Source: a virus. Taken from it: DNA of 34,171 nucleotides. The DNA lies in IMG/VR virus record IMGVR_UViG_3300047471_000620, positions 1 to 34,171 of that record. One strand, 5' to 3'. This document shows positions 1-34,171 of the stretch, in pieces (the stretch's first letter is position 1; each line of letters begins with the position of its first letter). Below the pieces are notes generated by a model. The model saw only the letters and a list, made by a program, of their open reading frames with translations. It made no database searches and had not been told where the DNA came from. The translations under genes were made by a program, and so were the position numbers.

Positions 1-1
1 A

Positions 2-166
2 TCATGTCCGCTCCCTGTCCGGCAACGCCTTGCGCCCGCAGCGAGGCTGCCCCTTGCTCGGCCCAACGGCGTCGTCGTGGTAGGGCAGCTCCGTCGGGTC
101 GACCTCCGGCAGGCCGTCCGCCGTCGCGCACACGCAGAGGCCGGTGTCTTTCTCGGGCTCACACAT
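2..166 (-). CDS. Small hypothetical protein, end of the visible leftward operon
   Basis: A 54-residue frame begins with ATG at 166, overlaps the last 8 bases of the HTH gene upstream, and ends with TGA at 4-2. The product begins MCEPEKDTGLCVC and has four cysteines (residues 2, 11, 13 and 43 approximately), an acidic middle and a basic C-terminus. I recognise no family. Its stop contains the ATGA of another gene that would start at base 5 and run off the left edge, so the operon continues. Support rests on the overlap pattern shared by every gene of this operon rather than on similarity. Confidence 0.55.
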   Translation of the reverse strand: MCEPEKDTGLCVCATADGLPEVDPTELPYHDDAVGPSKGQPRCGRKALPDRERT

Positions 167-431
167 CGTCAGCACCGCACGGCACGAGGTCGTAGAGGTT
201 CGCGTCCAACGCGTCGGCCAGGTCGAGCAGCAGCGGAACGGTCAGCGTGAAGCCGTCGGCCACCTTGTCGATCATGTGCTTGGACCGACCGACTCGGCGA
301 GCCAGCTCCGGCCTGGACACGCCGCGCTCTGCCATGAGGCGCTGGAGGTTGCGGCCGACTTGCTCGTAGACGATGTGGTCCCGTCGCTGGCGATCGGTCG
401 TCATGTTGCCCTGGTGCCCGGCGATGCTCAT
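159..431 (-). CDS. XRE-family helix-turn-helix DNA-binding protein
   Basis: This 90-residue protein carries a single helix-turn-helix of the Cro/C1 (XRE) type. The region around residues 25-75 reads VGRNLQRLMAERGVSRPELA, then RRVGRSKHMIDKVADG, then LLLDLADALDANLYDLV, the usual five-helix pattern. The start at 431 is chosen because its ATG overlaps the TGA of the exonuclease gene (ATGA at 431-428); a longer frame upstream would lie inside that gene. It sits late in the leftward operon behind the recombination genes, where a secondary regulator or a toxin/antitoxin-like DNA binder is possible. The target is unknown. The fold assignment is firm, the role is not. Confidence 0.8.
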   Translation of the reverse strand: MSIAGHQGNMTTDRQRRDHIVYEQVGRNLQRLMAERGVSRPELARRVGRSKHMIDKVADGFTLTVPLLLDLADALDANLYDLVPCGADDV

Positions 432-1168
432 CCGAAATACCCCGCTTGTTCGAGTTCGCGCTCGCCATCCTCGGCGCGCGAGGCGCCGTAGGCCTTGCAT
501 CCCGGCTTCGCCTCGCAGAAGTGGCAATGGTCGCCCGGGTTCGGCTCGGCCATCGGCAGCTTGCGGAGCAGCCGCGCGATCCGTCCCGCCTCATGGTCCA
601 GGCGGTCCGCGTCCAGCGTCTCCAGCTCCGGAGGGTCACACTTCGTCTTGCGGCCGTAGAGGTAGCCCACGCGCACCGTGTCGACCTTGAACGCGCGCGA
701 CACGGCCACGGCCTGGGCGTAAAGCTGCTCGCGGTCCTTGACGAGCTTGCCTGACTTCGCGTCGATGACGAGCGCGGCGTCGGGCTCGATGACCACCAGG
801 TCCAGCGTCCCGGCGATGGCGCCATCCTCGTGCTGGCCGTAACCTGGCGTTCCGCGTCCCCCGCGCGTGTACGCCTCGTCATGGCGTGAGTCGTAGACGA
901 TGCCAATCTCGGCATGCGCCCACGGGATCGAGTCGAGGTAGGTGATAAGCGGCGCGCTGAACCGCGAGCGCGCCTCCTCCGCCTCCTCAGACTCGCCGAT
1001 GCCGAACTGGGCGCCCTTGACGTGGCCCTCCACCAGCTTGTGAAAAAACGTGCCGATGCGAGCCTCCTTTCCTGGGGGGCGCGGAAAGGTCTCCACGTCG
1101 GCACGAAACCCGTAGGCGCACTTGTGAGCCAGCGCCATCTTGCTCATCGTCAGCCGATGCGCGCTCAC
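428..1168 (-). CDS. PD-(D/E)XK exonuclease with Fe-S cluster cysteines (Cas4/RecB-like)
   Basis: The 246-residue product is a RecB/Cas4-type nuclease. Motif I is GTFFHKLVEG (His43), motif II is GTLDLVV (Asp123) and motif III is VIDAKSGK (Asp136, Lys138), followed by a QLYAQ segment. One N-terminal cysteine (Cys17) and three C-terminal ones in CHFCEAKPGC (215, 218, 224) match the arrangement that holds a 4Fe-4S cluster in Cas4 and AddB. The start is a GTG at 1168 that overlaps the stop of the annealing-protein gene (GTGA). The likely role is a 5'-3' or end-resecting exonuclease working with the upstream annealing protein, as in Red-type phage recombination. Nuclease family is well supported; polarity and pathway are inferred. 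Confidence 0.85.
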   Translation of the reverse strand: MSAHRLTMSKMALAHKCAYGFRADVETFPRPPGKEARIGTFFHKLVEGHVKGAQFGIGESEEAEEARSRFSAPLITYLDSIPWAHAEIGIVYDSRHDEAYTRGGRGTPGYGQHEDGAIAGTLDLVVIEPDAALVIDAKSGKLVKDREQLYAQAVAVSRAFKVDTVRVGYLYGRKTKCDPPELETLDADRLDHEAGRIARLLRKLPMAEPNPGDHCHFCEAKPGCKAYGASRAEDGERELEQAGYFG

Positions 1169-1905
1169 TTCGACCCCCGCAGCGCAGCCTTGCGCTCATC
1201 CTTCGCCAGTCGCAGCGCCTCGATGTACTCGGCCGGCGGCTGGAGGCGCTTTACGTCGTCATTCGCGTCCGCCCATGCCGCCGTAAGGCTCCCCATGTCC
1301 GGGGCGCCCTGGATGGCAGCCAGATGCTCTGCGGCCCACTTGCCCCAGTCGACGCTCGCCGCGAGCTGCTTCGTCAGGTCCGGCTGCGAGGGCGGCTCCA
1401 CGATCTCCCCGTCGGCCGTCACCGTCACCGGCTTCGCCGCGCGGACGTCGGCAACCTCGGTCTCGTCGAGCCAGCCGAGGCCGCAAATGGAGAGCGTCAC
1501 CCGGCGCTTGGCCTTCGTCTCGGCCTTCATCAGGGCATTGGAGAGAGCCTCGCCCTTCAGGCCAGCGATGCTGACCGCGCCGATGCTCTCGTCGGTGCGC
1601 CCGTTCGGCATCGTGGCCCGAGCCGTCACGATGTAGAGGTCGTCGGTCCGCTCGCGCTTCGCAACGATGACCGAGACCTCGTAGAGCTTCCGGAGCTGGT
1701 CCGCAGCGTCGCGCTTCGCGTAGAGCGTCAGCTTGCCGTTCAGCCTCACATACATGAAGGGCTGCGTCAGGGGGTTTAACCCCATGCTTTCGCATACTTT
1801 CGTGTAGTACCGCGCGCGCTCGCCCGGCTGCATGCTCTCGAGGTCGCCCATCGCGATGACCCGTTCCGCGATCTGCCCGTCCACCCTGGCCATGCCGTTG
1901 TTCAT
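1165..1905 (-). CDS. Putative single-strand annealing recombination protein (RecT/Bet-like)
   Basis: The 246-residue protein begins MNNGMARVDGQ. Residues ~35-75 (ARYYTKVCESMGLNPLTQPF followed by LNGKLTLYAKRDAADQLRK) resemble the N-terminal core of Bet/RecT annealing proteins, where a GLNP turn precedes a substrate-like strand. The segment ALMKAETKAKRRVTLSICGL near residues 145-165 resembles the KA-rich helix typical of annealing proteins. Its partner downstream is an exonuclease, the usual annealing protein/exonuclease pairing. I place the start at 1905, not at an in-frame ATG at 1926, because GGAGGGCGGAGCA lies just before it and its ATGA overlaps the previous stop. The family assignment is by motif and context and should be confirmed by profile search. 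Confidence 0.6.
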   Translation of the reverse strand: MNNGMARVDGQIAERVIAMGDLESMQPGERARYYTKVCESMGLNPLTQPFMYVRLNGKLTLYAKRDAADQLRKLYEVSVIVAKRERTDDLYIVTARATMPNGRTDESIGAVSIAGLKGEALSNALMKAETKAKRRVTLSICGLGWLDETEVADVRAAKPVTVTADGEIVEPPSQPDLTKQLAASVDWGKWAAEHLAAIQGAPDMGSLTAAWADANDDVKRLQPPAEYIEALRLAKDERKAALRGSK

Positions 1906-2084
1906 TGCTCCGCCCTCCGTTGCCAAACGCCCAGCCAGTACTGCAGCCGCCCGATCTCCTCGTTCGCCGCCGACAGCCGCTCCTGCAGCTCAGCGATGCG
2001 CCTTTCGTGCTCGGCTCGCTCCTCGTCGCGGCACCGACGGATCCACTCAGCGGCCGACACGCCTGTTGCCACCTCGAGGATCAC
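1902..2084 (-). CDS. Small coiled-coil protein, unknown
   Basis: This 60-residue protein starts with a GTG that overlaps the preceding stop (GTGA at 2084-2081). Residues 15-55 are highly charged with heptad-like spacing (RRCRDEERAEHERR, ELQERLSAANEEIGRLQYWL), so a single coiled coil is likely. It resembles the many small helical proteins of phage early operons, but I recognise no family. It lies directly before the annealing-protein gene and overlaps it by four bases, so the two are probably translated together. Confidence 0.6.
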   Translation of the reverse strand: MILEVATGVSAAEWIRRCRDEERAEHERRIAELQERLSAANEEIGRLQYWLGVWQRRAEQ

Positions 2085-2371
2085 GCGGCCCCCTTGCGCC
2101 CGTTGCGGCGTCGCGCGTCCTGGATCCGCGCCAGCGCGAACAGCGGCGCCATCGACAGCGCCTGCTGCGCGCGGCCGGCCATCTCCTCGATCTCCGCGTC
2201 AAGCTCGCGCTCAGCCTTGAGCCAGCGGTCCGCGTGGCTCTCGCAGAGCAGGAGCTTCCGCGGGCCATAGCGCTGGTCCACCTCGAGCGCGATCGGCTCG
2301 GAGCACATGTCGCACGCGTCAGTCTCGGCGTCCGGGTAGACCTCGTGCTCGAGCGGGTTGCGCGCGATCAT
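2081..2371 (-). CDS. Small protein with a possible zinc-binding site
   Basis: The 96-residue protein begins MIARNPLEHEVYPD. Residues ~18-45 hold DACDMCSE followed by LLLCESHADRW, a C-x2-C...C-x2-H set that could bind zinc. The C-terminal half is helical and charged and ends in RRRNGRKGAA. An in-frame ATG six bases upstream (2377) is possible, but the ATG at 2371 has GGAGG seven bases before it and overlaps the preceding stop as ATGA, so I prefer it. Function is unknown; the position in the early operon suggests a host-takeover or DNA-metabolism accessory. Confidence 0.6.
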   Translation of the reverse strand: MIARNPLEHEVYPDAETDACDMCSEPIALEVDQRYGPRKLLLCESHADRWLKAERELDAEIEEMAGRAQQALSMAPLFALARIQDARRRNGRKGAA

Positions 2372-2661
2372 CGCCATCCCTCCGCGCGCCGTTCGTCGCG
2401 CTCCTCGCGGTCACACTCGTCGCTGTCGTCCTCGAGCGCCTCGTCGGCGAGCGCCTGCTCGACGCGGTCGCGATCCGCCTTGGACAGCCCCAGGTCGCCC
2501 ATGCTCTGCCACTCGCCGAACGCGAAGACCTCCACGCCGCCGTCGAAGAACGCCTGCCAGCCGCGGCCGGTCATTTCCAGCGAAACGTCGGCGCGGACCT
2601 GGAACTCGTCGCCATCGTGATGCGGCAGCTCCAGCGAAACTGTCGCCTCGTATCGGCTCAT
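2368..2661 (-). CDS. Small acidic early protein, unknown
   Basis: The 97-residue protein begins MSRYEATVSLELPHHDGDEF. Its first ~55 residues alternate as beta strands (VSLELP, FQVRADVSLEM, WQAFFDGGVEVFAF), and its last 35 are a very acidic and then basic helix (ALEDDSDECDREERDERRAE). The start at 2661 overlaps the TGA of the first gene of the operon (ATGA). No family recognised. Confidence 0.55.
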   Translation of the reverse strand: MSRYEATVSLELPHHDGDEFQVRADVSLEMTGRGWQAFFDGGVEVFAFGEWQSMGDLGLSKADRDRVEQALADEALEDDSDECDREERDERRAEGWR

Positions 2662-2837
2662 CGCCCACCACGCGCGCGGTAGGAGCCGAGGATCCGCGTC
2701 AGCTCGCGCTCAGCGTCGAGCAGCGTCGCCCAGGCGGCAGCGACGTCGACCAGCGGCTCGGCCGGCAGGAAGAGCGTGGGGCGCGGCGGGAGGATGGTTC
2801 GGGGCGGTCGCGTCGAGTCTGTATCGGCGTCGTTCAT
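2658..2837 (-). CDS. First gene of the leftward early operon, unknown 59-residue protein
   Basis: The frame runs from ATG at 2837 to TGA at 2660-2658 and encodes a protein starting MNDADTDSTRPPRTILPPRP and ending ILGSYRARGGR. The N-terminal third is proline-rich and the rest is one predicted helix (AAAWATLLDAERELTRIL). No Shine-Dalgarno sequence precedes the ATG. The -10 element of the operator-covered promoter ends only nine bases upstream, so the message is probably leaderless or nearly so. The stop overlaps the next start as ATGA. Function is unknown. It is the first gene expressed from the repressor-controlled leftward promoter. Confidence 0.6.
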   Translation of the reverse strand: MNDADTDSTRPPRTILPPRPTLFLPAEPLVDVAAAWATLLDAERELTRILGSYRARGGR

Positions 2838-2846
2838 CGTGCTGGG

Positions 2847-2875
2847 ACTATGCTGTCATTCGCCAGCGCTGTCAA
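2847..2875 (-). promoter_or_regulatory. Leftward early promoter (PL-like)
   Basis: On the minus strand a perfect -35 hexamer TTGACA (2875-2870) is followed after 17 bases by CATAGT (2852-2847), four of six matches to the sigma-70 -10 consensus. Both hexamers lie in or against the two operator sites, so bound repressor would block RNA polymerase. Start of transcription is expected near 2840, within a few bases of the ATG at 2837. Confidence 0.65.
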
Positions 2876-2883
2876 GTGACAGC
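2852..2883. promoter_or_regulatory. Left operator pair (OL-like): two abutting 16-bp sites
   Basis: Two sites with no gap share the form GCTGTC-N4-GACAGC. The inner one (2868-2883) is the perfect dyad GCTGTCAAGTGACAGC, and the outer one (2852-2867) is GCTGTCATTCGCCAGC with one mismatch in the right arm. The same dyad occurs three times at 3728-3776. They cover the leftward promoter. Repressor and Cro-like protein are the obvious ligands; which binds which site is not visible. Confidence 0.75.
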
Positions 2884-2893
2884 ATCGTCGACG

Positions 2894-2926
2894 CAAAAGA
2901 AAGCCGAAAGCCCAAGGGGCTGCGGC
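2894..2926 (-). terminator. Rho-independent terminator of the repressor/lipoprotein transcript
   Basis: Read on the minus strand, GCCG-C-AGCCC, a CTT loop, and GGGCT-TT-CGGC form a stem with one small internal bulge, followed by TTTCTTTT. It lies between the stop of the lipoprotein gene (2938) and the left operators, so it would end the lysogenic transcript before it reads into the leftward early promoter. Confidence 0.6.
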
Positions 2927-2937
2927 CACTTACCGCG

Positions 2938-3162
2938 CTACTTCTGGGCGGCGTTGCAGGCCGCTAGGTCGGCGCAGGCCTGCGCGAGGTCTGGGATGTT
3001 TCGCTCGCAGGCGCCTTGGGCCGGGATATTTCGTTGCACGGCAGCATTCCGGATCTCGGTCGCGAGCTTGTCGCAGTCCGCCTGCGTCTGCCCCGAGCCG
3101 CCGGAGCAGCTACTTGTCGCCAATGGCACGCAGATCGCGATCACTCTCCGGAACATCGACAC
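2938..3162 (-). CDS. Small secreted protein, probable lipoprotein
   Basis: The 74-residue product begins with Met, then a short basic stretch (FRR), the hydrophobic run VIAICVPLATSS and a cysteine at about residue 19, which resembles a lipoprotein signal with a weak lipobox (threonine at -3). The mature part has further cysteines (DCDKL, GACERN, QACADLAACN), suggesting disulfides. A GTG at 3162 or the ATG at 3156 may be the start; AGGGGG lies upstream of both. It overlaps the end of the repressor gene by about 50 bases and shares its transcript, so it should be expressed in the lysogen. Lysogenic conversion or superinfection exclusion is a reasonable guess only. Confidence 0.6.
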   Translation of the reverse strand: MSMFRRVIAICVPLATSSCSGGSGQTQADCDKLATEIRNAAVQRNIPAQGACERNIPDLAQACADLAACNAAQK

Positions 3163-3706
3163 TGGGCCCCCTCTTCCTCGCGCGGTCCAAGCGGCCTTTC
3201 TGCCGCCTCACCTTCCCCTGCGCTTCGATCGCAGCGACCGTCTTCTCCGGCCGCGGCACGCCAGCGCGCTCAAGTCGCTCGGCCTCCATTCGGATGGCCT
3301 CGAACCACTCCTCCTGCGTCATCCCATTCTCGCGGTCCTTGTTGCGGTCCCACGCGATATCACATGCATCACCGCGAATCCCCCAGTCTCGCGCCGTGAA
3401 CATTGCCTCCTCCGCAGGCGTCTCGCCGCGACCACCTCGCCGCATCGAGCCCGAGCCGATGAGCAACCACTCGAAGGAGACGTGCAGGAACTCAGCGATG
3501 AGCTTGATCGCCTTCGGATCCGGTCGAGCTGTCCCGCGTCGGCCGTTGACATAGCTGCTGACGAACCCGCGCGTCTTCCACACGTCTGGATGCTTGAGCC
3601 TGAGGGCGTTCTCCACCGCCGTCGTGCCACGGTGGCGCTCCTTGTGAATCGCGAAAAGCATTCTTTCCCCCAAAGTCGACTCTTCTCCAGGGGTTGACGC
3701 ACTCAT
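3110..3706 (-). CDS. Putative phage repressor (HTH, CI-like position)
   Basis: The 198-residue protein starts MSASTPGEESTLGERM. Residues ~12-80 (LGERMLFAIHKERHR, then FVSSYVNGRRG, then IKLIAEFLHVSFEWLLIGSG) form the DNA-binding domain typical of phage repressors. The remainder is helical and basic (MTQEEWFEAIRMEAERLERA; GKVRRQKGRLDRARKRG). I see no S24/LexA-type Ala-Gly cleavage site or Ser/Lys dyad, so RecA-stimulated self-cleavage is not indicated. The open frame continues upstream into the divergent gene. The ATG at 3706 fits the domain edge and lies 8 bases after a -10-like TACCGT, as in leaderless cI messages. Three operators lie directly upstream. Confidence 0.75.
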   Translation of the reverse strand: MSASTPGEESTLGERMLFAIHKERHRGTTAVENALRLKHPDVWKTRGFVSSYVNGRRGTARPDPKAIKLIAEFLHVSFEWLLIGSGSMRRGGRGETPAEEAMFTARDWGIRGDACDIAWDRNKDRENGMTQEEWFEAIRMEAERLERAGVPRPEKTVAAIEAQGKVRRQKGRLDRARKRGPSVDVPESDRDLRAIGDK

Positions 3707-3714
3707 ACTGACAG

Positions 3715-3742
3715 ACGGTAGCGGACTGCTGCCGTTCGACAA
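3715..3742 (-). promoter_or_regulatory. Repressor maintenance promoter candidate (PRM-like)
   Basis: On the minus strand TTGTCG (3742-3737), a 16-base spacer and TACCGT (3720-3715) give a weak sigma-70-type promoter ending eight bases before the repressor ATG. The -35 lies inside the operator site at 3728-3743, so occupancy of that site should switch repressor synthesis off, as OR3 does in lambda. Match to consensus is modest. Confidence 0.4.
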
Positions 3743-3776
3743 GACGTGTCGCTTGACAGCGCTGTCGTTCGACAGC
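3728..3776. promoter_or_regulatory. Right operator triplet (OR-like): three 16-bp sites
   Basis: Three sites of the form GCTGTC-N4-GACAGC lie head to tail in the divergent region: 3728-3743 (GCTGCCGTTCGACAAG, two mismatches), 3745-3760 (CGTGTCGCTTGACAGC, two mismatches) and 3761-3776 (GCTGTCGTTCGACAGC, perfect). A further half site GCTGTC is at 3779-3784. They cover the rightward promoter and the -35 of the repressor promoter. The arrangement of three sites here and two at the leftward promoter mirrors lambda OR/OL. Confidence 0.75.
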
Positions 3777-3781
3777 AAGCT
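3753..3781 (+). promoter_or_regulatory. Rightward early promoter (PR-like)
   Basis: A perfect -35 TTGACA (3753-3758) is followed after 17 bases by CAAGCT (3776-3781), a poor -10. The stretch aligns closely with the leftward promoter: both read TTGACAGCGCTG, then a variable section, then GACAGCA. The Cro-like ATG lies seven bases past the -10, again implying a leaderless message. Confidence 0.5.
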
Positions 3782-3788
3782 GTCGCCC

Positions 3789-4124
3789 ATGGGTGAATTT
3801 TCTCGACGGCGCACCGCGCTGGGGACGCAGCGATCTGCGGCGGTTCCGCTCATTTGGGCCGCACTCGCCGAGCGCGGCTGGAGCGACGCGAGGTTGGGCG
3901 CCGAAATGCGCGAGGACAGCGCGGCGGTCTCCAGGCTGCTCTACGGCGACCGCAAGGCCAACCGCCAACAGGCAACCAAGCTGCTGGACATCCTTGGTAT
4001 CCCACTCGCGTCCTGGGACGCGTCGTGTCCGGTGAAGCGGCGCAAGCATGAACCGCGTCCGCCGGCATCGACGACAAAATTAGCGATCGAGGACACGTCG
4101 CTGCACGCACGAGAGGCATCGTGA
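3789..4124 (+). CDS. Cro-like helix-turn-helix regulator
   Basis: The 111-residue protein (MGEFSRRRTALGTQ...) has an XRE-type HTH at about residues 22-75: VPLIWAALAERGWSDARLGA, SRLLYGDRKANRQQ, then KLLDILGIPLASWD. The C-terminal ~35 residues are polar and basic. I start it at ATG 3789 because the open frame upstream runs through the operators and the -35 element. No Shine-Dalgarno sequence is visible, in keeping with a leaderless transcript. As the first gene of the divergent rightward operon opposite the repressor, it is the natural Cro counterpart. Its stop overlaps the next ATG (TGATG). Confidence 0.75.
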   Translation: MGEFSRRRTALGTQRSAAVPLIWAALAERGWSDARLGAEMREDSAAVSRLLYGDRKANRQQATKLLDILGIPLASWDASCPVKRRKHEPRPPASTTKLAIEDTSLHAREAS

Positions 4125-4252
4125 TGTGGCTCAACGTGAATGCTCGAGCTAACGCTGTCGAGACTGTACGGCCGCGAATTTGCGCGTGTTCAGCGTGGCA
4201 CAGATCGCTGAGCGCCCGTGCCGTGGTCTGTGCCATCGGGGCCGTTCAGTGA
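4124..4252 (+). CDS. Possible 42-residue early peptide
   Basis: The frame begins with ATG at 4124, one base inside the Cro-like stop, and ends in a TGA overlapped by the next GTG (GTGA at 4249-4252). The peptide (MWLNVNARANAVETV... ending VVCAIGAVQ) matches nothing I know. The linked overlaps on both sides are the only evidence; a non-coding leader is the alternative, in which case the next gene might start at a TTG at 4180. Confidence 0.35.
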   Translation: MWLNVNARANAVETVRPRICACSAWHRSLSARAVVCAIGAVQ

Positions 4253-4503
4253 AGCCCTGGGAAGAGAGCTGGGGCTACGCCACGCACACGCAAACCGGCA
4301 ATTGCGCTGAGCTGCACCTCGGCGACGGCCAGCAGATCTGCGTGCAAATCGGCATCGACGACGAAGCCGACGCGTACGCCCAGCTCGCCGCTTGCGCCCC
4401 CGAGATGGCGCGGCTGCTGCTGGACCTGGACGACTCGGACATGTTCCCCGACGTCCGGCGCCAGATCGTCGCCGTCCTCCGCAAGGCCGGGGTGAGGCCG
4501 TGA
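4249..4503 (+). CDS. Small phage early protein, unknown
   Basis: The 84-residue protein starts with GTG (MKPWEESWGYATHTQTGN). It contains LAACAPEMARLLLDLDD and ends QIVAVLRKAGVRP. The pattern APEMARLLL...ALRKAGV is common in small uncharacterised early proteins of tailed phages that otherwise carry a Cys/His pair in between; that pair is absent here. The first half (ELHLGDGQQICVQIGIDDEADAYA) looks like beta strands. The start overlaps the previous stop and the stop overlaps the next GTG. Confidence 0.6.
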   Translation: MKPWEESWGYATHTQTGNCAELHLGDGQQICVQIGIDDEADAYAQLAACAPEMARLLLDLDDSDMFPDVRRQIVAVLRKAGVRP

Positions 4504-4589
4504 CCATTCTCGCCGCATGCGCGGGTACCTTCGCGATCGGCTGGGTCGTCGGCCGACTCCTTCGCCCGTGGATCGGGGTGGATCGGTGA
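4500..4589 (+). CDS. 29-residue single-span membrane peptide
   Basis: GTG at 4500 opens a short frame whose product begins MTILAACAGTFAIGWVVGRL and ends LRPWIGVDR. Residues 2-20 form one hydrophobic span followed by arginines, giving an N-out/C-in topology. It is overlapped by four bases at each end with its neighbours (GTGA twice), which supports it in spite of its length. Role unknown. Confidence 0.5.
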   Translation: MTILAACAGTFAIGWVVGRLLRPWIGVDR

Positions 4590-4963
4590 CCACGCCCCGC
4601 TACCTGACCGTCAAGGACGTCATGGCGATCCTCCAGTGCGGTCTGACGAAGGCCTACCAGACGATCGACCTCATCGGCCGCGCGAACGTCCCCGGGATGG
4701 CGCGCGTGCTCGAGAGCAAATTCTACGAGTACCTGGAAGGGCGGAATCTGCCATGCGGCTCTACGCGCGAACGAAGCGAAACGGCAGTCGTGTCTGGTGG
4801 GCGTCCTGGACCGAGGGCAAGCGGACGATCCGGCGATCGACCGGGTGTAGCTCCAAGTCCGCCGCGGAGATCGTCGTCGCGCGATGGGAGCGCGAGCGCG
4901 CCGACCCCGTTTACGCCGCGGCGCAAAGTGCGACCTTCGGCGCAGAAGCCAACCGGTTCCTGA
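4586..4963 (+). CDS. Excisionase-like HTH protein overlapping integrase
   Basis: The GTG at 4586 opens a 125-residue frame. Residues 3-55 (RYLTVKDVMAILQCGLTKAY, then VPGMARVLESKFYEYLEGR) look like a MerR/HTH_17-type winged helix as found in excisionases: TVKDVMAILQ is helix-turn-helix and the MARVLESKFYEYLE part the wing and closing helix. After about residue 60 the sequence turns into low-complexity Arg/Ser/Pro/Gly that lies out of frame over the integrase start (4753-4963), so the true C-terminus may be shorter, or both frames are used. The position directly before the integrase and attP supports an excisionase role. Confidence 0.6.
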   Translation: MTTPRYLTVKDVMAILQCGLTKAYQTIDLIGRANVPGMARVLESKFYEYLEGRNLPCGSTRERSETAVVSGGRPGPRASGRSGDRPGVAPSPPRRSSSRDGSASAPTPFTPRRKVRPSAQKPTGS

Positions 4964-5862
4964 CGGGCTGCGAGGGCGCTGTCGCTCGCGGCAAGATGGC
5001 CGCTGGGACGCTCAGCATGTACCGGCAGAAGGCTGGCACGCTCTGCCGCGTGCTCGAGGAGCACGGGCCGCTGCGACTGGCCGACATCGGCCCCGGGACG
5101 TTCCAGGGGTTCCTCGACACGCGCCGCGCGGAGTTCCTCGAAGACCGGGGCAAGTCCATCAGCGAGTCGGAGCTCTACAAGATGTGGGTCACCTTCCGGC
5201 AGATCCTGAAGGGCGCGTGGCGCGCGCAGCGCTTCGGTCGCGACCCCTCGAGCCTCAAGCCGGACCACTTCGGCCCAGAGTACGAGCCGCGCAAGACCAT
5301 CCTGACCAAGGAGCAGATCGCCGAGCTCCTCGGCGAGCTCGGGACGCACCGCGGCCAGCCCGTCGCCTTCGCGCTCATGACCGGCGCCCGCCGAGCCGAG
5401 GTCTTCGCCGCCGAGGCCGGTGATGTGGACATCGAGCGCTGGCGCGTCCGCATCCGGGGGACCAAGACCGAGGCATCGGCCCGGACCATCCCGATCCCGA
5501 TGCCCATGACGACCCTCTGGATGTGGGTCCCACCGGGGCCGCCGTTCGCCAAGTGGCCGAACGCGCGCCGCGACATCATCGCCGCCTGCAAGAGAGCAGG
5601 TGTTCCTGAGGTCACCTGGAACGATCTGCGCCGGACGTTCGCCAGCCTGCTCGTCCAGGCCGGCGTCCCGCCGCACATCGTCGCCAAGCTTCTAGGCCAC
5701 AAGACCACCGCGATGGTCGACAAGGTCTATGGGCGGCAGACGGTCGAGTCTCTGGAGACCCTTCTCGAGGCGTCCCTCCGTGAACCATCCGTGAACCAAC
5801 GACCCCTGAAAAAGACGGTACGCCGCAAGGCTAAGCGAAAGACGAAACGAGGCAAAACATGA
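4753..5862 (+). CDS. int: Tyrosine-recombinase integrase
   Basis: The 369-residue enzyme integrates the phage at attP next to its own stop codon. The N-terminus (MRLYARTKRNGSRVWWASWT) is an arm-binding domain, residues ~65-170 the core-binding helices and ~195-345 the catalytic domain. Catalytic residues visible are Arg213 in TGARRAEV, Lys238 in GTKTEAS, Arg293 in WNDLRRTFAS, His316 in LLGHKTT and the nucleophile Tyr326 in KVYGR. The usual first His of box II (HxLR) is Asn290. The C-terminus is a basic tail (KKTVRRKAKRKTKRGKT). The ATG at 4753 follows GGAAGGGCGG. The last 85 bases of the gene also contain two arm-type repeats. Confidence 0.93.
   Translation: MRLYARTKRNGSRVWWASWTEGKRTIRRSTGCSSKSAAEIVVARWERERADPVYAAAQSATFGAEANRFLTGCEGAVARGKMAAGTLSMYRQKAGTLCRVLEEHGPLRLADIGPGTFQGFLDTRRAEFLEDRGKSISESELYKMWVTFRQILKGAWRAQRFGRDPSSLKPDHFGPEYEPRKTILTKEQIAELLGELGTHRGQPVAFALMTGARRAEVFAAEAGDVDIERWRVRIRGTKTEASARTIPIPMPMTTLWMWVPPGPPFAKWPNARRDIIAACKRAGVPEVTWNDLRRTFASLLVQAGVPPHIVAKLLGHKTTAMVDKVYGRQTVESLETLLEASLREPSVNQRPLKKTVRRKAKRKTKRGKT
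5778..5798 (+). repeat. Left pair of integrase arm-type sites
   Basis: CCGTGAACCA occurs at 5778-5787 and 5789-5798, 11 bp apart, inside the 3' end of the integrase gene. The same pair recurs exactly 200 bp downstream, on the other side of the attachment core. Direct repeats one helical turn apart flanking the core are the usual form of arm-type integrase binding sites. Confidence 0.65.
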
Positions 5863-5871
5863 TGTTTCCTT

Positions 5872-5914
5872 GTGGGCCGAGCGGGGCACGATCCCGCGAC
5901 CTACGGATTAAAAG
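5872..5914 (-). other. attP core: 3' end of a tRNA-Lys(TTT) gene
   Basis: Read on the minus strand the segment is CTTTTAATCC (anticodon loop, TTT), then GTAGGTC, then GCGGG-ATCGTGC-CCCGC as the T arm, then a CTCGGCCCAC acceptor end. It matches the 3' half of bacterial tRNA-Lys, strongest over GGTCGCGGGATC back to CTTTTAATCC (5893-5914). The T loop lacks the canonical TTCGA, so the phage copy is not itself a working tRNA end; the exact crossover core is probably the ~22 bp including the anticodon loop. It begins ten bases after the integrase stop. Confidence 0.75.
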
Positions 5915-5969
5915 GCCGGACGGTCAAAGTGCACTTCGAGCCTGTTTTTACGGGCTGACGTCGTGGGTC

Positions 5970-6021
5970 AAAAAGGCCCGTGAACCACGGGTGAACCACG
6001 AGGCCCTTTTGCGGCCTTTTT
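5970..6021 (+). terminator. Hairpin with T tracts after attP, possible terminator of the integrase transcript
   Basis: AAAAAGGCC (5970-5978) pairs with GGCCTTTTT (6013-6021), and between them CCCGTG-AAC-CACGGG forms a smaller perfect hairpin; an alternative pairing uses CACGAGGCCCTTTT. The rightward strand ends in TTTT and TTTTT runs, as for Rho-independent termination, and the A-rich left side would serve the other strand. It overlaps the right arm sites, so a purely architectural role in attP is possible. Confidence 0.4.
5978..5998 (+). repeat. Right pair of integrase arm-type sites
   Basis: CCGTGAACCA (5978-5987) and GGGTGAACCA (5989-5998) repeat the left pair with the same orientation and the same 11-bp step, exactly 200 bp downstream of it. 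Together with the left pair they bracket the tRNA-like core. Confidence 0.65.
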
Positions 6022-6028
6022 GGGGTGA

Positions 6029-6055
6029 GGCGAAAAGCTCCCCCCGGTTTTCGCC
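6029..6055. repeat. Perfect 8-bp inverted repeat in the attP-to-replication gap
   Basis: GGCGAAAA (6029-6036) and TTTTCGCC (6048-6055) flank an 11-base C-rich loop. It lacks a trailing T run. It could be a stable hairpin, a protein-binding dyad or part of a promoter region for the replication genes. The rest of the gap from 5863 to 6127 holds the attP core and arm repeats; I see no gene in it. Confidence 0.45.
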
Positions 6056-6127
6056 TCCGTCGTCCGCTCCCGACTCCGACGACGACGTCATGGCCCGGCT
6101 TGGCGGCGTCAGATCCGGGAGGGCGCC

Positions 6128-6244
6128 GTGAAGCGGCGACAGGTCGACCCGAAGGCGTGGACCTGCGACGACTTGCTGGACTGTTGGGAGACGGTGGACG
6201 CCTCGTACCGGCCCGACGGGACGGCGCGGGAGTCGCTGCCGTGA
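6128..6244 (+). CDS. 38-residue protein at the head of the replication operon
   Basis: The GTG at 6128 is preceded by GGGAGGG with a six-base spacer, the best ribosome-binding site in this part of the window. The peptide runs MKRRQVDPKAWTCDDLLDCW to TARESLP. It is charged and likely helical, with two cysteines. Its TGA overlaps the next GTG (GTGA at 6241-6244). Function unknown. Confidence 0.55.
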   Translation: MKRRQVDPKAWTCDDLLDCWETVDASYRPDGTARESLP

Positions 6245-6447
6245 TCGGCCGCCCTGCTGGCATGGAAGACTGGGCCTGGGCGGCGATCCGCAAGCTGCGG
6301 GCCGACGTGCGAGACCGCGTGCTCGAGCGCAGCGCGATCGTGTGGTTCGGAGGCGGAGTCGCGAAGACGCCTGCCGAGGCGGACGCAATCGCGCTGGCGC
6401 AGGAAGCGGGCATTCACCCCGAACTGCCGGGGGTCGCCGATGGCTGA
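6241..6447 (+). CDS. Small protein before the replication initiator, unknown
   Basis: The 68-residue product begins with GTG (MIGRPAGMEDWAWAAIRKLR) and contains ERSAIVWFGGGVAKTPAEAD and a final GIHPELPGVADG. The middle could be a helix-turn-helix-like or AP2-like small fold, but nothing is recognisable. It overlaps the preceding gene by four and the following initiator by eight bases, which fixes its place in the operon. Confidence 0.55.
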   Translation: MIGRPAGMEDWAWAAIRKLRADVRDRVLERSAIVWFGGGVAKTPAEADAIALAQEAGIHPELPGVADG

Positions 6448-7273
6448 CTACGTCAAGAAGCGCACGCACATCATCACGCACGAGAAATTCCTCGCTGCGG
6501 GGGCGCTCGGTCGCGACCTCTACGACTGGGGCATGCTCTGGTCCGGGCACCATGAGAAGGATGGGGAGATCCCCATGGTCGCCGTCCTATCGACGCCGTG
6601 GGGTGCCGGGGGCAAGCGCAACGTCGTCGTCGCCCAGAAGCTTGTCGATGTCGGGCTCTGGGAGCGAACCAACGCCGGCTACCGCGTCCTGAAGTGGACC
6701 GAGCAGGGCAACGTCACCAAGGCTCAGCTCGAGGAGCGGCGCAGGGCGGAGCGAGAGAAGAAGTCTCGGCAGCGGCGCGAGTCGGGGCCCCCCGCTCCTC
6801 CGCTCGTCCCCCCGCCCCCGGCTGCTATTCCCCCCGATCCTTCCGAGGTTCCCGTGGGGTGTCCCGGCGGGACTCCCGCGGGAGTCCTTAACTCTACCTC
6901 TCTCTCTGGGGAAGCAGGAGATCAGTTAACAGGATCGGAAAGACCCGCGTCGGTGCCCCTGGCCCCCACGCCGCCCCCCGGAACCACGCCCTCCTGGTGG
7001 CCCGACGCGGTCGCGACGGCGAGCATGGAGGTCGGCCCCGTCGCCGAGACCGGCGCACGCTGGCTCGAGTATGACGCATCGCGAGACCGGAAGGGTTGGG
7101 CGCGCAACCAGCGAGATGCGGTTGGTTGGTTGATCGCATGCGTCCGGCGCGAGCAGCGCGAGGCCAAGACCGGGGTGCGCCCCCGCAACGCCTCGGAGAT
7201 CACCAAGCAGCCCACGGACCCCACGGCCCCGTGGCTCCAGGACGACTACGTCGGAAAGAAAACCGGGACATGA
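6440..7273 (+). CDS. Putative phage replication initiator (replisome organiser-like)
   Basis: The 277-residue protein has an N-terminal winged-helix-like region (residues ~1-90: HEKFLAAGALGRDLYDWGML, VAQKLVDVGLWERTNAGYRV, ending LKWTEQGNVTK), a basic segment (RRRAEREKKSRQRRE), a long Pro/Ser/Thr linker (residues ~115-190) and a C-terminal domain with TGARWLEYDASRDRKGWARN and DAVGWLIACVRREQREAKTG. This layout, with a DnaC-like ATPase immediately downstream, is that of phage replication initiators that bind an origin and recruit the loader. The DNA of the linker carries an 18-bp palindrome (6870-6887). The ATG at 6440 has GGGGG nine bases upstream. Confidence 0.65.
   Translation: MADYVKKRTHIITHEKFLAAGALGRDLYDWGMLWSGHHEKDGEIPMVAVLSTPWGAGGKRNVVVAQKLVDVGLWERTNAGYRVLKWTEQGNVTKAQLEERRRAEREKKSRQRRESGPPAPPLVPPPPAAIPPDPSEVPVGCPGGTPAGVLNSTSLSGEAGDQLTGSERPASVPLAPTPPPGTTPSWWPDAVATASMEVGPVAETGARWLEYDASRDRKGWARNQRDAVGWLIACVRREQREAKTGVRPRNASEITKQPTDPTAPWLQDDYVGKKTGT
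6870..6887. repeat. 18-bp perfect palindrome inside the initiator gene, candidate origin element
   Basis: GGACTCCCGCGGGAGTCC is self-complementary over its whole length. It is preceded by another GGGGTGTCCCGGC dyad-like segment and followed by a run that is comparatively AT-rich for this genome (CCTTAACTCTACC, CAGTTAACAGG). In lambda-type phages the origin lies inside the initiator gene at the linker between domains, which is where this is. Confidence 0.4.
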
Positions 7274-7938
7274 TCATCAAGCTGGAAGATTTGGCGCCCG
7301 AGGTGGCGAAGCGCGTAGTGGTCGACGCAGAACGGATCGCGGCGGAAGACGAAGCCAGGCAGGCCGAGGCGGATCGCCGGGACGCCGCCGCGCTTCGGAC
7401 GGCCATCGAGCATACCCTCGCCAGGGTGCCCCCCGCGTATGCGGGCGCCGAGCTCGACGCCCGATGGCTTCGGGAGCTGGTCGGCGAGGATGCGATCGCC
7501 AAGGCGCGGGATTCGCTCGGCGAGGCTCGGGTTACCTGCCTCGGCGTGCCGGGCGCCGGCAAGACGTCGATGCTGGCCGCCATGTTCCGCATGAAGGCTC
7601 GGGGCTTCACGTCAACGCGTGCCCTCCGCGGCTTCCGGTGGACGTCGTCGCACAAGCTGGCCAAGGCGCGGGCGGGGCAGCCGCTCGGCGAGGGCGAGGC
7701 GCCGCTGGTCGAGTCGTGCCTGGAGGCGTCGCTGCTCGTGCTCGATGAGCTGGGTGCCGAGGACCCGCGGTATGCCTCGGCGGTCGGCGAGGTGCTCTAC
7801 GAGCGCCACGAGCAGGCGCTACCGACCTGGGTGACCACGGGCGTAGGGCCGAAGGAGATCTCCGCCCGCTACGGCGGCGGCATCTCGCGGCGCGTGTTCG
7901 AAAACGCCGCGGTGTTCCGGCTCGCGGGGCGCCGATGA
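7270..7938 (+). CDS. DnaC/IstB-like AAA+ helicase loader
   Basis: The 222-residue protein is a P-loop ATPase with Walker A GVPGAGKT at residues 92-99, Walker B LVLDELG at ~156-162, and a later WVTTGVGPKEISARYGGGIS followed by SRRVFENAAVFRLAGRR, matching the sensor/arginine-finger region of DnaC-type loaders (R-G-x-x-SR pattern). The first ~90 residues form a charged helical N-terminus that would contact the helicase or initiator. ATG at 7270 overlaps the initiator stop (ATGA). It should load the host replicative helicase, since no phage helicase or polymerase is visible in the window. Confidence 0.85.
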   Translation: MIIKLEDLAPEVAKRVVVDAERIAAEDEARQAEADRRDAAALRTAIEHTLARVPPAYAGAELDARWLRELVGEDAIAKARDSLGEARVTCLGVPGAGKTSMLAAMFRMKARGFTSTRALRGFRWTSSHKLAKARAGQPLGEGEAPLVESCLEASLLVLDELGAEDPRYASAVGEVLYERHEQALPTWVTTGVGPKEISARYGGGISRRVFENAAVFRLAGRR

Positions 7939-8134
7939 TCCGCGTCACGATCCCCATCCGAACCGTCTCCGAGTCGAACCAGCGCGACCGAGCATCAAGA
8001 TCCCCGAGGGCTACCGCCTGGAGCGGCAGCCCACCTGTCAGCCCCAGGCTGAGACCCCGACCGCGGTCCGCGACCGAGATGGCCGCGTGCTCGCGCAGAT
8101 TGACGTCTGGAGGGCCTCCGAGCTGCCGAACTGA
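7935..8134 (+). pseudogene. Frameshifted small gene after the loader
   Basis: The ATG at 7935 overlaps the loader stop as ATGA and opens MIRVTIPIRTVSESNQRDRA, a conserved-looking start, but the frame then runs into Arg/Ser/Pro-rich sequence typical of a wrong frame. From about 7994 another frame gives IKIPEGYRLERQ, then AVRDRDGRVLAQIDVWRASE and LPN with a stop at 8132-8134, which reads as ordinary protein and lacks its own start codon. The simplest reading is one gene broken by a deletion or frameshift near 7985-7995. If unbroken, the product would be about 65 residues; relatives may be longer. Confidence 0.5.
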
Positions 8135-8250
8135 CCCGAGGGGGCCCGCTAAGCGAAACGCGGTCCTGGGGGCTGCTACGTGGCAGCAATCGGGCAATTC
8201 GTAGATCTGCCTAATTTCCGGACTTTACGGACATCCTGGGATCTGCCAAC
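8135..8250. other. 116-base gap before the terminase genes, with a repeated octamer
   Basis: No gene is apparent. GATCTGCC occurs twice (8204-8211 and 8240-8247) and TCCG-GACTTTA-CGGA (around 8217-8231) is a short inverted repeat. This is the only clear gap in the rightward cluster between the replication and packaging genes, so a late promoter or a packaging-initiation (pac/cos) site could be here, but nothing in the sequence proves either. Confidence 0.3.
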
Positions 8251-8673
8251 TTGGTTGGCGTGGGAGCGGGCCGACCCTGTCTGCTGGATGATCTGATGGC
8301 CCATCGGATCGTCGATGAGATCAAGAAGGGCGCCACCCGAGTTGGCGCGGCCAAGTCGGCCGGCATCGGGCGCTCCACGCTGTACGAGTGGCTGGAGCTT
8401 GGCCGGGCCGGCGAAGAGCCGTTCGCTGACTTCACCCGTCGCGTCCGCGAGGCAGACGGCAAGGCGCAGACGGCCGTAGAGGCCGCGCTGTACAAGTCCG
8501 CGACCGAGGGCAGCGTTCCGGCGCAGAGCTTCTGGCTCAAGGCGCGGGCCCCGCGCGAGTGGGCGGGAGACGGATCGACAGCGCCCACGCTGGCCGAGGC
8601 TGACGTGATCGCGGCGAACGATGAGGCGACGCTGGAGGCTGCGCTCAGCGCAGCGAGGAGCCGTGCATCATGA
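8251..8673 (+). CDS. Small terminase subunit (putative)
   Basis: The 140-residue protein opens with AGRPCLLDDLMAHRIVDEIK, then VGAAKSAGIGRSTLYEWLEL and FTRRVREADGKAQTAVEAAL. A GRP motif, a phage-type HTH (residues ~20-50) and a following long helix are the pattern of many small terminase subunits, and the C-terminal PREWAGDG also fits. Start is uncertain: TTG 8251 or GTG 8260 keep the GRP motif, while ATG 8293 would lose it. It would recognise phage DNA and recruit the large subunit encoded at 11438, from which it is separated by seven genes. Confidence 0.65.
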   Translation: MVGVGAGRPCLLDDLMAHRIVDEIKKGATRVGAAKSAGIGRSTLYEWLELGRAGEEPFADFTRRVREADGKAQTAVEAALYKSATEGSVPAQSFWLKARAPREWAGDGSTAPTLAEADVIAANDEATLEAALSAARSRAS

Positions 8674-8885
8674 GGACACCTGGCAGCTACCTCGCGCGCA
8701 TGGCCACGGCGCGGATGGTCTATGCGGCGCAGCCGAAGCGCCAGCGCTGGGAGAACGACCTCGCGGCCGAGCGCTTCGTCGAGTGCGATGCGACGTGGAC
8801 CGGCATCCGCGAGCGCTGGGAGGCAGCGACGGCGAACCACGAGCGCGATGACAAGGTGTGGGACGCCATCGAGGCGGCAGCGTGA
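8670..8885 (+). CDS. Small helical protein in terminase cluster, unknown
   Basis: The 71-residue product begins MRTPGSYLARMATARMVYAA and continues with charged helix (QRWENDLAAERFVECDATW, ERWEAATANHERDDKVWDAI). It overlaps the small terminase stop by ATGA and its own stop is overlapped by the glycosyltransferase GTG. No family recognised. Confidence 0.6.
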   Translation: MRTPGSYLARMATARMVYAAQPKRQRWENDLAAERFVECDATWTGIRERWEAATANHERDDKVWDAIEAAA

Positions 8886-9799
8886 GGCCGCTCGTCTGCC
8901 TCACGATGATCGTGAAAAACGAGGCGCACATCCTCGCGCGCTGCCTCGCGAAGATCCGGCCGCACATCGACTTCTGGATCATCGTCGACACCGGCAGCAC
9001 CGACGACACGAAGCGCGTGGCCGCCGAGGCGCTGCGCGGCATCCCGGGAGAGATCCACGACCACGAGTGGCGCGGCTTCGGCGACGCGCGGACGCGCGCG
9101 CTCGAACTGGCCGAGCAGATCACCGTTGGCCGCCCGGCCTACGCCTGGGTGGTCGACGCGGATGACGTGTGGGACGGCGAGCTGGACCGCTCGCAGCTCA
9201 CCTCGGCCGCGCACTCGGTGTGGTTCCACGGCACAGGCGATCGCGTGAAGTGGGCCACGAACCGCTTCTTCCAGCTCGGCAAGGGCTGGCGCTACGTCGG
9301 CCCGGTGCATGAAGAGCCAGTCGCGAACGAGCCGCACGATCGCCCGCTCATCGAGTGCATGACCGTCTCGTCGCCGAACGACGGCGGGAGTTGGAGAGAT
9401 CCCGACAAGCACCTGAAGCATGTCGCGGCGTTGCGCGAGGCGCTGGACAAGGAGCCGCTGAACACTCGCTACCAGTTCTACCTGGCGCAGAGCTACCGGG
9501 ACCACGGAGACGACGCCACGGCGGCGGTGATGTACCTGCAGCGCGCGGCGATGGGCCCAGGCTCCTTCCCGGAGGAGATCTACGTGTCATTCCTGGAGGC
9601 CGGCCGCGCTCTGATGCGGCTCGGCCGCATCGACGACGCCAAGCGCGCCCTGCTGAACGCACACCAGAGCTACAAAGAGCGCCGCGAGGCGATGGCCGAG
9701 CTGGGCCGGCTCTTCCTGATCAAGGCCGCGACGTCGCCCACGGTGGGGACACTCAACGTCGAGGCCGCGCCGACGCTCAGCGAGGAGGCGGAAGCGTGA
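8882..9799 (+). CDS. GT2-family glycosyltransferase with TPR-like C-terminus
   Basis: The 305-residue protein starts at a GTG overlapping the previous stop. Residues 3-20 (PLVCLTMIVKNEAHILARCL) and DTGSTDDT at 36-43 are hallmarks of GT-A fold family 2 enzymes, followed by EWRGFGDARTRALELA and the metal-binding VVDADD at 91-95. From about residue 185 the sequence becomes helical repeats (HLKHVAALREALDKEP, TRYQFYLAQSYRDHGD, VSFLEAGRALMRLGRIDDAK), resembling tetratricopeptide repeats, a combination seen in SunS-like and other GT2 proteins. Acceptor unknown: virion protein, modified DNA base or host surface glycan are possible. It lies between the terminase genes. Confidence 0.85.
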   Translation: MRPLVCLTMIVKNEAHILARCLAKIRPHIDFWIIVDTGSTDDTKRVAAEALRGIPGEIHDHEWRGFGDARTRALELAEQITVGRPAYAWVVDADDVWDGELDRSQLTSAAHSVWFHGTGDRVKWATNRFFQLGKGWRYVGPVHEEPVANEPHDRPLIECMTVSSPNDGGSWRDPDKHLKHVAALREALDKEPLNTRYQFYLAQSYRDHGDDATAAVMYLQRAAMGPGSFPEEIYVSFLEAGRALMRLGRIDDAKRALLNAHQSYKERREAMAELGRLFLIKAATSPTVGTLNVEAAPTLSEEAEA

Positions 9800-10161
9800 T
9801 TCCAATCCGCGACATGACCGCGCGCGACCGGCGCTTCGTCGTGCCGACGTGGGCGCGGTGCTCGCGGTACGAGGGCACGTCGAAGAAGCGCCGCTACGAG
9901 CTCGTGGATCGCATCATCGACAACGGCGCCGTCGTGAAGGTCCTGGCCACGGACGATCTCACGGTCCATGGCTGGGCAGCCGCGCACGGCGAGCTGCTCC
10001 ACTTCGTCTACATCGCCGCTCCTCTGCGCAGGCAGGGGCTCGGGCGGCGCATCATCTCCGCGGTGCTCGGCGGGATCTACCCGGAGCACATCGAAGTGAC
10101 GCACGCATGGCCCTCTGCCTCCGGCCGGTTCGTCTTCCGACCTCTGCGTGAGGCGGCATGA
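9796..10161 (+). CDS. GNAT-like acetyltransferase domain protein
   Basis: The 121-residue protein (GTG start at 9796, GTGA overlap) opens IPIRDMTARDRRFVVPTWAR. It carries the GNAT acetyl-CoA loop in HFVYIAAPLRRQGLGRRII (Q/RxxGxG/A form) at about residues 73-92. A strand with VKVLATDDLTVHGWAAAHG precedes it, as expected for beta 2-4. The tail FVFRPLREAA is short. Homologous small GNAT-like proteins occur near terminase genes of other short-tailed phages, where their substrate is not known. Catalytic competence is not proven by sequence. Confidence 0.75.
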   Translation: MIPIRDMTARDRRFVVPTWARCSRYEGTSKKRRYELVDRIIDNGAVVKVLATDDLTVHGWAAAHGELLHFVYIAAPLRRQGLGRRIISAVLGGIYPEHIEVTHAWPSASGRFVFRPLREAA

Positions 10162-10325
10162 GGGGCCACATCATCGAGCCGAAGATCGCGAAGGCTCTGC
10201 GGCTCCACGCAGAACTGGCCGGCGCGTTTCACGACATCGGCCGCCTGACGCACGCCAGGCGCGAGCGGATCCTGAAGACCTCCTACGACACCCTTGCCCT
10301 GCTCGAGGGGAAGAAAGCCGCATGA
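10158..10325 (+). CDS. 55-residue helical protein, unknown
   Basis: ATG at 10158 overlaps the acetyltransferase stop (ATGA) and the TGA at 10323-10325 is overlapped by the next ATG. The product runs MRGHIIEPKIAKALRLHAEL... to ...TSYDTLALLEGKKAA and is likely two helices with a basic surface. No recognised family. Confidence 0.55.
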   Translation: MRGHIIEPKIAKALRLHAELAGAFHDIGRLTHARRERILKTSYDTLALLEGKKAA

Positions 10326-10849
10326 ACCAGCCGAGCATCCAGACGCACATCCCGATGATCGCTTCGACGCTGCCGGAGGAGCCGAAGGAGCTCGCCGAGG
10401 GGCGCCCGGACTTCCCGACGCCGAGCCTGTGGCAGGAGCGCGTGCAGGTCGTCCACAAGCGCACCAACCGGCGCGCGGTGGTCGTCCGGATCGACCGCGG
10501 CACGAACCAGTTCCGCGCGTTCTACCCGGACGAGGGCGAAGTGGGCGCGGACGGCAAGCCGGTGGGCGTCTACTCGACGCGCACGGACTGGCAGAACTTC
10601 GCCGATTGGGACGTGCAGGTCACGTTCTCGCCGAAGGAGCTGGAGCGCCAGGCCGCGCTCGCGAAGCTCGAGAACGAGCTGGACGCGATCAACAAAGTCG
10701 ACCCCGAGGCGTTCGCCTGGATCCAGGTGCTCATCGACGACGGCGATCCGAAGAAGGCGCTCGCGAAGCTCGAAGCAATGCGGCGGGGCGGGTTCATCAA
10801 GGAGGCCGCCCACGCGGCCCTGTCCGAGACGAAGAAGGGCGGCAAGTGA
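10322..10849 (+). CDS. Uncharacterised phage protein in terminase cluster
   Basis: The 175-residue protein has a proline-rich start (MNQPSIQTHIPMIASTLPEE), a central beta-rich segment with RVQVVHKRTNRRAVVVRIDR and VYSTRTDWQNFADWDVQVTF at residues ~40-105, and a helical C-terminus with FSPKELERQAALAKLENELD and DDGDPKKALAKLEAMRRGG. The beta segment resembles small SH3-like or KOW-like modules in its alternation, but this is only an impression. It overlaps both neighbours by four bases. Confidence 0.6.
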   Translation: MNQPSIQTHIPMIASTLPEEPKELAEGRPDFPTPSLWQERVQVVHKRTNRRAVVVRIDRGTNQFRAFYPDEGEVGADGKPVGVYSTRTDWQNFADWDVQVTFSPKELERQAALAKLENELDAINKVDPEAFAWIQVLIDDGDPKKALAKLEAMRRGGFIKEAAHAALSETKKGGK

Positions 10850-11109
10850 CGACCATCGAGGCGCTGCCTGGCTACTGGGTCGCCGATCGCGACGAGAAGC
10901 TAGCGAAGTTCTATGCCGACGAGGTGCGTGCCAACCGGCCATTCCTCGGCGCAACCGTCAAGCATGGCGGCGAGACGTTTTGCATCGTCAGCATCGACCG
11001 CAGCGGCGTCGTGGGAAAGCCGAACCTCTGGCGGATTGGCCTGGGTCTCACTGAGCCAGAGATCAGAACGGTGAACACCGTGCGCTGGAAGGATTGCTCC
11101 TGGACATGA
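10846..11109 (+). CDS. Small protein, unknown
   Basis: The 87-residue product starts with GTG (MTTIEALPGYWVADRDEKLA) and contains FLGATVKHGGETFCIVSIDR and LWRIGLGLTEPEIRTVNTVR, suggesting a compact beta-rich domain. It overlaps the stop before it (GTGA) and the start after it (ATGA at 11106). No family recognised. Confidence 0.55.
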   Translation: MTTIEALPGYWVADRDEKLAKFYADEVRANRPFLGATVKHGGETFCIVSIDRSGVVGKPNLWRIGLGLTEPEIRTVNTVRWKDCSWT

Positions 11110-11441
11110 CGCTGCTCAAGTCCCGCGCCGACCTCCGCGTGCTCTTCGCGCCCGACGCGCAGGAGCGCCAGCGCATCCCGATCTGCCTGACGTGCGGGCG
11201 GTACGTGGACTTCAACGGCGTCGTCGAGGGCTACCCCGGAGAGACCACCTACGCGGTCTACCTCGTGAAGCACCACGGCGCGGAGCAGAAGCACACGCAG
11301 GACATGGGCTCGACGAACTGGGACTACGACGACGTGGAGCAGGCCGTGAAGCACATGGCGTGGTTCGATCCGATGGCCGTGGACGGCATCGGCCTCGGCA
11401 AGCGCATCGAGAACCCCGGCGACCACGACGGAGGTGGGTGA
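11106..11441 (+). CDS. Small protein with a Cys pair, unknown
   Basis: The 111-residue protein begins MTLLKSRADLRVLFAPDAQE. ICLTCGRYVDFNG carries a C-x2-C pair, with His residues later in VKHHGAEQKHTQD, so a metal site is possible but incomplete as a classical finger. I start it at ATG 11106 (ATGA overlap) instead of an upstream in-frame TTG at 11094. It directly precedes large terminase with a GTGA overlap. Confidence 0.55.
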   Translation: MTLLKSRADLRVLFAPDAQERQRIPICLTCGRYVDFNGVVEGYPGETTYAVYLVKHHGAEQKHTQDMGSTNWDYDDVEQAVKHMAWFDPMAVDGIGLGKRIENPGDHDGGG

Positions 11442-12991
11442 CCGCGAGGGTCAACCCTGCGCTGGTCGCGCGCGTCGTCGCGCAAAGCTCCCTGGAGTGG
11501 AAGCTCACCCATCCTGCGGCCTTCGGCCTGGTCACGGCCTCGCCGCTGCAGCGAGCCATCTGCCGGATCGCGGACGGTCTGCCGCTTTCGCCGGAACTGG
11601 CCTCGTTCCCGACGGTCATCGCGGCGCTCGGCGGCGGCACGTGCCCCGAGGTGGCACCGCACGAGATGGCCATCATCTCCGGCATCCGCACGGCGAAGAG
11701 CCTGATCGCGGCCTGCGGGGCGCTCCACATGGCGCTCACCTGCGACGTGTCGATGCTCCGCCCGGGCGAAGTCCCGCGCGTGTCGGTCGTCAGTCTGAAG
11801 AAGGACCTCGCCGACGTCATCATGTCCCATCTCACGGGCACGATGAAGGCCCGGCCGCTGCTCTCGCAGTTCCTGCTCGGCGAGCCGTCGGGGGATGGCA
11901 TGCTTGTCAGGCATCCGTCCGGGCACCCGGTGGAAATCTGCGTGGTCGCCGGCAGCCGCGCGGGCGCATCGCTCGTGGCGCGATGGAGCGCTGGCTGCAT
12001 CTTCGACGAGTTCCCGCGCATGATCGGCGGCGACGACGGCGTGGTGAACTGGGACGACCAGCGCCGCGCGGTGGTCCACCGGCTGCTGAGGGGAGCCAAG
12101 CTCTGGCACATCGGCTCGCCCGATGCGCCCTACGGGCCGGCCTACGAGATGGTCACCGAGCACCACGGCAAGCCCACCGCCGAGCTCGTGGTCATCCGCG
12201 CGCCCGCTCCGGCCATGAACCCGGTGCACTGGACGCCGGACGAGATCCTGAAGGCCCGCGCGCGTGACGCCGACGGCGCCAAGACGGACGTGGACGCCGA
12301 GTTCCGGTCGCCCGATGAGTCGATGTTCTCGCAGGAGTCGGTGCGCCGCTGCACGCGAGCCACGCCGGTCGTGATGCTCCGCGAGGAGGGCCACGTCTAC
12401 TACGCCGCGATGGATCCCGCGACGCGGGGCAACGGCTGGACGCTCATCGTCGTCACGCGCAAGACTGGCAAGAACGTCGTGGTCCGCGCCGAGGAGTGGT
12501 GCGGTAGCCGCGACAATCCGCTCGATCCGAGCCAGGTGCTCGAGGACATCGCCGACATCCTCGGCCAGTACGGCGTCACGACGGTCCACAGCGACCAGGT
12601 CATGGGCGACGCGCTGCTAAAGCTCGGTCGTCAGCAGGGCCTGAACATCGTCCAGTGGACCATCGGCGGCGCGGACAAGTTCGCGCGCTACCTCAGCATC
12701 CGTCAGGCGATGGACCGCGGGCAGCTCGACTTGCCCCCGACGCCGCACCTGCGCACCGACCTGATGCACATCCGCAAGCGCGTGACGCCGGACGGCGTGC
12801 GCGTGCAGCTCCCGCAGACGAGCGACGGCAGGCACTGCGACTTCGGCCCGGCGCTGATGCTCGCCCTGTCGAAGGCCCTGCCCGACCCGACCCCGATCGA
12901 GAAGCCGCCTGCCATCGGCTCCGACGCAGAAACCACCCGCATGCGCGAGTGGGTCAAGCAGCGCTTCGGCGCTCCACGCGAGGAGTGGTGA
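11438..12991 (+). CDS. terL: Large terminase subunit (ATPase/nuclease)
   Basis: The 517-residue motor protein packages DNA into the prohead. The ATPase P-loop is GIRTAKS at residues 82-88, a relaxed Walker A with alanine where glycine is usual before Lys87. Walker B is CIFDEFP with Asp190-Glu191, and the coupling motif lies near LWHIGSPDAPYGPAY. The nuclease half has Asp326 in AAMDPATRGNGWTL, HSDQVMGDALL and CDFGPALMLALSKA, supplying the RNase H-like acidic residues. GTG at 11438 overlaps the previous stop. Length is normal for the family. It is followed immediately by the portal gene (TGATG). Confidence 0.92.
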   Translation: MTARVNPALVARVVAQSSLEWKLTHPAAFGLVTASPLQRAICRIADGLPLSPELASFPTVIAALGGGTCPEVAPHEMAIISGIRTAKSLIAACGALHMALTCDVSMLRPGEVPRVSVVSLKKDLADVIMSHLTGTMKARPLLSQFLLGEPSGDGMLVRHPSGHPVEICVVAGSRAGASLVARWSAGCIFDEFPRMIGGDDGVVNWDDQRRAVVHRLLRGAKLWHIGSPDAPYGPAYEMVTEHHGKPTAELVVIRAPAPAMNPVHWTPDEILKARARDADGAKTDVDAEFRSPDESMFSQESVRRCTRATPVVMLREEGHVYYAAMDPATRGNGWTLIVVTRKTGKNVVVRAEEWCGSRDNPLDPSQVLEDIADILGQYGVTTVHSDQVMGDALLKLGRQQGLNIVQWTIGGADKFARYLSIRQAMDRGQLDLPPTPHLRTDLMHIRKRVTPDGVRVQLPQTSDGRHCDFGPALMLALSKALPDPTPIEKPPAIGSDAETTRMREWVKQRFGAPREEW

Positions 12992-15021
12992 TGGATCCGC
13001 AGCTCTACGGCGAAGACGATACGACGTGGTTCATCGCTCAGGCCCGCGGCAAGCCGTCGGGACCTCGGCTCGTGGGCCTCTGCCGGGAGATCGCCACCTT
13101 CCAGCGCGTCCTGCTCGAGAACACGGACAAGTGCATCTCGGTCTACCAGTGGGGCGGCGATCAGAAGGACCGCCGGCCGGGCGAGCACTGCGCGATCGAA
13201 GAGAACACGATCACCTTCAACGCGGCACAGAACGCGGTGGAGACGGTCTTCGCCAAGGTCGTCAAGGCTCGCATCTCGCCGATGCCGATCACCAACGGCG
13301 GCGGACCGATGGCCCGCTACCGCGCCAAGCAGATGGGCAAGGCCATCGATGGCGTGCTGGACGCCAACGACTGCGACCGCATCGAAGAAGACGTCGTGAT
13401 GGATTCGCTCGTCACCGACCACGGCGCGGGCGCATGCCGGGCGATGATCGTCGACGACGACATCAAGCTCTTTCACCTGCCGATCGAAGACGTCTGGTTC
13501 GACTACGCCGAGACGCGCCAGCGGCAGCCGCGGAGCTGTTACCTCATCCCGCGCGACGGGATGGACAAGTACGTCGCGTGCGAGCTCTACGCGGGCGACC
13601 ACACCGCGGACAACGCGGACGGCTACGTCGGCACGCGAGACGAGCGACGCGTGGCCATCCTCAAAGCCGCGCACAAGCCGGAATATTGGCGGACGGAGAT
13701 GTCTCCGCTGCCGCGGACCAACCGCGTCGACATCTTCGAAGCGTGGCACTTGCCGAGCGGCTTCGAAGAGTACGAGGAAGAGGACGAGGAGACCGGCGAG
13801 AAGAAGAAGAAGCTCCGGCACGACGGCCGGCACGTCGTCGCCGTCGAGGGCGAGCAGGGCACCCTCATCGATGAGCCGTGGGAGTTCGACTTCTTCCCGG
13901 TCCTCCTCTACGTCCCGCGCAAGCGCCGCCGCGACATCTGGGGCCTGTCGCTGATGCGCGACATGATCGCCCAGCAGCGCGAGTACGAGAAGATCACGAA
14001 GAAGATCCAGAACGCCCATCAGAAAATGGGCATGTCCGGCTTCCTCACGCCGAAGGGCGCAGAGCTCAACATGCGGGAGATCACCGTCGGCACGCACGCC
14101 GCCGGGTTCTCTGCCGAGTACGACGGCCCGACGCCGCCGACGCCGCTCGTTCCGGAGCCGGTGGCGGAGGGCACCTACGCCTACGCCGCGAGCATCCCCA
14201 GGGACATGCTCGAGCGGCGCGGGATCTCCACCCTCGCCGCGGCCTCGCAGCTCCCGGCCGGCCTGCAGCAGGCAAGCGGCAAGGCCTTGCAGGTGTTCGA
14301 GGACTTCGAAGACGTGCGGCTCCTGCCGTACCACCGCGAGCGCGAGCGCTTCAAGATCCAACTCTCATGGGTCATCACCTGCCTGGCTCGGAAGATCGTC
14401 GACAAGAACGGCAGCTACAAGGCGACCTACCGCGGCAAAAAGGGACTCGAGGCGATCGACTGGAAAGACGTCCTCATGGACAAGGAGGACTTCGTCCTGA
14501 AGGTCTTCCCGGTCTCCGCGCTCAGCAAGCAGCCGGCGGCGAAGTTCGCGCAGCTCAACGAGATGATGGACCGCGGCGCCATCACGGTGGAGGAGTTCAA
14601 GCGGCTCTACGAGCTGCCGGACCTGGAGGCGGAAAACGAGCTCGACACCGCCGACACCGACATCATCGACCAGAACATGGACACCATGGTCACGACGGGC
14701 CGGTACATCTCGCCGGAGCCGTTCGACAACCTGGACCTCATCGTCCAGCGCGCGGGCAAGTTCTACAACCTCTGCCGGCAGAATGACGTCCCGGACGACC
14801 GACTGCAGCTCCTGCGTAACCTCATGGAGGACGCGAAGAGCCTCAAGCAGCAGGCCGCGCCGCCGCCGGTGATGGCGCCGCCGGGCGTGGGTGCGCCGCC
14901 TCCGGGGATGCCTCCCGGAATGCCGCCGGGAGGACCGCCCGCGGGCCCGCCCGGGATGGTGCCGCCTGCGGGGCCGCTGCCGGGGATGCCGCCCGGAATG
15001 CCCATGCCGGTGGCCGCGTGA
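12991..15021 (+). CDS. Portal protein with Pro-Gly-Met-rich tail
   Basis: The 676-residue protein, directly after large terminase, has the makeup of podovirus portals: ENTITFNAAQNAVETVFAKV near residue 75, a polar central domain including an acidic stretch (YEEEDEETGEKKKK), WGLSLMRDMIAQQREYEKIT (stem/crown entry), SQLPAGLQQASGKALQVFED and a C-terminal helical region. The last ~50 residues are low-complexity PPGM/PPAG-type repeats (GMPPGMPPGGPPAGPPG), presumably a flexible tail. It forms the dodecameric DNA gate at the unique vertex. An in-frame GTG at 12988 is an alternative start with little effect. Confidence 0.88.
   Translation: MDPQLYGEDDTTWFIAQARGKPSGPRLVGLCREIATFQRVLLENTDKCISVYQWGGDQKDRRPGEHCAIEENTITFNAAQNAVETVFAKVVKARISPMPITNGGGPMARYRAKQMGKAIDGVLDANDCDRIEEDVVMDSLVTDHGAGACRAMIVDDDIKLFHLPIEDVWFDYAETRQRQPRSCYLIPRDGMDKYVACELYAGDHTADNADGYVGTRDERRVAILKAAHKPEYWRTEMSPLPRTNRVDIFEAWHLPSGFEEYEEEDEETGEKKKKLRHDGRHVVAVEGEQGTLIDEPWEFDFFPVLLYVPRKRRRDIWGLSLMRDMIAQQREYEKITKKIQNAHQKMGMSGFLTPKGAELNMREITVGTHAAGFSAEYDGPTPPTPLVPEPVAEGTYAYAASIPRDMLERRGISTLAAASQLPAGLQQASGKALQVFEDFEDVRLLPYHRERERFKIQLSWVITCLARKIVDKNGSYKATYRGKKGLEAIDWKDVLMDKEDFVLKVFPVSALSKQPAAKFAQLNEMMDRGAITVEEFKRLYELPDLEAENELDTADTDIIDQNMDTMVTTGRYISPEPFDNLDLIVQRAGKFYNLCRQNDVPDDRLQLLRNLMEDAKSLKQQAAPPPVMAPPGVGAPPPGMPPGMPPGGPPAGPPGMVPPAGPLPGMPPGMPMPVAA
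14868..15015 (+). repeat. Imperfect Pro-Gly-Met codon repeats at the portal 3' end
   Basis: Short imperfect units of the type CCGCCGGGRATG/CCTCCGGGGATG recur over about 150 bases and encode PPGM and PPAG steps. The repeats vary in third position and length, as expected of a region that expands and contracts. Confidence 0.6.
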
Positions 15022-15797
15022 ACTACGCGATCGCCGCGCTCGTGTCGGCCGCGCTCGTCCTGGTCTACGCCTGGCAGGACGGGCTGATGCCGTGCAACGA
15101 CGGCATGCGCTACACGTCGCGTCGCCCGCAGCCGTACCCGTTTCACCGTCGCTTCTGCGGCTGGCCGAAGCGGCTGCTCTTCCGCACAAGCCTGGCGAGC
15201 CTCGTCGCCATCGGCGCCCTCATGGGCGACTGGAAGCATGCACTCCTGCTCGGAACACTTCCCGGGTTCTGGTTCATCGCCACGCACCCGACGACTGTTG
15301 ACGGCCCTGCGATGCTCCTCGCTCTGGCCGCGGCGCTGCTCTGGCCCGTCTCGCCAGCCGGCGCGATTGCCGTCTCCTGCGCTTCCGGATTCATCCACGA
15401 GCGCGGCCCGGTGTTCGCGGCCCTCTACGCCTGGCACCCAGCGCTGCTCGTGGGCCTCGTGATGATGGGGTGGTGGCGACGGCCAGCCCCGCCGGACGAG
15501 GATCCGCTCGTCGGGCGCGGGCTCAAGCACGCGATGATCGCCCACAAGCAGTACAACGACTGGCTCGAGCCGCTGCACACGGGCTTCGCGCTCCGCGGCC
15601 TGCCCCTGATCGCGGCCTGGGCTGGGGTCTCGCCGCAGGCCTGGCTGACGCTCGGCGTGGCCTGGTGCTCGCGCATCGTCGGCACCGACCTCGGCCGGTT
15701 CGCCTTCTGGGCGGCCCCGGTCATGGTCCGCGAGCTGCCCGACGTGCCGGTGTGGATGGTCCTCGCTCAGGCGATGACGTTTCGGAGGATGGGATGA
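15018..15797 (+). CDS. Multi-span membrane protein between portal and scaffold
   Basis: The 259-residue protein has about six to eight hydrophobic spans: residues ~3-18 (YAIAALVSAALVLVYAW), ~57-72 (SLASLVAIGALMG), ~76-90 (ALLLGTLPGFWFIA), ~96-122 (MLLALAAALLWPVS), ~132-150 (ALLVGLVMMGWW), and weaker ones near 190-215 and 225-245. Between them are basic loops (YTSRRPQPYPFHRRF; HAMIAHKQYNDWL). I recognise no family. It is translationally linked on both sides (GTGA, ATGA), so it is an integral part of the morphogenesis operon. Envelope-located assembly factor, lysis-related or exclusion protein are all possible. Confidence 0.7.
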   Translation: MNYAIAALVSAALVLVYAWQDGLMPCNDGMRYTSRRPQPYPFHRRFCGWPKRLLFRTSLASLVAIGALMGDWKHALLLGTLPGFWFIATHPTTVDGPAMLLALAAALLWPVSPAGAIAVSCASGFIHERGPVFAALYAWHPALLVGLVMMGWWRRPAPPDEDPLVGRGLKHAMIAHKQYNDWLEPLHTGFALRGLPLIAAWAGVSPQAWLTLGVAWCSRIVGTDLGRFAFWAAPVMVRELPDVPVWMVLAQAMTFRRMG

Positions 15798-16840
15798 GCG
15801 AAGAGCAGACCGAGCAGACGCAGGAGCAGCAGCCGGCCGAGGCGCAGGGCGCCGATGGTGCATCGCGGGACGATCTCATCGCCGCGGTGCGCGAGGCGGG
15901 CGGGACGGCCAGCGTGGACGTCGCTGCCGAGGAGGAGGCCGCGAAGGTCCGCACCGAGGGCCTGCCAGCCCCCGCCGCCGAGACGCCGCCTCCGGCCGAG
16001 GAGGAGCCGCGCATCGCGGCGATCCTGAAGGCGCGCGAGCAGAAGCGGGCCGAGCAGGAGGCCGCCCGGAACACGTCGCAGGAGATGATCGAGCGCGCGC
16101 GCCAGGAGTCGGAGCGCCTGCTCGCCGAGGCGCGCGAGGCGGCGCGGCGGGAGATCGAGGCGGAGCGCGAGCGCTACAAGCAGGAGTTCCGCAGCAACCC
16201 GACGGCCACGCTGCGCCAGCTCGGCGATCCGCAGACCATCAGCGACCTCGTCATGCGCGAGGGCACGCCGGAGGCGCGCGAGGCGGCGCAGATCCGGCAG
16301 GAGCTCGCCGAGGCGAAGAAGCTGGCGACCGAAGGGGCCGAGGCCGTCAAGAAGTTCGAGGCCTACAAGCAAGAGCAGGCGCAGATCGCCCAGCAGGCGC
16401 GCGTGGACGCGGTGAAGGCGCAGTTTCTGACGCAAGCGGCGTCCGACAAGGCCCCCTATCTCAATGCACGGTACGAGCCGGAGGAGATCTTCCTCCGCGG
16501 AGACCGGCTCGCGCTCGAGTGGCAGCGCGGCGGCCTGGTGCTCGGCCAGGACTTTGACTTTGGCGATATCGTCCAGTACCTTGAGCTTGACTCCAAGAAG
16601 CGGCTTGCCGCGATCGGAGCAAGTCCTGCGTCCCCAGTCAGCGCGGGCACCCCGGCACAAGGGCCGGGGCCAGCCGTCAAAGTGTCGGCGAATGGTCAGC
16701 GCACTCTCTCCGCTGCAACAGGCAGCGAGCGGCGCGTCTCCCCCCGACCTCTCACGGAGCTAAAGCCCGCAGAAGCGCGGCAGGCCCTGATTGATGAGGT
16801 TGCGGCGGCCCGCAAGGCCAACCCCGACGCAGTCTTCTAG
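15794..16840 (+). CDS. Scaffolding protein (putative)
   Basis: The 348-residue protein, directly upstream of the capsid gene, is acidic and Gln/Ala/Glu-rich at the start (MSEEQTEQTQEQQPAEAQGA). It has a long coiled coil around residues 75-220 (ERARQESERLLAEAREAARR; IRQELAEAKKLATEGAEAVK) and a short ordered C-terminal part including YEPEEIFLRGDRLALEWQRG and a final EVAAARKANPDAVF. This composition and position are typical of phage scaffolds, which guide capsid assembly and then leave. ATG 15794 overlaps the membrane-protein stop. Confidence 0.75.
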   Translation: MSEEQTEQTQEQQPAEAQGADGASRDDLIAAVREAGGTASVDVAAEEEAAKVRTEGLPAPAAETPPPAEEEPRIAAILKAREQKRAEQEAARNTSQEMIERARQESERLLAEAREAARREIEAERERYKQEFRSNPTATLRQLGDPQTISDLVMREGTPEAREAAQIRQELAEAKKLATEGAEAVKKFEAYKQEQAQIAQQARVDAVKAQFLTQAASDKAPYLNARYEPEEIFLRGDRLALEWQRGGLVLGQDFDFGDIVQYLELDSKKRLAAIGASPASPVSAGTPAQGPGPAVKVSANGQRTLSAATGSERRVSPRPLTELKPAEARQALIDEVAAARKANPDAVF

Positions 16841-16905
16841 CCCGCTCGCGTCTCGTCGCTCGGTGAGGGCGCGCCAGGTTCCAACCCGAACCCGGACGTT
16901 CTCCC
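16841..16905. other. 65-base intergenic gap before the capsid gene
   Basis: This is one of the few non-overlapping junctions in the structural operon. It contains GGTTC-CAACCC-GAACC, a small hairpin, and no recognisable promoter or Shine-Dalgarno sequence in front of the capsid ATG. Gaps at this place often uncouple capsid translation so that it can be made in larger amounts. Confidence 0.35.
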
Positions 16906-18138
16906 ATGACGGCTACAAACGCACTCTCCGTAGCGATCCTTCGCAGGCGCTACCAGGCTGGCGTCAGCCAGGCCCAGTTCACCAAGTTCCCGGTCATCAA
17001 CGAGATCGAGAAGAAGACCGATTGGACAGGCGACGACTACGCGATCGCCATCGAGACCGAGAGCCCGCAGGGCATCGGTCCTGACATCCCGTCGGCGCAG
17101 GCCGCCGCGGCACAGTCGAAGTTCTACCGGGCGACCATCACCCGGAAGGAGTTCTTCGGCCTCGTCCGCATCAAGGGCCAGGCGCTCCGCACGGCGACGA
17201 TGAAGGGCGACGGCGCCCTCGTCGACCTCTGGAGCCACGAGCTCGACGGCATCGAGATCACCTACCTCAAGTACCTCGAGATGCTCTCGATGGGCACCGG
17301 TAACGGCGTCCTCGGGACGACGTCGTCCGGGACGAGCACCACGCAGGTGACGCTCACGGTCGTCGAGGACGTGAACAACTTCTCCGTCGGCATGCCGGTC
17401 GCTCTCGTTAGCGACACGACGCTTTCGCCGACGATTCGCACGGGGTCCGGCAACAAGATCACCGCGATCGACCGCGCGGCCGGGAAGCTCACGCTGGCCA
17501 CCGCCTGGAACAGCGTGTTCTCGGGCGCGACTGACGGCGACAGCATCATCTTCAACGGCACGGGCGCTGTCGGCGGCACCGCGACGGTCCCGACCGGCCT
17601 GCGGACCTGGCTCGTCGGTGGAAGCGCGCCGGGCACGTTCGCGGGGCTCACCCGGAACGACGATCCGGTGCGCCTCGCCTCGCAGTCGCTCGACATGACC
17701 GGTCTGCCGATGGCGGAGGCGATCATCGACCTCGAGAGCCTCATCCAGATCCAGGGCCACGAGCCGAAGCTCAAGCTCGTCGCCAACCCGCGCGACTTCC
17801 GCCAGGTCAAGAAGACCCTCTACGGCAAGGTCGCCTTCACGAGCGGTGGTGGGACGCCCACCATCGGCTTCGACGGCGCGAAGTGGCAGGGCAACAACGG
17901 GACGATCGACGTCCTGCTGTCGCCGTTCTGCCCGAAGAACAACGTCTTCCTCAAGCGCATGGACAAGTTCGCGCTCTACAGCGCGGGCCCCGCTCCGATG
18001 CCGATGAACTTCGGCAAGGAGAACATGATCACGCTCGCGACGGACGACGCCGCCGAGGCGCGCATCGGCATGTACGGCGACTTCGGCGAGTCGGCTCCGG
18101 TCGAGTCGGCCCGCGGCACCGGGTGGGGGTCGGTCTGA
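16906..18138 (+). CDS. Major capsid protein
   Basis: The 410-residue protein starts MTATNALSVAILRRRYQAGV and contains RATITRKEFFGLVRIKGQAL, a region resembling the E-loop/P-domain transition of HK97-fold capsids. Residues ~135-225 look like an inserted beta domain (TQVTLTVVEDVNNFSVGMPV; GKLTLATAWNSVF), a motif (DVxNFxVGM) common in phage capsid proteins of this kind. The C-terminal part includes FGKENMITLATDDAAEARIG and MYGDFGESAPVESARGTGW. Position after the scaffold gene, length and composition make the assignment secure; subfamily is uncertain. Confidence 0.85.
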   Translation: MTATNALSVAILRRRYQAGVSQAQFTKFPVINEIEKKTDWTGDDYAIAIETESPQGIGPDIPSAQAAAAQSKFYRATITRKEFFGLVRIKGQALRTATMKGDGALVDLWSHELDGIEITYLKYLEMLSMGTGNGVLGTTSSGTSTTQVTLTVVEDVNNFSVGMPVALVSDTTLSPTIRTGSGNKITAIDRAAGKLTLATAWNSVFSGATDGDSIIFNGTGAVGGTATVPTGLRTWLVGGSAPGTFAGLTRNDDPVRLASQSLDMTGLPMAEAIIDLESLIQIQGHEPKLKLVANPRDFRQVKKTLYGKVAFTSGGGTPTIGFDGAKWQGNNGTIDVLLSPFCPKNNVFLKRMDKFALYSAGPAPMPMNFGKENMITLATDDAAEARIGMYGDFGESAPVESARGTGWGSV

Positions 18139-18139
18139 G

Positions 18140-18544
18140 ATGGACGGCCACATCAAGTCCAAGGCGTGGGGCCTCGGCCCCGCGCCTACCCATCTGTCGC
18201 TCAGCTTCGCGACGAATGGGACCAGCAACCCCGTCGCAACGACGTTCCGCTACCCGGTTGGCTGCAAGCCCACCGTCACGCGGTCCGCGACGGGCACATA
18301 CTCGGTGGTCCTGCCCCAGGGCTGCGGAATGCCGAGCCAGCCGCAGGCCGTCATCGGCTTCGCGCAGTTCGATGCCGCGGCCGACTGGTTCGAGGTCGGC
18401 GTGATCGGCGAGACCACGCTGACCACGACCGCGCGGGCGATCACCGTGTTCACGCACAAGGCCGGTACCGCCACCGACGTGGCCGCTGCCGCCGGGTCGC
18501 GCGTGAACCTCGCCCTCTTCTTCGACGACTCGACAGGAGCCTGA
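18140..18544 (+). CDS. Small virion protein, possible head decoration
   Basis: The 134-residue protein follows the capsid gene by one base. It is rich in Thr, Ala and Gly with alternating strands (AVIGFAQFDAAADWFEVGVI; TTARAITVFTHKAG) and no long helix, a profile common in decoration or fibre-like capsomer proteins. I recognise no specific family. A role on the head surface is inferred from its position. Confidence 0.6.
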   Translation: MDGHIKSKAWGLGPAPTHLSLSFATNGTSNPVATTFRYPVGCKPTVTRSATGTYSVVLPQGCGMPSQPQAVIGFAQFDAAADWFEVGVIGETTLTTTARAITVFTHKAGTATDVAAAAGSRVNLALFFDDSTGA

Positions 18545-18546
18545 AC

Positions 18547-19059
18547 ATGTCCCAGCTCAACGGAAGCCGCGTTTACAACGCCATCAAGGGACTCTTCGTG
18601 TCCCTCGACTCCAACGACGAGCTGTTGCTCAAGCGCATGCTTGGCATCCGCTTCCGCGAGGTCATCTACCTCTCGGACGGCGGTGCCACGGCCACCAGCG
18701 TCACGGCGAACAGCTTCTTCACCAACTACACGGACTCGAGCGTCAACCTGCGAGTGCAGGGGGCCTACATCGTGCCTCCGGTCACCATCGCCGCGGGCGC
18801 AACGGCGAACGTGACCTTCACGCTCGACCGGATCGACGCGGTGGGGACCACGGCCACGCCGGTGGCCACGCTGACGACGACCGCGGCGGCGACGGCGCAC
18901 GTGCTGACCGCGCTGACGCTCTCGGCGACCTCCGGCAACGTCCTTCTCCCGCCCGGGCACACGCTCCGGATCGCGGCGACGAAGAACAGCACCGGCCAGC
19001 CGATCGCCTCGACCGTGTCGCCGTGTTGGCTTCAGGTGGACCTGGAATGGGACGTGTGA
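18547..19059 (+). CDS. Beta-rich virion protein, unknown
   Basis: The 170-residue protein starts MSQLNGSRVYNAIKGLFVSL, has one N-terminal helix with LLLKRMLGIRFREVIYLSDG, and then beta strands with TVTIAAGATANVTFTLDRID-like and Ala/Thr-rich segments. It ends in a WLQVDLEWDV strand. It could be a second decoration protein or a head-completion factor. No recognised family; structural role inferred from neighbours. Confidence 0.6.
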   Translation: MSQLNGSRVYNAIKGLFVSLDSNDELLLKRMLGIRFREVIYLSDGGATATSVTANSFFTNYTDSSVNLRVQGAYIVPPVTIAAGATANVTFTLDRIDAVGTTATPVATLTTTAAATAHVLTALTLSATSGNVLLPPGHTLRIAATKNSTGQPIASTVSPCWLQVDLEWDV

Positions 19060-19065
19060 GGGCGC

Positions 19066-19752
19066 TTGGCTCGCAACGTCTCACTCCTGGAACTCAGGAC
19101 GTGGGCTCGGCAGATCAGTGACACGGAGAACGATCCGGAGATCACCGATACCGAGCTCACGGCCCTGGCCAACCGGCATCTCACGGAGGTCTACGACCGC
19201 CTCGTGGATGCCGGACCGCCGGAGTATTACGCGTCGGTTACCCAGGTCACGACGAAGTCGGGCATCATCCAGTACCCGCTGGAAGCGGACTTCCGGAACC
19301 TCCTCAACGTCTACGTGAGGGAGTCCACCGACGAGCGCCGGCAGCTCCACCCCCTCCCGGCGATGGCGCGCAACCGAGTGAAGGCGCCCACCGAGGTGTG
19401 GACGCTGGACGTGGAATACGTCGCCACGCCCACCCCGCTGGAGGCCGACGGCGACACCTTCGACGGCGTGAGCGGCTGGGAGGAGCTCATCGTCAACCTG
19501 ATGGCGCGGTCTGTCCTCAAGAAGCAGCAGCGGAGCACGGCGGACGTGATTGGCGACATCCAGCGGCTTGAGCAACGGATGGTGTCCCGCGCGAGGCAGC
19601 GCGATCGGGGCCAGCCGAAGCGCACGACCGACATGGACGACGCCATGGTGACGCCGTTTCCCTGGGGCTGGACGGGGCAGACTCGGCTCGTGGCCTACCG
19701 GCTCTTCGGTGGCAACCTCGAGCTGTACGAGACCCTGTGGGGTCTCCCGTGA
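19066..19752 (+). CDS. Head-tail adaptor (T7 gp11-like/tail tubular A position)
   Basis: The 228-residue protein begins at a TTG (MARNVSLLELRTWARQISDT) preceded by GAGGG. The start LLELRTWARQ...TDTELTALANRHLTEVYDRL is a pattern I know from phage adaptor/tail-tubular proteins: an N-terminal helical bundle followed by YYASVTQVTTKSGIIQYPLE and a C-terminal IVNLMARSVLKKQQRS helix. It should sit under the portal and carry the nozzle. GTGA overlap joins it to the next gene. Confidence 0.7.
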   Translation: MARNVSLLELRTWARQISDTENDPEITDTELTALANRHLTEVYDRLVDAGPPEYYASVTQVTTKSGIIQYPLEADFRNLLNVYVRESTDERRQLHPLPAMARNRVKAPTEVWTLDVEYVATPTPLEADGDTFDGVSGWEELIVNLMARSVLKKQQRSTADVIGDIQRLEQRMVSRARQRDRGQPKRTTDMDDAMVTPFPWGWTGQTRLVAYRLFGGNLELYETLWGLP

Positions 19753-20141
19753 GCGCCGCGGTCTTCCCGAACGGCGGCGCAGCCAGGCAGCTCGACAGGG
19801 CTTCCTCGCCAGGCGAGGTCGTGCGCCCCGAGCAGATGGACGACAAGCCGGTCATGGCGCGGCTGTTCACGCGCATCCTGGATCGACTGTCGACGCTCGA
19901 GCGGTCCTGGTCTCCGCGCCGGGCAGACTTTGAGGATCTGGCGATCGACTCGACCACGACGAAGAAATACCGCCTGGAGCACAAGTTCGGCGGCCGGGTC
20001 CGATGGTGGCTCGTTGATTGGTCCGGCGCCGCCGCGCCGACGCTGACCAGGGATGCTTCCAGCGACAGCAACACGCTGGTGCTCAAGTCGGCTACTGCGA
20101 GCGCGGGAACGGCATCGGTGCGCGTAGAGGAGGCCGGCTGA
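19749..20141 (+). CDS. Small virion protein between adaptor and nozzle, unknown
   Basis: The 130-residue protein starts with GTG (MSAAVFPNGGAARQLDRASS). Residues ~35-55 form a helix (MARLFTRILDRLSTLERSW), and the C-terminal half is beta-rich (RWWLVDWSGAAAPTLTRDAS; TLVLKSATASAGTASVRVEE), reminiscent of small phage proteins that bind at the tail. No family recognised. It overlaps the adaptor and nozzle genes (GTGA, TGATG). Confidence 0.6.
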   Translation: MSAAVFPNGGAARQLDRASSPGEVVRPEQMDDKPVMARLFTRILDRLSTLERSWSPRRADFEDLAIDSTTTKKYRLEHKFGGRVRWWLVDWSGAAAPTLTRDASSDSNTLVLKSATASAGTASVRVEEAG

Positions 20142-23100
20142 TGGCCCTCCAGGCGCGCCCCATCCACGTTCCGGCCGGTCTGCCGTTCGACGAGTCGAGC
20201 CGCGCAGAACTGACCGATGTTGGATCGCAAAACCAGAGCGCCACCAACGTGCGCATGTGGGACATGGGGACGCTGGGCAAGCGTCTCGGCTATGCGTCGC
20301 TTACCAGCTCGCGCACTGACGGGACCACGCGTTCCGCTGGCTACCGCTCATTCCCGACGCAAAAGGGCCTGTGCACCATCGACGGATCAACGCTGGATGA
20401 GTACAGCTCGACCGCCGCAAAGTGGGTGAGCAAGGGCCTTGTTCCGGAGGCCACGCAACAGCCCTACCCGATCCCGTCGCTCGTGCTCGGCCAGTCGTCC
20501 GTCAACGACTGCGTGGCGCTGAATGGCTATCTGGTCATCGCCTGGAGCTCGCTGCTGGTCAACGACGCTTCGGCAACCACGTCCAGCTCTTCGGTCGCCG
20601 TGCTCGACGCAGACTCGCGCGTGACGGTCCTGGCTCCGATGAAGCTGGGAACGAACGTGTCCGGGGCTATCAACTCCGGGATCGCGCTCGCCTCCTACGG
20701 GAATATCATCGTCGCGTTTGTCATGGGCTCGGTGTCGCATCAGCTCGATGCCTACTACCTAGACACGACTTCTACGACGACGGTCGCCTCCGGGTGGCAG
20801 GCGGTCTCCGGTCACATCGCTACAGACTGCATCGCGGCCGGTCGCGCCGTGGCGCTCTCCGGCGGCGCAGCAGTGGCGATTGCCTACCTGAACACATCGG
20901 CCGGAGTCTCTCAGCTCACCGTCAAGACGGTCACGTCCGCCGGAGTCGGGACAACCGTAACGCTCAACACGAACAGCACGACCCCCGGCGGCTGGGACCT
21001 ATCGGAGGGCGGGACCACGCTTTGGGCCGCCTGGACCGAGGGTACGACGCTTGTTCGGGCGCAGGGGCTCAACCCGTCAACATTGGCCACTACCGCGACC
21101 AAGGCCACGGTCATCACGGCGACCGCTGGCACATTCTATGACGTACGTGTCGGAGCGATGGCTAGCGGCAACGCTGCCGTATACGCGCAGAATCCTGCGC
21201 TATGGATCCAGGCTGTCACGACGACCGCCGGTGCCGCGGCCACCAACGGTTCGCTCGGCAAGATGACGGACGCCAGGCTTGTGAGTCGACCGACTCTCAT
21301 CGGGTCGAAGCTCTACGCACACATCACGCGTCGGACGGCGCCGACATCGGGCCTGCATACAGACGTCACGCTCTGCGAGGTCACCCCAGACACGACGAAC
21401 GTTGCGCTGGTCGCGATGTACTTCCGGCCGGTCGCGATCCCGGTCGCACGCGGACTGTTCTACTTCTCCGATCCGCTGCTGACAATGACGCCGAACGGAC
21501 GAATGGCCTCGGTCACGTCGTCGCAGTTCATCTGGGCCTACCTGGTGAGCAAAAGCGGCACGTCGCAAGGCGCCGCGGCCACGATCTACGATTTCGCGAG
21601 CGCACAACGGTGGCGGCCTGCGACCGTCAACGGAAGCACGACGGTGCTTTCCGGTGGCGTCGCCTCCGTCTTCGATGGCGTGCGCACGTTTGAGCTGAAC
21701 TTCGCCGCCGCGCCGAATGCGCCCACGGCGTCCGCTGGCGCCGCCGGTGCGATCACCTTCACGAATGGCGGGCGGTCCTACGTCGTGACCTACGCCGACA
21801 CGGATGCGAACGGTGATATCCACACCTCCGGCGTTTCGGCCCCGGTCATCTCCGGCAACGTTACGGCGAAGCAGATCAACGTCGGGGTGAGCCCGCTCTG
21901 CGTGACAAGCCGAGCGACGCAGAACGGATCTCACCTCGTCTACGCCAGCAGCACGAGCGCCCTTCGCTGCATCATCTGGGGCACGACGGATGGCGGGCAG
22001 CCTCCGTACTACTACGTCGGAGAAATCGCCAACGACCCGACCGGCGCGGCCGCGACCTTTGTGGACAACGTCGCAGACGTCGACTTGATCAGCCACGCCT
22101 TGCTGTACGGGTCCGGGAATCTTCCTGGCACCAACGGTGCGTCGCAGGACCACCGCGCACCTCCCGGACTGATCCAGCTCGTCGCCTACAACGGCATGCT
22201 GGTCGGATCGTCGGGCGCGACCATCTGGTACAGCTCGCAGCCGATTGACGGAGAGGGCCAGTGGTTCTCGCCGATCTTCACCCAGCAGCTCGACAGCGAG
22301 TGCACCGGGCTCTTCGTCCAGGATGGCGCGCTGTTCGCGTTCACCAGGACCGGCCTATGGGCGATGTCGGGCGATCCGCCGAGCGACAACGGCTCCGCAG
22401 GTGGTCTCGGCACCCCGAGGCGCCTCGCGGTGGACCGCGGATGCACGAATCCAAACAGCATCCTGACGACGGAGGTCGGGACCTTCTTCCAGACCGACAT
22501 CGGAATCGAGCTGTTTGACCGAGGGCAGGCCACTAGCTTCATCGGCAAGTCTGTCCAGTCGACGCTTGCGACCTACCCCGTTGTCACCTCCGCTGTGCTC
22601 GACACGCGCAACGGACTCGCCGTTTTCTCGCTGGCGCAGACGCAGACGAACGGAGTCGTAGGTACGAACGGCCTGGACATCGTCTTTGACATCTCGCGCG
22701 CCAAGGGCTGGATCAGCCGGGACGACAAGCGTGGCAGCGTGACCACACAGGCATCGCAGGATGCGATCATCGCCTACATCAACGGCGCGTGGCGCTATGC
22801 GTGGCTAGCGAGCGACGGTACCATGTACTACCAGAAGCTCACCACTGATTCTGACAAGTGCCTGGATGGGACCAACTGGGTGTCCTCTACCTGGGAGCTC
22901 CCGCCGATGAAGCTCGGCCTGCAGCAGGAGCAGCGCGTCTACGAGGCGATGCTCCTCTTCGACCGGCGCAGCGCGGCCGGCCTCACGGTCGACTTCGCCC
23001 ACGACTTCGGCAGCTACGCCGCGGTCACGCCGACCAAGAGCTACGCCGAGTCCGAGACGCTGAATCAGCGCCAGGTGGAGCTTCGGCCCACGCGGCAGCG

Positions 23101-23254
23101 AGGAGAGGCGCTTCAGATGCGGTTCACAGACACGGCCCCCGCGGTCCTCGGGACGGGCGAGGGCCTTCGGTTCATCGGCGTCTCGGCCGACATCGCCAAC
23201 ACCCAGGAACTCGGTCGCGGCCTGCCGCGCCTTGCCGTGGCGGTGCGCAAGTGA
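20141..23254 (+). CDS. Large tail nozzle/hub protein (T7 gp12-like position)
   Basis: The 1,037-residue protein starts MALQARPIHVPAGLPFDESS and is almost wholly beta. Repeated blade-like strands include CVALNGYLVIAWSSLLVNDA, GNIIVAFVMGSVSHQL and TTLWAAWTEGTTLVRAQGL, consistent with a beta-propeller. The later parts QDHRAPPGLIQLVAYNGMLV, IWYSSQPIDGEGQW and ALFAFTRTGLWAMSGDPPSD are typical of podovirus nozzle proteins. The C-terminus (EGLRFIGVSADIANTQELGR) resembles their last domain. Its size and its place after the adaptor fit the tail nozzle that closes the portal channel. ATG at 20141 (TGATG overlap). Confidence 0.75.
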   Translation: MALQARPIHVPAGLPFDESSRAELTDVGSQNQSATNVRMWDMGTLGKRLGYASLTSSRTDGTTRSAGYRSFPTQKGLCTIDGSTLDEYSSTAAKWVSKGLVPEATQQPYPIPSLVLGQSSVNDCVALNGYLVIAWSSLLVNDASATTSSSSVAVLDADSRVTVLAPMKLGTNVSGAINSGIALASYGNIIVAFVMGSVSHQLDAYYLDTTSTTTVASGWQAVSGHIATDCIAAGRAVALSGGAAVAIAYLNTSAGVSQLTVKTVTSAGVGTTVTLNTNSTTPGGWDLSEGGTTLWAAWTEGTTLVRAQGLNPSTLATTATKATVITATAGTFYDVRVGAMASGNAAVYAQNPALWIQAVTTTAGAAATNGSLGKMTDARLVSRPTLIGSKLYAHITRRTAPTSGLHTDVTLCEVTPDTTNVALVAMYFRPVAIPVARGLFYFSDPLLTMTPNGRMASVTSSQFIWAYLVSKSGTSQGAAATIYDFASAQRWRPATVNGSTTVLSGGVASVFDGVRTFELNFAAAPNAPTASAGAAGAITFTNGGRSYVVTYADTDANGDIHTSGVSAPVISGNVTAKQINVGVSPLCVTSRATQNGSHLVYASSTSALRCIIWGTTDGGQPPYYYVGEIANDPTGAAATFVDNVADVDLISHALLYGSGNLPGTNGASQDHRAPPGLIQLVAYNGMLVGSSGATIWYSSQPIDGEGQWFSPIFTQQLDSECTGLFVQDGALFAFTRTGLWAMSGDPPSDNGSAGGLGTPRRLAVDRGCTNPNSILTTEVGTFFQTDIGIELFDRGQATSFIGKSVQSTLATYPVVTSAVLDTRNGLAVFSLAQTQTNGVVGTNGLDIVFDISRAKGWISRDDKRGSVTTQASQDAIIAYINGAWRYAWLASDGTMYYQKLTTDSDKCLDGTNWVSSTWELPPMKLGLQQEQRVYEAMLLFDRRSAAGLTVDFAHDFGSYAAVTPTKSYAESETLNQRQVELRPTRQRGEALQMRFTDTAPAVLGTGEGLRFIGVSADIANTQELGRGLPRLAVAVRK

Positions 23255-23595
23255 GCGTCACCTTCGATCCGTACAAGCACATGCAGGTGAAGCACCACTT
23301 CATCGGCGGCATCTATACCAAGGAATGCCACATGCCGGTGGGGTACTGGTTCGGCCAGCACCGGCACCCGTTCGACCACCAGAGTGTGCTCGCGATGGGC
23401 CGGGCGATCGTCGAGGTGGACGGCGAGCGGACCGAGTACGAGGCCCCGGCGATCATCAACATCGCCGCGAAGAAGACGCACACCATCATCCCGCTGACGC
23501 CCGTGGTCTGGCTCTGCCAGCACGTGACGTCGTGCACCGATCCGGACGACATCGACGAGGAGCTCGTCGAGCGCCCGCTCACGGAGGTCGCGTAA
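23251..23595 (+). CDS. Cupin-fold small protein
   Basis: The 114-residue protein begins with GTG (MSVTFDPYKHMQVKHHFIGG). GQHRHPFDHQSVLAMGRAIV at residues ~33-52 is cupin motif 1 (H-x-H...H), followed by a strand, EYEAPAIINIAAKKTHTIIP as motif 2, and VVWLCQHVTS. The His residues would bind a metal. In short-tailed phages a cupin here may be a virion or assembly protein or an enzyme acting on a small molecule; neither is shown. It is linked by GTGA to the nozzle and TAATG to the first ejection protein. Confidence 0.7.
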   Translation: MSVTFDPYKHMQVKHHFIGGIYTKECHMPVGYWFGQHRHPFDHQSVLAMGRAIVEVDGERTEYEAPAIINIAAKKTHTIIPLTPVVWLCQHVTSCTDPDDIDEELVERPLTEVA

Positions 23596-25490
23596 TGCCG
23601 TTTCTCATCGGAGGTGCGATCGTCGCGGGGGCCGGACTGCTTGGCGCCGGTGGAGCTGCCGCAGGCGGCATCGGCCAGAACAAGACCAACATCACCAACT
23701 TCGGCGACACGTCGCAATACAACCCCAACGCCTTCAACTACGGCGGGACGCCGAACGGGGCGGCAGAGAACGCCGGACTCTACCAGTCGATGGGGCTCAA
23801 CGCGGCGAACCGCCAAGCGCCTCAGGCCAACTTCCAGTATGCGCAGCCGGACTACCAGTACGCCGCGCGCGCATCGGCCATGGGCGGCGCAGATCGCGAT
23901 GCCGCGGCGAACGTCGCCGGCCTCATGTATAACCGCGCGGCCGGAAACGTCCCGAGCATCGCCGGGATGCAGGCACGCGCGGATCAGGCGGCCCTCGGTC
24001 GCCAGATGCAGGAGCAGAACCGCCAGTCGATGGCCGGGCAGTCTTCTCTAGCGGCCAGCGCCCGCGGCCCCGCCGGCCTCGCGCTCGCCCAACAGAACAT
24101 GGCGAACAACGTCGCCAACGCCCAGGGCGCGATCGGGACTGCCGGCGCGAACGCCTACCAGAACATCTCGAATCAAGCGCAGGTGAACGCCGCGCAAGAG
24201 CGGATGCAGGCAGAGCAGGCCGCCTCCGGGGCCTTCAGCAACCTCTACGGGCTCGATGCGAACGCACGTGATACGGAGATCGCCCGTCAGCAGTTCGGCG
24301 CCAACCTTGGAACGCAGCAGCAGGAATACAACACCGGGCTCCAGCTCCAAAACCGCCAGCTGAATGACGCCACCGGCCTCGGCTACGCCAACCTGGCGAA
24401 CAACATCCAGATGGGACAGCTGGCCGCGAGCCAGAACCAGCAAGGCATGCTCTCCGGCTCGCTCATGCAGGCACAGGGCCAGCGCCTTGGCATGAACGCG
24501 GAGAACGCTGCGAACCAGTGGAAGCCGATCCAGATGGGCCTCGGCGCCGTCTCCGGCGGCATGGGTTTCGCTGGCCAAGGCATGGGCCCGCCCGCGGGCG
24601 AGGGCGGCGGAGGCGGCGGCCCTTCCGCATCCGGGGAGATGCAGGGAGAGGGCAGCTACTACAGCGATGACCGGAGCAAGACCATCTATGGCGGCGCCGG
24701 CCTCCTCAGCGACGACCGCGCGAAGCTCATCAAGGCGTATCAGGCCGGGCAGCAGCAGGCGCACTACGACATCACTCAGGCGGACCGGGCGGAGGCCGAC
24801 AGGATCGGCGCTCGCGCGGATTCGCGCGCGGCCCGCGGGGCGATGCAGATGCTCTCGCCCATCCCTGGTTCGACCGCCGAGGGCGCGCTAAACATCGGCC
24901 GCGGCATCGTCGACAACGGTCGCTCCGTTGCCGGCTACCTCGGCGAGCATCAGGCGCCGCAGTACGTACAGCAGGGCGCGCCGCAGGGCGATCGCCAGGG
25001 GGGACGAGTCATCGGCGCATCCGTCCCCGGAGAGGCTCTTCCGCCCGGAGTAGCGATGACCCCGCACCCGCTCCCGGCCGCTCCGACGCCGGACGAGATG
25101 CGCTATCGCATCGAGCAGGATCGGGCCGACCGCGATGAGCGGGCCGCCTTTGACAAATGGGAGGCGATGTCGCCGGAGCGGAAGGCCTGGATGGACGCTG
25201 AGCAGCGGCGCATGGGGGGCACCGACCGGACGACCGCCCAGCTCGGCCAGGGCCTGGCGCCGATCGCCTACGAGTACAGGCCCGGGATGGGGCCTTCCGG
25301 GGTCCGGCCCGGCATCCGCGCGCAGGGTGCGCTCGGGACGCCGCTGACGGCCCCGATGGTCGTCCAGCGGCCGGACGGCCTCTACGCCATCGACCAGCAG
25401 CAGGGTCTCGGCACCGCGCTCGCAGGCGTCGGGCATCTCGCTCAGAAGGTCGCCGACCACGATCGCGAGCTCGCGCGGAGGCGACAGTGA
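23595..25490 (+). CDS. Internal virion/ejection protein A (T7 gp14-like position)
   Basis: The 631-residue protein opens with a Gly/Ala hydrophobic segment (FLIGGAIVAGAGLLGAGGAA), then a long Gln/Asn/Ala-rich helical region (GLYQSMGLNAANRQ; ALGRQMQEQNRQSMAGQSSL; RQLNDATGLGYANLANNIQM), a Gly-rich hinge, and two SDDR motifs (YYSDDRSK and LLSDDRAK, residues ~353-375). The C-terminal part is charged and helical. Composition and order match the DNA-ejection proteins of short-tailed phages, with the N-terminal hydrophobic stretch a candidate membrane-inserting segment. Role is inferred from this pattern. Confidence 0.7.
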   Translation: MPFLIGGAIVAGAGLLGAGGAAAGGIGQNKTNITNFGDTSQYNPNAFNYGGTPNGAAENAGLYQSMGLNAANRQAPQANFQYAQPDYQYAARASAMGGADRDAAANVAGLMYNRAAGNVPSIAGMQARADQAALGRQMQEQNRQSMAGQSSLAASARGPAGLALAQQNMANNVANAQGAIGTAGANAYQNISNQAQVNAAQERMQAEQAASGAFSNLYGLDANARDTEIARQQFGANLGTQQQEYNTGLQLQNRQLNDATGLGYANLANNIQMGQLAASQNQQGMLSGSLMQAQGQRLGMNAENAANQWKPIQMGLGAVSGGMGFAGQGMGPPAGEGGGGGGPSASGEMQGEGSYYSDDRSKTIYGGAGLLSDDRAKLIKAYQAGQQQAHYDITQADRAEADRIGARADSRAARGAMQMLSPIPGSTAEGALNIGRGIVDNGRSVAGYLGEHQAPQYVQQGAPQGDRQGGRVIGASVPGEALPPGVAMTPHPLPAAPTPDEMRYRIEQDRADRDERAAFDKWEAMSPERKAWMDAEQRRMGGTDRTTAQLGQGLAPIAYEYRPGMGPSGVRPGIRAQGALGTPLTAPMVVQRPDGLYAIDQQQGLGTALAGVGHLAQKVADHDRELARRRQ

Positions 25491-27163
25491 GCGACCAGAG
25501 TGACGGCGACGCGTTGGCCAAAAAGCTCGGCGAGGGGCCGAGCAAGGCCTACGACGATCGCACATGGGGCCAGGCCTTCAAGGACGCACTGAATTCCGGC
25601 TACCGGCTACGCGACGCCACGGACATTTTCAACAACCCAACTGCCTACGTCGAGCGCAAGGGTATGTCCGCCCTCGGCTTCCACCAGCCCGGCGAGCCAG
25701 AGCCCGAGCCGCCGAAGCCTGCGCCCGAAGTCGTGACCTCTCCGGGCGGCACCTTCCGCACGCCAGGCGTGGCTCCGGTGGAATCGCCCGGCGGCACGTT
25801 CATGCGCCCTCCGCCGCAGGTCGCCGCCGTTGCCCCGGCCCCGGCCACGGCCCCCGCTCGCCCGATGGCGGGAGCGGTCCAGACCGGTCCGTCGACGCTC
25901 AGCCAATACCGAGACGCCGAGCGGCAGGAGATGCGCACTCTCGAGGAGGGCAAGGAACTGATGGCCGATCAGGGCATCGACCAGGCCGGGCGCGCCGAGG
26001 CGGTGAGCCTCCTGCGCCAAGCCGAGGCCGACAGGCAGCGACGGATGGCCGAGGACCAGCAGGCCACCGAGCGCCAGGCCGCGCAGCGCTTCGACGCCTT
26101 CCAGGCTCAGACCGAGCGCATGACGAACAACATCGCGACGCAGCAGCCCGATCCGGGGCGGCTTCTCCATAGCGCCAGCGCGGGCATGCAGTTCTCGATG
26201 GCGCTCGGCGCGGTCGCGGGCGGGATGTTGGCCGGGCTGCAGGGCGGTCCGAATCAGTTTCTTGCCCACCTCGACAAGATCATCGACCGCGACATCGACG
26301 CGCAGAAGACCCAGGTGGAGAACAAGCGGTTCGCCGTCGGCGCGCGCAACACGATGCTGAGCCAGATGATCCAGCAGGCCGGTGACGAGCGGCTGGGGAT
26401 GAACATGTACCGCCAGATGCTGCTCGAGGCGGCGAAGACGGACATCGCCGCGAAGGCCGAGTCCCTCGGCATCCCGGAGATCCGAGCGCAGTCGTCGCTC
26501 GCGGTGAACGGGCTGCAGCAGAAGATCGATCTGCTCAACAAACAGAACCTTGGCGAGAAGCTGCGCCAGGAGCAGGCCGCGGCTGCGGCGGCGCTCGCGG
26601 CGAAGCGCGCCGAGGAAGAGCGCCAGTGGCAGCGGCAGAAGGACATCTTCGAGATGAACCTGAAGGCCGGCGATCAGGGCATCAAGCAGCAGAACGCCGA
26701 CACCGAGCGCACCAAGGCCGGAGCCAAGACCAACCAGCTCAGCGAGAAGGAAGAGGAGCAGCTCCGGGCCCGCCGGCAGGGGCTGAGCTACCTCTACGAC
26801 CTCCGCAGGATGGCGGATGAGGGCGGCGAACTGAGCTCGGAGCGTACCGCGCGCGGCAAGTCGCTCTTCAACGGCGCCCTGAACACGCTCGCGCGCGCGG
26901 AGACGGGTGGCACCCGCGCTCCGTCCGAGGTGGAACAGGAGATCATCGCCAAGCAGCTGGGGACGCACGATCCCAACGAGTGGGTCGTCTCTCGCGGCCT
27001 CGGCCTGTCCAACCCGTCGCGCGCGGCGCTCGACGAGACCATCCGGAAGAACGAAGAGGCCGTCCTGGCCCTTGAGGCCAAGATCGGAAACAAGGACCTC
27101 CCGGCGAACTCGCCCAACGCTGGACCCGGGGTCGCGTCCTTCACCCCGAAGGGGGCCAAGTGA
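25487..27163 (+). CDS. Internal virion/ejection protein B (T7 gp15-like position)
   Basis: The 558-residue protein begins MSDQSDGDALAKKLGEGPSK. The early part has two SPGGTF repeats (SPGGTFRTPG and SPGGTFMRPP at residues ~84-107) in a Pro-rich linker, followed by long helices (AVSLLRQAEADRQRRMAEDQ; AAQRFDAFQAQTERMTNNIA). A hydrophobic glycine patch (ALGAVAGGMLAGLQGG, ~245) follows, and a coiled-coil stretch with KRAEEERQWQRQKDIFEMN. It has the usual ejection-protein features but I can name no family. GTGA overlaps on both sides. Confidence 0.65.
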   Translation: MSDQSDGDALAKKLGEGPSKAYDDRTWGQAFKDALNSGYRLRDATDIFNNPTAYVERKGMSALGFHQPGEPEPEPPKPAPEVVTSPGGTFRTPGVAPVESPGGTFMRPPPQVAAVAPAPATAPARPMAGAVQTGPSTLSQYRDAERQEMRTLEEGKELMADQGIDQAGRAEAVSLLRQAEADRQRRMAEDQQATERQAAQRFDAFQAQTERMTNNIATQQPDPGRLLHSASAGMQFSMALGAVAGGMLAGLQGGPNQFLAHLDKIIDRDIDAQKTQVENKRFAVGARNTMLSQMIQQAGDERLGMNMYRQMLLEAAKTDIAAKAESLGIPEIRAQSSLAVNGLQQKIDLLNKQNLGEKLRQEQAAAAAALAAKRAEEERQWQRQKDIFEMNLKAGDQGIKQQNADTERTKAGAKTNQLSEKEEEQLRARRQGLSYLYDLRRMADEGGELSSERTARGKSLFNGALNTLARAETGGTRAPSEVEQEIIAKQLGTHDPNEWVVSRGLGLSNPSRAALDETIRKNEEAVLALEAKIGNKDLPANSPNAGPGVASFTPKGAK

Positions 27164-29925
27164 GCGGGCCGGTCGAAGTCGTTGGCCCGAAGGGCGAGCG
27201 CGGCACCGTCGATGCCGCGGACGTCCCGAAGATGGCGAAGGGCTGGCGCGCGGTCACGCCCGACGAAGCGACCAGCGAGGCGGAGCAGGCGAAGGGCGGG
27301 GACACGACCGGCGAACTGGCAGCGGCGGCCCTCGGCGCCGGCCGCGCGGCGTCGTTCGGGCTCTCCGACCTGCTGATCTCCGAGGCGGCCAACGTCGCCC
27401 ACGGCGATCAAGCCCGCAAGGACGCGCTGCATGCGCTCGACACGACTCGGCGGGTCAACCCGAAGGCCTCGGCCGCGGGCGAGCTCGGCGGCCTTCTGGC
27501 CGGCGGCGGCGGCATCGTCGCGGCAGGGGAGAAGGTCGGGGCCGCGGTCGCGGCGCGGGTCGGCGAGGGCCTGCTGGGCGACGTCGCCGAAACGGCGGTC
27601 CGCGGGGCTGTCGAGAGCGCCGGCATGGGCGCTCAGCAGCAGGTCACCGAAGACGTGCTCGGCGATCACGGGCTCCACGGGCAGGCCATCTTTGCGAACG
27701 CCGCCAAGGAGGCGCTGCTCGGGGGCGCGATCGGCGCCGGCTTCGGCGTCGCCGGGCACTACGCCAAGCAGGCTCTGCCCGGGCTCCTGGGGCGCGCGCG
27801 CGGGCCGATCTCGGACGCGATGGCGGACGAACTGGCAGGTGTCGACGGCGCGGGCCGGCCCCTCGTGGAGCAGGCCCGGATCGGCGAGCAGGTGGCGGAT
27901 GCGGCGCGGAACGCGGGCGCCACGACGGAGCAGGCGGCCCGGGAGGCCGCGGAAACAGCCGCTCTTGCGCGCGCTGGCGCCGATGCGGGGCCGCTGACCG
28001 GGCCTTACGATTCCCTCGTCGGCCGCATCCAGAGGGGCATCGCTGGCGACAACGCGGAGCGTCGGCAGACCCTGGAAGAGGGCTATCGACTGGGCAAGGA
28101 TCTGCTCGCGAAGCAGAACGAGAGCCTCAACTCTAGCGCTCGCGCGATGGCCGACGCCGGCACGAAGGCGCTCCGGGACATCGAGGACATCGTCAACGAG
28201 GCGCAGTTCACGCAGAAGCCGCAGCAGGTCCGGAGGCTCATCGATCCGGCGATGGCGGACGCCCAGCGCGACGCCGTGGCCACCATCTTCCAGGACACGC
28301 GGTCGACGATGAACGAGCTGTACAAGCTCGAATCCAAGGGCGGCATCGAGGGCCCGCTGAGCAAGATCCTCCGCGTCGTCAAGGACAAGGAGAAGATCGC
28401 CTTTGCCGAAGGTCTCACTCCTGAAGCACGCTACCTCGCCGCCGATGACCTGAAGAGGGCGATCGGGCGCGCCATCCCGTGGGACCGGCTGCACCCCGGC
28501 GGCACCGAGAGCGACGTCGGCAGGTTCGGGGTCGAGTACGGGCACATCCAGCTCTCCAAGCTCTACAACCGCATCCGGTCGGGCCTGGAGGACGAGGGCG
28601 TGTGGGGCGCTCAGGGCGCGGCGCAGCGGGCGCAGAACGAGACGTTCACGGCGGCGAAGAGCCGACGAGACGCCTTCGGGAGGCAGTTCACGGTCTCGCT
28701 GGACCGTCAGTCGGGCGCGTTCGTCCCGCAGATCGACCCCGGCAAGATCAAGTCGGTCCTGTCGAACGTCGGCAACGCCGAGTCGGACACGGCGGTCGAC
28801 ACCATCAAGGCCTTCATCAGCGGACTGCGCGCTCGCGCCGACGTCGTCGAACAGCACGCCGAACTGACCGCGGCGCAGCGGTCTGCGCTGACACGTGGCC
28901 GGTCCGCGCTCGACTCGTTCGAGGGGACGTTCAACAAGGCCGCCAACGACGGCGCCATCGTGATGCGGCTGAGTCAGGCGGCGAGAGAGGAGGCTGCCCA
29001 TACGGCCGGACACGGGGCCGCGGCCGTCGGCAGCGCCATCGGTGGACTCGTCGGCGGCTTCCCTGGGGCCGCGGCCGGCGGGGCGCTGGGGTCGCTGTTC
29101 GCACACGCGTCGGCCAAGCCGCTGTCGCTTATGCGAAAGCTGGCCGACGTTCGCCACTCGCTGACCAAGGTGGAGTCCGCGGTCAAGGCAGGCTTCGGCA
29201 AGCTCCGGCCGGCGGCTATGGCAAGCGACCTCGCCCCGCGCGAGCGCGCCGCGGCCGTCAAGGAGATGCAGGAGATCCGGCAGCTCGCGGGCAACCCGCA
29301 GATGCTCGAGTCGCGCATCAGCCGCATGACCGGCGGCCTCCAGGACTACGCCCCGAAGACGGCCCGCGCGGTCGGCGACTCTGCGCGGCGGGCGATCATG
29401 TTCCTGGCCATCGAGGCCCCCGGGGCCACCGTCCAGACCGGGCTGCTCGGCACCTACAAGCAGACGCCACGCATCAGCGACCAGCAGGTGAGCGACTGGG
29501 AGGCCAAGCGCCGCGGCGCCCTCGGCGCGCCGAGCGGGGCATCGGCCCCGGAGACCGTCCTCGCGGACATGAAGCAGGGTCGGCTGAATCGCGATGCGCT
29601 GCGGGCGATGCAGTACGTCCACCCAGAGCTGTACGCGCACATCCAGCAGATGGCCCAGCAGGAGCTGACGCGGATGGAGCAGAGCGGCCAGCTCGACAAG
29701 CTGAGCTACCAGCACAAGGCGTCCATCGCGGCGCTGCTCCAGATCATCCCGGACCAGACCTGGACGCCGGAGTTCATCAACCTGCTGCAGTCCACCAAGC
29801 AGCCGCCCGCTCCGGCCCCGCAGGCCGGCCCCGCGGGCGGCGCTGGCAAGCTCGCGCGCAAGGCAAGCAAGCCCACCGCGAACATGTTCGCGACCGAGTC
29901 CACCCGCATCGAAGGAGCACCCTGA
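27160..29925 (+). CDS. Internal virion/ejection protein C (T7 gp16-like position)
   Basis: The 921-residue protein starts with GTG. Residues ~1-40 (VEVVGPKGERGTVDAADVPK, then GWRAVTPDEA) form a small domain found at the start of many phage ejection proteins. Residues ~55-215 are Gly/Ala-rich amphipathic helices with membrane-active character (AGELGGLLAGGGGIVAAGEK; LLGGAIGAGFGVAGHYA). The middle and end are long charged helices with another hydrophobic patch (GSAIGGLVGGFPGAAAGGAL, ~625). No transglycosylase or peptidase motif is evident. Length and position match the largest internal virion protein of short-tailed phages; function is inferred. Confidence 0.65.
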   Translation: MSGPVEVVGPKGERGTVDAADVPKMAKGWRAVTPDEATSEAEQAKGGDTTGELAAAALGAGRAASFGLSDLLISEAANVAHGDQARKDALHALDTTRRVNPKASAAGELGGLLAGGGGIVAAGEKVGAAVAARVGEGLLGDVAETAVRGAVESAGMGAQQQVTEDVLGDHGLHGQAIFANAAKEALLGGAIGAGFGVAGHYAKQALPGLLGRARGPISDAMADELAGVDGAGRPLVEQARIGEQVADAARNAGATTEQAAREAAETAALARAGADAGPLTGPYDSLVGRIQRGIAGDNAERRQTLEEGYRLGKDLLAKQNESLNSSARAMADAGTKALRDIEDIVNEAQFTQKPQQVRRLIDPAMADAQRDAVATIFQDTRSTMNELYKLESKGGIEGPLSKILRVVKDKEKIAFAEGLTPEARYLAADDLKRAIGRAIPWDRLHPGGTESDVGRFGVEYGHIQLSKLYNRIRSGLEDEGVWGAQGAAQRAQNETFTAAKSRRDAFGRQFTVSLDRQSGAFVPQIDPGKIKSVLSNVGNAESDTAVDTIKAFISGLRARADVVEQHAELTAAQRSALTRGRSALDSFEGTFNKAANDGAIVMRLSQAAREEAAHTAGHGAAAVGSAIGGLVGGFPGAAAGGALGSLFAHASAKPLSLMRKLADVRHSLTKVESAVKAGFGKLRPAAMASDLAPRERAAAVKEMQEIRQLAGNPQMLESRISRMTGGLQDYAPKTARAVGDSARRAIMFLAIEAPGATVQTGLLGTYKQTPRISDQQVSDWEAKRRGALGAPSGASAPETVLADMKQGRLNRDALRAMQYVHPELYAHIQQMAQQELTRMEQSGQLDKLSYQHKASIAALLQIIPDQTWTPEFINLLQSTKQPPAPAPQAGPAGGAGKLARKASKPTANMFATESTRIEGAP

Positions 29926-30185
29926 TGTCCGATCTCAACCCGCGCATCCAGAACGACGCCGCATGCACCGGGATGGGTCCCGGGACGCTGATCACGTCCG
30001 CTACCTCCAACGTCACGCTGAGCCCGTGCGCACGCAAGCTCATCGTGTCGACCGGCGGCACCATCACCGGACGCATGGCCGGTGATACCGGCGACCAGGC
30101 CTACATCTTCCCGGCCGGCGAGTTCAACGTCGCGCTGAAGAAGATCACCAGCGCGACCACCATCGTCGCCTTCGCCCTGGTCTGA
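29925..30185 (+). CDS. Small virion protein at the base of the fibre genes
   Basis: The 86-residue protein (MSDLNPRIQNDAACTGMGPG) is strand-rich: SNVTLSPCARKLIVSTGGTI, QAYIFPAGEFNVALKKIT, TTIVAFALV. This pattern of short strands ending in a hydrophobic C-terminus is known in small fibre-base or spike-trimerising proteins of phages. ATG 29925 overlaps the ejection-protein stop (TGATG). I cannot name the family with certainty. Confidence 0.6.
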   Translation: MSDLNPRIQNDAACTGMGPGTLITSATSNVTLSPCARKLIVSTGGTITGRMAGDTGDQAYIFPAGEFNVALKKITSATTIVAFALV

Positions 30186-30188
30186 GTC

Positions 30189-31688
30189 ATGACCGAGCCC
30201 GCCGGATCGTTCAACTTCACCGCGCAGATGCTGGCCGCCTCGGCTACCGCCGTGGGGAACGGTCTCGTCTTCGACTCGTCGCTTGGCTATTGGGTCGTGG
30301 CCACTGCCGCAGCCAGGACCTCGGCGAACGCGCGGACGCAGGCCATCGCGACGACGGCTTACGGAGGCTCCGCGGTCGGCAAGGTGCAGTACCAGAGCGC
30401 CGGCATCCTCCCCGCCTCGATCAGCCTGCTCGCGGCGGGCTCGGCGTCCTGGGTGCGCATGTCATCGACCGGCTTCATCGAGCGGTTCACGCCGGTAGCC
30501 GCAGGGACGTCTGACGTCATCGGCAAATGCTACGCAGACGGGCGCGTCGCGTTGGAGCTGGGCATCTGGACCGAGGACCTGGCCATCGGCGGCGGCGGCG
30601 GCGCCTCCCTCAGCGGCACGATCCCCGGCCTGCTCCACCTCAGCGGCGCGAACGCGGGCACGGCGGATCCGAACTTCACCGTGCCTAGTGCCGGGGTCAT
30701 GGCTATCGGCTGGGATGCGGGGGTTCCGAATAAGGGCTTCTTCGAGATCTACGCCGCGACGGGCGGCACCGAGACTCCGGCGACGGCCACCTTTCCCGCC
30801 GACGGCCTGTACCGACTTTCCTACTTCACGGCGGACGGTCCTTTCCACGGTGATTCGATCACGCTCGTTGGCGTTCGCGTCTCCACGGACAACACGGCAG
30901 GTGGGGCAGGCGCATTCGATATATCGGCATTCGGGGTCAGCGGCGGTAATCCATTCGTTGGCGACCCTGGACATGTGACGCAGACGAATGTTTTCGGAGA
31001 CGGTATCTTCATCGACGCCGGCCCCGGCGGTGGTGGCGCTGGCGCCCATCCACTCGCGGACTTCACCGGTGAAGTGCAGGTCAATTGCAAGGCGACGACG
31101 ACCGCGGGCGGATTCACCACAACCTACTTCGGTCTCATCGGCAGCGGGGCGCCTCCGGTGGGTGTGGCGTCGTTCAGCGGCGGGGGCCCCAGCAGGCTCC
31201 GCAGTTCGATCGGCACAGCGAACCAAGTGCTCGCAGTCAATGCAGGCGCCACGGATCTCGTATGGGTCACTCCGTCGAGCGGCCCCTCGCTGCCCTTGTC
31301 GACTGCGAACGGAGGCCTCGGCGCGAACAACGGCGGTTCGACCGGGATCCCTGTCTTTTCGTCCGGGACTGTCACCTTCGCGGCGAAGGTCAACCCCGGC
31401 GGCGCATCGGTCGCGATGGGCGCGCTCGCGATCGACTGGAGCCTCGGCAACGTCTTTACCAAGACGCTCGCGAACAGCGGCAACACGATCACGTTCTCGA
31501 ACGTCGCGAGCGGAGAGACGATCACCGTCCGCTTCACCGGCGGCGGCGCATCCTGCACCGTCACGTGGCCCACCGTGAAGTGGCCCGGCGGCGTGGCGCC
31601 GACGCAGACGACTTCCGGAACCGACGTCTACACGTTCTTTAATGACGGCACGAACACGTACGGCTCCTACACGCAGGCGCACGCATGA
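30189..31688 (+). CDS. Tail fibre/receptor-binding protein
   Basis: The 499-residue protein is Gly/Thr/Ser/Ala-rich. Residues ~125-260 may include a C1q/TNF-like beta domain (FPADGLYRLSYFTADGPF). STANGGLGANNGGSTGIPVF at ~375-395 is the common fibre repeat. The C-terminal module (TVTWPTVKWPGGVAPTQTT, YTFFNDGTNTYGSYTQ) is a well-known tip domain of phage tail fibres. The protein should contact the host surface. Fibre genes change fast, so the receptor cannot be inferred. Confidence 0.8.
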   Translation: MTEPAGSFNFTAQMLAASATAVGNGLVFDSSLGYWVVATAAARTSANARTQAIATTAYGGSAVGKVQYQSAGILPASISLLAAGSASWVRMSSTGFIERFTPVAAGTSDVIGKCYADGRVALELGIWTEDLAIGGGGGASLSGTIPGLLHLSGANAGTADPNFTVPSAGVMAIGWDAGVPNKGFFEIYAATGGTETPATATFPADGLYRLSYFTADGPFHGDSITLVGVRVSTDNTAGGAGAFDISAFGVSGGNPFVGDPGHVTQTNVFGDGIFIDAGPGGGGAGAHPLADFTGEVQVNCKATTTAGGFTTTYFGLIGSGAPPVGVASFSGGGPSRLRSSIGTANQVLAVNAGATDLVWVTPSSGPSLPLSTANGGLGANNGGSTGIPVFSSGTVTFAAKVNPGGASVAMGALAIDWSLGNVFTKTLANSGNTITFSNVASGETITVRFTGGGASCTVTWPTVKWPGGVAPTQTTSGTDVYTFFNDGTNTYGSYTQAHA

Positions 31689-32656
31689 GCCCTCCGTTCC
31701 CCTTCGCGTTCTGGGGGCCGGCCGCCGTCGTCACGTCGCTGAACTATACCGTCGGCGATCCGGGCGGAGCCGGCCAGACGATCGTTATCTCGGGCAAGCA
31801 CTTCACCGGCGCCTTCAGTGTGACGTTCGGGGGGACCTCGGCCACGTTCGTGGTCTCTAGCGACAACGCGATCAACGTGACCCTCCCGGCCCATGCCGCG
31901 GGCGTCGTGGATGTCGTCGTCAAGACCCCCTTCGGCCCGAGCACGGGTGGCACCGGCATCTTCGAGTACTTCTCCCCCGCGCAGCTCACGGTCAACGGCT
32001 GGTGGCGCGCGAACTACACCGCGCCCGGAGCGAACCCGCGCTGGAGTGGCACCGCGAGCGCCGGCACCAGCGGATCGAACCCGCTCAACCTGGATACGGC
32101 GCTGCCGACGACAGGAACTACGGTCGGCGGATTCACTCCGGCGCATTTCGTCTCCGCGAGCACCGACTCTCTCGTGACGTCGGTGGCCACGTCGTCTCTA
32201 GCCACCGTGGGGGCGGGGACGATCATCGCGCTCGCGCAGATGAACACGCTCGCCGCCGCGGGCTCTCCGGCGAGCAGCGATCCATGCCTCCTCTCGGACA
32301 ACACGAATCGCCTCTACAACATGGGCGCGTCGTCGTCGGGCTTCCGGTTCTCGCTGACCGATAGCGGCGGTCTGAAGTCGACCGGATTCGTCAGCATCCC
32401 GGCGCAGTACAACGCATTCATCGGCTCGTGGGACTCGTCTCACATCAACGCGCAGGTCAACGGCTCGAGCGCGACGCCCGTGGTGGCGGCGGCGCTCACG
32501 AGCGCGGCCGACACGATGCTCGTCGGCAAGACCTCCGGCGTTGGGTTCAGCGACTTCGACATGCTCGAGGCCATCGTCGCGCCGTCGCTGCTCTCGTCGA
32601 CGAACATCAACAAGATCCGCGGCTATTTCAACCAGCGATACGGGGTGTCAACGTGA
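31685..32656 (+). CDS. Second adhesin: IPT/TIG domain plus LamG/ConA-like lectin domain
   Basis: The 323-residue protein has an Ig-like IPT/TIG domain at residues ~14-95 (TIVISGKHFTGAFSVTFGGT; NAINVTLPAHAAGVVDVVVK). The C-terminal domain of ~200 residues has the concanavalin/laminin-G look (GFRFSLTDSGGLKSTGFVSI; MLVGKTSGVGFSDFDMLEAI; INKIRGYFNQRYG). The pair is a typical carbohydrate-binding fibre tip. It overlaps the fibre gene by ATGA, so both are made together and may form one fibre or two alternative receptors. Confidence 0.75.
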   Translation: MSPPFPFAFWGPAAVVTSLNYTVGDPGGAGQTIVISGKHFTGAFSVTFGGTSATFVVSSDNAINVTLPAHAAGVVDVVVKTPFGPSTGGTGIFEYFSPAQLTVNGWWRANYTAPGANPRWSGTASAGTSGSNPLNLDTALPTTGTTVGGFTPAHFVSASTDSLVTSVATSSLATVGAGTIIALAQMNTLAAAGSPASSDPCLLSDNTNRLYNMGASSSGFRFSLTDSGGLKSTGFVSIPAQYNAFIGSWDSSHINAQVNGSSATPVVAAALTSAADTMLVGKTSGVGFSDFDMLEAIVAPSLLSSTNINKIRGYFNQRYGVST

Positions 32657-33162
32657 GCGACGGACCCGACTACAAGCCGACGCCCGTTGTGGGGATGCCC
32701 GCGCAGCCGAGCACGGTGCAGCTTCCGGCGGTGCCGCCATGGGCCATCGAGCTAACCAGGAGCGTCAAGGACGGCTTCCAGGGCGTCAACGCGCGGCTCG
32801 ATACGGTGGAGACGAATCTCGATCTGCAAGGGCAGCAGGGTGTCGACCTCGGCAAGCGGATGACAACGCTGGAGACGCGGGTAGGCAACATCGAGGAGCG
32901 GCAGAACACCGGCAGCCTGCGCGTCAAGCAGGAGAGCCAGACCAACCTGAATCAGGATGCTGCCATCGCCCAGATCATCACCGAGCAGGCTGAGGCAAAG
33001 AAGCGCGACGAGGCCACTCAGGCCGCGCTCGCGAAGAACACGGACCTGACGCAGAAGGGCGTCGACCTCGCCAAGACGGCCGCGAAAAACCCCGTGGTCC
33101 TCGCCCTCCTCATCGCTCTGGCCAGCTACGTGACGTCGTGGCTTGGCCATCACACTCCCTGA
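32653..33162 (+). CDS. Coiled-coil protein with C-terminal membrane anchor; holin-like candidate
   Basis: The 169-residue protein starts with GTG (MSDGPDYKPTPVVGMPAQPS). Residues ~30-135 form a coiled coil (LTRSVKDGFQGVNARLDTVE; KKRDEATQAALAKNTDLTQK), and residues ~146-165 are one hydrophobic span (NPVVLALLIALASYVTSWLG) followed by HHTP. A cytoplasmic coiled coil with a C-terminal span is the layout of XhlA-type holin partners, here somewhat longer. It lies right before a small exported protein and a peptidase, so a lysis role is plausible. A tail-associated membrane protein is the alternative. Confidence 0.5.
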   Translation: MSDGPDYKPTPVVGMPAQPSTVQLPAVPPWAIELTRSVKDGFQGVNARLDTVETNLDLQGQQGVDLGKRMTTLETRVGNIEERQNTGSLRVKQESQTNLNQDAAIAQIITEQAEAKKRDEATQAALAKNTDLTQKGVDLAKTAAKNPVVLALLIALASYVTSWLGHHTP

Positions 33163-33184
33163 CCCCGAAAGGAAAGGTCACGCC

Positions 33185-33517
33185 ATGAACATCCGCCCCA
33201 TCGTCCTCGCCGTCGGTCTCTTCGCCCTCGGCACCGCCATCGAGACCGCGTGCAAGCCCGCCCAGAGCCTGGTTGAAAGCTCCTGCGATACGTTGATCGC
33301 CTACAACGACACGCCGCTGGAGGAGCAAATCTGCGCCACCCTCGAGGACATGATCGCACTCGGCAATCTCGTGCTCGGCAGCCGCGCCGCGAAGGCTCGC
33401 GCCCCGGATGCCGGCATCTCGAAGGCGACGACCTGCCAGCTCATCCCGCACACCGACGTATGCGCCACCGACGAGGAGCTTGCCGCGGCCATCACCGCGC
33501 GCAAGGCGACGAAGTGA
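33185..33517 (+). CDS. Small exported protein in the lysis region
   Basis: ATG 33185 is preceded by AAGGAAAGG. The 110-residue product starts MNIRPIVLAVGLFALGTAIE followed by TACKPAQS, a signal peptide or short anchor that might be processed at Cys23. Further cysteines (SSCDTL, QICATL, TTCQLIPHTDVC) fit an oxidised periplasmic protein. Between the holin-like gene and the peptidase, an outer-membrane spanin-like or chaperone role can be imagined but is not shown. Stop overlaps the next GTG (GTGA). Confidence 0.55.
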   Translation: MNIRPIVLAVGLFALGTAIETACKPAQSLVESSCDTLIAYNDTPLEEQICATLEDMIALGNLVLGSRAAKARAPDAGISKATTCQLIPHTDVCATDEELAAAITARKATK

Positions 33518-34171
33518 GCGTCGTCCGCACCCATATCCCCGAGGTCGTCGTCCCCGGTAAGCGCCTTGGGCGGCACATCGAGCACGACCCGCGCTCGCGC
33601 GCATTCGAGACGCCTCACGCAGCCGCCCCGCTCATCTCGGCGAAGTGGTTTCGCCACTGCGCGCCGTTCGATCAGGGCGACCTTGGCTCCTGCACCGGCA
33701 ACGCGATGTGCGGCGCCGTCATGACCGAGCCGCTCTTCCGGGGCGAGGCGCTGACGGAGACGGATGCCGTGGCGGTCTACTCCGCAGCGACGAGGCTCGA
33801 TGCCGTGCGCGGCGTCTACCCGCCGACCGACACGGGGAGCTCGGGCCTGGCGGTCGCTCGCGTGGCGCGGTCGAAGGGCTACATCACGAGCTACGCGCAT
33901 GCATTCTCGCTCCAGGCAGCGCTCGCGGCGCTCGGTCGCGGGCCGGTCATCATCGGGATCAACTGGTATGACTCGTTCGACGATCCGGCAGGAGCGCACG
34001 CCGAGTTGGTCATCAAGCCGGGGGCGGCCATCCGCGGCGGCCACGAGGTGGAGCTGAACGAGATCGACATCGCGAGCAAGTACGTCCGCGGCGTCAACAG
34101 CTGGGGCATCGGATGGGGTGACGGTGGCTGCTTCGTCATGTCGTTCGACACGCTGGGGCGCCTGCTCTCCG
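33514..34171 (+). CDS. Papain-like (C1) cysteine peptidase, cut by the window edge
   Basis: The GTG at 33514 opens a frame that runs off the right edge (219 residues seen, starting MSVVRTHIPEVVVPGKRLGR). It carries the papain set in the right order: Gln54 and Cys60 in DQGDLGSCTGNA, His177 in RGGHEVELNEI, and Asn195 in VNSWGIGWGDGGCFVMS. The spacing of six between Gln and Cys is as in papain. No propeptide or signal is evident. Such peptidases are rare in phage lysis regions; with a holin-like gene two genes upstream it is a candidate cell-wall or virion-processing enzyme. The C-terminus is unknown. Confidence 0.85.
   Translation, partial: MSVVRTHIPEVVVPGKRLGRHIEHDPRSRAFETPHAAAPLISAKWFRHCAPFDQGDLGSCTGNAMCGAVMTEPLFRGEALTETDAVAVYSAATRLDAVRGVYPPTDTGSSGLAVARVARSKGYITSYAHAFSLQAALAALGRGPVIIGINWYDSFDDPAGAHAELVIKPGAAIRGGHEVELNEIDIASKYVRGVNSWGIGWGDGGCFVMSFDTLGRLLS

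Follow-up and report, generated by a model that had tools for sequence, protein, structure and literature searches.

A putative immunity region with lambda/N15-like organisation and its own operators in an uncultured temperate phage

Gene content of the locus

The DNA analysed here, referred to as the window, comprises an entire IMG/VR virus record (34,171 bp, GC content 68%) and encodes a P22-like portal protein, a terminase and an SU10-type capsid protein. A leftward operon ends with genes for a RecT-like protein, a PD-(D/E)XK exonuclease and a helix-turn-helix (HTH) protein, and a rightward operon contains a Cro-like gene, an integrase gene and replication genes. Genes of the locus are the following.

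428..1168, minus strand: PD-(D/E)XK exonuclease (PDDEXK_1, 6e-12; phrog_69 exonuclease, 1e-15)
1165..1926, minus strand: RecT-like single-strand annealing protein, assigned from its neighbourhood and homologues; adjoins the exonuclease gene
2658..2837, minus strand: first leftward gene, 59 amino acids, without family; head of the operon leading to RecT and the exonuclease
3110..3706, minus strand: putative lysogeny repressor with a CI-like role, 198 amino acids; Xre HTH, without S24 domain
3789..4124, plus strand: Cro-like protein, 111 amino acids (HTH_3, 0.002); first in the rightward operon, divergent from the repressor gene

The RecT-like protein gave no match in Pfam, PHROGs or NCBIfam, and 439 viral relatives of it were found; a search of genome contigs with RecT recovered no close prophage. 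The gene at the end of the leftward operon (159-434, minus strand) encodes a third HTH protein (HTH_26, 4e-7). Between the replication and terminase genes lies a gene for a family 2 glycosyltransferase with TPR repeats (8858-9799, plus strand; phrog_13126, 1e-24). Directly behind the integrase gene, the segment at about 5870-5920 resembles the 3' part of a tRNA-Lys on the reverse strand and is a candidate attP; ARAGORN identified no whole tRNA there.

The 198-amino-acid putative repressor matched HTH_3 below the Pfam curated cut-off (2.7e-4) as well as PHROG repressor families 8, 4 and 3037. Pfam and NCBIfam scans detected the HTH alone, with no S24 peptidase/oligomerisation domain of the kind that forms the CI C-terminus. 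Its predicted structure was all-helical and of low confidence (pLDDT 47) and was set aside for claims about the fold. The Cro-like protein has a homologue (E 1.6e-6) in a related phage contig, L004, described below; its predicted model gave no Foldseek match with an E value of 0.001 or better and supports a general Xre fold only. Phage GenBank records contained no convincing relative of either protein, and no antirepressor gene was identified in the window. An open reading frame (ORF) of 74 codons at 2938-3162 (minus strand), encoding a Cys-rich, lipoprotein-like product, overlaps the repressor gene at its 3' end, where lambda has rex, and is possibly a lysogenic-conversion gene.

Putative operator dyads and early promoters

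The earlier note, made from the sequence of the window, had placed five 16-bp dyads at 2852 and 2868 on the left and at 3728, 3745 and 3761 on the right, and dyads were found at all five positions. They are listed without strand, with mismatches counted over the 12 positions of GCTGTC-N4-GACAGC.

2852..2867: putative left operator 1 (OL1-like), GCTGTCATTCGCCAGC, GCTGTC-N4-GCCAGC, 1 mismatch; over the PL spacer and -10 edge
2868..2883: putative left operator 2 (OL2-like), GCTGTCAAGTGACAGC, perfect dyad, 0 mismatches; contains the PL -35
3728..3743: putative right operator 3 (OR3-like), GCTGCCGTTCGACAAG, 3 mismatches, TGNC-N4-GNCA core intact; on the repressor side
3745..3760: putative right operator 2 (OR2-like), CGTGTCGCTTGACAGC, 2 mismatches; contains the PR -35
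3761..3776: putative right operator 1 (OR1-like), GCTGTCGTTCGACAGC, perfect dyad, 0 mismatches; over the PR spacer

The sites had been described as sharing the same half-site, which holds for the TGNC-N4-GNCA core, kept in five of five dyads, but not for the full GACAGC, which is perfect in only 6 of the 10 half-sites; on the right, 3728 (3 mismatches) and 3745 (2) are degenerate. Centre to centre, the left dyads are 16 bp apart and the right dyads 17 and 16 bp. Three promoters were assigned around them.

2847..2875, minus strand: early leftward promoter PL, TTGACA (2875-2870), 17-bp spacer, CATAGT (2852-2847); ATG 9 nt beyond the -10
3753..3781, plus strand: early rightward promoter PR, TTGACA (3753-3758), 17-bp spacer, CAAGCT (3776-3781); ATG 7 nt beyond
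3715..3742, minus strand: proposed maintenance promoter PRM, TTGTCG (3742-3737), 16-bp spacer, TACCGT (3720-3715); ATG 8 nt beyond; a reading of the sequence only

PL matches 10 of 12 consensus positions and is the only consensus promoter in 2500-4600, where 0.1 would be expected. PR combines a perfect -35 with a weak -10 (CAAGCT, 2/6 by the E. coli consensus); its operator-promoter unit and register are the same in PL, in both promoters of L004 and in nine further loci. As had been claimed, the TTGACA of each early promoter lies inside an operator, this being the outer dyad on both sides (2875-2870, minus strand, and 3753-3758, plus strand), with the inner dyad covering the spacer, and PL and PR have TTGACAGCGCTG in common together with GACAGCA at the same offset. 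The proposed PRM has a weak consensus, and its -35 lies inside OR3. Start codons in the window stand 7-9 nt past the predicted -10 hexamers, and because the first ATG follows at 9 nt (PL) and 7 nt (PR), the early messages from both promoters are predicted to be leaderless. The description of the switch as complete was too strong, given a repressor that lacks the S24 autocleavage domain and a maintenance promoter proposed from its sequence.

Two copies of the exact dyad are present, where about 0.003 would be expected per window. When up to 3 mismatches are allowed, the window as a whole contains no more copies than chance predicts (32 against 31.8), and clustering is therefore the special feature of the motif: the chance of five sites in the two short regions (about 111 bp) is about 1e-7, a value obtained for a motif picked after seeing it. 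Together, the two exact copies and the five-site clustering rule out chance. When the collected loci were searched for any dyad family present as two close pairs, the window motif had the joint best score, tied with one GC-rich match in L013 (order-3 Markov controls); general dyad clustering over all loci with no architecture filter was swamped by codon-biased GC repeats. Literature searches returned no description of this operator or module. A further dyad, CATGTCGTTCGACACG, is found at 34137-34152 in the window and at 18514-18529 in L004, with the same 12-bp core as OR1 (TGTCGTTCGACA); it lies outside the immunity region in both heteroimmune phages and is probably not an operator. A cluster of TTGCCA-N4-TGGCAA in L007, an unrelated phage contig, looked switch-like at first sight and was rejected, its copies being scattered through genes (many TTGCCAC..GTGGCAA-like palindromes in 1305-1952).

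Comparison with a heteroimmune relative

The contig L004 (IMGVR 3300046836_000302, 42 kb) carries a RecT/exonuclease operon 95% identical to that of the window, and its first leftward gene, 95% identical to window 2658..2837, again stands directly behind PL. Its repressor differs from the window repressor, and the Cro-like proteins are only about 30% identical. The nearest named NCBIfam families of the L004 repressor are RstR and DicA, with matches far below the curated cut-offs. The earlier note had named a lack of conserved dyads at the same places in relatives as grounds for refutation, and in this contig its proposal passed that test: a different dyad, TTGNC-N4-GNCAA, occupies the five places corresponding to the window sites.

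8427: left dyad, TTGCCATTGGGCAA, counterpart of window 2852..2867
8410: left dyad, GTGACGATTGACAA, one mismatch, counterpart of window 2868..2883
7304: right dyad, TTGTCAACGGACAA, counterpart of window 3745..3760
7287: right dyad, TTGCCGAACGTCAA, counterpart of window 3761..3776
7347: third right dyad, 43 bp from the second right site (17 in the window)

The exact form TTGNC-N4-GNCAA has 5 matches in the 42 kb of L004, 4 of them at the immunity sites. The early promoters of L004 repeat each other in inverted orientation over 38 nt, and in both the outer dyad contains the -35, with a pair spacing of 17 bp, one base wider than in the window. Dyads of the window type, at up to 2 mismatches, were absent from the L004 immunity region. 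With its own dyad at the window's five places and none of the window type, L004 shows that the place of the operators is conserved while their letters change together with the repressor, which is the behaviour of heteroimmune phages. In the place of the 74-amino-acid ORF of the window, L004 has a lipoprotein-like ORF (about 7851-8357, minus strand) with a metzincin-type motif, HELGHSFGLAH, and weak M66, M10 and M12B matches. The contigs L003 and L085 (99.9%) represent the same virus as the window, showed no difference inside the sites and were uninformative.

Pattern scan of viral contigs

An operator with a buried -35, a 16- or 17-bp spacing and a second operator were combined into the pattern TGNCNNTTGACA-N4/5-TGNC-N4-GNCA, which was scanned over 2.9 million viral contigs (IMG/VR) for pairs of exact copies no more than 2.5 kb apart. 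Apart from the virus of the window itself, such pairs turned up in eight contigs from seven viruses, L205 and L243 having the same sequences; all pairs were divergent and none convergent, with 228-1369 bp between the units. In L162 and L215 the partner unit has one mismatch. The pattern is rare: a scan of 379 genomes from a single phylum gave 5 matches, against 2 in the control. Spacing, TGNC core and buried -35 are imposed by the pattern and are no evidence at the scanned loci, so that spacing counts as independent evidence for the window and L004 alone; divergent pairing, Cro-like genes and a third site are not imposed.

Each of the nine further loci has a gene for a Cro-like protein of 70-111 amino acids that begins 11-16 nt past the right unit, and in six of the nine a start follows the left unit by 13-16 nt. 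Over the HTH these proteins can be aligned with one another, and in most of them a tryptophan follows it. Where a repressor could be assigned between the units it was a small Xre protein without S24 domain; L156 and L223 have a short interval with no assigned repressor. At positions that the pattern leaves free, units of one phage agree with each other (7.3/13 and 7.2/14) more than units of different phages do (4.5 and 3.5). Of 11 phages, 7 have a third core site on the cro side, and none has one on the left. The same divergent units thus recur in seven more viruses, and together with L004 the scan supports the earlier proposal of phage-specific operators, two on the left and three on the right.

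In L193 the gene for the Xre repressor is followed directly by an ORF with a HEHAH motif (4094-4663, minus strand), ImmA/IrrE-like by eye, which suggests induction by a protease in that phage. In three genomes from the phylum of L129 (a Myxococcales metagenome-assembled genome), L247, L248 and L249, the same operator unit and a second dyad about 550 bp away enclose a small Xre gene, and in L247 a DNA-methylase-like ORF stands on the other side of the unit; these units are possibly prophage-derived. The strict operator pair of the window, sought in viral contigs, gave two unrelated chance matches besides the same virus. L144, found by an 84-amino-acid gene, had no comparable immunity region upstream of that gene.

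Proposed mechanism and alternative explanations

The dyads, the way they are aligned with the promoters, and a heteroimmune relative that keeps their placement but not their sequence lead us to regard this locus as very probably the immunity region of a temperate phage of the P22-portal type, built and working like a lambda/N15 switch. The 198-amino-acid repressor would bind the 16-bp dyads as a dimer, and two abutting dimers per side, whose cooperativity we infer along with the assignment of proteins to sites, would cover the spacer of each early promoter as well as its -35, which forms one arm of the outer operator. Lysogens would thereby keep both operons silent, the leftward one for recombination and the rightward one for cro, integrase and replication. 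The third right site would lie on the -35 of the weak repressor promoter, where the Cro-like protein or excess repressor would lower repressor synthesis; Cro at this site would commit the phage to lytic growth.

Induction may proceed by something other than RecA-driven self-cleavage. It is fairly probable that it is of the DicA/Gifsy type, in which a separate antirepressor or an ImmA-like protease relieves repression by a small repressor that is not itself cleavable; this is compatible with the switch proposed above and concerns lysogen induction only. S24 domains were found in none of ten aligned repressors, the L004 repressor resembles RstR/DicA, L193 has its HEHAH ORF behind the repressor gene, and the Gifsy repressors GfoR and GtgR are small, uncleaved and inactivated by antirepressors (PMC3121763); against this, the window yielded no antirepressor gene and the family matches are far below curated cut-offs.

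Alternatively, the Cro-like protein or a host Xre regulator might be the sole or principal protein to bind the dyads; the region would then be a two-sided promoter island without a bistable repressor/Cro switch, and the 198-amino-acid protein would act elsewhere. Annotation of both HTH proteins is weak, in PY54 just one of the expected sites is bound by Cro (PMC4488713), and similar units stand beside an Xre gene in genomes of the L129 phylum, beyond known phages. We nevertheless consider this arrangement unlikely, as repressor, cro and operator are replaced together in L004 while the flanking operon stays 95% identical, and a host regulator would keep its specificity when the phage module changes. 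That the dyads are mere background, GC-rich palindromes and promoter-shaped DNA without a regulator, would fit the 68% GC and the chance-level count of the relaxed motif window-wide, but is extremely improbable in view of the clustering at both early promoters, the two exact copies and the divergent pairs in seven other viruses, and is refuted for practical purposes by the other dyad at the same places in L004.

On the switch-like reading, an uncultured temperate podovirus would use lambda/N15 logic with operators of its own. Divergent pairs of the scanned pattern provide a compact DNA signature by which such switches can be found without knowing the proteins, and since the signature recurs in other phages, immunity groups become predictable. 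The window and L004 form a natural pair with the same recombination operon, in which operator, repressor and cro are swapped together, making immunity specificity directly testable by single-base or protein swaps. These loci may belong to a separate class of immunity module that recurs in phages of GC-rich bacteria and is characterised by a -35 that is half an operator, abutting dimers at 16-17 bp, leaderless early operons and groups differing by the N of TGNC and flanking bases; we put this forward tentatively, inclining slightly against it. In such a class, the spacing of 16-17 bp, roughly one and a half helical turns, would place the two dimers on roughly opposite faces, and heteroimmunity would be readable directly from sequence.

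Comparison with known systems

Controller proteins of the C.Esp1396I type are small Xre dimers that resemble the predicted Cro-like model but regulate restriction-modification genes. Short Xre repressors without a cleavage domain, as in the window and its relatives, recall the Gifsy/DicA type, from which the locus differs in that family-model matches are far below curated cut-offs and no antirepressor was found in the window. Lambda has three left operators and 17-bp sites about 23-24 bp apart, its CI is cleavable with a C-terminal oligomerisation domain, and lambda-type induction requires a cleavable repressor. As in lambda, the repressor and Cro-like genes of the window diverge, operators cluster at both early promoters, the left operon is one for recombination and a third right site lies on the repressor side; unlike lambda, the window has two left sites, which abut, and a repressor without S24 domain. 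The domain organisation of CI is described in PMC3121763, and the heteroimmune Gifsy relatives treated there have different operators.

The lambda OL/OR logic proposed at the outset thus matches in layout, but N15 is the closer model, because N15 has three right and two left 16-bp sites and lambda has three left operators. The immB region of N15 and phiKO2 (CB repressor and Cro) has, like the window, three right and two left operators that are 16-bp dyads, and N15 operators share the 6-N4-6 form of those in the window (N15 OR3, TTATAGCTGGCTATAA). Centre to centre, the N15 operators are about 23-25 bp apart, as estimated from annotated operator blocks and dyads, against 16-17 bp in the window, where the operators abut with TTGACA inside the outer dyad and are unrelated to N15 in sequence. 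OL of N15 lies at the plasmid replication gene repA, whereas the left sites of the window lie at the RecT/exonuclease operon. In PY54, leaderless cI and cro mRNAs have been measured, and peripheral bases set operator specificity between PY54 and its relatives (PMC4488713). On this analysis the system would work like a lambda/N15 switch without being, strictly speaking, a member of the CI family. The general type of switch is already well known; here the operator is its own and the geometry tighter.
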